From NCBI RefSeq assembly GCF_000303155.1, contig NC_018719.1, positions 1,798,001-1,862,000 of the forward strand: a stretch of DNA of 64,000 bases, in the 5' to 3' direction. Positions 1 to 64,000 of the stretch are shown here, one piece after another (positions within the stretch are counted from its first letter, which is position 1; each line of letters starts with the position of its first letter). The notes under the pieces were generated by a model. It did not search any database, had not been told where the DNA came from, and saw nothing but the letters and a program-made list of their open reading frames with translations. The translations under genes and the position numbers were made by a program. The DNA is from Candidatus Nitrososphaera gargensis Ga9.2 (lineage in GTDB: Archaea > Thermoproteota > Nitrososphaeria > Nitrososphaerales > Nitrososphaeraceae).

Positions 1-723
1 AGCGACCGTCTCGGCAAATGACCGGGCCCTTTCGGGAGCCCTGCTTGTAACCATAAAGTTGACATTGCGCTTTTTGAGCACCTTTGCCACAAGGCTTGCC
101 GCCTCGCCAGTGCCTATCAGCATTATTGTCTTGCTCTTTAGGTCGTCAAAGTATTCCTCGGCAAGGTTCACCGCTACAGAGGCGATTGAAACGTTGCCCC
201 TGTTGATGCCAGTAGCAGTCCTGACCCTGCTTCCAACCTTGAGTGCCCTGTCAAATATCAGAGACAGGTTTGCGCTTGCATAGCGGCCAGAGCGGGAGAA
301 TTCTACAGCGCGCCTTACTTGGCCCAGTATCTGATCCTCGCCCACTACAAGCGAGTCAAGCCCTGACGTAAGCTTCATCAGGTGCATTACCGCTTCTCTG
401 CCCCTGCTGACTTCGACGTTTGCAAAGTCCTTTTCTGGCAGCCCGACGGCTGAGGCCCACTCCTCAAGCAGCCTGCCCTCGTCTGGATTCTTGGACGCTG
501 CAAACACTTCGATCCTGTTGCACGTCTGCAGGATTACACACTCTTCAAAGCCTGCCTTTTTCAGGAAAGCCTTGTGCGCGCCATCAATATCCTTGAATGT
601 AAATTTTTCAAGTAGGTGGATGGGCGCATTGCGATAAGTGACGCGTGCATTGACGATATGAACTGGCGCGACTGTTGGTGATGATGTTGGTGATGGTGCG
701 GCCTTGATAGCTGCCGTCGTCAT
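1..723 (-). CDS. hemA: Glutamyl-tRNA reductase, N-terminal part (C-terminus beyond window)
   Basis: This enzyme reduces glutamyl-tRNA(Glu) to glutamate-1-semialdehyde, the first step of C5 tetrapyrrole synthesis. Reading the minus strand from the ATG at 723 gives about 241 codons that stay open to the window edge. The catalytic motif QTCNRIEVF is visible (Cys nucleophile), followed by VVGEDQILGQVR and the NADPH-binding LIGTGEAA. Residues 1-20 are a low-complexity Ala/Pro/Ser/Thr extension. The start overlaps the stop of the upstream dehydrogenase gene as ATGA, so the two are translationally coupled. The C-terminal dimerisation domain is not in view. Confidence 0.95.
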   Translation of the reverse strand, partial: MTTAAIKAAPSPTSSPTVAPVHIVNARVTYRNAPIHLLEKFTFKDIDGAHKAFLKKAGFEECVILQTCNRIEVFAASKNPDEGRLLEEWASAVGLPEKDFANVEVSRGREAVMHLMKLTSGLDSLVVGEDQILGQVRRAVEFSRSGRYASANLSLIFDRALKVGSRVRTATGINRGNVSIASVAVNLAEEYFDDLKSKTIMLIGTGEAASLVAKVLKKRNVNFMVTSRAPERARSFAETVA

Positions 724-1397
724 TTTGTGCTTTTCCTCTCCCATTTTTGCAACAGCTCTAGCGTCGCGCTTTTAGCATCTTCAATCCTGTCTTCCTTAAT
801 AAGGTTCTGGATTCGCTTGTCCTTTATCAAAGAATAGAGAAACTCCTTGCGCTCTCCCACGGTCTTGATCCTTGGCCGCGCGGCCTGCCTAGCAAACTCT
901 TGCAGTTTTGCGTTCTCGATGTCTGCCTTTTTGATTATCCTGCGCAGCACCCGCTCAGCCCTGATCCTCACCTTGCGCGCCATTATGGGGCTCTTGCCAG
1001 AGGTAGAGATCGCGACCTGCATCACGCCTTCAATGTTGACAATGGAAGCGTAGGAAAAGTCGCTGACCTCGGGATCGTCTGCAGCATAGACGAACGCGCC
1101 CATTGACCTACCTTTTTCAACTATCATGCGGTTCAGCTCGCGGTCGTTGGTCGCCGCAAGCACCAGAAACACGTTGTCGTCGCTGTAATTATCCAGAATC
1201 TTGGCGTCGCAGAGCTTTGCCTTGACAAGCTCGATCTTGCCAAGCGCCGCCTGGTCTGATAGAAAGCGGTTAACCCTGTTGCTGATCACGATTATCTTGC
1301 AGCCCTGCCCAAGCAGGCCGCGTACCTTTCTGACGCCCTCTGTCCCGCCGCCTATCACTATGGCGCGCTTGCCCTTGACGTTCAGATCAACAATCAA
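720..1397 (-). CDS. Siroheme synthase N-domain-like precorrin-2 dehydrogenase
   Basis: This 225-residue protein has an N-terminal Rossmann motif (IVIGGGTEGVRKV, residues about 14-26) and the SGKSPIMARKVR segment typical of the Met8p/CysG N-terminal family. That family oxidises precorrin-2 to sirohydrochlorin with NAD and may insert metal. No SAM-dependent uroporphyrinogen methyltransferase domain follows, so it is the stand-alone form. It lies directly upstream of hemA with a 4-nt overlap, as in many archaeal heme/siroheme operons. Function is assigned from family and context. Confidence 0.9.
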   Translation of the reverse strand: MIVDLNVKGKRAIVIGGGTEGVRKVRGLLGQGCKIIVISNRVNRFLSDQAALGKIELVKAKLCDAKILDNYSDDNVFLVLAATNDRELNRMIVEKGRSMGAFVYAADDPEVSDFSYASIVNIEGVMQVAISTSGKSPIMARKVRIRAERVLRRIIKKADIENAKLQEFARQAARPRIKTVGERKEFLYSLIKDKRIQNLIKEDRIEDAKSATLELLQKWERKSTK

Positions 1398-1479
1398 TAC
1401 TATATAACACCGGCCAGAGAGACAGTGGAATTTTCCTACTTTTCTTTATTTAATCGTTCAGTTAGGGTGCAGGAATTGC

Positions 1480-2145
1480 CTAGTGCGCAATCTTTTTGAG
1501 GTAGTTTGCGTCAACAGTTACCGGTATCTGGTAAGGCGAATCGAGCAGAACTACTGTCGCCTCCTGCCTCTCATAGTCGACTCTAGTTATCTTGGCCTTC
1601 ATGGACTTGAACGGGCCGGCAATGACTTCGACCGTGTCATCAACGTTAAGCTCTGACACCATCGGCTTTTTCACCAGGTACCCTTCGATATCCTTGAACG
1701 GCAGGTCGCCCCTTATCTGGCCACGGACGTGCCTTATCCCTGCAAGCGCTTCGTATGCTACGTTAGAGTCCGGAGCCTCGACAATGATGTAACCCTTAAA
1801 GCTGTCAAGCACCATGACCGAGCGGATCCCTATCTTTTTGGCGTTCACCCTTACCTGAATCTGGCCTGCCACGACACGCTCCTGTCCGCCTGTCGTGCGT
1901 ATGGCAAAGAACTTGGAGTCGCTTGCTGGCGCCGCCTGTTCTGCTGGCGCAGGCGCCGGAGAGGCTGCCGCTGATTCGGCTGTTGTTGTTGGCATTTGCT
2001 CCTCTTCCGGCTGTGCCGCCGCCTGCTCGGCAGGCTCTGGCGCTGCCTCTGACTCCTCTATAGAATCCTGATTATTGTCATCATCAAATTTGATATCCTC
2101 AAAGCCCATTTCTTCCTCTGGGGCATCGTCTACCCTATCGCTCAT
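1480..2145 (-). CDS. spt5: Transcription elongation factor Spt5 (NusG family) with long acidic N-terminus
   Basis: Residues from about 78 on (FFAIRTTGGQERVV) form the NGN domain that binds the RNA polymerase clamp. The C-terminal KOW domain follows at about residues 165-221, including VIAGPFKSMKAKITRVD. The first ~75 residues are a Glu/Asp/Ala/Pro-rich tail absent from the usual ~150-residue archaeal Spt5. SecE, often the partner gene in archaea, is not adjacent. A TATA-like stretch (aatttataaattta, about 2171-2184) lies upstream of the start on the minus strand. Confidence 0.92.
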   Translation of the reverse strand: MSDRVDDAPEEEMGFEDIKFDDDNNQDSIEESEAAPEPAEQAAAQPEEEQMPTTTAESAAASPAPAPAEQAAPASDSKFFAIRTTGGQERVVAGQIQVRVNAKKIGIRSVMVLDSFKGYIIVEAPDSNVAYEALAGIRHVRGQIRGDLPFKDIEGYLVKKPMVSELNVDDTVEVIAGPFKSMKAKITRVDYERQEATVVLLDSPYQIPVTVDANYLKKIAH

Positions 2146-2339
2146 TTTGTTAGGTATGCGGAGGTCTGATGCAATTTATAAATTTACTTAGGTGGAATAA
2201 TGCTAAAATTTCCATTGATAGAGGCAGGAGGGCTAAACTAGTTAGTATCTAGCATGTGTCTGAAAATTGTAACCAAGGGCTCAAAAGCGACTGTCATAAG
2301 TAAGCAAAGATACAATAGTTCGTATGCCCTTCCAACGCT

Positions 2340-2850
2340 GTGAAGGTCGGTCTTAATTTCCTGATCATTGGCGGCGCCATATTGGCTGTGGGGCTGATTG
2401 TTGCATAAATTTCCGTCTTTAGCGTCACCAGAGGTTCTGGAAGGATCGATTATCATTGACGAGACGTCGCTGGAGCCTAACCTTTCGATTGCGGCAGAGA
2501 TGGTCGACCTGCCTGCAAGGCAACAGCTTCTGCTATCGCTTGCGGGCAACCCTCCTGATGTGCCGCTTCAGGCCAGGATAACTGGGCCGAATGGAGAGAC
2601 GCTGGTATTATACAACGTAACCAACACCCTGTTTTCCAGTACGACAGTGACCGTTTCAACTGGCAATCACACGCTGGAAATAAAGAATGCCGGGTCCCGG
2701 CCTGTTACAGTTAGCGGCGCATTGCTGATCTCTCCAATTGGCCAGCAGGACGACGGTAGCATTGAAAATGATGATGTGTTGCATGAGACAAGGCTAAAAT
2801 TACAATTGTTCGCAGGCACTCTGGATTGGATAATAACCATGTTCTCGTAG
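2340..2850 (+). pseudogene. Disrupted gene for a membrane-anchored beta-sandwich-like protein
   Basis: The main open frame (2398-2850, TTG start) encodes about 150 residues of a beta-rich extracellular-looking protein but lacks any signal or anchor. Directly upstream, in another frame, a GTG at 2340 opens 22 codons reading VKVGLNFLIIGGAILAVGLI, a typical N-terminal transmembrane segment, ended by TAA at 2406-2408. Joining the two needs one nonsense reversion and one frame change near 2415-2425. The 3' end runs 25 nt into dtdA. I infer a decayed gene; an intact cytosolic protein from 2398 is the alternative. Confidence 0.5.
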
Positions 2851-3641
2851 CCTCTAGCCAAGATCTCGCAGGGGTGACAATGGCCGATTACCTCAAGAAT
2901 AGCGCGGGCTTTGCAAGCGACGACGATGGCAAGTCCTACAGGTCACCGCGCCACAAAAACGTCCAGCTCCATGTCGCTTCTGGCAGCCTGCTCACCTTGG
3001 AAGACCTTGACAGGGACTATCCTGACGCCAGCTCGTTCATTTTCCTCTCAAAACACAGATCAGACAGCCAGATCCCTACGCTCACCTGCCACTGCACAGG
3101 CAACTTTGCCGACAACTCCTATGGCGGAAATCCAAGGGAAATTGCAATATCGTACCCAAGCCTGCAGAAAGGATACCTAAAGGCGATAACTGCCGCCAGG
3201 CACAAGGTGCCGGAATACGACATTATCATAGAGGCGACCCACCATGGCCCAACGTCATTGAAAAAGCCCATCCTGTTTGTGGAGCTGGGCTCGTCAGAAA
3301 AGCAGTGGGGCGATAGAAACGCTGCAGGAGTGATATGCGAGACGTTGCTTGGCCTGCTCGATAGGGGCATTGAGCGCTGCAATAAAGTGGGAATCGCGCT
3401 TGGAGGCACGCATTACCCTACCAAGTTCAACAAGCTGCTGCTGGAGTCCGAGTTTGGCCTTGCAGCGGTAGCATCAAAGCACAACCTTGAAGCGATTGAC
3501 GAGCAGATGCTGGACCAGATGATTGAAAAGAGCGTGGAGAAAGTAACGCACATCGTTGTTGACGGCAAGGGCCTTGGAAGCCAGAAGGACAGGATAATCA
3601 AGATGGCAGAAAAAACAGGGCTTGGAATCCACAAAGTCTGA
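2826..3641 (+). CDS. dtdA: Archaeal D-aminoacyl-tRNA deacylase
   Basis: The 271-residue product matches the GEK1/DtdA family, a Zn-dependent editing enzyme that hydrolyses D-amino acids mischarged on tRNA. Visible hallmarks are the N-terminal LVASSQDLAG, the FLSKHRS strand, HCTGNF, and the EATHHGPTSL metal-binding segment followed by FVELGSSEKQW. The start is a TTG at 2826 inside the 3' end of the preceding broken gene. The next gene follows after 3 nt. Confidence 0.92.
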   Translation: MDNNHVLVASSQDLAGVTMADYLKNSAGFASDDDGKSYRSPRHKNVQLHVASGSLLTLEDLDRDYPDASSFIFLSKHRSDSQIPTLTCHCTGNFADNSYGGNPREIAISYPSLQKGYLKAITAARHKVPEYDIIIEATHHGPTSLKKPILFVELGSSEKQWGDRNAAGVICETLLGLLDRGIERCNKVGIALGGTHYPTKFNKLLLESEFGLAAVASKHNLEAIDEQMLDQMIEKSVEKVTHIVVDGKGLGSQKDRIIKMAEKTGLGIHKV

Positions 3642-3674
3642 ATATTGAAATACCTCTACCTCATATTTTACCAC

Positions 3675-3998
3675 ATGAAAAGGCAGCTGAAGGCAAGCGA
3701 CGTTTATGACATACTTGTCAGGATCCCTGAAGGCAAGGTCACGACCTACGGCGATATCGCCAAGGCTCTTGGGCACCCGCGGGCATCGCGCGCAGTTGGA
3801 AGGATCTTGAACAGCAACCCAAACCCGATTATCGTGCCGTGCCACAGGGTAGTCATGTCAAACGGCAGCATAGGCGGCTACGCGTTTGGCAAGGCAAGGA
3901 AAAAGGGGCTGCTGAAAAAGGAAGGCCTGCGCTTCATGGGCGACAACATGCTGCATGACTTTGCAGGATGTAGGGCAAACCTTGTGAAATTAAGCTAG
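3675..3998 (+). CDS. Methylated-DNA--cysteine methyltransferase domain protein (MGMT/Ogt or ATL)
   Basis: This small protein (107 residues from the ATG at 3675; an upstream TTG at 3645 is possible) has the complete DNA-binding/active-site domain of O6-alkylguanine-DNA alkyltransferases. It carries the acceptor motif IVPCHRVV with the methyl-accepting Cys, then the GYAFG loop. The N-terminal domain of bacterial Ogt is absent, as in the short MGMT-like forms. The active-site Cys is kept, so it could be a true suicide methyltransferase rather than an ATL. It converges on rpl19e with a 4-nt overlap of stops. Confidence 0.88.
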   Translation: MKRQLKASDVYDILVRIPEGKVTTYGDIAKALGHPRASRAVGRILNSNPNPIIVPCHRVVMSNGSIGGYAFGKARKKGLLKKEGLRFMGDNMLHDFAGCRANLVKLS

Positions 3999-4441
3999 CG
4001 GATCTTGGCTTCTTTTACAAGCTCGCGCAGGTGCGCCAGCGACCTTACTTGGCCGCCGTTGACCTTCTTGTACAGCTGCCAGTAGATTTCGTTGGTGATG
4101 TCCTTCCTCTCTTTCAGGACTTTGAGGTGGTAGCGCATGGACCTGACCTTGATTACATAGACTTCTTTCTTGCCGACCCTTGCCGTCTTTTTGCCTTTCT
4201 TTGAGCCGGGGCCTTTGCCGTGAACCTTCCAGACTGAGCGCTTTTCCATCGCCCTGCCCCTTGAGGTCCCTGCCGGCTGGACTGTCCATATTGCTCCGCT
4301 CTTTACAAGCGAACGTATATTTTCACGCGTAATCGAGTCTGCAACATCTTCAAGCCTGTCAGGCTCAAAGCGGACCCTGTTGGCTCCAACGCCAAGGATC
4401 CTTGCCACAAGTTCACGTTTTTTTGCAATGTTGACTACCAT
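3995..4441 (-). CDS. rpl19e: 50S ribosomal protein L19e
   Basis: 148 residues from the ATG at 4441 (MVVNIAKKRELVARILG), followed by the conserved VRFEPDRLEDV and ENIRSLVKSGAI segments and a very basic GKGPGSKKGKK linker, typical of eukaryote/archaeal L19e. The frame stays open further upstream, but that part lies inside rpl32e and is not used. The gene starts one base before the rpl32e stop, so the pair is co-transcribed. Confidence 0.97.
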   Translation of the reverse strand: MVVNIAKKRELVARILGVGANRVRFEPDRLEDVADSITRENIRSLVKSGAIWTVQPAGTSRGRAMEKRSVWKVHGKGPGSKKGKKTARVGKKEVYVIKVRSMRYHLKVLKERKDITNEIYWQLYKKVNGGQVRSLAHLRELVKEAKIR

Positions 4442-4442
4442 T

Positions 4443-4868
4443 TTATTCCTTATTCTCCTTCTCTTTTTCTTGTTCCTTCTTTGGTGCCAGAAGGCCTGCG
4501 TTGAGCACCTTGATGCCAAGCTCGTTGGCTTTGGCGATTATCTCTGTCCTCTTTCTCTTGCCTACGGTGTGCCCCAGCCTGGCGGCGTCCTTTTTCGGAT
4601 CGAGCCTTGCCAGCTCGGCCACGTTGTGAACGACGTTGTCGGTATAGCCTGACGGGTGGAGGCCCCTTGCCGCTCTTGGGCCCCTGTAGCCGACTTTGAC
4701 TATTGCCGGCATGCCCGACTTTTGCTTCCTCATCTTGTTATCCTTACCCTTGGGCTTCCTCCAGTTCTCAGCCAGTCTGTCATACCTCCAGCTCTCCTGC
4801 CTGATGAACTTGGGCCTCTTTTCGGCAACCTTTTTCCTAGCCGCCAGTAATTCCTCATTAATCACCAT
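4443..4868 (-). CDS. rpl32e: 50S ribosomal protein L32e
   Basis: 141 residues from the ATG at 4868. The L32e signature is clear: RPKFIRQESWRYDRL, the WRKPKGKDNKMR block, and VGYRGPRAARGLHPSGY. The C-terminus is a Lys/Glu tail. In-frame starts further upstream (4895 or 4934) would add an unconserved extension. Together with rpl19e it forms a small r-protein operon separated from the classic spc cluster. Confidence 0.96.
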   Translation of the reverse strand: MVINEELLAARKKVAEKRPKFIRQESWRYDRLAENWRKPKGKDNKMRKQKSGMPAIVKVGYRGPRAARGLHPSGYTDNVVHNVAELARLDPKKDAARLGHTVGKRKRTEIIAKANELGIKVLNAGLLAPKKEQEKEKENKE

Positions 4869-4911
4869 AGCGATACGTAGGACACAAGACTTGTTCATTA
4901 CAATAAATATG

Positions 4912-5226
4912 TTACTGGCTTCTCTTGATCGCAAAGAGCGTGAGGGTGTAGCAGGATCCCTTGTACGCCACGCTGACTGAAAGCGAGACTGCCCTGCCGT
5001 CCTCGGCCGTCTTTGAAAGCCCGAGCGCGCCCCTTACCATTTCCACTTCTACCTTGTCAAGCCGGCGGGAGTAGTCCCACATCCCTGGATGCAGCTTGTT
5101 CGTGCTTGCCGCAGCCTCGAGCACCTCCGAAATGGCGGGCACTTCCAGCGCCTGCTCGTTGACGCTTGCGGTTTGGACGCTGTCTGCGCAGCCTTTTACT
5201 TCAAGCCATGCGTTCTCGAATTCCAA
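4912..5226 (-). CDS. Conserved-looking hypothetical protein, 104 aa
   Basis: I do not recognise this protein. It is alpha/beta in appearance, with a central helix (VPAISEVLEAAASTNKLH) and a C-terminal strand pair ending in a Lys/Arg tail. It lies upstream of rpl32e on the same strand. Its stop (4912) is about 44 nt from the rpl32e start, so co-transcription with the r-protein pair is likely. A role in translation would be a guess. Confidence 0.7.
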   Translation of the reverse strand: MEFENAWLEVKGCADSVQTASVNEQALEVPAISEVLEAAASTNKLHPGMWDYSRRLDKVEVEMVRGALGLSKTAEDGRAVSLSVSVAYKGSCYTLTLFAIKRSQ

Positions 5227-5329
5227 CGCCTGTTTCTACACGCGAGTTCATTATATTGTTTTATTGAGAATAAGACATGTTGAATATTTAATAAGGAACA
5301 GCTACATCAATAACCATTAATCCGAAAAA

Positions 5330-5346
5330 CGTCTTGTACCAAGACG
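5330..5346. promoter_or_regulatory. Inverted repeat upstream of the P-loop ATPase gene
   Basis: CGTCTTG-tac-CAAGACG is a perfect 7-bp inverted repeat with a 3-nt spacer. It ends 20 nt before the GTG start at 5366. An AT-rich TATA-like stretch (aatatttaataa) lies about 40 nt further upstream. The position fits an operator near the transcription start or a short leader hairpin. No regulator is assigned. Confidence 0.4.
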
Positions 5347-5365
5347 CGATTGTGGTGAATAATGC

Positions 5366-6805
5366 GTGGCAGAATCGACCGTGAGCATCGATGGGGAGAA
5401 TGAGAGTCGGCCTATATACATGCCGGATGAGCTCATGCGCTTTATTCAGCGCGACACGTATTCACTCCTCATTAAAGGCTTTGCTGGCACCGGTAAGACC
5501 ACGCTTGCGCTCACTATCTTGAAGGCGCTTGAAAGCAAGAACAACTTTTTCTACATCTCGACAAGGATCTCGCCAAAGCAGCTTTTCCAATACTACCCAT
5601 GGCTTGCGAAATTTGTAGGGCAGCCCAGGCCAGCAAACCCCGCGGAAGCGCCGGATCACGGGCTGATGACAAGTTTCGAGGACGCAAGGCTCGACGAACC
5701 CGAATCGCTCTTTGAGCGCATCACCAACCAGCTGATGGACATCAAGTCGCCAGTGATCATCATTGACAGCTGGGACGCAATCGCGTCGTTCATGGATAAG
5801 GAGGCACGCCTCAACAACGAGAGGGTGCTCCAGACGTGGAGGGAAAGGGCAGGGGCCAAGCTGATATTCATAAGCGAGCACCCAGACGACACCACGCTTG
5901 ACTTTCTTGTTGACGGCATCGTGGAGCTGAAGCAGAGCTACTACGAAAGCGTGCGGGTGCGCGAAATATTTCTGCTCAAACTCCGGGGCATACGTATTGA
6001 AAGGCCGTCGTACATCTATACACTTGACAACAGCGTCTTCCGCAGCTTTGTACCTTACAGGCCGATCAAGTTCAAGCCGGCGGCGGAGCCGTACAGGAAA
6101 AAAATTCGTATTAGCAACGGAATCGCGACAACTGACTACATCCGGAGCGGTTACCCTGTACTGGACAGCTCGCTTGGCGGCGGCTTTCCAAGGAAAGGCA
6201 CAGTTCTGCTTGAGCTGGATCCGCATGTAAACGCTGTCGTGGCCATGGCTTTCCTCGAGAGGATCATATCGAACTTTATCTTCGACAACAACCCTGTGCT
6301 GTTCCAGCCATTTGATTGGATGGACCCGCATGCCATAATGGATTATCTGGAGCCGTCGATGCCTGCAGACAAAAAGGACCTTTTCAAGATATTATGGATG
6401 AGCAAGGTAAACGGCATGGCCGACAACATCATCACCATGCCGGGCAAAAAACAGCGCGCCGACCCGATCGTAGAAGCACTTGCCAAGATGAAACAAAAGC
6501 GCCCCGACAAATTGCTGCTCAACATCATGGGGACAGATATGATGCAGAGATCCTATGGCAGAAAGGGTATAAGGAGCGGGATGGAAAACCTGCTGTCAGA
6601 CATCAGGACAAGCGCAGACCTCTCAATAGCCGTTGTAAGCCACTCGCAAGGGGAAGTGCTGGAGTATCTTTCAGAAGTATCAGATATGCACCTGTGCTTG
6701 ATGATGATAAAGGACACGCTGTTCCTGCAGTCGCTCGTCCCGGCGTCGACCCTGTATGCCGTGGTGTTTGACGAGCACCAGATTGGCCTAGAGCCGGTCG
6801 TGTAG
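5366..6805 (+). CDS. GvpD/KaiC-like P-loop ATPase (RecA superfamily)
   Basis: 479 residues with a clear Walker A (GFAGTGKTTLA, about residues 38-48) and a Walker B-like hydrophobic strand ending in Asp (SPVIIIDSWD, about 129-138). A second, P-loop-less RecA-like half follows from about residue 245 (SGYPVLDSSLGGGFPRKGT). This layout resembles the GvpD-type regulators and tandem KaiC-like ATPases of archaea. No gas-vesicle structural genes are nearby, so a general signalling or regulatory role is more likely. It converges on a winged-helix gene. Function is unproven. Confidence 0.75.
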   Translation: MAESTVSIDGENESRPIYMPDELMRFIQRDTYSLLIKGFAGTGKTTLALTILKALESKNNFFYISTRISPKQLFQYYPWLAKFVGQPRPANPAEAPDHGLMTSFEDARLDEPESLFERITNQLMDIKSPVIIIDSWDAIASFMDKEARLNNERVLQTWRERAGAKLIFISEHPDDTTLDFLVDGIVELKQSYYESVRVREIFLLKLRGIRIERPSYIYTLDNSVFRSFVPYRPIKFKPAAEPYRKKIRISNGIATTDYIRSGYPVLDSSLGGGFPRKGTVLLELDPHVNAVVAMAFLERIISNFIFDNNPVLFQPFDWMDPHAIMDYLEPSMPADKKDLFKILWMSKVNGMADNIITMPGKKQRADPIVEALAKMKQKRPDKLLLNIMGTDMMQRSYGRKGIRSGMENLLSDIRTSADLSIAVVSHSQGEVLEYLSEVSDMHLCLMMIKDTLFLQSLVPASTLYAVVFDEHQIGLEPVV

Positions 6806-6818
6806 AGTGTTATATCAG

Positions 6819-7115
6819 TCACGTGCTCAGGTGGTAGTACTCGTCAGCCAGATTTTCTTCAATGCCTACAGGCAAAAGCTCTTTCATCTGATCATAGTAT
6901 GACAGGAACCTGCTGCCCTTGGGCGTTATCTTGTAAAGCGTCTTGTCGCCGTTGTTCACTTCGTGCACAAGGCCGCTTTTGATCAGCGAGTCCAGGTACA
7001 ACTTGCACTGGTCGTTGCTCAACATTGCCTTGTACATTATCTTGGTGCGAGTCTCCTCCTTGTTTACTGACTTTAGTATAGCTGCAATTACTTCGTATCG
7101 GCTACGGTTCTTCAT
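6819..7115 (-). CDS. HTH_45-type winged-helix regulator
   Basis: 98 residues from the ATG at 7115 (MKNRSRYEVIAAIL). The pattern R-S-R-Y-E-V-I followed by TRTKIMYKAMLSNDQCKLYL is the typical recognition-helix region of the small winged-helix regulators expanded in thaumarchaea. The wing is KTLYKITPKGSRFL. The frame is open further upstream, but that part looks like promoter sequence (tatatcagatatttcatataa). This is one of five related genes or remnants in the window. Confidence 0.85.
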   Translation of the reverse strand: MKNRSRYEVIAAILKSVNKEETRTKIMYKAMLSNDQCKLYLDSLIKSGLVHEVNNGDKTLYKITPKGSRFLSYYDQMKELLPVGIEENLADEYYHLST

Positions 7116-7254
7116 TCGGCCGCCAGAGATACAACATACATCATATATCAGATATTTCATATAAAATACGACACCATGTCTCTGTAACAATCTTCTTTGT
7201 CAACGTTTTTTTGCTGTGATACTGCAAAACCTGCTCGCCTGATGGCATGAATTT

Positions 7255-7557
7255 TCATGTAAGCGAGGGCGGTGGGGCTTTTGTGAAAAGCGAAGCCAAC
7301 TGCTTGTAGTGCGCGATGAATTTCTTGCCAAGATCGGTCGTCTTGTATATATAGCGCTTGGAGCTTGGGCGCTCCTGTATCATTTCAAGCATCCCACTAT
7401 CTAACAGGAACTCCAGGTACTGGTTTATCTGCTTGGAGTTCAGGTTACAGCGATACATGACATGAGTCTTCCTTGCTCCATTTTCGCACATGAGCAGGAT
7501 GAACTCTATTATCTCTAGCCATCCCCTGTTACTCCAGCCTGCTGCGTTTAAAGGCAA
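7255..7557 (-). CDS. Divergent HTH_45-like winged-helix protein
   Basis: About 100 residues from a TTG at 7557. It keeps the family layout: helix (WLEIIEFILLMCENGARKTHVMYRC), recognition helix (LNSKQINQYLEFLLDSGML), wing (RYIYKTTDLGKKFI). It is more diverged than the other copies and carries a Pro-rich tail. It probably acts as a DNA-binding regulator; the target is unknown. It lies next to and on the same strand as the BshC-like gene upstream, with about 80 nt between them. Confidence 0.75.
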   Translation of the reverse strand: MPLNAAGWSNRGWLEIIEFILLMCENGARKTHVMYRCNLNSKQINQYLEFLLDSGMLEMIQERPSSKRYIYKTTDLGKKFIAHYKQLASLFTKAPPPSLT

Positions 7558-7635
7558 TCTACTACAGAAACTCTATTCGTATTGGATTTAATGCTAAACG
7601 TACTTTCTAACCCAACAAGGGCATAGAAGAGATTT

Positions 7636-9291
7636 CTAAGTTGGCTGAAACACTACCGGCAAGGCGAGTCGACCGTCTTTGACAAGGTGGTTCCTCCAAG
7701 CCTGCTCCGTCCTTGCCATACCAAAGTTGACGGCATAATCGATAAAGCAAGGAGAAAGGCTGACTATGTTCCTTATCTTTTTTGCCAGGCTTATCTGCTG
7801 CCGGATCCTTCGCTGCCCTTCCTTAAGTTCGAACAGCTGCGACAAAAGCTCGTCGATAGGCTCGCCGGCCCTTATCTTTTCAGCCCTCATTGAGAGGAGC
7901 GGCCTCATCCTTTTTTCATATTCTGCGTTCTGCTTTTCAAGCAACTGCAGGTAGAGCTCGATATTGTTCTCCGAGGGCATCGCCGCCGCGGCTTTCCGCT
8001 GACCTATGCCCTCATAGATGTCTCTTGAAGACCAGATGAGGGTGAGTGGCAGCCTAATCCCAAGCTTTCCGCTGACTATGCTTCCATCGACAAGGTAGCC
8101 TATGCCTCCCGTCCCTGACGCATAGCAAGAGATTCCAAGGTCCCTTGCAAGCAGCAGCGGGATTGGGATCGCGCGAGGCGACAGGTCATGGATGTTGTTG
8201 CAGCCACCAAGGTCGAGGTTATTCTGGCGGCCGAGGTTCAGCTCCAGCTCTTTCTTGCACGATATGCACGGGCCAGCCAGCACAAGGTCGCCGTTCTTGC
8301 TCACTATTTTTACAGACGCCTTGCTTCCACATCTGCAGTGAACCCAGACGGGCGCGTGCAGGTACGAAGAAGGGCTGACGCCTGTGTCGATCCCGCAGCT
8401 CATAAACATGTTCTCTGCGCGCCTTAGCGCGTCAGAGTACCTGGCCGAATTCGAAATCAAGAACGCAAAGCCGTCCTCAAACACTGAGGATATTTCTGAT
8501 AGCCTGACAAATAGCGTGCTGTAGTTCCATGCTCCATTGACGACCCTTGACATGAGAAACGAGTTCAGATCCGCGTGCGATTTGGCCCTTTCGTACGAAG
8601 CTTCGACATGCTGCCAGAACTGCTCTAAATTGTCGATAAACACACTCCTCATGTCTGCGCCTGCAGTGCTCTTGATCCATGATTTGACCTGACGCTTCCA
8701 GTTATGCACAACCAATTCGCTTGGTACCGGCATGTTGCAGACCATCTGCCAGCGCTTTGATTCGCTGACGGGCAGCCGTAGCTCCATCACGCCAGAGGAA
8801 TGCTGCATGCTGGGCAGCTGCGCAAGCCTTACCCAAGACTCGTCAACAAAGTCATGGTCCACCACGAGAAAGAGGTTGACTATCCTGCTGCTACCGCCTC
8901 TGTCAAGCTCTTCAATGGCATCCTTTAAAGTTTCAAGCAGGACTATTTTCTTAAAGACCCTGCCGTATGCAAAGAGGTTTGGCTGGTGCGTAGAAACGAC
9001 TATCCTTGCCGCGGGGTCATCCAAAAGCTCGATGCTACTTCTGACATGCTCTGTGAGCGTGCCGGCCTCAGAATGGAATTTCTTGATAAACGACTTGAGC
9101 ACCGCGCGGTTGCGCAGGACAAAGTCTCCTGTCTGGATCTTTTGCGATGCTACGCGATTTACTGCATCGGCAAACTTTTCCGGTATTGACCCTGTAAACT
9201 CAGAAACAGCTGGATCATTTACTTGATTGAATCTAGCAAACAGTGCTCTTACTTGCAGTGGTGCTTGGTCGACTACTGCTAGCGGCGACAT
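7636..9291 (-). CDS. BshC-like putative cysteine ligase with inserted zinc-ribbon
   Basis: 551 residues resembling bacillithiol synthase BshC, which joins cysteine to a glucosamine conjugate. Matching landmarks are the nucleotide-fold strand VVSTHQPNLFAYGRVFKK (about 98-115), VVDHDFVDESW (about 143-153), the late SPRAIPIPLLLARDLG and YASGTGGIGYLVDG segments (about 371-403), and a long C-terminal coiled coil (about 440-515). Unlike the BshC I know, it carries a Cys cluster C319-x-C321-x20-C342-x2-C345 that looks like a zinc ribbon. It is immediately downstream of a PIG-L deacetylase gene (21-nt gap), a BshB-BshC-like pairing. Substrate is unknown; it may make a different thiol or amide conjugate. 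Confidence 0.7.
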   Translation of the reverse strand: MSPLAVVDQAPLQVRALFARFNQVNDPAVSEFTGSIPEKFADAVNRVASQKIQTGDFVLRNRAVLKSFIKKFHSEAGTLTEHVRSSIELLDDPAARIVVSTHQPNLFAYGRVFKKIVLLETLKDAIEELDRGGSSRIVNLFLVVDHDFVDESWVRLAQLPSMQHSSGVMELRLPVSESKRWQMVCNMPVPSELVVHNWKRQVKSWIKSTAGADMRSVFIDNLEQFWQHVEASYERAKSHADLNSFLMSRVVNGAWNYSTLFVRLSEISSVFEDGFAFLISNSARYSDALRRAENMFMSCGIDTGVSPSSYLHAPVWVHCRCGSKASVKIVSKNGDLVLAGPCISCKKELELNLGRQNNLDLGGCNNIHDLSPRAIPIPLLLARDLGISCYASGTGGIGYLVDGSIVSGKLGIRLPLTLIWSSRDIYEGIGQRKAAAAMPSENNIELYLQLLEKQNAEYEKRMRPLLSMRAEKIRAGEPIDELLSQLFELKEGQRRIRQQISLAKKIRNIVSLSPCFIDYAVNFGMARTEQAWRNHLVKDGRLALPVVFQPT

Positions 9292-9312
9292 TTTCTTTCT
9301 CTGCCTGCTCTC

Positions 9313-10014
9313 CTAGATTAGCTCGATTATCTCCTTGGGCCTGGTCGCCCCGGCGATCTTGGGTATGCGGTCATTTGGAACCTTCCAGAGCTTGAACTCT
9401 TTGCCAAAGCATATCTTTAGCACTTCAAACGCTTCGACATAGTTTATCGATGTGTTGAGCCTGCTTTGCAGTGCGCGGTATTCTGCAAGGCCCTTGATCG
9501 CGTTTGCTTTCAGGTACAGCTTGCTCTGCTGCGACCAGAATATCTTGATAAGCTCCACCTTTTCGTCAACGACATCGGAAATGTCGTAATACACTTGCGG
9601 CTTGAAATCCTTGGTGAGTGGTATTTCATAAGACATGATGTTTGGGATGAACCTTCCTGCCTCAATTGTGGATGACGCGACAGCACGGTGGTCGTGGTGA
9701 ACATCGCCAAGCGAATGGGTGATTATGAGATCAGGATCAGCTTTGTTGATAAAGAACTCGATGTGGTTTATGAGGTCCGTGCTACTGACGTTGAGCCTTG
9801 TGTCTTCAAAGTTGTCAATCCACAGCGCTTTTGCCCCGATGAACTTTGCAGACTGCATAAGCTCCTTTGTCCTCTGCTCTGGATCGCCTGAAGCCGCCCC
9901 ACGTGTCAGGGTGTACATGAAAACGCTGTGCCCTTGCCTTGCGGCCTTTATCAAAAGTCCTCCGCAGCCCAACTCTATGTCGTCAGGATGCGCGCCTATA
10001 GCTAGAATGTTCAC
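9313..10014 (-). CDS. PIG-L/BshB family Zn-dependent N-deacetylase
   Basis: 233 residues with the LmbE/PIG-L motif AHPDDIELGCGG (residues 8-19; His and Asp for Zn) and the later HSLGDVHHDHRAV (about 115-127) carrying the third Zn ligand and catalytic His. This family removes acetyl from GlcNAc conjugates (GlcNAc-PI, GlcNAc-malate, GlcNAc-inositol). The start overlaps no gene; a divergent promoter region of about 150 nt separates it from the polysaccharide genes. It is co-oriented with and upstream of the BshC-like gene, so both probably act in one pathway. Confidence 0.88.
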   Translation of the reverse strand: MNILAIGAHPDDIELGCGGLLIKAARQGHSVFMYTLTRGAASGDPEQRTKELMQSAKFIGAKALWIDNFEDTRLNVSSTDLINHIEFFINKADPDLIITHSLGDVHHDHRAVASSTIEAGRFIPNIMSYEIPLTKDFKPQVYYDISDVVDEKVELIKIFWSQQSKLYLKANAIKGLAEYRALQSRLNTSINYVEAFEVLKICFGKEFKLWKVPNDRIPKIAGATRPKEIIELI

Positions 10015-10079
10015 GAGTGCAACTCTCTATCGTGCTTATTTATCGATGAACTAACCTTCTTCTATTCGATTCAGTTTGT

Positions 10080-10087
10080 TTCTAGAA
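10080..10087. promoter_or_regulatory. Palindrome TTCTAGAA, copy 1
   Basis: This lies in the divergent space between the PIG-L gene and the helical-repeat protein gene, 75 nt before the latter. Same 8-bp palindrome as at 14927, 16025, 17967 and 18100. Possible shared regulator site. Confidence 0.35.
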
Positions 10088-10162
10088 GCGTAGCTTGAAC
10101 GATTCTAAGTAGAGAAAATTGCTCTTGAGTTAAAAATTGGGCGTAAAAGGCTTGAGTGGAAT

Positions 10163-10810
10163 ATGCAGGTAAAAACTTGGTTACAGAGACTTACAGACGA
10201 GTCTAATCTGTGGTTCAATGCGGTCAAGGCAGAAGATGAAGGGAGCTTTCAGAGCGCCATTTCATATTACATGAAGGACGCTCTGGAATGCATAAGGCAG
10301 CACTCGCTTGTCAGGGCAGCGCTAAGCTGTTCGTGCGCGGCCAACTGCCTAGCAAGGATGGGCGCGTGGTCGCCGGCGCGCATGCTGTATTCAGAGGCTG
10401 GCCGCCTTTATGTCGAAAATTCAGAAATTGCAATGTCCGAGTCGATAAGGGAGGCCCTCTGGTCGCTGCAGGAGGCTTTTGAAAATTATGCGCTTGCAGG
10501 TGATGACAGTGCAGCAGACACCGTGCGCGAAAGGTATGTCATGCTTGCTGCCAGAACAAGCCCGTTTTCAAGAGCAGGGCAGGTTGCAGAGGATCTGGAA
10601 TCGCGCAGGGTGGAATCGATCAAGCCTGATCCAAGGAAGAAGGAAGCAAGCATTCCAGAAGAGCTGGCTGGCGAAATTGAAAACTTCGTGAGGGCAAGAA
10701 GGTCTGGCACGGCAAGGACCGACGACTCGTTTGACCCAAGCTATGTCATGAGATCGATAGGCGTGAACAACGGAGGCAGCAGGTTGGATGAAAAAAGTAT
10801 TGCTAGTTAA
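10163..10810 (+). CDS. Helical-repeat (TPR-like) protein opening the Pel-like operon
   Basis: 215 residues. Residues about 5-130 are a run of amphipathic helices with small-residue packing (SAISYYMKDALECIRQH, AALSCSCAANCLARMG, WSPARMLYSEAGRLY, ALWSLQEAFENYALAG), suggestive of TPR or SNAP-like repeats. The rest is charged and probably disordered. No signal peptide. The gene overlaps the following PelF-like gene by 23 nt. By position it could be a scaffold like the TPR part of bacterial PelE, but that is inference. Confidence 0.7.
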   Translation: MQVKTWLQRLTDESNLWFNAVKAEDEGSFQSAISYYMKDALECIRQHSLVRAALSCSCAANCLARMGAWSPARMLYSEAGRLYVENSEIAMSESIREALWSLQEAFENYALAGDDSAADTVRERYVMLAARTSPFSRAGQVAEDLESRRVESIKPDPRKKEASIPEELAGEIENFVRARRSGTARTDDSFDPSYVMRSIGVNNGGSRLDEKSIAS

Positions 10811-12287
10811 CTGGGACAGCTACCCAAATGTCATGTCCGGCGGGGTCTACTCGTGGGAAAAGACCCTTGTTGAAAGCATGACAGATTACGAGTTTACGGT
10901 CATAAACCTGCTTTCAAACCCAAACGTCAACGGCAAGTTCACCGTTCCTCCGCATGTAAAGCAGGTAATAGACTTGCCTCTCTTTGGCTCCAATAGGTAC
11001 GAGGAATTCTACACCGATAAAAATAGGCCACTACTCGACAAGATAGCGCGCACCAAAGATCACATCATAGTGGAAGAGTTCATGCCGCTCTACAGGAAGT
11101 TCCTTGCAAGCATCTTCTCAAACAACTGCGACCCTGCAGAGCTTTCCCAGATTGTCTACCGACTCCACAGGTTCCTTTCGGTCTACGACTCTAAAAAGTG
11201 TCTAGAGCATACGCTTGCCTGGGAAACCTTTCTTGACCAGCTAGAATGCGACCCGCTCTACCGCGAGATGACCATGAGAGAAGCGCTGACTGCATTCCAG
11301 ATTGTACAGCGCAACATGCAGATACTGTCTCTTGAAGTCCCCCGGGTCGACCTCGTGCACTGTTCCCTAGCATGGTTCCCAGCAATGATAGCAGTCTCAG
11401 CCAAGATAGAGCACGACTGCCCGATCATAATCACCGAGCATGGCGTGGCGTTCCGGGAGCTCCTGCTCTACTATAACGCGTTTCTGCGCGACGAGCCGTC
11501 CAACATTTTCTGGAAGCTCTTTTCCGCAAACGTCGTTCGGACGGTGTATTCTATGGCAGACGTGATCGCACCAGTCTGCTATGCAAACGCAAAGTGGGAG
11601 GAGAGTCTGGGGGCCGAGCCGTCCAAGATCAAGGTGATATACAACGGCGTGGATGCGACCAAGTTCCGTCCACTGGACTTGAAAAGAGAGGACACGCGGC
11701 CTACAGTTGCCTGCATTGGCAGGGTCGACGTCTTCAAAGACATTGTGAACCTCATCCAGTCGATACGGTACGTCAAGGACCGGGTGCCTGACATCCAGTG
11801 CCTGATCTACGGCGCGTCAACGGATCTAGAGTACTCGCTCAGGTGCGTCAACATGGTGTCTGCCCTCGGCCTGCAGGGGAACATCCGGTTTATGGGCAAG
11901 GTCAAGGACCCAGAGATAGCCTACAATGCGGCCGACGTGATTGTGGTAAGCAGCATCACAGAGGGCTTTCCGTTTGCCGTAATTGAAGCAATGGCGTGCG
12001 GCAAGGGCATAGTCGCCACGGACGTTGGCGGCATAAGGGAAGCCCTTGAAGGCTGCGGCCTCTTGGTCAGAAGTAGCCACCCGCAAGAGCTTGCAAACGC
12101 AATAGTCCAACTCCTGCAGGACGAGAACCTGAGGTCAAGGCTTGGGGCGGCCGCTCTTGAGCGGGCCCGGAAGGGCTTTACGATAGAGCAGTCGCTTGGC
12201 CAGTACCGAGAGCAGTACAAGCGCTTGACGGAGGCGCAGCAAAGCCGCGCGCCGGTGGCAAAGGAGGAGGTGGCAGCAGCCCAGTGA
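10788..12287 (+). CDS. PelF-like GT4 glycosyltransferase
   Basis: 499 residues of GT-B fold. The N-terminal half starts with VNWDSYPNVMSGGVYSWEKT and has the acceptor-domain motif ITEHGVAFRELLLYYN (about 215-230), typical of the PelF-type N-domain (DUF3492). The C-terminal half has VIYNGVDATKFRP and the donor-binding E-x7-E motif TEGFPFAVIEAMACGKG (about 390-406). PelF transfers UDP-activated N-acetylhexosamine during Pel exopolysaccharide synthesis. Start ATG at 10788 overlaps the upstream gene; the stop overlaps the epimerase GTG by 4 nt. Confidence 0.85.
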   Translation: MKKVLLVNWDSYPNVMSGGVYSWEKTLVESMTDYEFTVINLLSNPNVNGKFTVPPHVKQVIDLPLFGSNRYEEFYTDKNRPLLDKIARTKDHIIVEEFMPLYRKFLASIFSNNCDPAELSQIVYRLHRFLSVYDSKKCLEHTLAWETFLDQLECDPLYREMTMREALTAFQIVQRNMQILSLEVPRVDLVHCSLAWFPAMIAVSAKIEHDCPIIITEHGVAFRELLLYYNAFLRDEPSNIFWKLFSANVVRTVYSMADVIAPVCYANAKWEESLGAEPSKIKVIYNGVDATKFRPLDLKREDTRPTVACIGRVDVFKDIVNLIQSIRYVKDRVPDIQCLIYGASTDLEYSLRCVNMVSALGLQGNIRFMGKVKDPEIAYNAADVIVVSSITEGFPFAVIEAMACGKGIVATDVGGIREALEGCGLLVRSSHPQELANAIVQLLQDENLRSRLGAAALERARKGFTIEQSLGQYREQYKRLTEAQQSRAPVAKEEVAAAQ

Positions 12288-13258
12288 GGATCGCAAAGGC
12301 ACTTGTCACAGGAGGGGCCGGCTTTATAGGAAGCCACATCGTGGACGAGCTGATAGCAAGGGGCATCGAGACCTACGTCATCGACAACCTGAGCACTGGC
12401 ACGCTCAACAACCTCGTGCAGCATCGCGGCAATAGCCTGCTCCACTTTATGGCCGGGGACGTCAGAGAAGCGGAAGCGCTCCTACAGGATACGAATATCG
12501 ACGTCGTCTTCCATGAAGCGGCCATAGCCAGCGTCCCCAAATCGGTAAGCCATCCTCTGCTGGTACATGACGTAAATGTAAACATGACTCTACACCTGCT
12601 GAACTATTGCGTCAAGAGCGGGGTCAAGCGCTTCATCTTTGCCTCTTCGGCGGCGGTTTATGGAATATTGGAAAGCAAGGCGACTGAGGACATGGCATGC
12701 AGGCCAAACTCGCCATATGGCGCCGGCAAGCTGGCGATTGAAGACTATTTACACGCGTACAGGCGGACATATGGCCTTGAAACTGTGATGCTGCGCTACT
12801 TTAACGTCTACGGCCCGCGCCAGATCTACAGCGACTACAGCGGCGTCATCACGATTTTCATAAACAAGCTGCTCGAAGGCGAGCGGCCAGTCATATTCGG
12901 GGACGGCCTGCAGGTGAGGGACTTTGTACATGTCAGCGACATCGTGCAGGCAAACATGCTGGCAATGGATTCTGCGGCTGCAGTCGGAGAGATGTTTAAC
13001 GTCGCATCGGGCAGGGCCACTAACATATTGGAGATGGTCAAAATCATAAAGAAACTGATGGGCGCCACGGACATCGAGCACCAGTTTGCCCCGCCGAGGC
13101 CAGGCGACATGAAGCTTGGCCTTGCATCGATTGACAAGATACGGGCGGTGCTGGGCTACGACCCAAAGATCCAAATACAGCAGGGGCTGAAAGGTGTGAT
13201 CGAGTCAATAAGCAAGATACAGGTGCCGAAAATACAACATGCCGGTGAGGCGACCTAG
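12284..13258 (+). CDS. NAD-dependent sugar-nucleotide epimerase (GalE/PelX-like)
   Basis: 324-residue short-chain dehydrogenase of the extended type. GGAGFIGSHIVDEL is the NAD-binding glycine motif, the SSAAVYG serine and the YGAGK tyrosine/lysine form the catalytic set, and RYFNVYGPRQ is the substrate loop. It most likely interconverts UDP-Glc/Gal or UDP-GlcNAc/GalNAc, supplying the PelF-like transferase. The GTG start (12284) overlaps the transferase stop, so the enzymes are made together. Exact sugar specificity cannot be read from the sequence. Confidence 0.88.
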   Translation: MRIAKALVTGGAGFIGSHIVDELIARGIETYVIDNLSTGTLNNLVQHRGNSLLHFMAGDVREAEALLQDTNIDVVFHEAAIASVPKSVSHPLLVHDVNVNMTLHLLNYCVKSGVKRFIFASSAAVYGILESKATEDMACRPNSPYGAGKLAIEDYLHAYRRTYGLETVMLRYFNVYGPRQIYSDYSGVITIFINKLLEGERPVIFGDGLQVRDFVHVSDIVQANMLAMDSAAAVGEMFNVASGRATNILEMVKIIKKLMGATDIEHQFAPPRPGDMKLGLASIDKIRAVLGYDPKIQIQQGLKGVIESISKIQVPKIQHAGEAT

Positions 13259-13261
13259 TAG

Positions 13262-14917
13262 ATGGAATCGGTTCAAGAAAATAAAGAAATTTCAAGAGAA
13301 GCAAGGGTGTTTGCAAACAAGACTGCAAGGTCCATAGCCGAGATCCAGCAGAGCGTCAACAACATGGCCGATGTCCTGGTATTCCTCGAAGTACTCGGCT
13401 ACGACGACAGGACTGCAAAGAGGAATGGCTTTGAAAACCTCTACGAGCTTGCAAAGTATGTCTACAACTTTGTCGATGCCTATGATGATGACGACAAGTC
13501 TCACACGTCCAACTCCTTTGCAATGGAGGTACCAAGCACAAAGAAGCGCCTTGCGGAAAGCCTTAGCATGATATTCCCGTGGCTGGGCTCGCTCGTGCTC
13601 CTGTTCTTGACAGGCGTGTCGCTCTGGATGGCGTGGGACCTTCCAGCCAGCGTGACGACCGCGTTCTTGGCCGGCGTGTTTCTGGGGCTGGTGGTGACCG
13701 AAGGGCTGCTGCAGAACTATAACCGGTTGTTCTCGTTCTACTATTCTCAGACTAACATTGGAGAAATAAAGCGAAGCATCGAGAGGAGCTATGTCCTTGC
13801 CGGCGTGATACTATCTGGCACCGTTGCCCTGCTGTATGGTGTATCAGAGCTTGCAAACATCCCGCTTGAACTTGCCATGATAGCGGCCGTCAGCACGGTA
13901 ACGATTTCGCTCCACAGGATAAGCTATGTCATAATGTATGCGCTCAAAAAACTGACGCATATCGGGATCTCCTATGCGATCGCGCTTGGTGTCCTTGCCG
14001 GCGTGTTCTTTCTTGCGCCGGACGCCATCCCTGACGTCACCGTGCGCTACTTTGCCGCCCTTGGCAGCGCGTTTGCAGTGCTCTCTAGCTTTGCGATGTA
14101 CCACCATTACAAGATAATGGGCAAGAGCTCGACTTCGATAGTTGCCAAAAATGCTCCACATTTTTACAGCCCGCTGACAGTCAACGACAATACCATTACA
14201 TCGCGCTTTGGAGTGCAGCTGTGGGAGTGCCTGCCGTATTTCATGTATGGCACATTCTACTTTATCTTGCTTTTTGCCGACAGAGCAATATCGTGGTTCT
14301 TCAACCCTGTATCAGTCACCGCCGCAAACGGGACAATTCTGCCGCTGTCCTTCAACTCTATCTACCACATCGGGGCAGACCTCGCGCTTCTCGTGATACT
14401 TCCAGTCGCAATAATGCAGTATGTCATAACGTCGCCTATCTATGCGCTCGTGCACAACCGCGCAATAGTGCTAAAGGTATCGGAGAACAAAAAGATCGAT
14501 TGGTTCCTGCAATACAGCTACCACAAGCTGATGGCTGCGTCAATCGCGGTGTCTGTTGCCGGCGCGCTGATACTGAATTTGGTGGCTCCTGCGATAATAA
14601 TTGGATACCTTGGGGGCTCTGAAGTCAGCATGCGCATACTGACCTTTGCTTCGGCTGGCGCAGTCTTTCTTTCAGTATTCGCTGCAAATGGAGTCTTTAT
14701 GATATTCCTTGGCAAGGTAAAGGCACTGGCGCAAGTGTCGCTTGCAGCAGCGTTTATCGTCATTGTGGGGGGCACGTTCCTTGCGCAGTATGGTGGCTTT
14801 GAAAATATAGTGATCGCGTACTTGGCCGCCACAGTGTTTGCTGGCATGGCATCGACTGTTGCAATGAGAGTGGCGATCAGAAAGGCAGCCAGCTTACTTT
14901 TTGCGCGCTACATCTGA
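13262..14917 (+). CDS. PelG-like polytopic polysaccharide export protein
   Basis: 551 residues with a soluble N-terminal ~95 residues (helical, acidic) and about 12 hydrophobic segments. The YFMYGTFYFILLFADRAISW segment (about 325-344) is the hallmark I associate with PelG, an inner-membrane protein of the MOP flippase superfamily. Others are LVTEGLLQNYNRLFSFYYSQ and YALVHNRAIVL. The gene begins 3 nt after the epimerase stop. With PelF and an epimerase directly upstream it completes a minimal Pel-like set. PelA, PelB, PelC and PelD relatives are not seen nearby. Confidence 0.8.
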   Translation: MESVQENKEISREARVFANKTARSIAEIQQSVNNMADVLVFLEVLGYDDRTAKRNGFENLYELAKYVYNFVDAYDDDDKSHTSNSFAMEVPSTKKRLAESLSMIFPWLGSLVLLFLTGVSLWMAWDLPASVTTAFLAGVFLGLVVTEGLLQNYNRLFSFYYSQTNIGEIKRSIERSYVLAGVILSGTVALLYGVSELANIPLELAMIAAVSTVTISLHRISYVIMYALKKLTHIGISYAIALGVLAGVFFLAPDAIPDVTVRYFAALGSAFAVLSSFAMYHHYKIMGKSSTSIVAKNAPHFYSPLTVNDNTITSRFGVQLWECLPYFMYGTFYFILLFADRAISWFFNPVSVTAANGTILPLSFNSIYHIGADLALLVILPVAIMQYVITSPIYALVHNRAIVLKVSENKKIDWFLQYSYHKLMAASIAVSVAGALILNLVAPAIIIGYLGGSEVSMRILTFASAGAVFLSVFAANGVFMIFLGKVKALAQVSLAAAFIVIVGGTFLAQYGGFENIVIAYLAATVFAGMASTVAMRVAIRKAASLLFARYI

Positions 14918-14923
14918 TCGCTA

Positions 14924-14937
14924 TATTTCTAGAAATA
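14924..14937. promoter_or_regulatory. 14-bp perfect palindrome TATTTCTAGAAATA between convergent genes
   Basis: A perfect 14-bp palindrome containing TTCTAGAA lies 6 nt after the pelG-like stop and includes the stop codon of the convergent ATP-grasp gene. It may be a termination signal, or a copy of the element seen upstream of neighbouring genes, or partly coding coincidence. Confidence 0.35.
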
Positions 14938-15972
14938 GTCTGGCACAAACGAGCCTTTTTCTACTCTTCTGCCATGCAATGCTTTTTCGTACACCAAGTA
15001 CGGCACATACACCTCGTTCCAGTACCTCATGCATACGAGCCGCTCATAGCTGTTGATCTTGACTTCTTGGCCCAACACGGTGTTGCGGAATACGATGTCC
15101 GGTTCGTTGACGCCGGCGGCCGCGCGCATGGGGCATGTGGCTGAAAAGCGCGGGTTTATTTCAAACACCACCGGCGCCTCGCCTTCAAGCTTTGCCTGCA
15201 CATTGATCGGGCCGGAAGCGCCGAGCTTTAGCGCAACGTCTTCTGCGGACCTGCACACACTGTGGTAATGGTCTATAAAGGCTTTGTAGGTCTGACCATG
15301 CTTGATCATCTTGCGAATCGATATTGATGACATGGCATATGTGGAGTTCCTGTCGATCGTGACCCCTGTAGTGAATTCATCGCCAGCCAGGTACTTTTGA
15401 ACAAGAGGTCTCCAACCGGCCCTTTCAATAGCCAAAATGGAGCTGTCCATCTCTTGCTTGCTCTTTGCAATATAGAAATGGAGCGAGCCATATCCCTCTC
15501 TCGGCTTGACGACAACCGGGAATCCAAACTCTCTGACGAACGCGTCACGCTCTTCTGGGAGCGACGAGGGCGCGCACGCAAGGCCGTTTGCCCTGCAAAA
15601 TTCATAAGTTGCCCACTTGTCCCTTGCGATAGCGAGCGCCTCAAGCGGCCCCGTCAAAAGTTTTGCTCCTGTCTTCTCTATCGCCTCTTTTGCGCCTGCC
15701 AGAGCCAGCAGCTCATCGTCAGATCCGCAGAAAACCGCCTGCACGTCGTTGTCGCTGCATACCTTTGCAACGCTGTCAATATAGTCCGGCGATGACACCG
15801 GGGGAACTAGAATGCCGCTGTCGCAGCGATAAAGGCCCGCTGCAAGCGGGCTCATGTCGGCCGCAATTATTGTATACCTGATGTCTCCCTTTTTGCTTGC
15901 AAGCTTAAGCGACTTTATTATGCCTTGGGCTACAATACTGCCAGCGGCAGTCACTAGCACCCTTGCATTCAT
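14929..15972 (-). CDS. ATP-grasp ligase, carbamoyl-phosphate-synthase-like
   Basis: 347 residues. N-terminal Rossmann-like preATP-grasp domain (VLVTAAGSIVAQGIIKSL), then the ATP-grasp fold with FPVVVKPREGYGS (about 150-162, ATP-binding Lys), VQKYLAGDEFTTGV, and the metal site APVVFEINPRFSAT (about 265-278). This subfamily ligates a carboxylate to an amine or other nucleophile in peptide, lipid or sugar modification. The gene converges on the Pel-like run. Substrate is unknown; modification of the polymer or of an amino-sugar conjugate is a plausible reading. Confidence 0.85.
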   Translation of the reverse strand: MNARVLVTAAGSIVAQGIIKSLKLASKKGDIRYTIIAADMSPLAAGLYRCDSGILVPPVSSPDYIDSVAKVCSDNDVQAVFCGSDDELLALAGAKEAIEKTGAKLLTGPLEALAIARDKWATYEFCRANGLACAPSSLPEERDAFVREFGFPVVVKPREGYGSLHFYIAKSKQEMDSSILAIERAGWRPLVQKYLAGDEFTTGVTIDRNSTYAMSSISIRKMIKHGQTYKAFIDHYHSVCRSAEDVALKLGASGPINVQAKLEGEAPVVFEINPRFSATCPMRAAAGVNEPDIVFRNTVLGQEVKINSYERLVCMRYWNEVYVPYLVYEKALHGRRVEKGSFVPDYF

Positions 15973-16024
15973 CTGAAACCATGGGATTGCTGGTTTATCT
16001 GCCTTGACAGCTATACATTATATT

Positions 16025-16032
16025 TTCTAGAA
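16025..16032. promoter_or_regulatory. Palindrome TTCTAGAA, copy 3
   Basis: This sits midway in the 110-nt divergent region between the ATP-grasp gene (start 15972) and the phosphatase gene (start 16083), about 50 nt from each. It could serve both promoters. Confidence 0.35.
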
Positions 16033-16082
16033 GCATCCTACATGCAATACATTTTAACCGCCACGCCAGATCAGTATTCCTG

Positions 16083-17018
16083 TTGTTGCAACTGGAGCGG
16101 TCTGCTGCAAAGGCTAATGCACCTGATTTTCTCAAGCAAATTGGGCTGGCATTAGGCGCGCTGCAGGCAGAAAGACAAAAGAAAAGCATAGCAGGCGGCA
16201 AGGTCAATGGCGGGCTAGTGGAAATACAAAAGCTGGAGAAACTTGCAGTTGTTAGCGACCTGCATGGCGATTCAAAGTCGCTCTTCCGGATCCTTTCAGA
16301 ATTGAACTATGAACAGTTCCTGTCTGACCCAATGAACAAGCTTGTGTTCCTTGGCGACTATGTCGACAGGGGAAGCGATTCTATGGGGGTGATGTACGCA
16401 GTATGCCACCTCAAAAGCACGTATCCCGACTCGGTAGTGCTCATGCGGGGGAACCACGAAGCACCGGCCGAGTTCCCGTTTTCATCTCACAACCTGCCTT
16501 ATGAAATCGAGGAGCGCTTTGGAAGCTGCAGCAAAGAAGTCTACCAGAGACTGCTGTCAATGTTCAAGTTGCTCACGCTTGCTACGGTGGTCAGGCAAAA
16601 GCTGCTGCTGGTCCACGGAGGGCTTCCGACTGAAAATGCGACAATGGAATCGCTAGCCACTGCACAGGAGAATCATATCAGAAGCAGGGTGCTTGAAGAG
16701 CTGCTTTGGAACGACCCGCGGCAGATCGACATCGAGCCGGGATGGGAAATGTCAAGGAGGGGGCTTGGAAGGCACTTTGGAAGCGGCGTATCGCGCATGT
16801 GGCTTCAGAGGTCAGGCGCAAAGGTGATAGTGAGAGGGCACGAGCCCTGCCAAGGGTTCAGACTGGATCACGACGGCGCTGTCATGACGCTCTTTTCATG
16901 CAAGGAGGCGTACCCAAAGTTCAAGGCCGCGTACCTGGCCTTGACTGCAGGCCAGCTTGATGATATTAATGACGCAAGAGATCTGTCGCGCTATGTCAGA
17001 TTTCCAGAGTTGCTTTGA
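16083..17018 (+). CDS. PPP-family serine/threonine protein phosphatase
   Basis: 311 residues with the full set of PPP metallophosphatase motifs: SDLHGD (about 57-62), FLGDYVDRG (about 88-96), LMRGNHEAP (about 120-128), LVHGGLP (about 176-182) and VRGHEPC (about 253-259). These ligands hold the two-metal centre that hydrolyses phospho-Ser/Thr. The N-terminal ~50 residues are variable; the TTG start at 16083 is the longest choice. It converges on the TFB gene with a 23-nt overlap. Eukaryote-like PPP enzymes are sporadic in archaea; the substrate is unknown. Confidence 0.9.
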   Translation: MLQLERSAAKANAPDFLKQIGLALGALQAERQKKSIAGGKVNGGLVEIQKLEKLAVVSDLHGDSKSLFRILSELNYEQFLSDPMNKLVFLGDYVDRGSDSMGVMYAVCHLKSTYPDSVVLMRGNHEAPAEFPFSSHNLPYEIEERFGSCSKEVYQRLLSMFKLLTLATVVRQKLLLVHGGLPTENATMESLATAQENHIRSRVLEELLWNDPRQIDIEPGWEMSRRGLGRHFGSGVSRMWLQRSGAKVIVRGHEPCQGFRLDHDGAVMTLFSCKEAYPKFKAAYLALTAGQLDDINDARDLSRYVRFPELL

Positions 17019-17946
17019 TCTCTTTACACCTTTTTCGAAGCGATACTGTGGATATGTCAGCCACTTGGCATATCTCTACCTGGCGCAGGAACTCATTGCA
17101 GTTCTGCGACGCAAGGTAAATGACCGCGCCTGCGAGCGCTCTCGGGTTCTTGCCAAGCGAGATTCGGTTCTGCTGCACCATCGCATAGATACGCAATGCC
17201 TCGCGCTTTGTCCGCTCGCTCAGGTCAAGCCTGTTGGCTATCAGTGTCACATAGTCAGGGCCGTGCAAGACAGGCATCTGCAGTGACAGCTCCCTCAGGA
17301 TGAGCTTGTAGTGCGCCATCACGTCCTTGCTTGATAGGTTGCAGACGGCTGCAACATCCGCTACAGTCTTTGGAGTGGCAGTTTCCCTGCATGCAGCATA
17401 GAGCGACGCCCCGACAAGACCGAGCGTCGACCTGCCTTTTGCCAGCTTTTTTAGCGCGGCCTTTCTGTAAATGTAGGCTGCACTTTCCATCACCGCCTGG
17501 CTAAGATACAGCTTGTCGCCAAAGTTGTTCAGGAACTTGAGCGCCTTTTCCAAGTTCCTAGAGATCGAGTCGTTGAGCTGCGACCTGTTGTTCCAGGTGC
17601 GCAGCCTCTGCATCTTCATCTTTTGCGCCGGCTCGAGCATCTTGCCCCTTGCATCAGTGTCGTCAAGCCCTATTAACGTCGAGAGCCCCTTGTGGTGTAT
17701 CACAAGCGATTCTGGCATGCCGGTCCTCGTCCTGTCGCTGTACTCTGAAGGATTTGTGGTGCCGGCCGTGCTGTCTGCGTGCAAAATCCTGTCGTCTGCA
17801 ACGCAGCCACACGAGCTGCAAACAAATTCGCTAGAGACCATGTCAAATATCACTGTCTCACTCTCACATTGCTTGCAATACGTTAGATTATTATCGTTAG
17901 AATGTATTTGTTGTTCAGCTGATTCCATCGCAACTACGACGCTCAC
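16996..17946 (-). CDS. tfb: Transcription initiation factor B (TFB)
   Basis: 316 residues with an N-terminal zinc ribbon (YCKQCESET then FVCSSCGC), the B-reader/linker (RTGMPESLVIHHKGLSTLIG), and two cyclin repeats (about 115-205 and 210-305, beginning SQAVMESAAYIYRKA and TLIANRLDLSERTKREA). TFB recruits RNA polymerase to TATA/BRE promoters. Thaumarchaea carry several TFBs, so this may be a paralogue for a gene subset. A TTCTAGAA palindrome lies 20 nt upstream of the start. Confidence 0.95.
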   Translation of the reverse strand: MSVVVAMESAEQQIHSNDNNLTYCKQCESETVIFDMVSSEFVCSSCGCVADDRILHADSTAGTTNPSEYSDRTRTGMPESLVIHHKGLSTLIGLDDTDARGKMLEPAQKMKMQRLRTWNNRSQLNDSISRNLEKALKFLNNFGDKLYLSQAVMESAAYIYRKAALKKLAKGRSTLGLVGASLYAACRETATPKTVADVAAVCNLSSKDVMAHYKLILRELSLQMPVLHGPDYVTLIANRLDLSERTKREALRIYAMVQQNRISLGKNPRALAGAVIYLASQNCNEFLRQVEICQVADISTVSLRKRCKEIKATLEI

Positions 17947-17966
17947 TCTTTTATTATCTCTAATTT

Positions 17967-17974
17967 TTCTAGAA
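17967..17974. promoter_or_regulatory. Palindrome TTCTAGAA, copy 4
   Basis: This is within the 10-bp palindrome TTTCTAGAAA at 17966-17975, about 20 nt upstream of the TFB start on the minus strand. That location would overlap or flank the core promoter of a leaderless TFB transcript. Confidence 0.35.
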
Positions 17975-18069
17975 ATCAGAAAATTCCGAATCGCAATAGA
18001 ATTCTACAAGAAAAAGGCACGCTGGGGCGGGTTTCAGTTCGAGTTCTAAGGGCAATTCTTCTATCCCTG

Positions 18070-18107
18070 CACTCTATAACAAAAAATGATGTAGAGTGGT
18101 TCTAGAA
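18070..18107. promoter_or_regulatory. Inverted repeat CACTCTA/TAGAGTG plus TTCTAGAA copy 5
   Basis: CACTCTA (18070-18076) and TAGAGTG (18092-18098) form a 7-bp inverted repeat with a 15-nt AT-rich loop. TTCTAGAA follows at 18100-18107. A TATA-like ttattaaa starts about 18115, placed for a leaderless start at the GTG 18145. The palindrome thus sits just upstream of the predicted BRE/TATA of the GT2 gene, a typical activator or repressor position. Confidence 0.4.
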
Positions 18108-18144
18108 TGCGCCGGTTATTAAACAATAAAAATCATACAATTTC

Positions 18145-19506
18145 GTGCTTGAAAACCTGTTGATAGCTGTTGCCACGTTCTTTTGGCTTTCATATGTCCC
18201 GATTGCCATCCTCTCTGTGTGGAGGATCTTCAAAAACAGAAAAGTGTTCGTAGAGCAGGACTTGCGCCGAATACACAATGACCCTGCGATAATATTCCAG
18301 ATTACGACGCGCTCGGCAACCAGGACGCCGGTGGTAAGGCGCGGAATATTGTCGATAAGAAGTTCCGCGCACAAGGTGAACTTTTACAACTACCAGATCT
18401 CCATAGTGACGGACGATCCTGACGATATCCGGACTCTGGCCAGCGAAAGGTGCGAAGTGGTAGTAGTTAACAAAGACTTTCGCACAAACGCGATAAAGAA
18501 AGGGAGGGCATTGCAGTACGCTGTAGAGCACCGCCGGCGGGCAGGCACAAACACAAGCAAGCACTGGATATTCCACATGGACGACGAAAGCTATGTGACC
18601 CCTCAGACGATTCTTGCGCTGCTCAAGTTCATAAGGGAGGGCAAGGGGGTCGCGTCGGAGGGCCCGATATTTTACCCACTCAAGTTCGAGTCTGCAAACC
18701 GGTTGACAGCAATAGCCGAGTCGATAAGGCCATTTGCCTGCTACGACTGCGTCTCGCAGATGACGCACCCGCCCCCACTCCACATGCACGGGAGCAACCT
18801 GCTTATCCGGTCGGATATCGAAGACGACATCGAATGGAACTTTGGGCCGACCCTTGCAGAAGACCAGATGTTCGGCTTCAAAGTCTATGAAAAATACGGC
18901 CACGGGTCGATGGGATGGCACGGCGGCATACTCTTGGAACAACCACCGCTCAACCTTAAGGACCACTTTTTCCAGAGGCGCAGGTGGGTCCTTGGTACGA
19001 TGCAGAATCTGCAAAAGTTTCCCCGCTGGCACAGGTACAAGCTGATGTTCAAGTCGATAACCTACTTTCTGGGGTTCGCTTCTGCAGCCGCATCTGCCGC
19101 CTTCTCGGTGAACAACTACCTGCTGCCAATGCTCCTTTCGCCTTCCTACTATCTGAACTACAATATCGCTGCGTGGCAGACCAAGCTATCGACCATCTCG
19201 TTTGACACAATAGCGCAATCGATCGCAAGCACAAGCCCTGTCGAGCTATCAGTTGCCCCGATCATGCTCTTTACTTCGCTGGTCTGGCTTGCTTCATACC
19301 AGACGGGGCTTTTTTTGAATCTACGATATTCAAAGATAGGTTGGGTAAAGAGGCTGCTGTTCCATATGCAGGCATTGCTGCTATGCCCTCTTATCGGACT
19401 GGTAGAGACGTTCCCGGCGTTCTGGGCCACAATAGAATATCTCGTCAAGAAGAAGCGGACTGCAGAAAAGATGCCCGTCTACGACTTTTACGTCGTGAGC
19501 AAGTGA
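18145..19506 (+). CDS. Membrane GT2 glycosyltransferase, egghead-like
   Basis: 453 residues. An N-terminal membrane helix (about 5-25) is followed by a GT-A domain with WIFHMDDESYVTP (DxD-like metal site, about 140-152), MHGSNLLIRSD (about 213-223), TLAEDQMFGF (acid/base region) and the processive-synthase FQRRRWVLG motif (about 275-284). Four or so membrane segments close the protein. The order and motifs resemble the animal egghead beta-mannosyltransferase and hyaluronan-type synthases, so it probably makes a surface glycolipid or polymer. GTG start, TATA-like box about 25 nt upstream. Confidence 0.85.
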   Translation: MLENLLIAVATFFWLSYVPIAILSVWRIFKNRKVFVEQDLRRIHNDPAIIFQITTRSATRTPVVRRGILSIRSSAHKVNFYNYQISIVTDDPDDIRTLASERCEVVVVNKDFRTNAIKKGRALQYAVEHRRRAGTNTSKHWIFHMDDESYVTPQTILALLKFIREGKGVASEGPIFYPLKFESANRLTAIAESIRPFACYDCVSQMTHPPPLHMHGSNLLIRSDIEDDIEWNFGPTLAEDQMFGFKVYEKYGHGSMGWHGGILLEQPPLNLKDHFFQRRRWVLGTMQNLQKFPRWHRYKLMFKSITYFLGFASAAASAAFSVNNYLLPMLLSPSYYLNYNIAAWQTKLSTISFDTIAQSIASTSPVELSVAPIMLFTSLVWLASYQTGLFLNLRYSKIGWVKRLLFHMQALLLCPLIGLVETFPAFWATIEYLVKKKRTAEKMPVYDFYVVSK

Positions 19507-19997
19507 TCGCTTGCGGCTGCGGTCAGCTGCTGCCGTTGCCTCCTGCGCGTTGTCCCCAGCGCGGCCGCCGAGAACCCGATGCTCAAAAAGTACCAGTTTG
19601 GTATCGCGGTAAAGTGGGCATCGACTGACCCCATGAACTGGGTCGTCCATTCGCCGGCCACGACTAGCTTGCCGGCGTTGGCATCTCCGTGGACCGGCGC
19701 AGCTGCGCGCAGTACAAACCACACAAAATCCTCGATTGCCAGCATGGATGAAAATAGCGCGCCTGCAATGACAAGGCTTGGGACAATGCCCTTTACGCTG
19801 ACGTGCGCGCAAAGCAGGCCATAGGCTGCTATCACAAATACCGCGGCCATTGCAAAGTGGTAGGGGTAAAGGAGCGAAAACAACACGGGATTGTAGCCAA
19901 ACGTCGTGTCCCTGATGATATAATATTCCACAAACGCGTATGAAACCGAAAACGCCAGTGCAGAAAGAATCAACCCCCAGACGCCGCGCCGCATCAA
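19488..19997 (-). CDS. Small polytopic membrane protein of unknown function
   Basis: 169 residues with four or five predicted membrane segments (LILSALAFSVSYAFVEYYII, HFAMAAVFVIAAYGLL, LVIAGALFSSMLAIEDFVWF, WYFLSIGFSAAALG) and an Arg/Gln-rich C-terminal tail. Polar and charged residues inside the segments (Glu, Asp, His) hint at a metal or proton site. It overlaps the 3' end of the GT2 gene by 19 nt in convergent orientation. I do not recognise the family. Confidence 0.7.
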   Translation of the reverse strand: MMRRGVWGLILSALAFSVSYAFVEYYIIRDTTFGYNPVLFSLLYPYHFAMAAVFVIAAYGLLCAHVSVKGIVPSLVIAGALFSSMLAIEDFVWFVLRAAAPVHGDANAGKLVVAGEWTTQFMGSVDAHFTAIPNWYFLSIGFSAAALGTTRRRQRQQLTAAASDHLLTT

Positions 19998-20103
19998 TCT
20001 TCACTTTGAATGTTATAGAACATTCAGTCAGAATAGCATGAATTATGTTTATCAATTTTGCCCTATTTTCAGGAATGTCTCTTCCTGATTTACTTCTATA
20101 ACA

Positions 20104-21021
20104 TTAGGGGTATGGGATTTCTACAACCTTCAGGTCCTCAGCCGCCTCGACATTGGGATGGATGGCACTTGCCTCCTTTACGAGAACCGAGGTTTCGTCG
20201 TAGCGGGCGCTAAAGTGCGTCAGAAAGAGCCTGCCGACTTTGGCCTTCTTGGCTATCGCTGCCGCTTCTGCTGCAGTAGAGTGCCAGTTCTCGATCGCTT
20301 TTTGTTGCTTGTCTTGGCTGTAGGTTGATTCAAAGACAAGCACGTCACACCCATGGAAGAATTTTGCAAGCTTGTCAGTTGGCCTAGTGTCGCCAGATAT
20401 GCCCACCTTTCTGCCCTTGCGCGGCGGTCCGACTATCTGGCTTGACCTTATCTTTTTGCCCTTGTAGACGATGTCCTGCCCGTGCTGAAGTTTGCTGTAC
20501 AGCTCGCCCTCTGGTATCCCGAGCCTCTTTGCCTCTTTGACATTGAACGCGCCGGGCCTGTCAAACTCCTCAAGGCAGTACGCAAAGGACGGGATTGAAT
20601 GCGAGGCTTCGCAGCATGTGACCTGATACTCGTCTTCTTTCACCACGACGCCTTCATTTTTTATCGTGTGGACAATCACGTCAAAAGTCAGCCCAAAGTT
20701 GATTATCCGCATGTTCTCTTCAAGGAATTCCTTGACCCTTGGCTCGCCGTAAATGTCAATGCTCCTTTCCCTTCCCTGCAGCGCCATCGTCTGGAGCAGA
20801 CCAAGCAGCCCGACGCAGTGGTCTGCATGCATGTGGCTGATAAAGATCTTCATCTTTCTGTTCATGCCAAGGCCGGCCTTGATGAAGTTGCGCTGCATCC
20901 CCTCGCCGGCGTCAAAGAGCAACAACTCGCCTCCTCTCATAAGGGCTATGGAGGACAGCCCGCGCTCGACGGTCGGCGCGGCCGACGAGGTTCCCAAGAA
21001 GACGAGCTGCATGTTTGCCAT
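20104..21021 (-). CDS. rnz: Ribonuclease Z (tRNA 3'-processing endonuclease)
   Basis: 305 residues of the metallo-beta-lactamase fold. FLGTSSAAPT opens the domain; the Zn motif SHMHADHCVGL (about 62-72) is followed by GDTRPTDKL (Asp ligand, about 210-218) and LTHFSARY (late His, about 269-276). The length fits the short tRNase Z type, which cleaves 3' trailers from pre-tRNAs. It is the first gene of its strand after the PRPP synthetase gene. Confidence 0.94.
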   Translation of the reverse strand: MANMQLVFLGTSSAAPTVERGLSSIALMRGGELLLFDAGEGMQRNFIKAGLGMNRKMKIFISHMHADHCVGLLGLLQTMALQGRERSIDIYGEPRVKEFLEENMRIINFGLTFDVIVHTIKNEGVVVKEDEYQVTCCEASHSIPSFAYCLEEFDRPGAFNVKEAKRLGIPEGELYSKLQHGQDIVYKGKKIRSSQIVGPPRKGRKVGISGDTRPTDKLAKFFHGCDVLVFESTYSQDKQQKAIENWHSTAAEAAAIAKKAKVGRLFLTHFSARYDETSVLVKEASAIHPNVEAAEDLKVVEIPYP

Positions 21022-21068
21022 CTAGCTAATGCTATAATGATGGTAATGCCTGCCAAATTTATGCTGAG

Positions 21069-21965
21069 CTAATAATAATAGCGAGACTTGACGGCTTCAG
21101 CTATAGCCGGGCTCAGGTCTACTCTGGCATACTCGCCGGGAATGGAATTGGTCGCGATAATATCCTGCACGCCAGCTTGCTTGATCTTTTGGGCGGCATC
21201 GCCTATCAAGAGCGCGTGGGCGCACATTGCGTATACCTTGCCTGCTCCATTTCTGCGCAGCACCCCCACGGCCTTGACAATGCTCTCGCCGCTGCTTATC
21301 ATATCGTCTACTAGTATCGTGTCCCTGCCTGAAACATCAAGATCGAGCTTCTCCTCAATCGTCACCTCGCCAGTCGTCCTGTCACGCGACTTTTTCAGCG
21401 CGATTGTGTCCGTCTTCAAGAGCCTTGCAAACTCTTTTACTCTATCCGTCCCGCCTGCGTCCGGTGACACCGCGACTAGCCTGTGCAGCTTCATTATTCT
21501 TGACGCATACTCTGCCAAGAGCGGGATCGAAGAAACATTTTGGATGCTTGCAAAATGCGACATGGCAAGCTGGCTGTGGATGTCGACTGTTATGACATGC
21601 CTGACGCCTGCCGCTTCAAGCAACTTTGCAACGAGCGCTATACTCACGACTTCGCCTTCGAGAAAAGCCCTGTCCTGCCGGGCATAGGCGAGGTAGGGTA
21701 TAACTGCGCATACATCAAGGGCTCCGTCGTCAGAGCATTTTTTTGCCAGCATGAGCGTCTGCATGAGGTGTGTGTCGGTGGGTGGATAGGTTGACTGGAC
21801 GATAACACAGTTCTTCTTGTCTGCTCTGCCTGCCATCTTGATCTTGCTCTCGCCGTCTGAAAATATCCTCAGCTCTGCAGCCACCATCTGAGCATCGAGC
21901 TTCTTTGCAATCTTGTCCGCAAGATCAGACGAAGCCGGCCCTGTTATTATCGATATTTCTGACAA
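21069..21965 (-). CDS. prs: Ribose-phosphate pyrophosphokinase (PRPP synthetase)
   Basis: 298 residues if started at the TTG at 21965 (MSEISIITGPASS), the usual archaeal length. The open frame continues about 67 codons further, but that part looks non-conserved. Motifs: FSDGESKIKM, PYLAYARQDRAF (ATP loop), VDIHSQLAM, and the PRPP-binding signature DTILVDDMISSGES (about 214-227). It makes PRPP for nucleotide, histidine and, in archaea, ribose-phosphate pathways. It is divergent from the CFI-box protein gene. Confidence 0.93.
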   Translation of the reverse strand: MSEISIITGPASSDLADKIAKKLDAQMVAAELRIFSDGESKIKMAGRADKKNCVIVQSTYPPTDTHLMQTLMLAKKCSDDGALDVCAVIPYLAYARQDRAFLEGEVVSIALVAKLLEAAGVRHVITVDIHSQLAMSHFASIQNVSSIPLLAEYASRIMKLHRLVAVSPDAGGTDRVKEFARLLKTDTIALKKSRDRTTGEVTIEEKLDLDVSGRDTILVDDMISSGESIVKAVGVLRRNGAGKVYAMCAHALLIGDAAQKIKQAGVQDIIATNSIPGEYARVDLSPAIAEAVKSRYYY

Positions 21966-22038
21966 TGTTTCTGACAGGTAGGAGGTACAATATCCTATAA
22001 TATCTACTCTGCGCGCTTTAGGTGTTTTTAAATAACCA

Positions 22039-23352
22039 TTGATGTCCAAAAAACACGTGCGGCTCCTGCCAGCAGTCGTCGCTATTGTTATTCTGATTGC
22101 GTCGATTACGCAGCAGGCGTATGCCGAGTTCTCATTCCATAACCAGTTTTCCCATGTAGACGACAACGGAATCCTTCACATCCTTGGAGTGATCAGGAAC
22201 GATTCTGACACCGCGATGGAGAATGTGCTCATCACCGTTTCATTTTATGATAGCGAGGGCAACCTTCTTAATGAATTCTCAAGAGTCCCTGCGCTGGAGG
22301 CGATAAACGCCGGCGAATCATCGCCGTTTGAAATATTGTACCTGGATCAGGGTGCAGTTGACAGGGTGGAAAACTTTACGCTGTCAGCTACGGGGCAGAC
22401 AACAACCGAATCAAAGGAAAAGCAGTTGAAAATCATATCGGCAAACTCGCGGCTAGACCTGCTGGGCACCTATTACATCAATGCGGCAGCAAGAAATGAG
22501 GGAGAAGAGACGGCTACCAATGCTATCATGGTAGCGACATTGTACGACAGGGACGACAGAGTGATAGCTGTCAGCAAGGCTCTGGCCGAAGCTGGCCCGG
22601 GAAGCTCGAACATCACAGCCGGCTCCCAAGCGCCTTTTGGCATCGCAATTACGGAAAGAACACAGACTTATCGTGCTGTCAGCTACTCGCTTGTGGCATA
22701 CTCTGATCAGTACATATCTGACACGGTGGTCTTGCAGACATCAGGTCACGGCCTATCAAGCGGTAATAATAACCAGACGCAGAGCGGCTGCCTCATCGCA
22801 ACGGCCGCATTTGGCAGCGAACTGGCACCACAGGTACAGCAGCTGCGCTCATTCAGGGATGGCATTGCGCTCAAGACATCTGCAGGAAGCAGCTTCATGA
22901 ATGTGTTCAACGCATGGTACTACTCGTTCAGCCCCTCTGTCGCCAGTTACGAAAGGCATGCGCCGTGGTTTCAAAATACGGTCAGAACTCTGATCCATCC
23001 GCTGCTTGGAATACTTACCTTGAGTACTTCTATCTATGACTCGCTGGCATTTTTCTTCAACAACGAGCTTGGCATAGTGGCATCTGGGATAACCGCCAGC
23101 TCGCTAATAGGTTTGGTATACTTTGCCCCGCTTGGCATTGCACTTGGCATAGCCGGCAGAAGAAAAAGATGGAACATGTCAAAGGCAAAAACTGTTTTGG
23201 CATGCTCGTGGGCTGCAAGCATCGTCGCAATCGCGCTTGCTGAGCTTGCAGGAGGAATAATGGGGCCAGTCATGATGTTTGGCACCTCGCTCCTTGTGCT
23301 ATCGACAATAAGCACGGCAGTCATTGCAATTGCCCGCGCCGTCAAATTGTAA
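22039..23352 (+). CDS. Secreted/membrane protein with FxLYD-like repeats and a CFI-box motif
   Basis: 437 residues. A signal segment (about 8-28) is followed by two FxLYD-like beta domains (about 30-125 and 135-235: ILHILGVIRNDSDTAMENV, YINAAARNEGEETATNA). Then comes GCLIATAAFGSELAPQVQQL (about 252-271), which matches the CFI-box motif seen at the C-terminal side of many bacterial secreted proteins. A region with about four membrane helices ends the protein. The start is an ATG pair at 22039/22042. Function unknown; probably cell-envelope. Its 3' end overlaps the convergent DUF309 gene by 11 nt. Confidence 0.8.
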   Translation: MMSKKHVRLLPAVVAIVILIASITQQAYAEFSFHNQFSHVDDNGILHILGVIRNDSDTAMENVLITVSFYDSEGNLLNEFSRVPALEAINAGESSPFEILYLDQGAVDRVENFTLSATGQTTTESKEKQLKIISANSRLDLLGTYYINAAARNEGEETATNAIMVATLYDRDDRVIAVSKALAEAGPGSSNITAGSQAPFGIAITERTQTYRAVSYSLVAYSDQYISDTVVLQTSGHGLSSGNNNQTQSGCLIATAAFGSELAPQVQQLRSFRDGIALKTSAGSSFMNVFNAWYYSFSPSVASYERHAPWFQNTVRTLIHPLLGILTLSTSIYDSLAFFFNNELGIVASGITASSLIGLVYFAPLGIALGIAGRRKRWNMSKAKTVLACSWAASIVAIALAELAGGIMGPVMMFGTSLLVLSTISTAVIAIARAVKL

Positions 23353-23905
23353 AGCGCTCTATCCTGCCTGAATTGATTATTTCCGAGACCCTATCTGCAA
23401 TCCTGTCAATGTCTATCCCGTGATACATTCCGCCTGTTCCTTCCAGCTTTTTTCTAGCCCTCTGCAAAATGGACAAGCAAATGTCCGGCTCGTTTTTTTC
23501 GTCATGCACAAATGCAGCGGCTACAAGTATGATGCCATTCAGGATGCTTTTTTCGGTTCCATCCGCGCTCTTCCATACAGACTCAAGGGCCTCATGGGCT
23601 CCCCAGTATTTCTCATCATTGAACAGGTTTACCGCGCGTTCTATTGCTTCGTCCTTGCTCATGTGGCGCTCTACGATGTGCTCGTAGGTTGCCAATGGAG
23701 ATATTGCCACAAGCCTGCCTATCAAGTAGTCCACATTCATATGGTCAGGAAGACTGGTATCAAACTCAATGTATTTTTTGGACACTCTGACATCACGGAT
23801 GGTTACTTCGGGCTCGACAAGCTCCTTTGCACTGTACAGAAGGGCAGCGGCGTCCTTTGGGGTATACGACGATCTATTCTGGAGATGCACCATGTATCTC
23901 TGCAT
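23342..23905 (-). CDS. DUF309-domain protein
   Basis: 187 residues. The C-terminal half carries the DUF309 pattern: AIERAVNLFNDEKYWGAHEALESVWK followed by ILNGIILVAAAFVH. The conserved His-Glu-Trp set may bind metal. The N-terminal half is a separate alpha/beta segment. Biochemical role is not established for this family. A nearby in-frame start (about 23893) is possible. Confidence 0.8.
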   Translation of the reverse strand: MQRYMVHLQNRSSYTPKDAAALLYSAKELVEPEVTIRDVRVSKKYIEFDTSLPDHMNVDYLIGRLVAISPLATYEHIVERHMSKDEAIERAVNLFNDEKYWGAHEALESVWKSADGTEKSILNGIILVAAAFVHDEKNEPDICLSILQRARKKLEGTGGMYHGIDIDRIADRVSEIINSGRIERFTI

Positions 23906-23972
23906 ATGCTCTCTCTCTGTTGCAATAATAACAACATCATTCTCAAAATAAACGTCTCACTCTGAATTAGAG

Positions 23973-24019
23973 TAGGCTAATAATGTTAACCTATACTAAC
24001 ATTTATTACATAGGCTAAC
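23973..24019. promoter_or_regulatory. Repeat-rich operator, DtxR-like half-sites, before the multicopper oxidase gene
   Basis: Three copies of a TAGGCTAA-type half-site: TAGGCTAA (23973-23980), inverted TTAACCTA (23986-23993), and TAGGCTAAC (24011-24019). The first two form an imperfect inverted repeat. The third lies just after a TATA-like tttatta (about 24002), where a repressor would block initiation. The half-sites resemble the TTAGGTTAGNCTAA boxes of DtxR/MntR metal regulators. Together with the oxidase and ZIP transporter downstream, metal control is a reasonable inference. Confidence 0.5.
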
Positions 24020-24043
24020 ATATCAGTACTTGGGTCGTGTTGC

Positions 24044-25063
24044 TTGTTCAACCCAAAACTATTGCTAATATCCGCCATAGCAGTTGCCCTCGTAGGCAGC
24101 ATGCTGGCCTTTTCTTCGCTCTACGCAAGCACGTCAGATAATGGGGAAAAGATCGTAAACGGCCATGGGATCGGCTATTACCAGACGACTGGTGATGTGA
24201 TTGATCCTACGGGATCGGATGGTTCTGCAAGCACGGGAATTGACCCGATGGAATACCTACGCGATTTTAACTACGGGCGGGTATCGACAACCGAAAATGG
24301 AACGGTTGTGCGCGAGTTTACGCTTGTTGCAGACGACAGACAGATAGCCGAAATATCGCCGGGAGTTTACTACAACATATGGACTTTTAACGGCACTGTG
24401 CCCGGGCCCACCCTGAGAGCCACAGAAGGCGACCTGATCAGAATCAACTTTATCAACAACGGCACCAAGCCCCATACGATACATACTCACGGCATACATA
24501 GGGCGGAGATGGACGGCGTCTTTGAAATTATAAACCCTGGCGGGAGATTTGTCTATGAATTCTACGCCGAGCAGTTCGGGGTGTATCCGTACCACTGCCA
24601 CGTGATGCCTCTTGAAGAGCACATTTCGCACGGATTGTACGGTGCATATATTGTAGACCCCAAGACGCCAAGGCCAGAGGCCGATGAAATGATAATGATC
24701 ATGAATGGCTACGACACTGACTTTGACACTGAAAATAACTTTTACACTGTAAACGGCGTTCCCTACTACTACATGCACCACCCAATAGAGATTGAGAAGG
24801 ACAGGCTCGTCAGGGTATACCTTGTCAACATGCTCGAGTTTGACCAGATAAACAACTTCCACCTCCATGGAAACCTCTATAACCTGTACCGCAGCGGAAC
24901 CAGCCTGACGCCTGATGAATTGACCGACATGGTGACGATGAGCCAAGGCGAGCGCGCAATACTAGAGTTCAGCTACAAGTACCCCGGCCAATACATGTTC
25001 CACGCGCACAAGACCGAGTTTGCAGAGAAGGGCTGGACCGGCATGTTCCTTGTCAAGGAGTGA
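24044..25063 (+). CDS. Two-domain multicopper oxidase
   Basis: 339 residues with an N-terminal signal helix (about 5-28). Domain 1 (about 90-205) has HTIHTHGIH (144-152) and the blue-copper set PYHCHVMPLEEH (Cys185 and His ligands). Domain 2 (about 215-339) has NFHLHGN (His273, His275) and MFHAHKTEF (His320, His322) but no Cys. Type 1 copper is therefore only in domain 1, as in type C two-domain laccases; trinuclear sites would form between subunits. It acts outside the membrane, oxidising metals or other small substrates. TTG start; co-transcribed with the ZIP gene 10 nt downstream. Confidence 0.9.
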   Translation: MFNPKLLLISAIAVALVGSMLAFSSLYASTSDNGEKIVNGHGIGYYQTTGDVIDPTGSDGSASTGIDPMEYLRDFNYGRVSTTENGTVVREFTLVADDRQIAEISPGVYYNIWTFNGTVPGPTLRATEGDLIRINFINNGTKPHTIHTHGIHRAEMDGVFEIINPGGRFVYEFYAEQFGVYPYHCHVMPLEEHISHGLYGAYIVDPKTPRPEADEMIMIMNGYDTDFDTENNFYTVNGVPYYYMHHPIEIEKDRLVRVYLVNMLEFDQINNFHLHGNLYNLYRSGTSLTPDELTDMVTMSQGERAILEFSYKYPGQYMFHAHKTEFAEKGWTGMFLVKE

Positions 25064-25073
25064 AATTGGTAGC

Positions 25074-26270
25074 TTGGAGCCCACAAAAGAACGGCGGCAG
25101 CAACAGTTGTCGGCAAAACTGGTCGCAAGCGCAATAATCCCGCTAGTAGTGCTGGGCGCGATGGTCACATTTCTGCTATGGCCCGGCAATGGGCTGCTCA
25201 ACTTTGGAATCCCACTGCCCGATGTCGCAATTGAAAGGATTGAGTTTCTGGACGGCAGGATAGCCACGCACATCAGAAACACCGGCCCGCAGGCCATAGA
25301 GATAGCTCAGGCTGATGTCAACGACAGGATAATGCCCGCCGCAATCGAGCCTTCGAAGTCGCTGGAGAGGTTTGCAGAGGCCAAGGTGGTCATCCCATTC
25401 AACTGGATAGAGGGTCAGCCCTACGAAATAGGGATAACGACATCGGATGGTACTAGATTTGCAAAGGCGGTGGCGGCAGCAGCTCCTACGCCGCAGCCTG
25501 ATGCAGGGCGGATCTCGCTCTTTGCGCTCCTAGGAACATACGTCGGAGTGATCCCTGTGCTGATAGGACTGCTCTGGTACCCATTCATCAAGAGACTCTC
25601 CATGCCAAAATACAGCTTTTTCCTCAGCCTCACAGCCGGGCTCTTGCTGTTCCTTGGAATTGACGCGCTCGTGGAGGCCAATGAGATATCCGTTGAGAAC
25701 GTCGCTGGCGTGTTCCGCGGCCAGCTGCTGATAGCGACGGTCGCCATAGTGTCCTTCCTTGCGCTCATGTATGTTTCTGACAGGCTGGTAGTAGTAGGCA
25801 ATGCCAAGGGGCGGATCGTTCAGGGGTCGTTTGCGATCGCACTGATGGTTGCAATAGGTATCGGCCTGCATAACTTGGGTGAGGGCCTTGCCATAGGTGG
25901 GGCGATGCTGGTGGGAGAAGTGGCCCTCAGCACATTCCTGATAGTGGGCTTTACACTGCACAACACGACAGAAGGGCTGGCCATAGTGGCACCGATGGCA
26001 AAAGAAAAGCCAAGGATTTCGTACTTGGTGGCGCTTGGGATCATTGCCGGAGCTCCAGCAATACTGGGCACTTGGATAGGCGGGTTTGTTGCATCGCCTG
26101 TTGCATCCATAGTCTTCCTTGCAATAGGGGCCGGAGCCGTGTTTCAAGTGGTGGTAGCGATAGGCAGGTTTGTCAGTCGGTCAAGCGGCGGCAAGCTCCT
26201 GACTGGGCCTACTGCCGCCGGCTTTGCAGTCGGCATACTGGTAATGTACCTCACTGCGCTCTTGATTTGA
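25074..26270 (+). CDS. ZIP-family metal transporter with extracytoplasmic N-domain
   Basis: About 398 residues from the TTG at 25074. One N-terminal membrane helix and a beta-rich external domain (about 40-145) precede eight ZIP helices. The metal-path motifs are GLHNLGEGLAIGG (helix 4) and FTLHNTTEGLAI (helix 5). ZIP proteins bring Zn, Fe or Mn into the cytosol. The extra soluble domain and the tight link to a multicopper oxidase suggest oxidase-assisted metal uptake or homeostasis; the metal is not predictable from sequence alone. Confidence 0.88.
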   Translation: MEPTKERRQQQLSAKLVASAIIPLVVLGAMVTFLLWPGNGLLNFGIPLPDVAIERIEFLDGRIATHIRNTGPQAIEIAQADVNDRIMPAAIEPSKSLERFAEAKVVIPFNWIEGQPYEIGITTSDGTRFAKAVAAAAPTPQPDAGRISLFALLGTYVGVIPVLIGLLWYPFIKRLSMPKYSFFLSLTAGLLLFLGIDALVEANEISVENVAGVFRGQLLIATVAIVSFLALMYVSDRLVVVGNAKGRIVQGSFAIALMVAIGIGLHNLGEGLAIGGAMLVGEVALSTFLIVGFTLHNTTEGLAIVAPMAKEKPRISYLVALGIIAGAPAILGTWIGGFVASPVASIVFLAIGAGAVFQVVVAIGRFVSRSSGGKLLTGPTAAGFAVGILVMYLTALLI

Positions 26271-26312
26271 AAAATTAATTAATTATCTACAAGAGTTGCA
26301 TCTACTAGGTCA

Positions 26313-26480
26313 ATGAAGACACTGAACATCGACGACCAGACGTACAGGCGGCTGGCCTCTATAATGAACGACATGATGCACACGAAAAAGCATGACATCA
26401 ATTACGACGATGTAATAAATGAATTGATAGACGTGTACCAGGATAGCCTCAGGTTCAGCGGCGAAAACGCCGGAGGCTAA
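26313..26480 (+). CDS. Small RHH/antitoxin-like protein, 55 aa
   Basis: A short gene starting MKTLNIDDQTYRRLASIMND and ending after GENAGG. The N-terminal strand followed by two amphipathic helices (DDQTYRRLASIMN and NYDDVINELIDVYQDS) is the layout of small ribbon-helix-helix or VapB-like DNA-binding proteins. No toxin gene is adjacent. It lies 42 nt after the ZIP gene on the same strand. Confidence 0.65.
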   Translation: MKTLNIDDQTYRRLASIMNDMMHTKKHDINYDDVINELIDVYQDSLRFSGENAGG

Positions 26481-26506
26481 TTTAAATTGCAGTCCTGTGC
26501 ATACGG

Positions 26507-27553
26507 ATGATGGCCAATATGCGTATACTGGCTATTGCTGTATGTGCACTTGTGCTGGTGGTTCTTGCATTTCCACCCTTATTTACGTCAGTTTACGCTT
26601 TTGACAGTCCAGAGATGATTTTGAAATCGTCATTTGTGGATTCTGAAGGCAGGGTCAATGTCGTCGGCACTGTCAGGAACTTTGCGTCAACGCCAGTGCA
26701 AGTTACGGTAGGAGTAGAGACTGACGATGGCAGCACATTGCAGAAACAAACATACGGCAAGGTGATCTGGCCGCTCACCGACTCGCCATTCAAGTTTGTG
26801 CTTGATGATGGCGTCGTCAACGCTGGCGAGCCTTTCATAATGGACGTACAAGAGGCCAAGGTTTCAAATTATGACAGCATGCTGATCCTCAGCTACAACG
26901 GCATGGCGGTTGGAGAAGAAAAGGCGTTTGTGGGCACAGTAAAGAACATCGCGCCGTTTGAAATGTACAATGTAAGCGTGTTTGCAGCAGTGCACAGCCC
27001 CGATCACATGTCACAGCTCGATACGGTCAGGAGCAATATCATTCCAGTTATCAAGCCCGGCGAACAGGTAGAGTTTACAGCCTTACCTGATCCTGCAATA
27101 AGGTCAGATGTGCTCTATTACAGCTGCGCCGGCCTTGACTACGACAATCCAATAACCACTATAAAAACAGGTGATGGCGGGTTTGTTGCTTACAATCTGA
27201 ACGCAGTTGCGCAGGTAAATAACCTCAGGTACGAGAACTTGACAGACAGCATAGCATTTGGGGTCAGGCCCTACCCTCCAAACGGAACAACCGTGAACCT
27301 ACAGCTGCCGCAGTATTCGCAGAACCAGACCATTACTGTGATGCTGGATGGCGAGCTACATGAAGACGCATCGATCTGGGGCGACGGCAAGACGCTGTAC
27401 ATCGACTTTTTCGTGCCGCAGGGCGACCATCAAGTGAAGATTCAGGGGGTAAGAAATGTCCCTGAGTTCCCATTTGCAATGCTTGCGCTGGCGGCCGTGA
27501 CAGCCGGAGCCATCGCGGCGGCAAAGTTCAAGGCAGCATTTAAAATCTCCTAG
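26507..27553 (+). CDS. Exported FxLYD-type protein with PEFG-CTERM-like sorting tail
   Basis: 348 residues. Signal helix (about 5-28), then beta domains of FxLYD type (about 35-110: EGRVNVVGTVRNFASTPVQV; about 125-200) and a C-terminal tail VPEFPFAMLALAAVTAGAI followed by basic residues. That tail matches the PEFG-CTERM-type archaeosortase signals of thaumarchaea: short motif, hydrophobic helix, positive end. The protein is probably processed and anchored at the cell surface. Confidence 0.8.
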   Translation: MMANMRILAIAVCALVLVVLAFPPLFTSVYAFDSPEMILKSSFVDSEGRVNVVGTVRNFASTPVQVTVGVETDDGSTLQKQTYGKVIWPLTDSPFKFVLDDGVVNAGEPFIMDVQEAKVSNYDSMLILSYNGMAVGEEKAFVGTVKNIAPFEMYNVSVFAAVHSPDHMSQLDTVRSNIIPVIKPGEQVEFTALPDPAIRSDVLYYSCAGLDYDNPITTIKTGDGGFVAYNLNAVAQVNNLRYENLTDSIAFGVRPYPPNGTTVNLQLPQYSQNQTITVMLDGELHEDASIWGDGKTLYIDFFVPQGDHQVKIQGVRNVPEFPFAMLALAAVTAGAIAAAKFKAAFKIS

Positions 27554-27570
27554 GGCTTTCACAGATTCAC

Positions 27571-27807
27571 GTGAACATCGCGCTAATAGAGAAGTCATCT
27601 AAAGGGCTAAAGCTGAACCTTTACAGCGAAACCCTTGCACCGATAGAGTCAGAGTCATTTGACGATCTGTACACGCTGAACTTCCACCTGCAGACCCTTG
27701 CAAAAAAGCATAGGATCGAAAAGGGACTGCTGGTGGTGCATGACAAGGACAGGAACGCTGTCAACCTATCGATCACACTGGATGAAAATTCGTTCTTTGT
27801 CAGCTAG
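27571..27807 (+). CDS. Hypothetical protein, 78 aa
   Basis: Starts MNIALIEKSSKGLKLNLYSE at a GTG, 17 nt after the PEFG-CTERM gene. Predicted beta-alpha-beta-beta; no motif recognised. Its end overlaps the convergent zinc-ribbon gene by 8 nt. Compact and well-formed for a real gene, but no function is assigned. Confidence 0.6.
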   Translation: MNIALIEKSSKGLKLNLYSETLAPIESESFDDLYTLNFHLQTLAKKHRIEKGLLVVHDKDRNAVNLSITLDENSFFVS

Positions 27808-28030
27808 ATCTGTAGTAGTTCCTCTGCGCGACTGCCACCTTTACAATGGAGTGACAGGCCGGGCATTCCGCCCACTTGCGGCCGCCAAAGTACTGCCATT
27901 CATGGCCGCATTTTTCATAAGTACACTTGAGCCACCTGCCCCTAGGGATCTTTTGCCAGTTGTCCTGCATTGGCTTTCTGGCGCGGCGCGCGGACCGCGG
28001 TTTTCTTCCTTTAGAGCTTAAAAATGGCAC
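27800..28030 (-). CDS. Small zinc-ribbon protein, 76 aa
   Basis: Basic N-terminus (MPFLSSKGRKPRSARRARKP), then LKCTYEKCGHEWQYFGG and AECPACHSIVKV, forming a four-Cys zinc ribbon (C-x4-C ... C-x2-C). Likely a nucleic-acid-binding or RNA-polymerase/ribosome-associated small protein. It faces the nirK promoter region on the opposite strand. Confidence 0.75.
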   Translation of the reverse strand: MPFLSSKGRKPRSARRARKPMQDNWQKIPRGRWLKCTYEKCGHEWQYFGGRKWAECPACHSIVKVAVAQRNYYRSS

Positions 28031-28160
28031 CAGTCCTGTGTCGTCTTTGCCCGGTTAAAGATATTGTGATTATATCTTTATATTTGTAAAAGATGAGTTC
28101 TATAGGGCTCTTTCTCACATATAATATGGAAAAATGCTACTTAAATAAGCCACTAAGAAG

Positions 28161-28194
28161 TCTTATATATGTCACTCTTCTATGCCTTTAGCTA
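28161..28194 (+). promoter_or_regulatory. nirK core promoter (leaderless)
   Basis: A strong TATA box, tcttatatat (28161-28170), lies 25-30 nt before the ATG at 28195. That spacing puts transcription initiation at or just before the start codon, the usual leaderless arrangement in thaumarchaea. The preceding 100 nt are very AT-rich with further TATA-like runs. Confidence 0.7.
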
Positions 28195-29268
28195 ATGAAC
28201 AAGGCAATCGTTGCAGGCTTGGCTGCCGGTGTTCTGGTAGTAGGACTTATTTTCAGTCCTCTGTTCACGGGATTCCCGCTATCAACAGCACAGGCGCAAG
28301 GTACTGGCAATACAAAGCACTTCACCTTGATTGCAGACGAGATGGAGCTTCAAGTAGCTCCAAGCAACCCGTTGCATCCAGGCGGAATCATGTACAAGGC
28401 AATGGTCTTTAACGGCACAATCCCTGGACCCGTAATTTCAGTGCACCAAGGCGACACGGTAGAAATCACTCTGAGGAATGAAGGCAACGTTATACACAGC
28501 CTCGACTTCCACGCAGGCATTGGTCCAAGCAAAGCTCTATCTGGCAACGTAGCAGCTGGCGAGAGCAAAACATGGACCTTTGATGCAGTTAATGCCGGTG
28601 CATTTCTCTACCACTGTGGCGCCGACGGCCTCAATGGCGTATGGGAGCACATTGCAAACGGCATGTACGGTGGCGTTGTAATCCACCCGCACAATGAAAA
28701 GCCAGCAAAGGAATTCTATGTATCATTTGGTGAAATCTACAACAGTGCTGACAAGGGCCCATTCGTTGGTACCAATGGTACAGTTGGCTCATTCGACCTG
28801 GTAAAGCTCTGGAATGATAGCCCTGACCTGATCCTGACCAACGGCATGGCTCACAAGTACGTGCCAGAAATTGGCGCAGCTTCAAAAATACCACTGAACC
28901 CTGATGCAGAGGTGTTCATGGTCAAGCCAGGCGAGCTGACAAGATGGTACATTGTCAACCCGGGTCCAAACGACTATGTTGCATTCCACTTTATTGCAGG
29001 CCAGATGGATGTAAGAGATGGCTCGATAAAGAACAGATATGGAACACAGCTGAAGAACGACGAGACATGGACTATCCCACCGGGCTCGGCAACCGTCATT
29101 GAAGCAGTCTTCCCAGAAGAAGGCGTCTACGTTGGTGTCGACCATAACATGAGCCATGTTCTCAAGGGCGGAGCATTTGCAGTAGTTGCAGACGATGCAT
29201 CAACTGACAATGACCACCCAGAAGGAACGTATGTCATGTCGATGGAAGAAACAATGATGGAGCATTAA
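28195..29268 (+). CDS. nirK: Copper-containing nitrite reductase, AOA type
   Basis: 357 residues. Signal peptide about 1-35. All ligands are present: type 1 copper His101, Cys141, His152, Met157; type 2 copper His106, His140 and His317; the proton-relay Asp104 (HSLDFH motif) and His265 (VAFHFIAG). Thaumarchaeal NirK is a periplasm-side, highly expressed cupredoxin tied to ammonia oxidation and NO chemistry. Codon choice (gca, aac, ggc) is more uniform than in neighbours, fitting strong expression. It is monocistronic, with its own promoter and a T-rich terminator. Confidence 0.95.
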   Translation: MNKAIVAGLAAGVLVVGLIFSPLFTGFPLSTAQAQGTGNTKHFTLIADEMELQVAPSNPLHPGGIMYKAMVFNGTIPGPVISVHQGDTVEITLRNEGNVIHSLDFHAGIGPSKALSGNVAAGESKTWTFDAVNAGAFLYHCGADGLNGVWEHIANGMYGGVVIHPHNEKPAKEFYVSFGEIYNSADKGPFVGTNGTVGSFDLVKLWNDSPDLILTNGMAHKYVPEIGAASKIPLNPDAEVFMVKPGELTRWYIVNPGPNDYVAFHFIAGQMDVRDGSIKNRYGTQLKNDETWTIPPGSATVIEAVFPEEGVYVGVDHNMSHVLKGGAFAVVADDASTDNDHPEGTYVMSMEETMMEH

Positions 29269-29277
29269 AGGCCCCCT

Positions 29278-29304
29278 CATCCTTTTTCCTTTTTCTTTTT
29301 AAGA
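29278..29304 (+). terminator. T-rich terminator after nirK
   Basis: About 10-35 nt after the nirK stop the coding strand reads cctttttcctttttctttttaag, an interrupted poly-T tract without a clear hairpin. This is the archaeal U-tract type recognised by RNA polymerase with aCPSF1, which is itself encoded at 34.6 kb. Confidence 0.6.
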
Positions 29305-29444
29305 AGTTTTGTTTAAAGAGTCGACAATCCATGCTTGGATAGCTGTTGTTTGATTGCATGACTTTGTTTTTATGAGTTATTACTTTTTACACAAAGCCTT
29401 TTTAACCACAAAGCTTTTCTATATATCATTTCGCATTAATTGTA

Positions 29445-29744
29445 TTGGCTAAACGTCAGTTTACAATAGACACGGGAAAGGAGCAGATACCAGTTGAAGG
29501 CCAAGTGCACAGGAATGTCGCAGTCAAGTACCTGATGAAGAGGCGCAGGTCTCTTCTGATGACCAAAAACCCTGAAAAGGTCGAGAAGCTCTGGACAGAG
29601 CTGCCGAAAAAGATCAAGATAATAGGCAAGCAGTTGACCCGCGAGTACAAGGTAAACTGGGAACGGGTAGGAACGCAGGACTACGAAGGCTCGCGCTTTG
29701 TATTCACTCTGGACGATCTCGGCGAAAAGACTACAAAGAAATAG
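29445..29744 (+). CDS. Small basic hypothetical protein, 99 aa
   Basis: Starts MAKRQFTIDTGKEQIPVEGQ at a TTG. Rich in Lys/Arg (VKYLMKRRRSLLMTK, LPKKIKIIGKQLTREYKV), so likely nucleic-acid-associated. A TATA box (ctatatatc, about 29419-29427) is placed for a leaderless transcript. It converges on a winged-helix gene. Family not recognised. Confidence 0.7.
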   Translation: MAKRQFTIDTGKEQIPVEGQVHRNVAVKYLMKRRRSLLMTKNPEKVEKLWTELPKKIKIIGKQLTREYKVNWERVGTQDYEGSRFVFTLDDLGEKTTKK

Positions 29745-29755
29745 GGTAGTAGTAG

Positions 29756-30019
29756 TTACTTTTCAGCCCCGGTATCAGGGATGATGAGGCCTCCGATCTG
29801 GCTGTATGTCTTCAGGAACTGCAGGCCCTTTGAAGTGGTCTTGTAAGTCTGCGTTCCCTTCTCAAATTCCAGCAGACCATTCTCTACAAGGACTGCAAGA
29901 TACTCCTTTAGCTGCGCATATGATAGGTACGCTTTGTACATTATCTTGGTCTTTGTCGCGCCACCGTTCGCAGCTTCAAGTATCTGCGAAACAATGTCAG
30001 TTCTGCTTCTATATTTCAT
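29756..30019 (-). CDS. HTH_45-type winged-helix regulator
   Basis: 87 residues, a canonical member: MKYRSRTDIVSQILEAANGG, TKTKIMYKAYLSYAQLKEYL (recognition helix), VENGLLEFEKGTQTYKTT (wing), and a closing helix. Close to the copy at 62657 and to the pseudogene at 46.7 kb. It overlies no other gene and has its own AT-rich promoter. Confidence 0.88.
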   Translation of the reverse strand: MKYRSRTDIVSQILEAANGGATKTKIMYKAYLSYAQLKEYLAVLVENGLLEFEKGTQTYKTTSKGLQFLKTYSQIGGLIIPDTGAEK

Positions 30020-30175
30020 GTTCGTATATTAAGAGAATAACCATTATAAAAATTGCAAGCAGTGATTTTATATAAAATTGTTCTAATGCTCAAGGAATCT
30101 TGCGATTTTTGTCAACATCCTGAGCACATACGCATCATGCAGATTGCGATGCAGCCTCTGAAATTATTATTGTCC

Positions 30176-30652
30176 TTATGTCAGGGTGGAATTGGTTGCC
30201 TCTTCTTCTGGCAGTTGTCCCAAAACATCGACATACATGGCTGTGCTCTTGCCTTGCTTTCCGTCGGCATCAGTAATGATAAGATCAAAGTAGTATCTGC
30301 CGGCTGAGTCAAAGCTGCGTGTAACATTTGCAGCATTTAGGGTGACTCCGTCGCTGAATTTCCATTCATACGTATACGGCTCCTTTCCACCCTTTGCACC
30401 CGACATAAAGAATCCTTCTTCTCCAACCGCCAGCCTCGTCTTGTAATGCGCACCTGTCCTAATGTTTTCGTTATAGCTTTTCAGAAATGATGGATCGGTC
30501 CAAGGATTATCATCGCCAAACTCTACTACCTGTTGGAATACCTGACCTTCTGTTTGATTGTTCATTATGAGGAAGGTGGCTCCTATGCCGATTGCTATTC
30601 CAACGGTGCCAAATATTATTGCCAGTTTTATGCTCTTTGGCATTGCAGCCAT
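30176..30652 (-). CDS. Membrane-anchored PKD-domain protein
   Basis: 158 residues. One N-terminal membrane helix (LAIIFGTVGIAIGIGATFLI, about 9-28) and a single Ig-like PKD fold (about 70-145) with EPYTYEWKFSDGV and ITDADGKQGKSTAMYVDV. The domain faces outward. Probably a surface or accessory protein; no partner is evident. Confidence 0.8.
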   Translation of the reverse strand: MAAMPKSIKLAIIFGTVGIAIGIGATFLIMNNQTEGQVFQQVVEFGDDNPWTDPSFLKSYNENIRTGAHYKTRLAVGEEGFFMSGAKGGKEPYTYEWKFSDGVTLNAANVTRSFDSAGRYYFDLIITDADGKQGKSTAMYVDVLGQLPEEEATNSTLT

Positions 30653-30809
30653 AGCAACGGTGGTCGATGATCTTTTTTCTTATATACAAAGCTATTGCTC
30701 CTAGAGAGTAAGAACCATTATTGGAATATCTCTGATTGCAGCTAATGGGTCGACCGGCAAAAAGGACCTATACAAAAGATTTTATCGGCACTGCCGCCAC
30801 TAGAGCACG

Positions 30810-31742
30810 TTGAACAGCATCAACTTTGTCGTACTGGGCGACTCTAGTATCGCCGTGCAGCTTGGGAAAAAGGGGACTGCAACAGACATTGTAATCTATG
30901 ATCGCAAGACCGCGGACACGGTCTATACGTGGACTGCACCCACCACATTCCCTGACAAGATACAGTCGCTCATGCAGGCAGTCAACATCGCCGAGTATGC
31001 TATACTGAATGTCGCCAAGCTGGACAAGTTCCTCGGCGAGCAGATAATGGCGCTTGATTCAGTCGGCCTTGCCGACGGGTTCGTGTTCCACTCGTACGAA
31101 GTGGACAGGGAAAAACTGAAAATGCTCCTGAAAGGCACGACACTTGCCAACTACCAGTTTGTCGATTCGGTTGACCAGCTAAAGCAGGAAATGGCAAAGC
31201 TCAAGCCCAAGAAGAATGCTGATGGTCCCCTCACAATCCCGATCGACCATGCATTTGACGTAAAAGGAGTTGGGACTGTCGCGCTGGGGGTTGTCAAGCA
31301 GGGCACCATCAAGGTCTATGACGAGCTTGTTCTGCTTCCGGGCAAAAAGAACGTCTTTGTCAAGTCGATACAGATGCACGATGATCCTGTCGAAAGCTCA
31401 TCAAGCCCTGCAAGGGTCGGGCTTGCGATCAAGGGAGTGAGCGTTGACGACATTTCCCGGGGCGACGTGATATGCGCACCCGATGATGCAGTCAAGGTCT
31501 CGTCAGGCGCGATTGCAGTCAAGTTTGCCAAGAGCCCGTTCTTCAAAGGAGACCTGCCGGAAAACCACACATACATGGTCTCTGTAGGAATGCAGGTCAA
31601 GGCTGCAAAGGTGAAATTTGAGGGCGAGACACTACAGGTGACGCCGGAAAAGCCGATCGTATACAAGCAGGGCCAGACGCTCGTGCTGCTCAAGCCGGAC
31701 AGCCAGGGGACAAGGATAGCAGGAAAAGGGTCGATACGGTAA
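30810..31742 (+). CDS. EF-Tu/SelB-like protein lacking a functional GTPase P-loop
   Basis: 310 residues. The N-terminal ~140 residues have the G-domain outline (INFVVLGDSSIAVQLGKKGTA, AEYAILNVAKLDKFLGEQIM) but no GxxxxGK[ST] P-loop and no canonical NKxD. Domains 2 and 3 are of EF-Tu/SelB type (PLTIPIDHAFDVKGVGTVALG, YDELVLLPGKKNVFVKSIQM, GVSVDDISRGDVICA). It resembles the archaeal SelB-like paralogues found in genomes without selenocysteine. It cannot hydrolyse GTP by the usual route, so it may act as an RNA- or ribosome-binding factor. TTG start. Confidence 0.8.
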   Translation: MNSINFVVLGDSSIAVQLGKKGTATDIVIYDRKTADTVYTWTAPTTFPDKIQSLMQAVNIAEYAILNVAKLDKFLGEQIMALDSVGLADGFVFHSYEVDREKLKMLLKGTTLANYQFVDSVDQLKQEMAKLKPKKNADGPLTIPIDHAFDVKGVGTVALGVVKQGTIKVYDELVLLPGKKNVFVKSIQMHDDPVESSSSPARVGLAIKGVSVDDISRGDVICAPDDAVKVSSGAIAVKFAKSPFFKGDLPENHTYMVSVGMQVKAAKVKFEGETLQVTPEKPIVYKQGQTLVLLKPDSQGTRIAGKGSIR

Positions 31743-31743
31743 T

Positions 31744-32334
31744 TTGCGGCCGCCAGCCCACAGGGTCCACCCGGAGAAAAAAGGGATCAGGGTCCTTGGC
31801 ATTGCAGAAAGTTTCAAGAAATCTGGCGAAAAATCGACCCTTGCTGGCGTTGTCATGCGGCGCGACCTGATAATAGATGGCATGGCGTTTGGCAGCGCAA
31901 CTATAGAGGGGGACGACGCGACCGACAGCATCATTTCTATGCACAGGTCACTTGAAAGGGACGACATCAACTGCATGCTGCTTGATGGCCTCGTGATCAG
32001 CATGTACAACATTATCGACGGAGAAAGGGTCGCCACCGAGACAGGACTTCCCATAATAGCGATAACGTTTGAAGACTCAGATGGACTTGAGGGTAGCATA
32101 AAGCACCACTTCGACGACGACAAGTGGCAGAGCAAGCTGGAACAGTACCGGAAGCTGGGCAGGCGGGAGCGGATTATGCTAAAGACCGGCAAGAGCCTCT
32201 TCATCAGGTACTGGGGCCTGAGCCAAAAGAGAGCCGTTGCAATCCTGAACTCCTTCACCCTGCAAGGGTCCGTGCCGGAGCCAATCAAGGTGGCCAAGCT
32301 GGCGGCGCGGTCGCATGCCAATGCTTTAAATTAG
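31744..32334 (+). CDS. DUF99 / endonuclease V-like protein
   Basis: 196 residues: VHPEKKGIRVLGIAESFKK, VVMRRDLIIDGMAFGSATI, INCMLLDGLVISMYNIID, and a C-terminal helix-rich part. This matches the archaeal UPF0215/DUF99 family, structurally related to endonuclease V and implicated in nucleic-acid processing. It starts 2 nt after the SelB-like stop, so both are co-expressed, and ends 25 nt before a tRNA gene. Confidence 0.82.
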   Translation: MRPPAHRVHPEKKGIRVLGIAESFKKSGEKSTLAGVVMRRDLIIDGMAFGSATIEGDDATDSIISMHRSLERDDINCMLLDGLVISMYNIIDGERVATETGLPIIAITFEDSDGLEGSIKHHFDDDKWQSKLEQYRKLGRRERIMLKTGKSLFIRYWGLSQKRAVAILNSFTLQGSVPEPIKVAKLAARSHANALN

Positions 32335-32359
32335 AACTTGGAAAAGAAATAACTCCGGC

Positions 32360-32446
32360 GGTGGGGTGGCAGAGCGGCCATGCGTTCGCCTGCAGATCGC
32401 GTCAGCGGTTAGCGAATTTATAGGGGTTCGAATCCCCTCCCCACCT
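32360..32446 (+). tRNA. tRNA-Cys (GCA) with a 15-nt intron
   Basis: The acceptor stem pairs GGTGGGG (32360-32366) with CCCCACC (32439-32445); discriminator U at 32446 suits tRNA-Cys. The D arm is 32369-32383 and the T arm is AGGGG-TTCGAAT-CCCCT (32422-32438). The anticodon stem TTCGC (32385-32389)/GCGAA (32412-32416) encloses 22 nt instead of 7. Taking loop C-T-GCA-G-A gives anticodon GCA at 32392-32394 and a 15-nt intron at about 32396-32410, the canonical 37/38 site cut by the archaeal splicing endonuclease. Confidence 0.88.
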
Positions 32447-32514
32447 CTCAACTATATTATTATTGTCGCAGGCAGAAGACACACACATATTCACCCCCGC
32501 ACTGCCATTACAAT

Positions 32515-32973
32515 GTGCGCACGTTCCGCCACACATTTACAGTGAACGCAGGCATCGACAAAGTCTGGGATTTTTACACTGACATCAACCACTTGCAGGT
32601 CATCTCTCCGCCGGGCATGCAGATAAGGCTGGTCAAGACTACACACCAAAAACTGATAGAGGGGTCTGAGGTGTGGTTGACTGGCATATTGTTGACAAGG
32701 AGCAGTTGGCACTCAAAGATCACGTCGCTTGCGCCATACCGGTATGTCGATGAAATGCTCTCTGGCCGGTTCCATGTATGGAAGCATGTGCATGGTTTTC
32801 GCAAAGTCGACGGCAACAATAATACTGCTACAGAAGTGATAGATGAGATAGACTTTGAGCTCCACTACGGCATGCTTGGCAGGATCTTTGAAGGCTATGT
32901 CTACTCGCAGCTGGAAAAGATATTTGCATATAGAAAGCAGGCCACGATAAAGGCGCTGGAAAAAAACATCTAG
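32515..32973 (+). CDS. SRPBCC/START-fold ligand-binding protein
   Basis: 152 residues. The pattern FRHTFTVNAGIDKVWDFYTDINHLQVISPP, SEVWLTGILL, RYVDEMLSGRFHVWKHVHGF and a long C-terminal helix is the polyketide-cyclase-like SRPBCC fold of the YfbG/CoxG-type. It probably binds a hydrophobic ligand. The 3' end overlaps the convergent G1P dehydrogenase by 4 nt. Confidence 0.8.
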   Translation: MRTFRHTFTVNAGIDKVWDFYTDINHLQVISPPGMQIRLVKTTHQKLIEGSEVWLTGILLTRSSWHSKITSLAPYRYVDEMLSGRFHVWKHVHGFRKVDGNNNTATEVIDEIDFELHYGMLGRIFEGYVYSQLEKIFAYRKQATIKALEKNI

Positions 32974-34034
32974 ATCACTCTGGTCGATTTGGCCAGCCGA
33001 TGAGCCGATTTCTCGTCCAGCTTTATCTTGCTCAGGATCGTGTACCTGTCGGGCCGTAGGGATTGCGCCGAAGTGAGCGCTTTTACCACGTGCTCGTCCG
33101 TCAGGCCAATCTGTTTTGCCTTGGTGGGCGCGCCGACTTTTTCTAGAGTCGCCGCAATCTTTTCCCAATCAAGACCGTGCAGTTTTGCCATCATTATCGT
33201 GCCAAGGCCAACACGCTCGCCGTGCAGCCCGTAGCTCGGTCCTGCCACGTATTCAACGGCGTGGCTGAAGAGGTGCTCTGCCCCGGAGCATGGCCTGCTG
33301 CTGCCAGCAATGCATGCCGCAACGCCAGCGCTTATCAGCGCCTCGACGATGGTGCGTATGCTGAACTGGCTCTTGTGTTTCAACTTTTCAGATTCGTCAA
33401 GGATTATCTTGGCGCTCATGTAGGCAAGGTTGGCCGCGTAGCTGCCAAAGTACTCCCCCTTCTCGTCGCGCCCGAGCTCCCAGTCCTTGACCGCAGTTAT
33501 CTTGGCAACCAGGTCGCCGCAGCCACCTGCAAGCAGCCGCGGCGGCGCCCGAGACATCAGGCGGGTGTCTGCGACCACGCCAATAGGCGTGTTTGCCTTT
33601 ACAGAATGGGGCTTGTCGGTCCCCCTGACAGAGACGAAGGGGCTTGATATGCCGTCATGGGACGCCGATGTGGGCACGCTCAGAAAGGGCTTGCCTATCT
33701 TGAAGGCAGTCATTTTTGCGACATCGACCGACCGACCGCCACCAAACCCTATTACGAAATCGAGCTCCTTGTCGGCTATTTTGTTCTGCAGCCTTGTGAC
33801 CGTATCCATGGACGCGTCGCTTACAACGTACCACGAGCTCTTGAGCAATGCTTTTTCAAGTGACGAATCGCACTCGCGACCGGCCCTCGCCTTGACGACC
33901 GCGCCTGTAATGATTGCCACCTCGGTCGCGCTTGCATCAAGCGACCTGACAAGCGATCCAACTTCTGAAACAACGCCGCCGCCTATGAGTATTTTTCTTG
34001 GCAACTCCATGAGGTGAGTGGGCGGCGAATTCAA
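32970..34034 (-). CDS. egsA: sn-Glycerol-1-phosphate dehydrogenase
   Basis: 354 residues. It forms the archaeal lipid backbone G1P from dihydroxyacetone phosphate with NAD(P)H. Motifs: FVIGFGGGRSVDVAKM (about 94-109, nucleotide), FLSVPTSASHDGISSP (about 117-132), and Zn ligands in the GDLVAKITAVKDWE, SGAEHLFSHA and YGLHGERVGLG segments. Full length for the family. Essential for archaeal membrane synthesis. Confidence 0.95.
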   Translation of the reverse strand: MNSPPTHLMELPRKILIGGGVVSEVGSLVRSLDASATEVAIITGAVVKARAGRECDSSLEKALLKSSWYVVSDASMDTVTRLQNKIADKELDFVIGFGGGRSVDVAKMTAFKIGKPFLSVPTSASHDGISSPFVSVRGTDKPHSVKANTPIGVVADTRLMSRAPPRLLAGGCGDLVAKITAVKDWELGRDEKGEYFGSYAANLAYMSAKIILDESEKLKHKSQFSIRTIVEALISAGVAACIAGSSRPCSGAEHLFSHAVEYVAGPSYGLHGERVGLGTIMMAKLHGLDWEKIAATLEKVGAPTKAKQIGLTDEHVVKALTSAQSLRPDRYTILSKIKLDEKSAHRLAKSTRVI

Positions 34035-34081
34035 TTGAAAAGACCTGCACAGGGCAAATAATAAAGCTTGTACAACTACTA

Positions 34082-34495
34082 TTATTCTTTGGTCTTTTCC
34101 TCTTCCGCTTCCTCTTCAGTCTCTGATTCCACGCCGCCTTCGGGCTCTTCTGCCGCTGCCGGTGCCTCTGATGCGGCCTCGCCAGCCAGAGCAGCCTGAC
34201 CGGCCACTTCGGCGGTAGCGTACCCGCGCCCTACTTTTGTTATCCTGATCTTGACGCTATCTCCTACCTTTGTGCCGGCGACAAAAATCACCAGACCTTG
34301 GACTCTTGCAACTCCGCTATCGCCTCTCTTGCTCATCGACTCGATCTTGACATCGTATTCTTCTCCTACCCGCACAGGCGACGGCCTGAATGGCCTTGGG
34401 CCGCCAAATCTGTTTCCGCCAAACCTTCTACTGCCGCCAGAGCCTCCGCGGTAGCCGCCGCTGTCGCTACCACCGTAACTAGAGCTGTCTTCCAA
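34082..34495 (-). CDS. TRAM-domain RNA-binding protein with RGG and acidic tails
   Basis: 137 residues. A Gly/Arg/Ser-rich N-terminus (about 7-38, several RGG/RFGG units) precedes one TRAM domain (about 40-97: VGEEYDVKIESMSKRGDSGVARVQG, FVAGTKVGDSVKIRIT). An Ala/Glu-rich acidic tail of about 40 residues ends the protein. TRAM proteins in archaea behave like RNA chaperones analogous to cold-shock proteins. The double low-complexity tails are unusual compared with the ~70-residue methanogen forms. Confidence 0.88.
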   Translation of the reverse strand: MEDSSSYGGSDSGGYRGGSGGSRRFGGNRFGGPRPFRPSPVRVGEEYDVKIESMSKRGDSGVARVQGLVIFVAGTKVGDSVKIRITKVGRGYATAEVAGQAALAGEAASEAPAAAEEPEGGVESETEEEAEEEKTKE

Positions 34496-34638
34496 ATTAG
34501 ATCGCTCCGTAATATAAAAACGGGTAAGTATTTCAACTTTTTATTTCTCATTGAGAGGCCAAGCCAAATATTTAATACAGGCATCAGATCAAGGAACGTT
34601 ATAACCCACGCTTGCGCCGTTACTTTGATGGCCACTAA

Positions 34639-36537
34639 GTGATTACATTCATGCAGCGTAAATCGCCTTACCAAGAATCTGCAAGCCAGAACATCATGGC
34701 AGTGATACTGCAGAGTCTGCCACAGGAATCGGGCCTGACAAAGATAGAGTACGAAGGCCCGCGCATCGCGCTCTACTCAAAGAACCCGAGCTACCTGATG
34801 CAGAACAGCCAGCTTGTCTCAAACATGGTCAACACGATAAAAAAGAGGATCGTCATACGCACGGACGAGTCGATAAGAAAGCCTCAGGACGAGTCGGCCA
34901 AGATAATTTCAGAAAACATTCCAAAAGAGGCCGGCGTCGCCGGCACGTTGTTTGACGCTGTTCTGGGCGAAGCGGTGGTGTTTGCAAAAAAACCCTGGAT
35001 GCTGGCGCAGGTGGGAGAGGATTTTGACAACATCGAGCTTGCAGAAAAGACCGGGTGGAAGGTGCGGATCAGAAAGGCGCCACAGAATATGGGCCTGATT
35101 GAAGCGCTCTACCGGACTCTGGGCGAGGCAGTGGGTGAGCGCACCAAATTTTACCGCGAGGTTGGCGACAAGATATTCCGGGACAAGCTTAGCGAATCAG
35201 CAGAGGCCAGCCTGATGACGCTTGGAGGGTTTGCCGAAGTTGGCAGGTCCTGCATGCTGCTCACCACTTCTGAAAGCAAGGTCCTGCTTGACTGCGGCCT
35301 GAACATATATGCCAAGGACTCGCTTGCCGCTATGCCCCGGTTTGATGCCGCAGGCATTGGGATGGAAGAGATTGATGCAGTGGTGCTTAGCCACGCGCAC
35401 ATGGATCACACCGGCTTTTTGCCCGCGCTCTTCAAGTACGGCTACAGCGGACCTGTTTACTGCACCGAGCCCACTTTGCTGCTGATGAGCATGCTCCAGC
35501 GGGACTATGTTAGGCGCTCAGGCAATGCTGCACTTTACTCGGAAAAGGACATCGACAGCGCTGTCATACACACCATAACGTTGACACATGGGATTGTGAC
35601 AGACATTTCACCTGACGTCAAGCTGGTGCTCTCAAACTCGGGCCACATCTTGGGCTCGACTTCTGTCCACCTGCATATTGGAAACGGCGACCACAACCTT
35701 GTCTACACAGGCGACATGAAATTTGGCAGGACACTTGCGCTTGAAAACGCTTCTTGGAACTTTCCACGCGTCGAGACCATGATAATTGAAAGCACGTATG
35801 GGGGCAAGGAAGACATCATGTGCCCAAGGGAAGAGGCCGAGGCCCGCCTTGCCAGCGCGATAAGCAAGACCGTTTCGGCGGGAGGCCACGTGCTGCTGCC
35901 CGTGCCGGTGATAGGTATTTCACAGGAAATCCTACTTGTGCTTGACAGGTTCATGAAAGGGGTGCAGGCCCGAGTGCTTGTAGAAAAATCCATTTCAGAA
36001 GCAACTGCCGTCTATGAAGCGTACCCAGAGTTCCTGTCAAAAGAGGTGCGCCAGCGGGTGCTCGAGTCAGAGACAAGCCAGTTTGGCTCGCAGTTTTCAA
36101 TTGTAGAATCCGAGTCGCTCAAGAACGGCAGCAGCGAGCCCGCAGTGATACTTGCTCCTTCATCGATGCTTATTGGAGGGCCGTCGGTTGGATATTTGAA
36201 GCAAATAGCCGGCGACCCGCACAACAGGCTGATCATGCTGTCGTACCAGGCAGTCGATACGCCGGGCAGGATCATTCAGGACGGGGCACGCCAGGTCACG
36301 ATCAAGGGCGAAATGATAAACCTGCAGTGTCAGGTCGAAAGGATAGACGGCTTTGGCAGCCATAGCGACTACAACCAGGCGATGGAATACGTCAAGAGGC
36401 TCAGGCCAAAACTCCGGCGCGTCCTTGTCAACCACGGCGAGCGGCAAAAGGCGCAGAACCTTGCAAGCTCGATAAATAAGTTCTTCAAAATCCAGACGCA
36501 GCATCCGCTTGTGCAAGAAGCGATAAAGCTACTTTAG
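34639..36537 (+). CDS. aCPSF1/FttA, KH-metallo-beta-lactamase-beta-CASP ribonuclease
   Basis: About 630 residues (GTG at 34639; the ATG at 34651 is an alternative). N-terminal KH-type domains (to about 145), then the MBL fold with AVVLSHAHMDHTGFLPAL (about 245-262) and LVYTGDMKFG, and the beta-CASP module with IESTYGG and GFGSHSDYNQ (His motif B/C region) and VNHGERQK near the end. This is the conserved archaeal transcription-termination and RNA 3'-end cleavage factor. It is divergent from the TRAM gene. Confidence 0.95.
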   Translation: MITFMQRKSPYQESASQNIMAVILQSLPQESGLTKIEYEGPRIALYSKNPSYLMQNSQLVSNMVNTIKKRIVIRTDESIRKPQDESAKIISENIPKEAGVAGTLFDAVLGEAVVFAKKPWMLAQVGEDFDNIELAEKTGWKVRIRKAPQNMGLIEALYRTLGEAVGERTKFYREVGDKIFRDKLSESAEASLMTLGGFAEVGRSCMLLTTSESKVLLDCGLNIYAKDSLAAMPRFDAAGIGMEEIDAVVLSHAHMDHTGFLPALFKYGYSGPVYCTEPTLLLMSMLQRDYVRRSGNAALYSEKDIDSAVIHTITLTHGIVTDISPDVKLVLSNSGHILGSTSVHLHIGNGDHNLVYTGDMKFGRTLALENASWNFPRVETMIIESTYGGKEDIMCPREEAEARLASAISKTVSAGGHVLLPVPVIGISQEILLVLDRFMKGVQARVLVEKSISEATAVYEAYPEFLSKEVRQRVLESETSQFGSQFSIVESESLKNGSSEPAVILAPSSMLIGGPSVGYLKQIAGDPHNRLIMLSYQAVDTPGRIIQDGARQVTIKGEMINLQCQVERIDGFGSHSDYNQAMEYVKRLRPKLRRVLVNHGERQKAQNLASSINKFFKIQTQHPLVQEAIKLL

Positions 36538-36807
36538 GTCGTAAGCGCCGCGCCATATCTTGACGCCGGGCGGCGTGATGACGACGCGCTCTTCGCCCAG
36601 CCTTGCAATGTCGCCGCCTACTGACTGGGAATAAGAGTACAGCTCTTCAACGACCTTGCGCAATTCTTCGACATCTTTCTGGGCCAAGGGCGTTACCTTC
36701 AAGATCACGATCATGTGCTTTTTGATGTCTTCCTTTATTGCAGCAATGTCGCTGATATCGCGCAGCGTAAGAGCCTTCAAATAAACAGGTGTTTTTTGTG
36801 TCTGCAT
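36529..36807 (-). CDS. sepF: SepF-like cell-division protein
   Basis: 92 residues starting MQTQKTPVYLKALTLRDISD. The core has the SepF fold: two strands and helices around HMIVILKVTPLAQKDVEEL, then GGDIARLGEERVVITPPGV. Archaeal SepF anchors FtsZ at the membrane in FtsZ-dividing archaea; its role in Cdv-dividing thaumarchaea is less clear. No membrane-binding N-terminal helix of bacterial length is present. It converges on the aCPSF1 gene with a 9-nt overlap. Confidence 0.85.
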   Translation of the reverse strand: MQTQKTPVYLKALTLRDISDIAAIKEDIKKHMIVILKVTPLAQKDVEELRKVVEELYSYSQSVGGDIARLGEERVVITPPGVKIWRGAYDLK

Positions 36808-36919
36808 CTGTCAGGATTGCAACTGAGGTTGTGTCACGCGTAGTCAATAGTTGTGGTGGTCAAATCTCATTCACTGAATAGTTGATTTTAGCTGGACGAT
36901 AAAATAAACACTGGATTTT

Positions 36920-36937
36920 GTATCCTGTAATGGATAC
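36920..36937 (-). terminator. Small hairpin downstream of the PP-loop gene
   Basis: GTATCC-tgtaat-GGATAC is a perfect 6-bp inverted repeat starting 10 nt after the stop of the PP-loop gene (minus strand), followed by an A/T-rich run. It may help termination before sepF. Confidence 0.3.
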
Positions 36938-36946
36938 TCTATCCAT

Positions 36947-37993
36947 CTAGATGCGTAGGGCATCAACAGCAGAACTTTCGGCTGGCACTGCTGTTGTCTC
37001 CATCTCGCGGTCATCCGCGGTTATTATTATCCTGACCTTTGACTCAACGTCCTTGGGAGCATCAGAGTATCGTAAGACAATGGCGGCGCATTTTGCCAAG
37101 ATCTTATTGTCATGCTTGCCACGCAGTATGCATGTCGGCCCGACGTGATCCTTGGCCTCTATGACAACATCACCTTCTGTGACAAGCGCTCTTATCACTT
37201 CGTTTTCGTCCTTGTTCCTGCCGACTACCAGCTTTGCATCGGGCGTGAGCCGAAAGTGCCTGCCAACCTTCAAAAGCTCGATATCGTTGAGCGATGGGAT
37301 ATCGCTGCAATGATCCATAATGTCCTCGATGCGCTTTGAAAACGCCGGGTCTGTCAGCAAGCATCCGCCAGCAGCATTTGGTGGCTCGGCCATGCCAAAG
37401 CGTTTTGCCAGCTCCAGCTGACCTTTTCTCGACCTGCCTTTGATATCACCCATGTTTTCACGTTTTATCAATCCGGATTTTTCAGCGTCTGTTGGCGGCA
37501 GGTGCTTTGCAGACAGCGGGCGCAGCACCTTGCCCTCCATGCCAGTTTCACTTTCAATGATGTGCAGCGCACGGTTGTTCTGGCTCATCGGCCGCTGGAA
37601 CAGCACTTCGCCAGTGATGACGAAGTCCGCACCTGTCTTTTCCATGTGCTCCTTTGCGGCGTTGTACATCATGCCCCTGCAGTCTATGCATGGGTTCATG
37701 CCAGAGCCGTAGCCGTGCTTTGGGTTCTTTAGCATGCGGAGGTATTCTTCGCCAAAATACACGGTCTTTAACTTAATGCCCAGTTCGTCGGCTACTTCTT
37801 TTACACGGTGGCCGCAGCCCTTGCCGCAGTCAAAGTCGCAAAACGGCGTCTTTATAGCAACAGCCTCAACATCGACTCCTTGCTCTAGCATCATCCTTAC
37901 AGCCAGGCTGCTGTCAAGGCCGCCAGACAGCAGGGCAATAGCCTTGGGCTTTTTCTTTGCGACCGGTTTGTTATCGCCGTTTTGCTGCGACAT
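36947..37993 (-). CDS. PP-loop ATPase, tRNA thiolation-like (MnmA/ThiI-related)
   Basis: 348 residues. The PP-loop ALLSGGLDSSLAVRMM (about 19-34) binds ATP for adenylation. CDFDCGKGCGH and NPCIDCRGMMY supply several Cys residues that could carry sulfur or an Fe-S cluster. VITGEVLFQRPMSQN and NMGDIKGRSRKGQLELA are family-typical. This group is annotated as tRNA thiouridylase-like; the precise nucleoside target is unknown. A short Gln/Lys-rich N-terminal tail precedes the domain. Confidence 0.82.
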   Translation of the reverse strand: MSQQNGDNKPVAKKKPKAIALLSGGLDSSLAVRMMLEQGVDVEAVAIKTPFCDFDCGKGCGHRVKEVADELGIKLKTVYFGEEYLRMLKNPKHGYGSGMNPCIDCRGMMYNAAKEHMEKTGADFVITGEVLFQRPMSQNNRALHIIESETGMEGKVLRPLSAKHLPPTDAEKSGLIKRENMGDIKGRSRKGQLELAKRFGMAEPPNAAGGCLLTDPAFSKRIEDIMDHCSDIPSLNDIELLKVGRHFRLTPDAKLVVGRNKDENEVIRALVTEGDVVIEAKDHVGPTCILRGKHDNKILAKCAAIVLRYSDAPKDVESKVRIIITADDREMETTAVPAESSAVDALRI

Positions 37994-38193
37994 TGTTATA
38001 TAGCGTTTTTGTGCGCCATTGGTTATAAAAATGATATGTGCCCCGCCTCTGACTCACACGCTGTCACGGGTTAGCCACAAGCTGTGTCCTCTGCGCGCTC
38101 TATATACGGGGTACTATGTACAATGGCGGCATAGGTATTTGTGGCTTTTTGTTTGGATAAAACCTCAAAGGAAGCAGCTATAAACGAAAGTCT

Positions 38194-38759
38194 ATGATTC
38201 GGAATGGCAGGTTGCTCTTCACATTGATTATTACCGCAATTCTTAAGTCATCACTAATCTTTGCTATCGATACACAGGCATTTGCCTGCTCATATGTAGG
38301 GCCGAGGCCGCCTGCTCAGATGATGCAAGAATCCGACGCCGTTTTCTCCGGGTTTGTAATAGCCGCGAGCAATGCTGACGCTACTTTTAGCATAGAAAAT
38401 GCGTGGAAAGGAGTATCTGAAGAGGTAGTCACCCTGCTTTCAGGTCCGGGCGACTGCAGTTATATAGCTTTGAAATAGGAGAAAGATACCTTGTATACGC
38501 ATATGGACCCGGTACTCTGACCGCAAATATCTGCACTGGCACAAAACCGATTTCTGAAGCGCAGAATGACTTGGCGGCGCTGGGAATAGGGACAATCATA
38601 CAAACACCTGAAGAGGCATCGACGATATCGATTATGACTCCTGTTTCGCCCTATTTGCATGCACTTGCCACAGTAGGTATCATCATTGCCACAATCGGAG
38701 GGGCGGCCACAGCAGTAAGCGTCACTGTCTATTATCTGAGTAAAAAGAAGCTACGGTAA
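38194..38759 (+). pseudogene. Frameshifted gene for a secreted TIMP/NTR-like protein
   Basis: Frame A (38194-38478) encodes a signal peptide ending near TQAFACSY, then ESDAVFSGFVIAASNAD, ENAWKGV and GPGDCSY, stopping at TAG 38476. Frame B continues the same domain without a gap: FEIGERYLVYAYGPGTLTAN, then ICTGTKPISEAQNDLAALG and a C-terminal membrane helix to TAA 38759. The switch is at about 38461-38469 and needs one missing (or two extra) bases. Conserved Cys residues lie on both sides. It is a decayed gene or a sequencing error, not two genes. Confidence 0.8.
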
Positions 38760-40424
38760 AAGTTTTGATAGGTCTATCTCAAACGCAGCAGCAGGCACCC
38801 TCAGCTTGAAATTCTCAAGTGCCAGCGGTGTGACCTCGCCTATCGTGCCCGCCACTGCACCATCGATGACTATTTCGGCACACCTGCCTTCCATGAACAT
38901 CGGGCTTGAAGATGTCTTCGTGGTGGTGTCCTTGTCAAAGCATGACCTGATCAGAGCCTGCATTGCAGACCTTATCTCGGTGTAGCCCGCGTCGGCATGG
39001 GCTATGACCGCGCCGACATTCCAACTCTCTGTTATCGAGTCATCTTTGCGGAAGGTCTTACCTATCTCGAACAGTCGCTGCGGATATTCTTCATGCACGT
39101 TGCGCGAAAGCGACTGGAGAAGCGATGGAATGAGCGAATCGCGCAGGATCTCATGTTCGATGCTCTTGGAGCCGTCGACTGACAGCGCGTCCCTGCCAGT
39201 AGTAATGCCAAACGCTTCGTACTGCACCTCTTTGCTTGTCAGCGAAAAACTGAGCGATTCGAGCATGCCAAGCCCTGTCAAGGTTTCCCTTATCGCTTCA
39301 AAGTATGTGGAAAGCGAATTTTTCTGGCCCGCTGTCGGCGAAGCTGGGAACACCGGTTCGATGTTGAATATGCCATAGCCTATGGCCACCTCTTCTGCGA
39401 TATCTATCGGGTGGCTGATGTCTGTGCGGTAGCGCGGCACGGTGCAGGCAATTCTCTTGCCAGCTGCTCTTGCGTCCAGCCTGCTCTTCTTCAGGCACTT
39501 GACCACCTGCCTAGCATCAAGCGTCAGGCCAAGTATGCTGTTGATGTAGTCAATGTCGGCAGAGATGACCTTTGGCTTCATCTGGGGCGTTTCAGCTCTT
39601 TTGCCAGCGCCAACAGCCACAGTCCTTATCTCAAAGCCGGCATCATAGAGCGTGACTGCAATGATCGCAAGCACGTCTTCGGCTGCCTTTTGGTCTGTCG
39701 CAGTAACTTCGACAAAGAGGTTGCGGCAGCTCTCGTCCACCTTTGTCGCGTTGCCGTTGATTATAGGGGGAAACGAAAGTGTCATGCCGTCACTGTCGAT
39801 AATGACAGGATAATAATGCCTGCCAGACCCTTCCAAGATATGGCCGTACTGCCTGCCTGCTTCAGATTCTTTCAAGATCTGATCTATTGAGCGGGACGAA
39901 GACTCGCCAAGCGGCTCAAACGAATAGTCGCCGTCGACTGCCTTGTATGTCACTGGGAACTTGATAGCATCAAGGTTGTGGATCCCGATCGACGCTTTCT
40001 TGCGCCTCCTGCCGATCCCGTTGTGAAGGTCCTCCTGCATCGCGATCAACTGCTTGATCGTCTCGTCGTCCAGCTTGCTGTTCCTTGCCACAAGCGCCAC
40101 GATGTGGGGCCTTATCTTCTTGACAGTAGGATCCACCTTTACCGCCGCCCCGCTTTTTCCGGCTATCCTGAATTTTGGAAGGCCGGTCTCGATTTCAAGC
40201 AGGCCGCGGAGAGCCCTTGCTATGCCATAGTCTGAAGAAAAGTCTGGTCTGTTTGGGTTGTACTCTACCCTGATTACATTATTATTGTCGTCAATGCCTT
40301 CGATGTCCAGCGCGACAAAGGGCAACATATCTAGCACCTTGTCCACCTTGACACCGGGGATGAACTTTTTCAGCCGTTCGACTGACATATTTACAACTGG
40401 CATCTTGGCACGCTCCTGAGCCAT
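38751..40424 (-). CDS. pheT: Phenylalanyl-tRNA synthetase beta subunit
   Basis: 557 residues, the short archaeal/eukaryal type without the bacterial EMAP-like N-domain. VDKVLDMLPFVALDIEGID and YNPNRPDFSSDYGIARALRG open the B1/B3-like editing region; YRTDISHPIDIAEEVAIGYG marks the B5 DNA-binding-like domain; SLIPSLLQSLSRN and EIGKTFR close the catalytic-like module. It starts inside the end of pheS (34-nt overlap from the ATG at 40424; an inner ATG at 40403 is possible). Confidence 0.95.
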   Translation of the reverse strand: MAQERAKMPVVNMSVERLKKFIPGVKVDKVLDMLPFVALDIEGIDDNNNVIRVEYNPNRPDFSSDYGIARALRGLLEIETGLPKFRIAGKSGAAVKVDPTVKKIRPHIVALVARNSKLDDETIKQLIAMQEDLHNGIGRRRKKASIGIHNLDAIKFPVTYKAVDGDYSFEPLGESSSRSIDQILKESEAGRQYGHILEGSGRHYYPVIIDSDGMTLSFPPIINGNATKVDESCRNLFVEVTATDQKAAEDVLAIIAVTLYDAGFEIRTVAVGAGKRAETPQMKPKVISADIDYINSILGLTLDARQVVKCLKKSRLDARAAGKRIACTVPRYRTDISHPIDIAEEVAIGYGIFNIEPVFPASPTAGQKNSLSTYFEAIRETLTGLGMLESLSFSLTSKEVQYEAFGITTGRDALSVDGSKSIEHEILRDSLIPSLLQSLSRNVHEEYPQRLFEIGKTFRKDDSITESWNVGAVIAHADAGYTEIRSAMQALIRSCFDKDTTTKTSSSPMFMEGRCAEIVIDGAVAGTIGEVTPLALENFKLRVPAAAFEIDLSKLLP

Positions 40425-41875
40425 GCAAGCCTGTTGCCGTAAAGCTCGCGAACGTCGTCCAGTCCAAAGCGAAGCATGGCAATCCTCTCAAGTCCTCCTC
40501 CCCATGCAAGCACCGGGTTTTTGATGCCAAGCGGCTCTGTCACTTCAGGCCTGAAAATTCCCATGCCAAATAGCTCGACCCACTTTTCCAGCCTTTCATT
40601 GTAGACCATGCTCTGCAGCGACGGCTCTGTGTACGGAAAGAACGTGGGCCAGAACTTGACCTTCTTTATTCCCATCTTTGCGTAGAACTCTTTTTGCAGG
40701 CCCATCAGGTCGCGCAGCGATGCACGCGGCGCAGTGGCAACGCCTTCGACTTGGTGGAATTCTACGAGATGTTTGTACGATACTTTTTCGTTCCTGAAAA
40801 CCCGGCCGACAGAAAAGTACCGGCCGACTTCTGGCTTGATCGTCGCAAGGTGTCGTAGCGTGACAGGAGTGGTGTGAGTGCGCAGAACCACGCGCTCGGC
40901 TTCCTTGATGTCCCACTTGCTGCCCCATCCTTTCTCGTGAACTTTGGCAATCCTTTTTTTCTGCTCATCGCTCGCTGGTATGTGCTGTCTTTGGCCTGAA
41001 ATGTAGAATGTGTCCTGCATCTCCCTTGCAGGGTGGTCTTGTGGCGTAAACAGCGCGTCAAAGTTCCAGAATCCCGACTGCACCATCGGACCATCTATTT
41101 CACTAAACCCGAGCCCGACAAAGATCTCCTTGACCTCTTCAATGATGTCAATTAGTGGGTGGCGTCTTCCCGGGTAGACCGCCGGCGCAGGCGCCTCGAC
41201 ATCCAGCGCGCTGAACTTTGTCTGCTTCCATCTGCCTGATGTAATCATTTCAGAGGTGAGGCGGCGCTCTCCCTGTCCTTCATCAAGGGTAGGAATGAGC
41301 GCCCTCCCGGCACCGGTAAGCGAAATTCTCGACTCTTTTTCTTCCTTGATTTCGACATAGTTGGGCCGCTTTTTCAGCTGCTCAAGGATTTTCTTTTCGC
41401 TCTCAGTCATCTTGCCAACTTCTGCTGCTGTCCCGTTCTTCAGGTTCGCAAGGAAAGTCTCTTCCGCAGATTGCTTTTCAGCCAGCGCGGTCGCCTCCAT
41501 CCTGCCTTCGACAAACTGGATCCACTGGTTGCGCCGCGCGCCAGCAATTGCTGCATTCACTTCTTCGTTCTTTACCGTGCCGCTGGTAAGAATCTCCCCT
41601 ATAGTGGCCTTGCCTTGCTTTACCGCATTAACCAGCCTTCTTTCAGGCAGCCCGTTTGCAATTGCCGCCGCCCCTTCAGAGCCGAGCTGTACTTTGAGTA
41701 TTGATGACTCGCTAATCGAGATGAGATTCTTGAACTTGAGCCACTCAATGCCGCGCCTTACCTGATCGATGGAAAGGCCAGTGCTTGCTGCAAGTGAGCC
41801 GGCATCGGAATCATTATTGGCCAGAGCCTTGAGTATTGATCGCTCGATTGGGTGCAGTGTCGGCGCGCTACTCAT
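40391..41875 (-). CDS. pheS: Phenylalanyl-tRNA synthetase alpha subunit
   Basis: 494 residues. N-terminal winged-helix repeats (about 1-90, ERSILKALANNDSDAGSLAA) are followed by the class II core: motif 2 region VGRVFRNEKVSYKHLVEFHQVEG and motif 3 VLAWGGGLERIAMLRFGL. With PheT it forms the heterotetramer charging tRNA-Phe. Divergent from trpS across a 65-nt promoter region. Confidence 0.95.
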   Translation of the reverse strand: MSSAPTLHPIERSILKALANNDSDAGSLAASTGLSIDQVRRGIEWLKFKNLISISESSILKVQLGSEGAAAIANGLPERRLVNAVKQGKATIGEILTSGTVKNEEVNAAIAGARRNQWIQFVEGRMEATALAEKQSAEETFLANLKNGTAAEVGKMTESEKKILEQLKKRPNYVEIKEEKESRISLTGAGRALIPTLDEGQGERRLTSEMITSGRWKQTKFSALDVEAPAPAVYPGRRHPLIDIIEEVKEIFVGLGFSEIDGPMVQSGFWNFDALFTPQDHPAREMQDTFYISGQRQHIPASDEQKKRIAKVHEKGWGSKWDIKEAERVVLRTHTTPVTLRHLATIKPEVGRYFSVGRVFRNEKVSYKHLVEFHQVEGVATAPRASLRDLMGLQKEFYAKMGIKKVKFWPTFFPYTEPSLQSMVYNERLEKWVELFGMGIFRPEVTEPLGIKNPVLAWGGGLERIAMLRFGLDDVRELYGNRLAWLRSVPRCQL

Positions 41876-41940
41876 TGGTCAAAGTTGTCAGTGGAAGAAG
41901 ACTTTTTAAACGTTTAACGTCAAGTTGCTGCAAGCAGAGC

Positions 41941-43101
41941 ATGGATCCAGAAGATCAGAGCATTGCCAGCAGCAACGACGACTTTAAGGTTACGCCTTGG
42001 GAGGTCGAGGGTGAAGTTGACTATGGCAAGCTGATCGAAAAGTTTGGCACGCAGCCAATAACGCCTGAACTGCTGCAAAAGGTCAAGGGCATGACAGGCG
42101 AGGTGCACCCGATGCTAAAGCTGGGCTACTTTTTCTCCCATCGCGACTTTGACTGGATCCTTGACAAAAAGATCAAGGGCGAAAACTTTTACCTCTACAC
42201 AGGCAGGGGTCCATCAGGCATGGTCCACATGGGGCACCTCATGCCGTGGATGTTTACAAAATACCTGCAGGACAAATTTGACTCCAAGCTGCTGTTCCAG
42301 CTGACAGACGACGAAAAGTTCCTCTACGGGCAGGACAGAACAAGGGAAGAAATCGCGCGCTATACCTATGAAAACATCCTTGATATCATTGCAATCGGCT
42401 TTAACCCAAAAAAGACCAAGATCATTGTGGATACAAAGCATATCCAGCACCTCTACCCGATTGCGACCGAAGTCGCCAAGAGGATCACATTTTCCACCGC
42501 AAGGGCGGTCTTTGGATTTTCAAATTCGACCAACATTGGCATGATAGGCTTTCCGCCGGTGCAGGCAGCACCATGCTTCCTGCCTTCAGTCATAGAAGGC
42601 AAGCCGACGCCAGTTCTGATACCCGCCGCAATCGATCAGGATCCGTACTGGCGCATGACAAGGGATGTTGCCGACAGGATGGGCTACTACAAGCCTGCCC
42701 AGATACACAGCAAGTTCCTGCCCGGCCTTGGCATGCTAGGCAAGATGTCGTCATCCAAGCCCGAGACTGCAATCTTTACGACAGACGATCCCGAAGTTGT
42801 TGACAGGAAGGTCTCGACAGCGTTCACCGGCGGCCAGCCTACAGTTGCATTGCAGAGGCAGCTTGGCGCAAACGCCCTTGGCTGCCCAGTCTTTTGGTAC
42901 TTGCGCTACTTTTTCGATACCGAAAAACAATCAGACGAGCGCATGCTCAAATGCAGAAGCGGCAACCTGCTCTGCGGTGAATGCAAGGCCGACCTCACGA
43001 AGGGGGCCAAGCCATTCGTGGTAGAGTTCAAGAAGCGCCGCGAAAAGGCCAAGGATGTAGTAGACAGATTCATGTACGACGAGAAGCCGTTTTCGAAATG
43101 A
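41941..43101 (+). CDS. trpS: Tryptophanyl-tRNA synthetase
   Basis: 386 residues from the ATG at 41941; the open frame extends upstream, but a TATA-like ctttttaaacg (about 41907) argues against the longer form. Class I motifs: GRGPSGMVHMGHLMPW (HIGH-like) and LGKMSSSKPETAIF (KMSKS). Archaeal/eukaryal-type TrpRS length. Its stop overlaps the next start as ATGA. Confidence 0.95.
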   Translation: MDPEDQSIASSNDDFKVTPWEVEGEVDYGKLIEKFGTQPITPELLQKVKGMTGEVHPMLKLGYFFSHRDFDWILDKKIKGENFYLYTGRGPSGMVHMGHLMPWMFTKYLQDKFDSKLLFQLTDDEKFLYGQDRTREEIARYTYENILDIIAIGFNPKKTKIIVDTKHIQHLYPIATEVAKRITFSTARAVFGFSNSTNIGMIGFPPVQAAPCFLPSVIEGKPTPVLIPAAIDQDPYWRMTRDVADRMGYYKPAQIHSKFLPGLGMLGKMSSSKPETAIFTTDDPEVVDRKVSTAFTGGQPTVALQRQLGANALGCPVFWYLRYFFDTEKQSDERMLKCRSGNLLCGECKADLTKGAKPFVVEFKKRREKAKDVVDRFMYDEKPFSK

Positions 43102-43385
43102 AGACCGTGAAATTCGAGTGCGACGACCACTACGAGGCTGGGAAGCTGGCTAGCCTCGTGTCGGTGCAAAAGGACGATACTGTGTATATCGACAGCGTCG
43201 CTGCAGTAGTTGGCAACGAGATCGTGATAAAGCTAAAGGACAAGTCCTCCCACGCGGTCGTACTGAAGGACAGGGAAAACGTGGCTCGGCTACAGTCGCT
43301 TCTGCTCGACGTTGTAAAGGGGAAAATAAAGATCCGGTCAAGCAACTTTACCGGGTCGGTTGCGGAAATAACTCTGGTGGGCTAG
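43098..43385 (+). CDS. Hypothetical protein, 95 aa, coupled to trpS
   Basis: Starts MKTVKFECDDHYEAGKLASL at an ATG that overlaps the trpS stop by 4 nt. All-beta-looking with short helices (VYIDSVAAVVGNEIVIKLKD, KIRSSNFTGSVAEITLVG). Translational coupling to trpS suggests a real gene, but no family is recognised. It converges with the next gene by a 4-nt overlap. Confidence 0.7.
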   Translation: MKTVKFECDDHYEAGKLASLVSVQKDDTVYIDSVAAVVGNEIVIKLKDKSSHAVVLKDRENVARLQSLLLDVVKGKIKIRSSNFTGSVAEITLVG

Positions 43386-43726
43386 CGCAGCTCCTTGTTC
43401 ATCTCGTCGGTCAGTATCTCCTGCACTTTTCTGAAGTACAGCCCTGTAGAGTAGGGCATCATGGGGATGTATTCTTCGATAACCTGCATGACGTACGGTA
43501 CCGCCCTCTTTGAAACGTCCATCTTGAACTTCATCCAGAGTATCCTGTCCTGCTGGAAGTGGATCTTGTCCTTAAGGTGCGGCGGCACCACCTCCCTAGA
43601 CCTGTCCTCAACGCGCTTGTACCAGTATGCAAGGATATCAGGGTCGAGACCCTCTCGCAGGTTCTTGACGCCCGATATTATCTTGCCTGATGCATAATCG
43701 ATGGGTGTTTCCGGATACACGACCAT
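43382..43726 (-). CDS. Conserved hypothetical protein, 114 aa
   Basis: Mostly helical (YASGKIISGVKNLREGLDPD, DILAYWYKRVEDRS, RAVPYVMQVIEEYIP) with no recognised motif. It lies downstream of coaD on the same strand with a 44-nt gap, so may share its transcript. Function unknown. Confidence 0.7.
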   Translation of the reverse strand: MVVYPETPIDYASGKIISGVKNLREGLDPDILAYWYKRVEDRSREVVPPHLKDKIHFQQDRILWMKFKMDVSKRAVPYVMQVIEEYIPMMPYSTGLYFRKVQEILTDEMNKELR

Positions 43727-43770
43727 CTGCTGTGCAAAGTCAGGATAAAATCCAGATAATCAAAGATTGT

Positions 43771-44247
43771 TTACCTGCGTTTTAACAACTTGCCGCGGCT
43801 GTCTATTTCACCAGCCCTGATACGCGTCGATGATATTGGCGAGCCGTCCTCAGCCTTGACCAGCTCGACTGCGATTACCTCTACCGGCTTTAATCCTCCC
43901 TTGGCGCGCATCTCATTGAGGAGATCTCCTTTGGACTGCGTCTCGCTGCTTGCCACGAGCGCCCCAACGTCGCCTGTAGTCACCGCTGGCCCAAAGTCAC
44001 CGTCCAGCTTGGCGATTTCATAGCTGGCGTCGCCAAACTCTTTCTTGATCATCTCCTTCAGGTTTTTGACCCTCTGGTCGAAATTGTGGTTGAGCCTCTT
44101 GCCCCTCTTTTTCGCAAACTCGTCGCTTGAAACCCCGATTATCACCTTCCTGCCTGCCTGGAATGCTCTGGACAGCAGGGCGATGTGGCCAACGTGTATT
44201 TCGTCAAACGTGCCGCCAGTGGCGACAACTGCGAATTTTTCGGCCAA
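43771..44247 (-). CDS. coaD: Phosphopantetheine adenylyltransferase, archaeal type
   Basis: 158 residues of the nucleotidyltransferase fold: VATGGTFDEIHVGHIALL carries the T/HxGH nucleotide motif and SPISSTRIRAGEID the ISSTxxR motif. It forms dephospho-CoA from 4'-phosphopantetheine and ATP. The TGGTFDxxHxGH form is typical of the archaeal/eukaryal PPAT branch. Confidence 0.92.
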   Translation of the reverse strand: MAEKFAVVATGGTFDEIHVGHIALLSRAFQAGRKVIIGVSSDEFAKKRGKRLNHNFDQRVKNLKEMIKKEFGDASYEIAKLDGDFGPAVTTGDVGALVASSETQSKGDLLNEMRAKGGLKPVEVIAVELVKAEDGSPISSTRIRAGEIDSRGKLLKRR

Positions 44248-44295
44248 CGCTAGTGATCAGGCAATGTGCAATATTAATTCGTAGTTAGGCTGTCT

Positions 44296-45318
44296 CTAGC
44301 TCTTCTTGAATATCTTGACTGCCTGCGGAGGACACACGTTTTCGCACGCCATGCAGAATATGCAGTCCTTTTCTCTTATCATAAATGCCTTCTTGTCAGA
44401 GGCTGGGTGCCCTGGAGTCTGGAGCCATTCATACACGTTGACTGGGCATGCTTCAATACACGCGCCGTCTGCCACACATATATCAAAGTCGATGCAAACA
44501 TAGTCGCCCCAAATGCCAAGCTGTCCGGGAGCATCATATGGGCCCCAAACCTTGATTCCCTGATATGTGCCAACCTGTTGTCTTTTCTCTTTAAACTTGG
44601 GATCAATCGGGCCTTCAACCTTGCCATAGTTTGTGCCGGTGCCTGATAGCGAAATTGTGGTAGGACCGCCTGCCGCTGGCGCGCTTGGAGCTGCCGGAAT
44701 CGCAGGTGGCGGAGGCATCTGCGGCGCGGCGGCTGCGGGCCTGGGCGCTGCCGACGGTCCTGCCGGTGGCGGGGCTGTCGCGCTGCGAGCCTTTGGATTC
44801 TTTGCAAGCGGCGTCAGCTCCTCCAGCTTTTTGAGCGCCTGCTCCATCGTCAGCTTTTCCACCTTTTGCCAGTGGGCGAGCAGTTTGTCGCCTATTCTGG
44901 TATTTCGGATAATAGTGTCAATGACCATCTTGGCGTTCTGGTCTGCCTTTTGGCGGTAATTCTTGATCCAGTACGGGTCGCCAAAGTATTCCAGCTGCCT
45001 TATCTGGTAAATGAGATCGACGACCTCGCCGGTCACGATTTCAACCGTGACGTTTAGGTCTGCAGATAGGTCTTCGCCGGTGATCGGGTCGTTGCCCTTT
45101 TCAGTCCACTTGTAGGTGATGTAGATCCTGTCGGCGTGGGTGTCCATCTTGAAGCCGGAACTGCGGAGGTCGTTCATTATGCTCGATATGTCGGACTTTT
45201 CCGTGATCTCGATCGGGATCCTGTATATGCCCAGCTTGTTGCCGTGCAGCGGGTAAACTCCCCTCTTTGCAACTTCAGATAGCATCGTCCAGACTCTGTC
45301 TTTCAGTAAGGCAGACAT
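44296..45318 (-). CDS. Ferredoxin (2[4Fe-4S]/7Fe-type) fused to a unique N-domain
   Basis: 340 residues. Residues 1-~170 form an uncharacterised alpha/beta plus helical domain ([33 protein letters not shown]). A Pro/Ala-rich linker follows (about 175-225). The C-terminal ferredoxin has [24 protein letters not shown] and [19 protein letters not shown]. The first cluster lacks one canonical Cys spacing (C-x-D-x2-C region), as in zinc-containing archaeal ferredoxins. It is probably a major electron carrier; the fused N-domain is unusual. Confidence 0.85.
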
Positions 45319-45359
45319 CGAATAACCTAAAATTTACATGTCCTAAAAGCATTACGGTC

Positions 45360-45377
45360 TACTTCATTAGCGAAGTA
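45360..45377. promoter_or_regulatory. Inverted repeat TACTTC/GAAGTA upstream of the ferredoxin gene
   Basis: TACTTC-attagc-GAAGTA is a perfect 6-bp inverted repeat about 42 nt upstream of the ferredoxin start, next to a TATA-like catatata (45378-45386). It may be an operator. Confidence 0.3.
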
Positions 45378-45465
45378 CCATATATAGAGGCCGAAAACCC
45401 CAGGTAACAATCTATTCTAGCAGAGGTTTTATCGAAGAGAACGCCAATTCTAATTCAGAAGATTA

Positions 45466-45606
45466 CTACATTGCCTGCCCTGTCGTTGTGGCTGTTGTGC
45501 CTCCTACGTGAGCCTCTCGATTATGCATCATAAGGTCTTCAAGCGTCTTGAACATTCGGCCACATACTCTGCATTCATGGCGTGGTTCGGCTTGACTTGC
45601 GCCCAT
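45466..45606 (-). CDS. 46-aa C2H2 zinc-finger miniprotein
   Basis: From the ATG at 45606: HECRVCGRMFKTLEDLMMHN followed by REAH, so Cys12-x2-Cys15-x12-His28-x4-His33, a complete classical C2H2 finger. It ends with a Thr/Gly tail. A single-finger protein of this size would bind DNA weakly alone or bind protein/RNA. Another single-finger gene lies at 47.5 kb. Confidence 0.7.
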   Translation of the reverse strand: MGASQAEPRHECRVCGRMFKTLEDLMMHNREAHVGGTTATTTGQAM

Positions 45607-45756
45607 AAGTTATTTCTGCGTAACATAGTATATAGATGTGCAGGCATCGCATAAAAGACAGAAGCCATCGCAGCAGCTAGCCTGTACAAGGCAGATAACA
45701 TTGTCAATTAACTAGGTTAAGCAATCCGTTTTATTAACAAGCCATCATGATACACC

Positions 45757-46168
45757 ATGTCTTCAGAATTAGCAGAAGACATATCGGAATTACAGCAATT
45801 GCGCATACGATACGATAGGTTACAAGAAGACTATCAAAGAATCCTTCCAAAGGTTGTGACCCAGATCTTGTTGACGACTTGCTTTCGCACCTACATGAAG
45901 ATCCAGATACTGAACCAATGTATATACAGTTGAGGTCTTTACAAGAGACGGGATAGACGCTGAAGTTGCCAGATAGTACATTTTTGACAAAACAGGCATG
46001 ATGCCAACCATATACAACCAAGGCACTCATTTTGTTACAGATCAAAAGCTCACACTTGAGAAGCTCAAAGAAATATCAGATAGTGACGATGTGTTAGAAG
46101 TAACAGGGGAATACACAGGTAGTTGGGCATCCAATGGTCCGACACATGAACGTCATTTGATTGAATAA
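45757..46168 (+). pseudogene. Multiply disrupted coiled-coil gene of unknown family
   Basis: An ATG at 45757 opens a coiled coil (MSSELAEDISELQQLRIRYD, RLQEDYQRILPK) that then reads into a poor sequence and stops at 45933. Shifting frame at about 45851-45855 gives a coherent continuation (DPDLVDDLLSHLHEDPDTEP, MYIQLRSLQETG). A further shift near 45950 and an in-frame TAG near 45975 precede a final coherent part (FDKTGMMPTIYNQGTHFVTD, LEKLKEISDSDDVLEVTGEY) ending at TAA 46166. Three lesions in 410 nt mean a dead gene. Confidence 0.7.
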
Positions 46169-46294
46169 AGTATTCTTCCGCCACCGATTTTTTGCTAACC
46201 TCTTAAAAGATTCCTAATGCAAATTGTGTGTACAATAGACTCTGGAAATATAACCAACAATAAGATGCCGCATTTGAAAAAATAAAACCAGATC

Positions 46295-46564
46295 TCACTC
46301 TAACCTTGAAGTGACTCTGTTGCTCTTTGTTGTTCTTCTTCTTGTTCTTCCCTGCGATAAGAGTTCATAACAAGACCAGAAAAAGACTAGAAATGCTGCA
46401 ACCGTGGTTGAGATAGTTAGTTGCATTTGTGGCAAGCGTAGCACAAATCCAATGACAAATGTTATCGCCGCACCAATAGCGCTAAGTGGAATCCAGTTTG
46501 TTAATGCAAGTCGTGTTCTATCCATATCCCGATGTCTCGCCTCTACCATAACACAAGCCAACAA
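46295..46564 (-). CDS. Small membrane protein with two helices, 89 aa
   Basis: Two hydrophobic segments (SAIGAAITFVIGFVLRL and LTISTTVAAFLVFFWSCYEL) separated by a short loop, basic C-terminal tail (GRTRRRTTKSNR). The frame is intact although it lies among pseudogenes. Function unknown. Confidence 0.55.
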   Translation of the reverse strand: MLACVMVEARHRDMDRTRLALTNWIPLSAIGAAITFVIGFVLRLPQMQLTISTTVAAFLVFFWSCYELLSQGRTRRRTTKSNRVTSRLE

Positions 46565-46610
46565 TCATACTTAAGCCAAGTGTAACCTTGTTAATCTTAG
46601 AACAAAATAG

Positions 46611-46857
46611 CTATACCTTACCCTTGCCACACATTTGCAGAAATCTATGTCCGCTTTTAGTAGTCTTGAAAAGTTCTTCCTCTACATCATAATCCAAAAG
46701 GCCATTATCTACCAACAGGGAGAGATATTCCTTTAGCTGTACGTGTGAAAGAAATGTTCGCCTCTAATATATTAGTTCTCGTAGCTCTGCCATTTGCTGC
46801 CTTTAAAATCCGAAAAACAATATCAATTCTCCTCCAAGGTCCTGTGTTGATAGACAA
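46611..46857 (-). pseudogene. Frameshifted HTH_45 winged-helix regulator
   Basis: Minus-strand reading from about 46857 gives RRIDIVFRILKAANGRATRT followed by NILEAN, matching the N-terminal helices of the intact copies. One extra base at about 46753-46755 shifts the frame, after which FLSHVQLKEYLSLLVDNGLL and FKTTKSGHRFLQMCGKGKV complete the recognition helix and wing to TAG at 46611. The start region is also degraded. A plus-strand frame across this stretch is an antisense artefact. Confidence 0.75.
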
Positions 46858-47377
46858 CGACGATTACATGATCACAGTCTCAATAGTTGCTATAGACGAC
46901 ATGAATCAACCATTGCCGCCCTCTGACAACTTTTTGCTGCCCTCTGCCAACGCCACTTCCAACATTTTGGTGCCTTTCAACGGTGGAGAAGACACAATAA
47001 CCACACAGTAGCAACCAACAACAAACGCGACTAATAATGCTACTACTGCCCAACAAAAACCGATCATGATGGAAGTTATAAGCACTCAAGGCACCTTCAC
47101 TGCAAATGTAGAGTGGATACCGGCTGACATTGGACAGCCAAACAATTTCTCCTTCAATTTCAGGGACGGCGACGGGCAGCCTGTTACGCCGGCATATGAC
47201 GTTGAGCTGTTGCGGGATAACCAGATGGTGCCTGGTACCCTCCGGGAATCACAAACGTCGCTTGAGCAAGAGTACACATTCAACGAAGCGGGCAACTATA
47301 CCTTGAGAATCCACAACGTACAAACCAAACATCCTGGCGATGTAATAAACATCCCCTTACAAGTTCCTCCAGAATAG
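46844..47377 (+). pseudogene. Ig-like secreted protein gene split by an in-frame amber codon
   Basis: Two open stretches lie in the same frame: 46844-47011 (VLIDNDDYMITVSIVAIDDM ... NGGEDTITTQ) and from the next codon to 47377 (QPTTNATNNATTAQQKP ... EYTFNEAGNYTLRIHNVQ). They are separated only by TAG at 47009-47011 within a Thr/Gln/Asn linker, most simply a CAG-to-TAG change. The second part is an Ig/beta-sandwich domain typical of thaumarchaeal surface proteins. No signal peptide is left upstream, so the gene is also 5'-truncated. Confidence 0.7.
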
Positions 47378-47485
47378 ACCACAGATTAACTTACATGGAG
47401 ACCTGAAGTAATGGAATTATTACCTCAACAACTTTACACTCACATTATATATGATGTGTATGACCTTCGTTCAATTCTTCTTATC

Positions 47486-47692
47486 TCAGGCAATTCTCAT
47501 TTCTCCCTCCGTGGTGTCATCGCGCAGGTCGCCATGAGCCTCTTTTTCTAGATGATGCTTTCTGTCTTCATCTGTGGTAAATACTGCGCCGCACACAAAG
47601 CATTGGAAATCTGCGGCTGTGTGAGGAATGCCGTCGCTACTACTACTGCCGCCACCTTTCCTGAAATCATTAGATTTAGGCATATAACACAT
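47486..47692 (-). CDS. Small single C2H2 zinc-finger protein
   Basis: About 65-68 residues (ATG at 47692 or 47683). A flexible Gly/Ser N-terminus precedes FQCFVCGAVFTTDEDRKHHL and EKEAH: Cys-x2-Cys-x12-His-x5-His. The tail is acidic. It is a close relative in design of the 46-aa finger at 45.5 kb. Likely a regulatory or RNA/DNA-associated miniprotein. Confidence 0.75.
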   Translation of the reverse strand: MCYMPKSNDFRKGGGSSSSDGIPHTAADFQCFVCGAVFTTDEDRKHHLEKEAHGDLRDDTTEGEMRIA

Positions 47693-47797
47693 CTTCCTTT
47701 TCTATCCTTATACTTACAAAATTCTTAAATGATTTGATCAAGCCGCTGCTGTAGTGTCGGTGAGAGATGCTGCTGGCGTCATTGTTCGTCTTTCTCC

Positions 47798-48236
47798 TTA
47801 TACTCCCAATGCAATGAGCCTCATTCCATATACCAAGGGTGCTATAGCCATCATCAAGGCCACAAGCAAGACACCAAAGAAAGGCGAGATCAAGGCTATG
47901 CCTGCGATGACTACAGTAGCGCGCCCACGCCAATATTTGCTGCTCTTAACAAGTTGGGTCTCTTCTATTTCCTATTCCGGCCAAAATGCTGGAAATGCCG
48001 CTGAATAACAAGGCTACAGCTGCTAGCGTTATTACAACTGGAGCAGCAAATATTGGAAACACTATTGTAGCAATCGCAAGAGCAATAACGAGTACCCCGA
48101 TTCCTGCATGGGCTGCACGCTGGTTCCTATAGTGAAATATTCCTCCTGCAATTTGCTCAACACCGAACATAAGAAGTATTACGGAAATAACCACCATTAC
48201 TGTCTCAATTGCTAGTCCCGGAAATGCTATGGCCAC
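47798..48236 (-). pseudogene. Frameshifted HdeD/DUF308-like membrane protein
   Basis: From the ATG at 48236, hydrophobic helices (LAIETVMVVISVILLMFGVE, IGVLVIALAIATIVFPIFAA, ITLAAVALLFSGISSILAGI) follow the DUF308/HdeD pattern, then the frame ends at TAA 47946. One base further out of frame the protein resumes (SSKYWRGRATVVIAGIALIS, FFGVLLVALMMAIAPLVYGM, RLIALGV) to TAA 47798. One extra base at about 47958-47970 explains it. Confidence 0.75.
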
Positions 48237-48240
48237 TAAC

Positions 48241-48544
48241 TAGAGCGCAATAGAAACAGCACCTACGCCGATCTGCAGCACACGCATTCATACGGGAGAC
48301 GACCCGACAGAGCGTGCGGTCTTCTCCATGTTAGCCCATCAAGTCGCACGCATTTAAGGGATAAGTAGGATAATTCACAATTCATTTGCCTTTCGAGTTT
48401 TTTACAGGGTTTTATTACGATCATTCCAAAAAGACCATCCTATTCACTTCAGACAGCTTGTATGAGATGTCTCCTCTGCTCAATTAATGATTGATTGTAT
48501 ATGGCAGAGATCTTGTTGTCAATTTTATTCCTGATAGAACCGGA
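48241..48544. other. 304-nt stretch without a recognisable gene
   Basis: Only short, broken frames are seen on both strands. No tRNA-like stems, repeats or clear promoter pair could be recognised. It may be remnants of decayed genes, like its surroundings. Confidence 0.5.
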
Positions 48545-48856
48545 TTATTCGTCGTCGGGGCAGGTTATATCTCTGATAGCCTTGTACCTTGCCTCTATTT
48601 CCTCCGCTATTTTTACGACTTGATCGAGCGTGTATTTCGACTGAGGGAAATACCACCTGATCCCAACCTTGTGCCCGATGCCGTCCATGTCGTGTATCAT
48701 GCCTCTGTCGGCCTCCACCCCGTACTTTTCATCTATCACATGCTCGCGTACCTCAAGACCCCTCTTGGTCTTGTCCTCAAGCACAAGATGCGGGCTCATG
48801 TCATAGATAAAGTAGAACTGACCCTTCTTCACAAGATTGTTACCCTGCTGTTGCAT
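48545..48856 (-). CDS. Hypothetical protein, 103 aa
   Basis: Intact frame: MQQQGNNLVKKGQFYFIYDM, then EDKTKRGLEVREHVIDEKYG and YTLDQVVKIAEEIEARYKAI. An alpha/beta protein of cytosolic type with a Gly/His loop (IHDMDGIGHKVGIRWY). It lies 26 nt downstream of the rhodanese gene on the same strand, so it may be co-transcribed with it. Family not recognised. Confidence 0.65.
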   Translation of the reverse strand: MQQQGNNLVKKGQFYFIYDMSPHLVLEDKTKRGLEVREHVIDEKYGVEADRGMIHDMDGIGHKVGIRWYFPQSKYTLDQVVKIAEEIEARYKAIRDITCPDDE

Positions 48857-48882
48857 TCAAAAAATAGAGGGAAGAGAAGGTC

Positions 48883-49737
48883 TTATTTCTCTATCGGATT
48901 CCCTATCATGTTGCCCCATTCTGTCCACGAGCCGTCGTAGTTGCGAACTGATGGGTATCCAAGCAGGTATTTCAGCACGAACCAAGTGTGTGACGAGCGT
49001 TCACCAATCCTGCAATACGCTATCACATGCTTGTCCGGGGTGACCCCCTTGCCTTCGTACAGCGCTTTCAGCTCATCGGCACTCTTGAACGTGCCGTTTG
49101 CATCGTTCACGGCCTGGGCCCACGGGATGTTCTTTGCTCCTGGTATATGGCCTCCACGCTGCGCATGCTCCATCGGATACTCTGGCGGAGCTGTTATCTC
49201 GCCCGTGAACTCTTTTGGCGATCGCACATCAACCAGCACCGTCTGCTCTGCTCTTTCAATCGCTCTTCTAACATCTGGCATGTAGGCGCGGACTCCCTCG
49301 TCTGGCGGCCTTGCCACGTATTTTGTCGGCTGTACTGTTGGCTCGTCCTTTGTGTATTCCCTCTTTTCCAGCTCCCATTTCTTGCGTCCGCCGTTCATTA
49401 TCTTGAGCTTTTTGTGACCGTAGTACTGGAATACCCAGAACGCAAAGGCTGCAAACCAGTTGTTAAAGTCGCCATACAGTACCAGCTCGGTGTCTGGCGT
49501 TGCGCCGACTCTGCTCATCAGTGCCTCGAATTGCTGCTTGTTGATGATGTCGCGCCTGACAGGGTCGTTTATGTCGCGCTTCCACCATACAAGGTGCGCG
49601 CCGGGCACGTGCCCCTGCCTGTATGCATTTTCAGGATCATAGTCGACTTCCAAAATTCTGATGCTTCCATTCTTTAGGTTGCTTGCAACCCAATCGGTCT
49701 CGCAAAGGACCTCAGGGTGAGCGTATCCACTAGTCAT
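48883..49737 (-). CDS. Thiosulfate/3-mercaptopyruvate sulfurtransferase (two-domain rhodanese)
   Basis: 284 residues with two rhodanese domains. The first (about 15-125) is inactive-like; the second carries the active-site loop [16 protein letters not shown] (about 240-255), where the Cys takes up sulfane sulfur. [12 protein letters not shown] and [12 protein letters not shown] are the usual CH2A/CH2B-like motifs. It transfers sulfur from thiosulfate or mercaptopyruvate and may serve Fe-S or thiolation pathways. Confidence 0.92.
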
Positions 49738-49870
49738 ACCAGCCCGCTACTTTAATCTCATACTTAAGAGCTTTGCCAAATGACGATTATTATTGCTGAA
49801 TGCCAGCAAAGGGCAGGCAGAGAACCTTTCCTGCTGTCACGGTGCCAGCGGCTAAGCATCTCACAGATTG

Positions 49871-50170
49871 CTATAGAACTGGAGATATTATTCCAGTCTC
49901 TGGAATAGCATTATTGAAGAAAATGCAAGGATGTATTACCGCAATAATGCCAGCCAGAAGCACGATTTCTTTGATCTTCTTGCTGGCAGAATCAAGGACC
50001 ATCTTGGACGTGCTGCCAAGCATCTTTTGCATCTTTTCTTGGAATAGCGAAGGGTTCGATAGGATTGCCTCTTCATTGATCTTGTAAACTGTTTTCATTG
50101 TTTGCATGATCAATCTTCCACTATCCTTGCCCATCACGTCCTCAATCCCGTCCACAATAGCGTCGAGCAT
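49871..50170 (-). CDS. Hypothetical helical protein, 99 aa, possibly 3'-altered
   Basis: Helical N-terminal part (DAIVDGIEDVMGKDSGRLIM, KTVYKINEEAILSNPSLFQE, KMLGSTSKMVLDSASKKIKE) followed by a short hydrophobic end (VLLAGIIAVIHPCIFF) that looks unlike it. The tail could be an out-of-frame read-through after a lesion. Function unknown. Confidence 0.5.
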   Translation of the reverse strand: MLDAIVDGIEDVMGKDSGRLIMQTMKTVYKINEEAILSNPSLFQEKMQKMLGSTSKMVLDSASKKIKEIVLLAGIIAVIHPCIFFNNAIPETGIISPVL

Positions 50171-50258
50171 GATGGATGAATCGATCCTCCTAGATTCTAT
50201 CCCTGCTGGGACAGGAATAACATTACAATGGTGCGCATTGGTTATGGAAGCAAGCTAA

Positions 50259-50771
50259 TCAAATTGCATCTTGTCTAACGATTCCTGCGAATAGCAGCAA
50301 ATTACCTGAACCGACCCTATTTTTTTTGACTGTCTCTAAAATTGCCTGCTCGTAAGCGACAAGGTTGTTCTGGGTATCTCTGTCCGAGAACGCCGTAATC
50401 CCTCCAGATATTATCACGATATTTTTGAACTTTTTCTTTCTGAACTCCTTGATAATAGCCATTCATTTACCCAGCATTGTCGCAGTGTTGCCGACAAGGT
50501 CCGACGAATATATCTCACGGACATCCATAATTTTTAACGCTCCCGTCCGTATGTAATCTTCCACGTCTCCAATCAATCCCGACTGCCTTATCTTTGAGTA
50601 CATGCGGTTAACGAGCTGATTCCTTGGAATGCGGATGCCTCCTCTACCACCACTTCCTCCTACTGCATAGACAACAGCGTTACCTTCTGAAAGAAACTTG
50701 CCTACCATAGTGTAAAGGTTGTCAGAGCTATCTCTCACTTTCAGGATGCATATAGAATGAAGGCAGTCCAA
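50259..50771 (-). pseudogene. MEDS-like sensory domain gene split by an in-frame TGA
   Basis: Two frames abut exactly: 50771-50463 (DSSDNLYTMVGKFLSEGNAV, YAVGGSGGRGGIRIPRNQLV, RTGALKIMDVREIYSSDLVG) ends in TGA, and the next codon is the ATG of 50462-50259 (KKFKNIVIISGGITAFSDRD, NNLVAYEQAILETVKKN). Together they make one RecA-like MEDS-type domain of about 170 residues. I read it as one gene inactivated by a nonsense change; two very small genes is less likely. Confidence 0.6.
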
Positions 50772-50903
50772 TGTCGTTGTACGTCAATTAGAAATTAAAA
50801 GGTTGTAAATCATAATTTCCCATTTTTATGATGATCATTCAAATAGTATTTTGTTTTCTTGGCATTGGAGACTTATTAAAAATCTTTAAGGGTAGCATCA
50901 AGC

Positions 50904-51302
50904 ATGAACCACTGTAATTTATGCTCTGAAATCTTGCATTTTGATGATCATATAAGATTTGCAGACATCTAACCTAGATGAAGGATCTTTGCAACGGCAT
51001 ACAAGGAAGGCGTGAGGCCATTGCTGACAAGGGAAGAATCAGAGCTGTCCATAATGCAAGCGCTGATAAGAATGAGTACAAGGAGGACCCTTGAAGCCAA
51101 GCTGGGGCGGACGCTTTATTCCACCACTGTCTATGAAAACGTGAAAAGAGTCACGATATCATTATTATTTGCAAATGGAGGAGAGAACGACGCGACTACA
51201 TATCTTATGGTCTCTTTTGAAAAAGATGCCAACCATGAAGAGATTATTACTACAAAGATACTTCCATTTCTAAGAAATGCCGGCAGGCAACAGGGACAAT
51301 AA
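50904..51302 (+). pseudogene. DUF6659-like gene with compensating frame lesions
   Basis: From the ATG at 50904: MNHCNLCSEILHFDDHIRFA then TAA at 50970 and TGA at 50979. The same frame resumes with AYKEGVRPLLTREESELSIM, STRRTLEAKLGRTLYSTTVY and MVSFEKDANHEEIITTKILP to 51302. Between the two, the +1 frame reads SNLDEGSLQR, which fills the missing loop, so one insertion and one deletion explain the break. The order of motifs fits the thaumarchaeal DUF6659 family. A GTG at 51012 would give only the C-terminal two thirds. Confidence 0.6.
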
Positions 51303-51373
51303 CAATAATTCTATATCATCATTAAGTTGCTGGCGTTAGCAGCCAGACACAGCAATGCGGCAAAAATAAAAAC

Positions 51374-51595
51374 ATGGACAGCGCATTATTGCAAGTGGCA
51401 ATACTGGATGATTTGAAATCCATTATTGAAAAAGAAATCCACGACCTCAAAGTCAATCTGGAAAGCAACCATTACCAAAAAGGCGAAATGAGTGAGCGGT
51501 TGATGTCAAGGATTGCAGACAGGAACGATATGATCAGGATCAACACGTTGCACTGGGTCTTGGACGTTATTGAAAAGCTGGAACAAAAGCGTTGA
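51374..51595 (+). CDS. Small helical hypothetical protein, 73 aa
   Basis: Charged amphipathic helices: LLQVAILDDLKSIIEKEIHD, MSERLMSRIADRND, LHWVLDVIEKLEQKR. Likely a small coiled-coil protein. It lies 71 nt after the DUF6659 remnant and converges on the Rieske gene. No family recognised. Confidence 0.6.
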   Translation: MDSALLQVAILDDLKSIIEKEIHDLKVNLESNHYQKGEMSERLMSRIADRNDMIRINTLHWVLDVIEKLEQKR

Positions 51596-51600
51596 TGAGA

Positions 51601-51963
51601 TCACAGGCGCACATATACGGTTCCGCCGTGCTCCTTTATTTCGTACAGAACCAAGTCGCCGGACTTTCTCCATTCAGGGTTCTGTTCTACCCATGTCTCC
51701 TCCTTTTTCCATGACTTCATGTTTTCCAGCTTGCCGGTGAAGACGTTGTACTCGTACCCATGCATGTAGCAGACGATGTTGTCGTCTTTGAATTCCCCTT
51801 TTGAAAGCGATGCTCCCCTGTGCGGGCACGAATTGTTGCATGCAAAGAGCTTGCCGTTTCGCCTTCCGACCAGCACGTCAGTGCTGTCTACTCTGAATAC
51901 CCGCATCGAATCGTCTTTCAGTTCATCGCTCCTGCAGACTGGTCGGTAGTAGCCATCGTTCAC
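51601..51963 (-). CDS. Rieske [2Fe-2S] ferredoxin
   Basis: 120 residues with both Rieske cluster motifs: CNNSCPHRGASLSKGEF and IVCYMHGYEYNVFTG (C-x-H and C-x2-H ligands). No membrane segment, so it is a soluble, dioxygenase-type Rieske electron carrier. The partner oxygenase or reductase is not nearby. Confidence 0.92.
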   Translation of the reverse strand: MNDGYYRPVCRSDELKDDSMRVFRVDSTDVLVGRRNGKLFACNNSCPHRGASLSKGEFKDDNIVCYMHGYEYNVFTGKLENMKSWKKEETWVEQNPEWRKSGDLVLYEIKEHGGTVYVRL

Positions 51964-52007
51964 GAACTAAAAAGGAGACTGAAGATATAAAAATCAAATT
52001 CCCTTTT

Positions 52008-52604
52008 TTAGAGGTGAATTAGGCTCCCCTGTGCGCCTGTGTGCGGCGACTGGCCAGCAAACTTTCTCCTAAAGTGCCCAGATGGCCTCTTTGACAAAAG
52101 TTCTATAAACCATGCTTCATGCTCGACCTCTTCTTGCATTATCCTCTGGGCAATATCGTATGTCCTTGGGTCCTTGCCTGCTGTCATGTCACATACTTCG
52201 CCCCATGAGCGGATGGCACACTGCTCTGCTGCCAAGAGCACTTTTAATATTGAATTGATGTCCTCCCAGTTTTCTGGCAGGTATGCATCTGGGCACCCTG
52301 CCTGGTCAGCAAACTTCCTTATATCGCGTGGAAGTGCGCCTCCAAGCTCGTACAGGCGTGGGACCATAGCTTCAAAGTGGTTCCTGTCCTCTATCCTGGC
52401 ATCTTCCACTATTTCTTTTATGCCCTCACCTTCAAGCCCAGTGCAGTGCATCCTCAAGATGGTATAGTAGTAATAGGTCGTGAACTCTGCACCAACTCCT
52501 GCAGTAATCAGCTTGATCAGCTTGTCAACGTCAACACCGTTCTTCCTGATGACTTCAAGCGCCACGATGTTTGGCACGTCACCCTTGGTTGTAGGTTTAG
52601 ACAT
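52008..52604 (-). CDS. Dps-like ferritin (DPSL)
   Basis: 198 residues from the ATG at 52604; the open frame runs 105 codons further upstream without conserved character. Four-helix ferritin fold: [20 protein letters not shown] (first His/Glu helix), [40 protein letters not shown], and [20 protein letters not shown]. Extra Cys residues (RMHC, QAGCPD, EVCD) fit the thioferritin/DPSL type. It stores iron and protects against peroxide. Confidence 0.88.
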
Positions 52605-52725
52605 ACTACTAACAGCCTTGAAATATCGGATAAAAGAGTTTCCGAATTTCCTCCCGGTTGTTTGTAATGAAAAGACATACTCGGTAGCAATGTAAAATTC
52701 TCTGCAACTCTTAATATCGTTACAG

Positions 52726-53160
52726 GTGTCGGTAACAGCAGTGCAAAATCGATCGGTCATCAGCAGGCGCAGATATGTTGCTGCAAAAGAGCAGCAGCTG
52801 TTGACGCTGGGCGACATCGCTCCTTCTTGGGACGAGCGGCTAAAGCAACTGCCAGTCAGCAAATGGTCGCTCAAATGGCTGAAATGGTATTTTGACATTG
52901 CCTCGCGTGAGACCTGCATCGTTGGAGAGGCTTTTGGGCAATCATCGGCATACTGGAACGAGTGTGCAGAATGCAGGACATTTAGCAGGCAGTTTCCCAG
53001 GCACTACAAAGCCCTCTCTTACAAGGAACTAGAACGCGACGTCCAGCGCTTTGTTGGTCACTGGAACGAGAAGCACAGGGACGTCGAGAATAATAGGCGC
53101 TGCCTCAGGTGGTTTGACAGCTTTGTGAGGTCCGATGGCTACATACGCACCCTGCAATAA
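52726..53160 (+). CDS. Hypothetical protein, ~140 aa
   Basis: Trp- and Arg-rich: [80 protein letters not shown]. The CAEC motif may bind metal. GTG starts at 52726 or 52741. Helical overall. No family recognised; it is intact and divergent from the ferritin gene. Confidence 0.65.
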
Positions 53161-53188
53161 AACCCATTTATTTTTTGATGCTGATGAT

Positions 53189-53470
53189 GTGCATAGATCC
53201 GATTTGCGCAGGCCGGTTCCCATTGTCGATTACAATTCACCTGATTCGCAAAAGGCTATCGAGATCCTCCGCGGCAAGAGCATTGAATTTGTAGAGTATG
53301 ACATTAGCAAGTTTGAGACGAGCTGCTGCGGCGAACTGTCCATTACTATCGCGCCTTCCGTGTTTGCTCCAGAAGGCTTTTTCAAAGGGCTTGAATGGGT
53401 CGTGCAATATGCATCTTCTGAAAGAAAAGGCGATCTGCCGCTTGAAGAGTCGGAAAGCGTCTACTGGTAG
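53189..53470 (+). CDS. Hypothetical thioredoxin/glutaredoxin-like protein
   Basis: About 93 residues from the GTG at 53189 (an earlier in-frame start inside the upstream gene is less likely). PIVDYNSPDSQKAIEILRGK then SIEFVEYDISKFETSCCGEL suggests a glutaredoxin-type beta-alpha-beta start, but the usual CxxC active site is missing; a CC pair lies further on. TAPS-like TIAPSVFAPEG could stand for the cis-Pro loop. Function uncertain. Confidence 0.55.
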   Translation: MHRSDLRRPVPIVDYNSPDSQKAIEILRGKSIEFVEYDISKFETSCCGELSITIAPSVFAPEGFFKGLEWVVQYASSERKGDLPLEESESVYW

Positions 53471-53536
53471 AAATATGCAGCCTGCCCAAGACCAAAGGCA
53501 TTTAAGAACTGGCTTGCACTATAGCGGTGCGGTCAA

Positions 53537-54370
53537 ATGGTGTCAAATATCCGCAGAGCAGCCATAATAACAAAGATGGACAGCAGCGAAGCAAGCGCTG
53601 CAGCTAGCAAGGTCGCCAGGCTGCTCGGCGAGTCCAAGGTCAAGGTCTACAGCGTGCTCCCGCTGGAAGTCACCGGCGCGGCGCCTGTCAGCCAAGAAAA
53701 GCTGAAAGATACGGAACTTGACCTTGTGTTTGCTATAGGCGGCGACGGGACCACACTCAGAGCCTTTCGTACAATACCTAGCAAGGTCCCCCTCTTTAGC
53801 ATAAACAGTGGCGGCCATAGGGGCATACTGTCTGAAATCGGCGCTGATTCCATCGAGCAGGCCGTCCACGCCATACTTGGTGGCAAGTACTTTTACGATT
53901 CGCGCACAAGGATACAGGCGACTATCAATGGCAAGGTCCTGCCGCCTGCCCTAAACGACATACTGATTACAAGGGTAAGCCTGACAAGGACGCCTCTGGT
54001 CTCGATTAAGTTAATGGGTGACGAAATAAAGCAGAGGATGGACGGCATTGTGGTTTCTACTCCCACTGGCTCGACAGGCCACTCGTTCTCGATCGGCGGC
54101 CCGGTGCTCCACGAAGGCATGAGCTGCCTCATCCTGAGCCCAATTGCGTCTGTCAACAGGATGCCGCAGCTGGTGATCCCGGTGGAGGACATTGTCGTCC
54201 AGAGCACCTACGAATCACACATCATAATAGACGGGCAGGAGACATTCAGGGTCGATGCCGACAAGCCAATCAAGATATTCCGGTTCCCTGACGACGCGAC
54301 GTTTTTGCGCCTCCAGAAAAAAGGAATGAGGCAGCTGGCCAAGCTTGGATTCTCAAAATTCGAGTTCTAG
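53537..54370 (+). CDS. nadK: NAD kinase
   Basis: 277 residues. LDLVFAIGGDGTTLRAF (about 61-77) holds the GGDGT signature, and LNDILITRVSLTR plus SGGxRG-like NSGGHRGILSEIG and TPTGSTGHSFSIGG (about 175-188) complete the NAD/ATP sites. It makes NADP from NAD. It overlaps the Nob1 gene by 26 nt. Confidence 0.93.
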   Translation: MVSNIRRAAIITKMDSSEASAAASKVARLLGESKVKVYSVLPLEVTGAAPVSQEKLKDTELDLVFAIGGDGTTLRAFRTIPSKVPLFSINSGGHRGILSEIGADSIEQAVHAILGGKYFYDSRTRIQATINGKVLPPALNDILITRVSLTRTPLVSIKLMGDEIKQRMDGIVVSTPTGSTGHSFSIGGPVLHEGMSCLILSPIASVNRMPQLVIPVEDIVVQSTYESHIIIDGQETFRVDADKPIKIFRFPDDATFLRLQKKGMRQLAKLGFSKFEF

Positions 54371-54854
54371 GTATGCCCTCGACGCAAGCGCGTTCTATGC
54401 AGGCACACCATTCCTATCCTCTGCTGTCAGTTACTACTGCACAACTCAGGCAATCCTTGACGAGGTAAAACATATCAAAAAGTCGCACGGTGCTATCGAG
54501 GCACTCTCTGCCGCCGGCAATTTGGAGATAATAGACCCTGGCAAGAGCAGCATTGAAAAGGTCAAGGCTGCGGCAAAGAAAACCGGCGACTATAGAAAAC
54601 TTTCGCAGGCAGACGTTTCGATAATCGCCCTTGCGCTCCAGCTGGAAACAACACTCCTGACGGACGACTATGCAGTCGCAAACGTAGCTTCGGCGCTGAA
54701 AATCCCTGTCAAGTCCAGCTCTGGCAAGGGCATAAAGGAGACCAGAAAGTGGATATCCTACTGCAGCGCATGCGGCAGGGCGTTTGGGCCAGAGGCAAAA
54801 GAATGCCCGCTATGCGGCAACAAGCTGCGTCGGAAATACAGGGTCACTTCTTAG
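54345..54854 (+). CDS. nob1: Nob1-type ribosome-assembly endonuclease
   Basis: 169 residues. PIN domain (about 8-120): YALDASAFYAG with the first catalytic Asp, AVSYYCTTQAILDEVKH, and QADVSIIALALQLETTLLTDDYAVAN with the acidic cluster. A zinc ribbon follows (YCSACGRAFGPEAKECPLCG). Nob1 cleaves 16S rRNA 3' end during 30S maturation. TTG start at 54345 in the nadK tail; converges on the XPF gene with a 4-nt overlap. Confidence 0.9.
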   Translation: MDSQNSSSRYALDASAFYAGTPFLSSAVSYYCTTQAILDEVKHIKKSHGAIEALSAAGNLEIIDPGKSSIEKVKAAAKKTGDYRKLSQADVSIIALALQLETTLLTDDYAVANVASALKIPVKSSSGKGIKETRKWISYCSACGRAFGPEAKECPLCGNKLRRKYRVTS

Positions 54855-55585
54855 TTTTCGCTGTCCTGCTCAAAGAGCGTCCTTTGCACTATCTGCTTGA
54901 CATTATTGGGAGAGTCGAGGACTTTGCGTACGCGCTCTGCCCTTGCAAGCCCAAAGCCTGGTATGGTTGCAAGCTCGGCCACGGAAGCGTTGAGGGCCCT
55001 CTTGGGCGTGTGGAACTTTTCAAGCATCCTTGCCGCAAGCTTCTCCCCTACTCCCGGCACTGACGAGAGCACTGACAGCTGTTGTATGTAAACAGGATTT
55101 TCTTTCTTGATCTTTCTGAGCAACGGTCCGGTGGCCTTGCCCTCCTGGAGGCTCTTGTTTACAAGCGTCACGAGCAGCTGCGCGGTCTGGTCTGCAGAAG
55201 GCGTGTGTATTATGGGGATTCGGAACTCTGTCGCGACAGTCGCAAGCGCGTCGTAGGCAAGCGGCATGCGCTCTGCAAGTTTCTTTACATCCATATCCTC
55301 TGCGTCTTCAGGGATTTCTGTAAGCTCGGCAATGTTGCCCTGCACCACTAATAACGGCTTTTGGTAATGCTTGACAAGGTCGGAGCACTGCACAAAGAGC
55401 CTGCCGTCATAGATCGAGCTTATCAGGTCGCGGACTGTTTTCCGCTCGACGGCTGTTTCTGGCGAAACGATATAGTCGCCTACCTTTAGTTGCGCAAAGT
55501 CAATAACCGCGCCGGCGTTCTTTAGTAGTTCAGGGATGCCGCTGTTCTTCTCCCTCTCGTCAACAACTATTCGGGTGGCAGGCAC
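54851..55585 (-). CDS. xpf: XPF/Mus81-family structure-specific endonuclease (short archaeal type)
   Basis: 244 residues: nuclease core with VVDEREKNSGIPELL, VGDYIVSPETAVERKTVRDL (GDxnERKxxxD) and a tandem HhH tail (LSSVPGVGEKLAARMLEKF, LATIPGFGLARAERVRKVL). There is no helicase part, as in Crenarchaea-type XPF. The C-terminal IVQRTLFEQ resembles a PCNA-interacting peptide. It cuts 3'-flaps and branched DNA in repair. Confidence 0.92.
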   Translation of the reverse strand: MPATRIVVDEREKNSGIPELLKNAGAVIDFAQLKVGDYIVSPETAVERKTVRDLISSIYDGRLFVQCSDLVKHYQKPLLVVQGNIAELTEIPEDAEDMDVKKLAERMPLAYDALATVATEFRIPIIHTPSADQTAQLLVTLVNKSLQEGKATGPLLRKIKKENPVYIQQLSVLSSVPGVGEKLAARMLEKFHTPKRALNASVAELATIPGFGLARAERVRKVLDSPNNVKQIVQRTLFEQDSEN

Positions 55586-55617
55586 AACAGAAATCGTGGC
55601 CCGCTACCCTATAATTT

Positions 55618-56022
55618 TTATTCAGCCTTTGGTTTTGGACCTGCACCGGCAGATGGACCGGGTGCACCACCCTGCATGCCGCGTATCATTTCGTTTATCT
55701 TGTTCTCGACTTCCTTCAGGTTTTCCTTTACCCTTGCCTCCTGCTTGCCAAGAACCATCACGCGGGTATTTGACAGCTCCTTCTTTTCTTCCAGTTCCTT
55801 GATGACATCCTCTTTCTTTGCCTTGACAAGCACTGAGCCGGCGTTCTTGTATACAGCATCGTCAGGGCCTGCCTTTTTCAGCTCTTCAAGGGCCCTGTCG
55901 GTCTCTACCGTTTCAACCTCCAGCTGCTGCTTTTGCATCATTATTGCCTGCAGGTTCTGCTGGAGCTGCTGTAATCGCGATACCTGTTCTCTCAGCCACG
56001 GAGGAAGTTCCTGTTCGCTCAT
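55618..56022 (-). CDS. pfdB: Prefoldin beta subunit
   Basis: 134 residues with two coiled-coil arms (about 12-50 and 80-115) joined by the beta-hairpin around DDAVYKNAGSVLVKAKKEDV. An unusual Gly/Pro/Ala-rich tail of about 18 residues (GGAPGPSAGAGPKPKAE) follows. With the alpha subunit it forms the hexameric chaperone that hands proteins to the thermosome. Confidence 0.92.
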   Translation of the reverse strand: MSEQELPPWLREQVSRLQQLQQNLQAIMMQKQQLEVETVETDRALEELKKAGPDDAVYKNAGSVLVKAKKEDVIKELEEKKELSNTRVMVLGKQEARVKENLKEVENKINEMIRGMQGGAPGPSAGAGPKPKAE

Positions 56023-56158
56023 AAACTCTGCAGTTATTCGTATGACAGACTATAAAATCATAGCGTTGGCAAAAAAGTGCCAGCGAACCTCTGACAGTCC
56101 ATATGCTATGCTACACTACCGCATTATTATACGCCCCGCTTCTTCTTCCTCCCTTCTT

Positions 56159-56764
56159 CTATTGAACTTGGCCCAGCAAAGGTATGGACATGCACTCAAA
56201 CCTGGGCAAATCCATGCCAAAATTACACCTTATTTCGGCATACCTCTCCTCTGATCGTTCAGCTGCCTCGATCCCTTTCTGAATCTCGTCTGCGATTCTC
56301 TGGCGGATCTCTTCACTGCTCGCAAATTGGTTAGGAAGGGTCGTCGTCGTTGTCGTCTGCGTGCTGTTGTTGCTGCTGGCTGTTGTTTCTTGCGCCATGA
56401 CATAGCCTGCAGTAGACGAAGCGTTAAAGTCATCCTGTATGGTTGATGTGATCAAGTTGTTGTTTCCGCTGATGTCGTCAATGAGTCCAGTTATCACGTA
56501 CACGGTATCAAAACTGCCGATTTGGGCGGAGCCTTCAGAGATCGCGTATGAACTTGTCGCATCCTTGGTTATCTGGATGTGTATTGCAAGCGAAGTCGTA
56601 TTGTTTTCCTGAGTGGTACTAGTAGTTGTTGTCGTTGTCTGTGCCAGCGCGGACTGCGCAAAAATAGTAGCAGCTCCAATAGCCGCCAGCACGTCAGCAG
56701 CCGCTGCCAGACTGGCAGTTACGAACAACACTACAAGAGTTATTATCGGTTTATTCATGAGCAA
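56159..56764 (-). CDS. Secreted Thr/Gln/Asn-rich protein, 201 aa
   Basis: A signal peptide (PIITLVVLFVTASLAAAADV ... FAQSALAQ) is followed by a Thr-rich stretch, a beta-like domain with YVITGLIDDISGNNNLITST, a second Thr/Asn/Ser-rich linker and a charged C-terminal helix (ASSEEIRQRIADEIQKGIEA) ending in a short Cys-containing tail. Probably surface-exposed. It interrupts the otherwise conserved prefoldin-Pcc1 order. Confidence 0.7.
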   Translation of the reverse strand: MLMNKPIITLVVLFVTASLAAAADVLAAIGAATIFAQSALAQTTTTTTSTTQENNTTSLAIHIQITKDATSSYAISEGSAQIGSFDTVYVITGLIDDISGNNNLITSTIQDDFNASSTAGYVMAQETTASSNNSTQTTTTTTLPNQFASSEEIRQRIADEIQKGIEAAERSEERYAEIRCNFGMDLPRFECMSIPLLGQVQ

Positions 56765-56845
56765 CGGAAAAAGACCAAGATTATGCGGGTTCCGCCAGAT
56801 GCTGCGTCTAACACATTCTACGATTTTGTTATAGTGGTAGATTCA

Positions 56846-57103
56846 TTAATTATTACTAGCTGCTGTCACTATGCACTTGTAGGAGGCATCTGCCAACCGG
56901 ATGTACGAGTTGATGCTTGCGCGGAGCGACGCAATGTCTGGTGTCTCAATATCGAAAATAATGTCTGAGTTTTTCAGAGAAATTGCTGCCCTGCCCTCTG
57001 TCTTGGGCAGACGCTTGAGGTCGGGGGCAAGTGCGTCATGAATAGAAGCTGCGACGCGGCTTGACTTTGCAGAAACCCTGATCTTAGCTCTGTAGCTTTT
57101 CAA
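56846..57103 (-). CDS. pcc1: KEOPS complex subunit Pcc1
   Basis: 85 residues with the Pcc1 fold: SYRAKIRVSAKSSRVAASIH, TEGRAAISLKNSDIIFDIET and LRASINSYIRLADASYKCI. Pcc1 dimerises the KEOPS complex that makes t6A in tRNAs. The TTG start overlaps the end of rpl37ae by 20 nt, confirming co-transcription. rpoP, often found here, is absent. Confidence 0.85.
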   Translation of the reverse strand: MKSYRAKIRVSAKSSRVAASIHDALAPDLKRLPKTEGRAAISLKNSDIIFDIETPDIASLRASINSYIRLADASYKCIVTAASNN

Positions 57104-57314
57104 GGTCGATGTCGTACGCCCCTGACGCGATCTTAAAGTTGCACTTGGGGCACTGCCAGATGCCTACCGCCAGCCGGCCGAACCTGAGCGAGCCGCATGA
57201 CGGGCATCTACGCTTTTTGTGGAGCGTGCGGTGGACCTTACCGTAGCGCTTGCGCACGGTTGCCCCGAACTTTATCCCAAGACCCTTCAGGTTTGTCGAG
57301 CCTTTCTTAACCAT
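57084..57314 (-). CDS. rpl37ae: 50S ribosomal protein L37Ae
   Basis: 76 residues. KFGATVRKRYGKVHRTLHKK is followed by the zinc ribbon CPSCGSLRFGRLAVGIWQCP and KCNFKIASGAY (C-x2-C, x14, C-x2-C). Overlaps rrp42 by 8 nt and pcc1 by 20 nt. Confidence 0.95.
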   Translation of the reverse strand: MVKKGSTNLKGLGIKFGATVRKRYGKVHRTLHKKRRCPSCGSLRFGRLAVGIWQCPKCNFKIASGAYDIDLEKLQS

Positions 57315-58131
57315 TATTCTTTGCCAGCTCCTTTAGTCTTGCCCGTACTTCCTCTCCTTTAATTCTTGCTGTCTCTGCTGCCTTCTTTAGCTGGTCGACT
57401 GTGAATGCGCCAGTGTGCCCCTTCTGGATCGCACAAAAGCCTTCGTCGTTGGTAGTTATCGTTATCCTTGCGTCCATGCAGCCCTCTTCTTCCGCCGTGG
57501 GGTCTATCACCACATAGTCGCCGATCCTTGCCGCGGTTATCGAAACCGGTATGGTAGTCACCGGCATCGGCCTCGTCTGGCCCGTGTCGACCACCTTATC
57601 GTCCTTCATTTCAAGTATCGGCAGTTTGGCAGTCAGGAGCGATGCCACGACAGCATATGATGTCGCGTCGAACAGGTTCCCGTCAGCGTTTATCACACTA
57701 CAGTCTACGAATATCGTGTAGACAATCTTACCTGGCACTAGCACCAGCTGGTCAAGGTCTATCATTTCTGATTCTCTGACACCCCTGTCGACTACTCTTG
57801 CCAGCTCGACCACCTCTTCATCTGGCGGTCCCGGCTCGATGTATGGAGACGCGGTCGGCAGCACTTCGGCTGTCACAATGAGAGCGCCTTTTTCTTCGAG
57901 CCCTTCAAACGGCTCGCCTGTCTCTACCTTGATGCCTGCAATAACTTCCGAGTCGCCAAGCTTAACCCTTGCAGAGCCGTTGGCCTTCTTTATCACATCA
58001 ACCTCGATTTCAAGCGGCCTCTGCTCGTTAAAGTCCCTGCCATCAAGCCTCTTGCCACGGGCAAGCGAGTCCCACATCTGCTGCCTGCGCAGGTGTTCTA
58101 CTATTATCGTAGATCTCCTTGACGAGCTCAT
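57307..58131 (-). CDS. rrp42: Exosome subunit Rrp42
   Basis: 274 residues of the RNase PH fold: RGKRLDGRDFNEQRPLEIEV, GSARVKLGDSEVIAGIKVET, ASPYIEPGPPDEEVVELARV, and VIDPTAEEEGCMDARITITT. Rrp42 pairs with Rrp41 in the hexameric ring; it lacks the phosphate-binding catalytic residues of Rrp41 but shapes the active site. Start overlaps the rrp41 stop by 1 nt. Confidence 0.95.
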   Translation of the reverse strand: MSSSRRSTIIVEHLRRQQMWDSLARGKRLDGRDFNEQRPLEIEVDVIKKANGSARVKLGDSEVIAGIKVETGEPFEGLEEKGALIVTAEVLPTASPYIEPGPPDEEVVELARVVDRGVRESEMIDLDQLVLVPGKIVYTIFVDCSVINADGNLFDATSYAVVASLLTAKLPILEMKDDKVVDTGQTRPMPVTTIPVSITAARIGDYVVIDPTAEEEGCMDARITITTNDEGFCAIQKGHTGAFTVDQLKKAAETARIKGEEVRARLKELAKNNG

Positions 58132-58874
58132 TATTGTGCTTCCTCCTTTAGCTCAGTTTCATTGCCAAAATACTTTTGCATCAACGCCTGTTTTTGGATT
58201 TCATAGACCATCTTGCAGCCGCCAATCGCCTTGTCGAGGCATTCGTTGAACTGATCTGGCGTCAGCTTGCCGTCCAGCTGCAAAAGGGTGATCTGCTCTA
58301 GGCGCGGCATGTATGCAACGGGCATATCTGCGCTGCCCTCCTTATCTTCCGTGTCGTTGATATCAAGCACTATCTTATCGTCGACCTTGCCTGCGGCGCA
58401 CGCGGCCACAAGGTCGCGCATATTAATGCCGGCATCTGCCAGGGCCACCGCTGCCGCTGTAATGCCTGCGCAGCGCGATCCCCCGTCAGACTGGAGCACT
58501 TCGACAAAGACATCGATTGCGGCCCTTGGGTAGTCCTCCAGCATCAGTGCAGGCTCGAGTGCCTCGCGCATGACCTTTGAAATCTCTACCTCCCTCCTCG
58601 AGGGGGCGGGGTTCTTGCGTGTGTCTGTCGAGAACGGCGACATGTGGTACCTGCAGCGGAGCACGCACCTATCGGACTGCGCCATGTGCTTTGGATGCAC
58701 TTCGCGTGGGCCATACACGGCCGCCAGTATCTTGTTCTTTCCAAATTCAATGAACGCCGAGCCGTCGGCATTTTTCACGGTGCCGACAGTTATCTTTACT
58801 TCACGGAGCTCGTCAATGCCCCGCCCGTCAGTTCTTTTTCCATTTTCGTCTATCAAATTTCTTGTTTGAGTCAT
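58131..58874 (-). CDS. rrp41: Exosome catalytic subunit Rrp41
   Basis: 247 residues: KRTDGRGIDELREVKITVGT, GSAFIEFGKNKILAAVYGPR, the RNA-binding RYHMSPFSTDTRKNPAPSRR, and SDGGSRCAGITAAAVALADA with the phosphate loop. LVAACAAGKVDDKIVLDIND carries the catalytic Asp region. Degrades RNA 3' to 5' by phosphorolysis. Confidence 0.95.
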   Translation of the reverse strand: MTQTRNLIDENGKRTDGRGIDELREVKITVGTVKNADGSAFIEFGKNKILAAVYGPREVHPKHMAQSDRCVLRCRYHMSPFSTDTRKNPAPSRREVEISKVMREALEPALMLEDYPRAAIDVFVEVLQSDGGSRCAGITAAAVALADAGINMRDLVAACAAGKVDDKIVLDINDTEDKEGSADMPVAYMPRLEQITLLQLDGKLTPDQFNECLDKAIGGCKMVYEIQKQALMQKYFGNETELKEEAQ

Positions 58875-59674
58875 TATTTTTCACCTTCAACCTCCAATTC
58901 TTCTTCCACCTCGTCTATAGTGGATTCGATCTGTTCCGGCTGGGAAGCGCCGCCGACCGGAGAGCGCAATGATGTTTCCTGCTGTTGTTGTGGCGGAGTG
59001 TCCGGCACATTCAGGAGCACCTTGATGCGCTGCGTCAGGTTTGCCGTGTGCGCTTCCTCTTCTACCATCTTGATCGCCCTGACTGCCAGTTTTATTCCTT
59101 CCGGAGTTCTGCCAGTCACGACTACTATACCGTTCTGCCCTATCAGCACTCGCGTCTGGGTAGCCTGCTCTATCGTCTGGATCATAGAGCCGCGCTTGCC
59201 TATCAGGCGCGGAACTCGCGTTGCAGATATCTTTAGCACTTCGCCCCGCGGGATCTTGCCAAGATCGCGATCTTGCACAGTGAGCATCGGGTCGCGCGTC
59301 CTGTCAAAAGCCATGATGCGGGCAGTTATCATGTCCCCTATCGCAAAGTGCCTGCTCATGTCATCCCTTGCCGGCGAAAAGTCCCTCCCAAACACGTCCT
59401 GCGCCGGCAGATGCGCCGAGAAGCACGAGTTGATGTCCACCTCCCACGACAGCGACGAGTGATCGATAACCTTGCCGATCACCAAGTCATTGACCCGTGG
59501 AATATAGACACCTGATAGTGGAATGACCTTGACTCCATCCCGCCCTGTCTCTGCAATTCCAATTCTCGTTGCAATGAGAGCGTTGCCAGCTTTAATCACA
59601 TTCATTAGCGGCCTAAAATTTCCCTCGGCAATCTTGTCTCCGGGTATGACATACCTTCTCCTCACATCGTGCAT
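58874..59674 (-). CDS. rrp4: Exosome RNA-binding subunit Rrp4
   Basis: 266 residues: N-terminal domain (YVIPGDKIAEGNFRPLMNVI), S1 domain (LVIGKVIDHSSLSWEVDINS) and KH domain (VPRLIGKRGSMIQTIEQATQ, VLIGQNGIVVVTGRT). An acidic, Gln/Glu-rich tail of about 35 residues ends the protein. It caps the exosome ring and feeds RNA. First of the rrp4-rrp41-rrp42-L37Ae-pcc1 run. Confidence 0.95.
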   Translation of the reverse strand: MHDVRRRYVIPGDKIAEGNFRPLMNVIKAGNALIATRIGIAETGRDGVKVIPLSGVYIPRVNDLVIGKVIDHSSLSWEVDINSCFSAHLPAQDVFGRDFSPARDDMSRHFAIGDMITARIMAFDRTRDPMLTVQDRDLGKIPRGEVLKISATRVPRLIGKRGSMIQTIEQATQTRVLIGQNGIVVVTGRTPEGIKLAVRAIKMVEEEAHTANLTQRIKVLLNVPDTPPQQQQETSLRSPVGGASQPEQIESTIDEVEEELEVEGEK

Positions 59675-59812
59675 ACCTCAAAGACTCACCACCGGGGCAA
59701 CAAGCCCTTCTGAAAATATATCATCGTTTTTCATTTTTCTCTTCTCTCTCCTTTTGGGTTAGTTATAGCTGACTTATATTTTAAGTGTAGATATATGATA
59801 CCGCTATCTAGC

Positions 59813-60499
59813 CTAGCCTTCCTTTACCTGAGCCGAGCCCTTTGTGACCGAGCCCAACCTGTCGAGGAACTGTCCCTTGAGGCTGGCGTTCATTTCAAGC
59901 ACCGCTCTGAGCGAGCCGTCAGATAGCCACTCTTCGCTCCTGAGGTCGCCTGTTGACTTTAACACGCTGTATGACTGGGCAGCAAACTGGGGCGGCACAG
60001 TGACTGTCAGTTTTGCAGTCTCTGACTTGAGCGGCAGTATCTTGCGTAGTGCGTCCACGACCGTCTTGGCCTGATCGTCTGCCTTTTTGAACGGGTCGAT
60101 AATCACCCTTGCCTCGTCCATCGCCGCCTCTATCCTAATGATGGGGTGTGGCAGGTGCGTCTTGGGGTCCACAAAGCTCTTGTTGATGAACTGGACGATC
60201 TGCTTTTTCTTTTCCTCCACCATCTTTCTACGCTGGTCAGTCGTAAGGTTAAGCTCGCCCCTTGCAAGTATCTGCTTGGCCACTTCTGCCGCGTCGGTTG
60301 TCTTGAAGTGTTTCATCATTTTTTCGCTAGACGCCCTTGAGCCCTTGTTTGCGTCAGAGTAGATCTCATCTGACACAAGCACGCTTGAAATGTCTGCCCT
60401 CTTGCCCAGCTTGTATTCCAGAGCGGGGTCGGGCTTGACCAATAGCTCGAACTTGTCGCCGTCCAGAGTGAGGCGGGCGACTGTAAACTTGTCCGTCAT
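59813..60499 (-). CDS. Ribosome maturation protein SBDS
   Basis: 228 residues: ARLTLDGDKFELLVKPDPAL, FKTTDAAEVAKQILARGELN, LTTDQRRKMVEEKKKQIVQF, HPIIRIEAAMDEARVIID. All three SBDS domains are present. It acts in release of an anti-association factor from the large subunit. Separated by 138 nt with its own promoter signals from rrp4 downstream, the usual archaeal neighbour. Confidence 0.95.
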   Translation of the reverse strand: MTDKFTVARLTLDGDKFELLVKPDPALEYKLGKRADISSVLVSDEIYSDANKGSRASSEKMMKHFKTTDAAEVAKQILARGELNLTTDQRRKMVEEKKKQIVQFINKSFVDPKTHLPHPIIRIEAAMDEARVIIDPFKKADDQAKTVVDALRKILPLKSETAKLTVTVPPQFAAQSYSVLKSTGDLRSEEWLSDGSLRAVLEMNASLKGQFLDRLGSVTKGSAQVKEG

Positions 60500-60610
60500 T
60501 TTATTATTGACCGGATCATTTCCGGAGTATATATGCGTGTCAAGCTAGACTGCAAAAATTTGCAACTTTCGGTAGATTTTTAAGGACGTTTTGGCCTGCT
60601 TTCACAAGTA

Positions 60611-61267
60611 TTGGCTTCTCCGTCCGTTGAAGTTGTTGAGAAATCCGATGAGAGGATCGTTGTCAGGTTTAACAATATTCCAAGGCAGTATGTAAATTCG
60701 CTCCGCAGGCTGGCGATAAGCGAAGTCCCCACACTGGCTATTGACGACGTTGTAATACTTGAAAACTCGTCCGTTATGCACGATGAGGCAGTGGCCCACA
60801 GGCTTGGGCTCATCCCCCTCCGCACCGACCCCGGCAGGTTCGTCATGCCACACGAATGCGACTGCAAGAGCACTCTTGGTTGCAGCAAGTGCAGGGTGCT
60901 CCTTGTGCTCGACGCGGAGGCAAGCGAAAAGACGCTTGTAGTGACATCTGGCGAGCTGGTGTCTGAGGACGAGATGGTCAAGCCGGTAAGCAAGGACATC
61001 CCGATAATCGTTCTGGCACCAAACCAGAAACTAAAGTTCGAAGCGTATGCAAGGCTTGGCACAGGCAAGGACCATGCCAAATGGCAGCCGACCTCGGCAG
61101 CGATCGTCAAGGACGGCAAGGACGAAAGCGAGATAATTCTGGTGATAGAGTCGAATGGCGCGCTGACGGCAGAAGAGATACTGACCGGCGCGGCAGAGCG
61201 GCTTGCGGCAAAGGTCAAGAACTTTAAGCAGGTGGTATCGTCGCTCAAGGTACCAAAGAATGCCTAG
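60611..61267 (+). CDS. rpoD: DNA-directed RNA polymerase subunit D
   Basis: 218 residues of the alpha-like assembly subunit: VVRFNNIPRQYVNSLRRLAI, IDDVVILENSSVMHDEAVAH, RLGLIPLRTD. The insert domain has four Cys (MPHECDCKSTLGCSKCRV), which may hold an Fe-S cluster or Zn. TTG start. First gene of the rpoD-L18e-L13-S9 operon. Confidence 0.95.
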   Translation: MASPSVEVVEKSDERIVVRFNNIPRQYVNSLRRLAISEVPTLAIDDVVILENSSVMHDEAVAHRLGLIPLRTDPGRFVMPHECDCKSTLGCSKCRVLLVLDAEASEKTLVVTSGELVSEDEMVKPVSKDIPIIVLAPNQKLKFEAYARLGTGKDHAKWQPTSAAIVKDGKDESEIILVIESNGALTAEEILTGAAERLAAKVKNFKQVVSSLKVPKNA

Positions 61268-61312
61268 GTACATTTATTTGGGGAGCTTTTATTACGAGTT
61301 GACATAACGCAT

Positions 61313-61666
61313 ATGATGTTTGCCAATACAATGGTCGATAACACTATCTGGACTCTTCGCTCCGCCTTCAAGAAAAACAAGGCGCCGATCTGGCGGGCTC
61401 TGGAGGAGGAGCTCGCAGGCCCAAGGGCGAATAGGCGCGAGATAAACGTAAGAAGGCTCGCCGAGATCACCAAGGCCGGCGAGGTGGTAGTAATTCCCGG
61501 CAAGATTCTGGGAACTGGCAGCCTAGGTCACAAGCTGACGATTTGCGCTTTTTCAATATCTGAAACTGCCGCCAAGAAAGTAGTCGAATCAGGCGGCAAG
61601 GTCGTGACGTTTGAAGATCTGATAAAGAAGCATCCAGACGGAAAGGGAGTGCGTATAATTGGCTGA
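61313..61666 (+). CDS. rpl18e: 50S ribosomal protein L18e
   Basis: 117 residues: NTIWTLRSAFKKNKAPIWRA, RREINVRRLAEITKAGEVVV, and IPGKILGTGSLGHKLTICAF. The stop overlaps the rpl13 start region by 8 nt. Start ATG at 61313 (second ATG at 61316; a Met further in is possible). Confidence 0.95.
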   Translation: MMFANTMVDNTIWTLRSAFKKNKAPIWRALEEELAGPRANRREINVRRLAEITKAGEVVVIPGKILGTGSLGHKLTICAFSISETAAKKVVESGGKVVTFEDLIKKHPDGKGVRIIG

Positions 61667-62129
61667 GCAAAAAACAGTGCAAAAGCAACAAAAAACAGCA
61701 GTAGTCGTCGACGCGACAAACTGCATAGCAGGCAGGATGTGTTCGCACGTTTCAAAGCTGTTGCTTCAGGGCAACAGGGTCGTGATCGTAAACGCAGAAA
61801 AGGCGATGCTATCAGGCAACCACTACAAGACCATCGAGCTTTACAAGGAGCATCTGGAGATCAACTCGGTCACGAACCCGATTCACGGCCCGTTTCACCC
61901 AAGGAGGCCCGATACGATCCTGTCCAAGATGGTGAGAGGGATGGTGCCCAAGAGAAAGTCAAGTGGCATGACTGCGTTCAAGCGCCTGAGGGTATATATC
62001 GGGGTGCCTGAAGAAATGAAAGGTGCCAAGATGGAGTCATTTTCTGATTCCAAGATCACAAAGCCCGAGTCGTACTATATTTCGATTGGCGAAATTGCCA
62101 AGCAGATAGGGTGGAAGGGAGAGCAATAA
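61659..62129 (+). CDS. rpl13: 50S ribosomal protein L13
   Basis: 156 residues. VVVDATNCIAGRMCSHVSKL, VVIVNAEKAMLSGN, and FHPRRPDTILSKMVRGMVPK with the archaeal GMTAFKRLRVYIGVP end. The TTG start at 61659 adds a short Gln/Lys leader. The stop is 3 nt before rps9. Confidence 0.95.
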   Translation: MAEQKTVQKQQKTAVVVDATNCIAGRMCSHVSKLLLQGNRVVIVNAEKAMLSGNHYKTIELYKEHLEINSVTNPIHGPFHPRRPDTILSKMVRGMVPKRKSSGMTAFKRLRVYIGVPEEMKGAKMESFSDSKITKPESYYISIGEIAKQIGWKGEQ

Positions 62130-62131
62130 TA

Positions 62132-62578
62132 ATGACAAACAAGGTAGAGCTCTATCCGGGGCAGCGCAAATCAAGCAGGGCAGTTGCCACGATTGCAAAA
62201 GGCTCCGGCAAGGTAAGGATAAACAACACCCCGGCTGAATTGATAACTCCCGATATTGCAAAGGAGATGGTGCTGACTCCGCTCACGCTTGTAGGCGACT
62301 ACCGCAACAAGGTCGACATTGACGTGCAGGTGCACGGCGGCGGCTTTATGGGCAGGGCGTTTGCAAGTGCGGTCGCGATCTCTAGGGCGCTGACAGGCCA
62401 AGAGAAGGGCGGCAAAGACCCGAAGGAGCACCCTTTCACAAAGAGCGTGCGCGAAGAGATAAGGAAAAAGATAACCGAGTACGACAGGCACCTCTTGTCA
62501 GGCGACAGCAGGCAGACAGAATCCAAGAAATTCGGCGGCCCCGGTGCTAGGCGTAGAAAGCAAAAGTCGTACCGTTAA
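62132..62578 (+). CDS. rps9: 30S ribosomal protein S9
   Basis: 148 residues from the ATG at 62132: GQRKSSRAVATIAKGSGKVR, VQVHGGGFMGRAFASAVAIS, and the basic tail GPGARRRKQKSYR that reaches the P-site. rpoN and rpoK, often next in archaea, do not follow; a winged-helix gene does. Confidence 0.96.
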   Translation: MTNKVELYPGQRKSSRAVATIAKGSGKVRINNTPAELITPDIAKEMVLTPLTLVGDYRNKVDIDVQVHGGGFMGRAFASAVAISRALTGQEKGGKDPKEHPFTKSVREEIRKKITEYDRHLLSGDSRQTESKKFGGPGARRRKQKSYR

Positions 62579-62656
62579 GCAAGCGGGCCTCTAGAAGAAT
62601 GTACTGTAGTAGTACGTCACCTTATTTTTATAAAAATCTCTATTGCTCTGCCTTGT

Positions 62657-62929
62657 TTGAAATACAGAAGCAGGGCGGATATCTGCACCGAGATCCTAAA
62701 AATTGCAGATAGGGGCACTTCAAAGACAAAGATAATGTACGGCGCATATCTCTCCTTCACGCAACTCAGGGAGTATCTAAAGTTGCTCCTTGACAACGGG
62801 ATGCTATCCTTTGACGAAAAGACCATGCAGTACAGGACTACCGAGACGGGACACAACTTTATCAAAATGTATGAACGCATAGACCAGATGTTTGACAGAA
62901 AGCAGCAGACGGGTTCCGAAAAAGGCTAA
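62657..62929 (+). CDS. HTH_45-type winged-helix regulator
   Basis: 90 residues from a TTG: MKYRSRADICTEILKIADRG, TSKTKIMYGAYLSFTQLREY, LLDNGMLSFDEKTMQYRTTE. Very like the copy at 29.8 kb. TATA-like ttatttttataaaa lies about 25 nt upstream. Converges on the cyclase gene with a 4-nt overlap. Confidence 0.88.
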   Translation: MKYRSRADICTEILKIADRGTSKTKIMYGAYLSFTQLREYLKLLLDNGMLSFDEKTMQYRTTETGHNFIKMYERIDQMFDRKQQTGSEKG

Positions 62930-63744
62930 GCCTTGCCGTCCTGCGTCGTGTACACCCTGTAGAGCTTGCCAGTCTGCCTGTCGGTGTACTTCCACTCGTC
63001 AGGGTTGAGCTTCATTTCCTTGAACTTCGCCTTTATCGAGGGATGAAGCATCTTGTAGACATCTTCGCCGATCGAGATCCTGTTCGGGCCTGTCAGCAAG
63101 GTTATCTTGGCCGCGATGTTCATACAGTAGCCAAGTATGTCTATCAGCGAGCTCCGGTCGTGTCCATACTGCACGATCACGTTTTCGCCTTCGTCCATTC
63201 CTATCTTGACGTTCAATTCGGGATAGTCGTACTGGTTCAGGATCGGATTGATGCCATTCTTTACCACCGCCATCATCGACTTGGCGCACTGGACAGCTCT
63301 GTCGCACGCAAGCAGCTTGTTATAGCTTGCAGGGAAAAATGCAATGACCGCATCGCCCACGTATTTGAGCACGTAGCCTTCGTGGCTGTCAACCACCTGC
63401 GACATCTCGTAGGTAAACGCGCGTATGATTGTCGTCAGCTTGTCGGCCGGCAGGGTCATGCTCATATTAGTCGACCCCACAAGGTCGGCGTACATTATCA
63501 CAAGCGGGATCTTGCTGCTTACGTGGTTGAGCAGGTACTTTTGCCCTAGCTCCAGCGACACATCGTACTGGTAACGCCGCTTGAGCGCCTTCCAAAGCCT
63601 GTCCTGCGTCTGCGAGACAAGGGTTTCAGAATCGACTGTCTTGGGCTCTTGTGCGCTGGCTCCGCTGCTGCTCATCATCATATCGAACAACGTCTTGTTG
63701 GTCTTGTCCTGCTCTTCACCCTGCTCCTTCTTTGCCTCGGCCAA
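62926..63744 (-). CDS. Class III adenylate/guanylate cyclase domain protein
   Basis: 272 residues. A disordered N-terminus (1-~45) and short helical region precede a cyclase homology domain (about 78-270). Asp87 (MYADLVGST) and Asp131 (KYVGDAVIAFF) are the metal ligands; Lys127 and Asp202 match the ATP-type specificity positions; Asn209 is kept. The transition-state Arg is replaced by Lys213 (CMNIAAKI). It is cytosolic with no sensor domain. It could make cAMP slowly or act as a nucleotide sensor. TTG start. Confidence 0.85.
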   Translation of the reverse strand: MAEAKKEQGEEQDKTNKTLFDMMMSSSGASAQEPKTVDSETLVSQTQDRLWKALKRRYQYDVSLELGQKYLLNHVSSKIPLVIMYADLVGSTNMSMTLPADKLTTIIRAFTYEMSQVVDSHEGYVLKYVGDAVIAFFPASYNKLLACDRAVQCAKSMMAVVKNGINPILNQYDYPELNVKIGMDEGENVIVQYGHDRSSLIDILGYCMNIAAKITLLTGPNRISIGEDVYKMLHPSIKAKFKEMKLNPDEWKYTDRQTGKLYRVYTTQDGKA

Positions 63745-63784
63745 ACCTGTCTCGTGCCTATGTAGTCAATTGTTGCATTTAAAC

Positions 63785-64000
63785 ATGGATATATTAGGCA
63801 GGGCTATGCCACTTCTGGCTGTGAGGGCGCCGTTCAAGGGTGAGGACTATTTTTGCAGGCGGGTAAACGCTGCCGCCCAAAAGGTGGAACAGACATATCT
63901 CGAAGCGATCGGGCCGGCGATAGCCATGCGCCAGACCAACGCTATGCTGGGCGATGGCACCGTGACGCAGGCAGACACCTTTGACCCGCAGAACGTACAG
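63785..64000 (+). CDS. Unknown gene, 5' part (runs past the window)
   Basis: From the ATG at 63785 the frame stays open for 72 codons to the edge: MDILGRAMPLLAVRAPFKGE, RVNAAAQKVEQTYLEAIGPA, IAMRQTNAMLGDGT. No membrane or known motif is visible in this part. Divergent from the cyclase gene with only 40 nt between the starts. Confidence 0.6.
   Translation, partial: MDILGRAMPLLAVRAPFKGEDYFCRRVNAAAQKVEQTYLEAIGPAIAMRQTNAMLGDGTVTQADTFDPQNVQ

Follow-up and report, generated by a model that had tools for sequence, protein, structure and literature searches.

In the papers searched, Pel is described from bacteria only and PelF is not coupled with Thaumarchaeota. For the ammonia-oxidising archaea (AOA), which are abundant worldwide, we are not aware of any biofilm polymer whose genetic basis is established. 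The Gram-positive pelDEADAFG clusters (Bacillus cereus, Streptococcus) resemble the archaeal locus in serving a single membrane with a PelF polymerase and a PelG exporter and in having a locus-associated epimerase-type SDR, which is fused to PelD there and free in archaea. The archaeal locus differs from them in being without PelD, PelE and a PelA-deacetylase homologue and in having a soluble TPR-like protein, a PIG-L enzyme and an N-extended PelG. Pseudomonas pelABCDEFG with PelX shares the PelF catalytic residues, a distant PelG and a PelX-like epimerase with the archaea, but no homologue of PelA, B, C, D or E was found, and PelG measures 551 aa in the window versus about 457 aa in Pseudomonas.

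In seven actinobacterial, Deinococcus and acidobacterial loci, PelF is followed by an N-extended PelG, as in archaea, and in most of them an SDR comes next. Spherulin4/GH135 genes at pelFG of Streptomyces, Kocuria and Lentzea are a further likeness. Unlike in archaea, no TPR-like protein was found in these loci, and the PelG N-domains of the two groups are only weakly alike (E 2e-4 to 0.2). The fungal galactosaminogalactan cluster (Gtb3, Uge3, Agd3, Sph3, Ega3) contains an analogous epimerase, synthase, deacetylase and GH135; its synthase and deacetylase appear unrelated to the archaeal ones.

We consider it likely that the locus described below encodes a Pel-type system of archaea, which makes an alpha-1,4-GalNAc exopolysaccharide and has accessory genes of its own. 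It lies in the window, i.e., the whole stretch of 64,000 nucleotides of Candidatus Nitrososphaera gargensis Ga9.2 that was analysed.

Organization and distribution of the operon

The block of four overlapping or nearly abutting genes reported in the earlier note was recovered intact, with open reading frames of 215, 499, 324 and 551 aa on the forward strand (Table 1). Genes 1 and 2 overlap by 23 bp and genes 2 and 3 by 4 bp, and genes 3 and 4 are separated by 3 bp. The four reading frames are real genes, because the same cassette recurs elsewhere: of 200 Nitrososphaeria genomes, the 10 with PelG all have it (36–71% protein identity), and it is found in further complete loci, at least eight, from named genomes. 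It is kept in Nitrososphaera, Nitrosotalea, Gagatemarchaeum and other Nitrososphaeria, thus spanning two AOA families and Gagatemarchaeum. The window's genome has the operon, and two other genomes of its genus, each a single contig, lack it. A scan of the locus for sigma-70 promoters and terminators, which is not valid for archaea, gave results near chance.

Table 1. Features of the pelFG-like locus (positions within the window)
Feature	Coordinates	Strand	Evidence
GvpD/KaiC-like ATPase, conserved neighbour, possible regulator	5366..6805	+	close full-length homologue in all 10 operon genomes, G124, G184 and G194
Winged-helix regulator (HTH_45), conserved neighbour	7255..7557	-	all 10 operon genomes and 4 others
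PIG-L/BshB1-like de-N-acetylase, divergent from operon	9313..10014	-	PF02585, 87 bits
Divergent intergenic region between PIG-L gene and operon, 148 bp	10015..10162	.	ORF coordinates
Soluble TPR-like helical protein, operon gene 1, 215 aa	10163..10810	+	ORF, AF2 model
PelF, GT4 polymerase with DUF3492 N-domain, 499 aa	10788..12287	+	NF038011, DUF3492
PelX/GalE-like SDR epimerase, 324 aa, GTG start	12284..13258	+	closest structures 4zrm, 6wjb/6wj9
PelG-like MOP-fold exporter (predicted), 551 aa, ~12 TM helices	13262..14917	+	PF16933 on orthologues, hhalign, Foldseek
PelG N-terminal soluble helical domain, ~residues 1–94	13262..13543	+	structure model
ATP-grasp ligase (PRK12767 type), convergent neighbour	14929..15972	-	close homologue adjoining pelG in 8/10 loci

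PelF and PelG

By its profile matches, the 499-aa protein is a true PelF family member. It matched the equivalog NF038011 over the whole length (profile positions 8–489 of 489) with 156.8 bits against a cut-off of 100, and the DUF3492/PelF N-domain was found with 103 bits. Other NCBIfam GT4 profiles reached at most 112 bits, so that the PelF-like GT4 proposed in the earlier note held up against generic GT4 families. Within the phylum, scores above the PelF cut-off were confined to loci linked with PelG and to a small number of further archaea (10 of 398 genomes).

In the alignment, R312, K317, E392 and E400 are invariant, with identical spacing, across archaeal and bacterial PelF, and E413 of P. 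aeruginosa PelF is the fourth conserved donor-site residue. The donor-binding sites R325, K330 and E405 were described in P. aeruginosa numbering (PMC10185581). A 14-residue insertion of proteobacterial PelF is missing from archaeal PelF, and in the PelF tree the archaeal proteins group with those of the actinobacterial, Deinococcus and acidobacterial type and not with the proteobacterial ones (support 81/90). AOA PelF carries the motif WDxYP where other PelFs have EGTYP or EGTFP, so the donor or acceptor could differ.

The window's 551-aa protein alone gave no match to PF16933 in the Pfam search. This profile matched 8 of its 10 orthologues (best score 49.1 bits, cut-off 29); individual scores included 31.8 and 49.1 bits above the cut-off and 28.9, 16.6 and 13.1 below it. 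The Pfam negative would thus mislead if taken without the orthologues, on which the family membership rests. An hhalign comparison of archaeal with bacterial PelG gave E 6.8e-11 (probability 97%), which is clear at the level of the family, and the AF2 model predicts a MOP fold with about 12 TM helices. A search of the PDB by sequence found no relatives of the protein. Based on the profiles of its orthologues and on the model, it is best classed as a distant member of the PelG family, in agreement with the PelG-like MOP-fold protein of the earlier note. Its N-terminal soluble domain is absent from proteobacterial PelG. When an archaeal-only profile was run against 1809 ORFs, the six best further matches (E 2e-4 to 0.18) were proteins adjoining PelF in Lentzea, Acidobacteria, Streptomyces, Kocuria, a deltaproteobacterium and Deinococcus.

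A generic Wzx/MATE-like flippase combined with a generic GT4, i.e., an ordinary Wzx/Wzy-type locus with no relation to Pel, is a very improbable explanation. The best Foldseek matches of the 551-aa model were indeed MATE, MurJ and WzxE, with no PelG structure among the matches. However, MATE/Wzx profiles matched none of the 10 orthologues, PelG being the only transporter family that did, the PelF equivalog cut-off was passed, and profile searches found neither Wzy nor an initiating phosphoglycosyltransferase in the cassette.

Epimerase and TPR-like protein

The SDR is predicted to be a PelX/GalE-like UDP-GlcNAc/UDP-GalNAc 4-epimerase. Its closest structures were 4zrm (UDP-glucose 4-epimerase) and 6wjb/6wj9, and 6wj9, 6wja and 6wjb are PelX structures; the GalE/PelX-like assignment made earlier is thus confirmed. 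Gly279, invariant in the 10 orthologues, aligns with Ser of 6wjb and gives the protein the small gatekeeper residue of UDP-GlcNAc C4-epimerases.

It is possible, though unlikely, that the PelF and PelG homologues make another polymer, or else a surface glycan attached to lipid or protein, with a different hexosamine or linkage, the epimerase and GT4 having been recruited to S-layer or capsule glycosylation. The AOA-specific change of the PelF motif, the proximity of the epimerase to a generic UDP-glucose 4-epimerase and the ATP-grasp neighbour, which suggests an extra modification, are in favour of such a product, whereas the small residue at the gatekeeper position is against it.

The AF2 model of the 215-aa protein (pLDDT 85.7) is a TPR-like alpha-hairpin solenoid, and Pfam SNAP matched it weakly, as expected from the helical repeats noticed earlier; Foldseek gave no significant match to the model. 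The suggestion that this protein could stand in for PelE survives only in the sense of an analogue, because no PelE homology was detectable (hhalign probability 0.24%) and no hydrophobic or membrane segment was found in it, whereas bacterial PelE consists of N-terminal TM helices and TPRs. The protein was therefore rejected as a PelE homologue. It is the most constant partner of the operon: among the 200 Nitrososphaeria, all 10 genomes with PelG and none of the rest gave strong matches, and it is also encoded ahead of PelF in non-AOA archaea.

PIG-L and GH135 enzymes

The PIG-L de-N-acetylase adjoining the operon upstream has copies (at least 70% identity) in the 10 of 200 genomes that have PelG and in no others, so that the PelG, TPR and PIG-L genomes are one identical set. 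Both PIG-L and the operon are missing in L150. The enzyme has no signal peptide, whereas PelA acts outside the cytoplasm.

The GH135 protein of the window's genome, encoded elsewhere and not next to the operon, scored 148.6 bits with the Spherulin4/GH135 profile (cut-off 30.2) and matched the Sph3 structures 5c5g/5d6t (E 4e-18). Aligned with Sph3, it keeps the GIFFDE motif with the catalytic Asp-Glu pair, and it has an apparent signal peptide. GH135 was found in 10 of 10 operon genomes versus 2 of the 190 others, and many pelFG loci, including those of Gagatemarchaeum and actinobacteria, contain GH135 genes. Fisher tests of the co-occurrence of TPR, PIG-L and GH135 with the operon, not corrected for phylogeny, gave p from 4e-17 to 3e-15. 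In one genome with an otherwise collinear locus, the operon, PIG-L and GH135 are all missing. GH135 enzymes are alpha-1,4-GalNAc hydrolases (PMC12054363), and Sph3 disrupts Pel aggregates (PMC12345266). The near-exclusive co-occurrence of the operon with a family whose characterised member cuts alpha-1,4-GalNAc, and the same hydrolase families beside actinobacterial pelFG, also argue against the different glycan considered above.

The host of the window is a thermal-spring autotroph, which counts against the idea, in our opinion improbable, that archaeal GH135 digests fungal galactosaminogalactan as food and is linked to the operon only ecologically, both being useful in fungus-rich soils. The occurrence of GH135 in the pelFG neighbourhood of many archaea and actinobacteria and its joint absence with the operon from G124 are against it as well, while the several GH135 paralogues per genome are in its favour, as is the published description of the Gagatemarchaeum GH135 as a fungal-wall degrader (PMC10640624). 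We suggest that this description should be reconsidered.

Profile searches of the window's genome found neither GH114 (PF03537, PelA) nor PelD_GGDEF, the latter being weak as an absence, with a positive control also silent. In the bacteria studied so far, Pel formation needs both PelD and PelE (PMC7112168, PMC12345266). That no homologues of PelD, PelE or GH114/PelA were found counts against a Pel-type system, as do the position of GH135 away from the operon, the changed PelF motif, the PIG-L enzyme's want of a signal peptide and the negative PF16933 search with the window's own PelG. PelB and PelC would not be expected in a cell with a single membrane. The functions of PelA are probably served by non-homologous enzymes, because PIG-L and secreted GH135 co-occur with the operon. 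Consequently, the "synthesis/export core only" of the earlier note is right within the coordinates of the four genes, but the system is more than a minimal core, PIG-L next door and GH135 elsewhere probably making up an accessory set.

Proposed pathway

The operon genes, together with matching deacetylase and polymer-cutting enzymes in the same relatives, suggest that a GalNAc polymer resembling Pel is a probable product of some archaea. We propose the following pathway. The SDR epimerase would convert UDP-GlcNAc to UDP-GalNAc, from which PelF may build an alpha-1,4-linked GalNAc chain on the inner side of the membrane. The N-extended PelG would then carry this chain through the cell's only membrane. 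Scaffolding or gating of PelF on PelG, for which bacteria use PelD/PelE, may fall to the cytosolic TPR-like protein together with the N-terminal domain of PelG. PIG-L could remove N-acetyl groups from the sugar nucleotide or from the growing chain, which would make the polymer partly cationic. Outside the cell, secreted GH135 enzymes would trim the polymer, which may function there in biofilms.

We lean, with some reserve, towards a broader reading for soil Thaumarchaeota and their relatives: an alpha-1,4-GalNAc matrix of the Pel/galactosaminogalactan class would be made by PelF and by a subfamily of N-extended PelG proteins that Gram-positive-type bacteria also have. A TPR protein would serve as scaffold in place of PelD/PelE, PIG-L would deacetylate in the cytosol, and secreted GH135 would act on the cell's own polymer and not on fungi. 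The reading of the GH135 genes in acidic-soil Thaumarchaeota would then shift from fungus-eating to matrix processing. The locus would predict which AOA species make a Pel-like polymer, and it suggests a GalNAc lectin, Sph3 and PelA hydrolase as test tools.

Other genes near the operon

The ATP-grasp ligase, the winged-helix regulator and the GvpD-like ATPase were rejected as strict operon members, as they also occur without the operon; the link of the ligase is looser for this reason. A BshC-like gene (7636–9291) was likewise not accepted: only the loci of Nitrososphaeraceae have it next to the operon, and it is also present in an operon-less genome (L152). In favour of the Pel-type system, GlmS is encoded beside the operon in Nitrosotalea-type loci.

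Operon organization and the predicted PelF polymerase

Because the four ORFs of the operon (table) overlap by 23 and 4 bp or sit 3 bp apart, in that order, they probably form one transcription unit, and the tightly packed gene set proposed in the earlier note was found. The GC content was not unusual. The window genome is a single contig of 2,833,868 bp. Based on family relations and gene linkage, the operon is a predicted archaeal Pel-type system, whose polymer, transport and function are inferred.

The 499-aa protein matched the NCBIfam PelF equivalog over its full length with 156.8 bits (cut-off 100) versus 112 bits for the runner-up GT4 model, and the PelF N-domain DUF3492 with 103 bits, which bears out its assignment as a PelF-like GT4. 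In the alignment with bacterial PelFs, R312, K317, E392 and E400 were invariant and spaced as R325, K330, E405 and the presumed fourth counterpart, E413, in P. aeruginosa PelF. The first three of the latter residues are named as donor-binding sites of PelF in PMC10185581. PelF scored above the cut-off in just 10 of 398 genomes of the phylum, and lower scores fall to generic GT4s. In the maximum-likelihood tree, the PelFs of ammonia-oxidising archaea (AOA) formed one clade (support 100/100), adjacent to the PelFs of other archaea (92/96); acidobacterial, deinococcal and actinobacterial PelFs were closer to the archaeal ones than proteobacterial PelFs were (81/90).

Residues 8-13 of PelF are of the NWDxYP type in AOA versus EGTYP/EGTFP in all other PelFs, and an altered active site is possible. 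AOA PelF also has one additional residue ahead of the GG motif. Near pelF-pelG in two non-AOA archaea (loci L051 and L052), a diverged second PelF-like GT4 retains R/K/E/E on a long branch.

Features of the window, its genome and the compared loci
Feature	Location	Strand	Remarks
GvpD/KaiC-like ATPase, two winged-helix regulators, PPP-type phosphatase, TFB	window 5366-6805, 6819-7557, 16083-17946		operon neighbours conserved across AOA families
BshC-like protein	window 7636-9291	-	PF10079, 25.8 bits, weak, under cut-off
PIG-L deacetylase, BshB1-like	window 9313-10014	-	divergent from operon, 148 bp off
Operon: ORFs of 215, 499, 324 and 551 aa	window 10163-14917	+	
PelF residues 8-13	window 10809-10826		
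GH135 of window genome	G000:C1, ~2776405		apparent signal peptide at start
Second TPR-like gene and second epimerase	L019:11793-13460 (G156)	-	divergent from operon
Second PelF-like GT4	L051:6459-7817; L052:183-1535		
GH135 fragments	L179 / G143:C70, C16, C88		stop codons
Locus collinear with operon loci	L150 (G124:C47)		GvpD-like ATPase, GlmS, ATP-grasp, phosphatase, TFB, winged-helix gene

PelG, the epimerase and the TPR-like protein

Searched alone against Pfam, the 551-aa protein had no match. PF16933 (PelG) was matched by 8 of 10 orthologues. Its gathering score was passed by two orthologues in AOA and another two in non-AOA archaea. Profile-profile comparison of archaeal with bacterial PelGs gave E 6.8e-11. 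The AlphaFold2 model (10 sequences, pLDDT 73.6) has about 12 membrane helices in a MOP fold, in line with the proposed PelG-like MOP-fold protein. The model also has a soluble helical domain of ~75-95 residues, N-terminal to the membrane helices, which proteobacterial PelG (~457 aa) lacks. When a profile built from archaeal sequences only was run against 1809 ORFs, the six top further matches, from Lentzea, an acidobacterium, Streptomyces, Kocuria, a deltaproteobacterium and Deinococcus, all adjoined PelF (four with E <0.01, the rest 0.018 and 0.18). We infer an N-extended PelG subfamily common to bacteria and archaea.

The closest solved structures to the 324-aa protein were 4zrm (UDP-glucose 4-epimerase) and 6wjb/6wj9, which we take to be structures of PelX from Pseudomonas protegens. 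PelX is described as a C4-epimerase of UDP-GlcNAc (PMC9135694). Catalytic Tyr145 and Lys149 were invariant among orthologues, as was Gly279, aligned with Ser in 6wjb. A small residue at such a position leaves space for an N-acetyl group, and Gly279 is consistent with such space.

The 215-aa protein was confidently predicted as an alpha-hairpin solenoid (pLDDT 85.7), with a weak Pfam SNAP match. Of its suggested role as a PelE stand-in, the helical repeat stood, but no detectable relation to bacterial PelE and no membrane segment were found. The TPR-like gene precedes pelF in all complete AOA loci, except for L019, where it precedes an epimerase-PelF pair; in other archaea a shorter version likewise lies ahead of PelF. 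The extra TPR-like/epimerase pair of L019, with no second pelF or pelG, looks like a partial duplication.

Implied chemistry of the polymer

GH135 enzymes are alpha-1,4-N-acetylgalactosaminidases (PMC12054363), and Pel aggregates are disrupted by Sph3 (PMC12345266), a member of this family. The GH135 of the window genome matched Sph3 structures (E 4e-18) and retained the GIFFDE motif. GH135 genes lie inside the loci of many AOA and Gagatemarchaeum, as well as inside actinobacterial pelFG plasmid loci, alongside an annotated polygalactosaminidase. In Nitrosotalea-type loci, the gene next to the operon encodes GlmS, which catalyses the first step of hexosamine synthesis. Together, these data favour an alpha-1,4-GalNAc polymer as the product.

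The earlier note saw a core only, without PelA or PelD. In the window genome, indeed, neither a GH114 domain nor PelD-GGDEF was found (the PelD control matched nowhere either), but PIG-L and GH135 co-occur with the operon. Four polysaccharide deacetylase domains above the cut-off, encoded elsewhere in this genome, could also act.

A 2023 study interpreted secreted GH135 in Gagatemarchaeaceae as degrading fungal cell walls (PMC10640624). Since the Gagatemarchaeum locus L061 holds the operon and GH135 together, processing of a self-polymer is suggested instead.

Distribution and gene neighbourhood

Of the 200 Nitrososphaeria genomes sampled, 10 (five genera, two AOA families) carry the cassette, which was also found in named Nitrososphaera, Nitrosotalea, Gagatemarchaeum and other Thaumarchaeota MAGs. 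Its presence is patchy because several close relatives lack it. Archaea are unmentioned in two large surveys of Pel operons, and a literature search for PelF together with Thaumarchaeota, with subscription papers mostly beyond its reach, gave no match.

Among the 200 genomes, strong TPR-protein homologues and PIG-L deacetylases of >=70% identity occurred in exactly the 10 operon genomes (other genomes had only PIG-L paralogues, <=66%), and Spherulin4/GH135 in all 10 plus two others, of which one has just broken fragments. Fisher tests of co-occurrence, with shared ancestry ignored, gave 4e-17 for TPR, 4e-17 for PIG-L and 3e-15 for GH135. PIG-L lies within ~20 kb of the operon in nearly all loci.

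Locus L150 of genome G124 is a natural deletion of the operon: ~250 bp without operon traces are left between GlmS and ATP-grasp, PIG-L is absent beside the winged-helix gene, and the genome has no GH135. In G143, a same-genus genome without the operon, the GH135 fragments interrupted by stop codons are probably decaying remnants.

The BshC-like gene adjoins PIG-L in a superficially bacillithiol-like pair; among the loci it is confined to Nitrososphaeraceae and is present also in the operon-less L152. The conserved neighbourhood around the operon may be regulatory.
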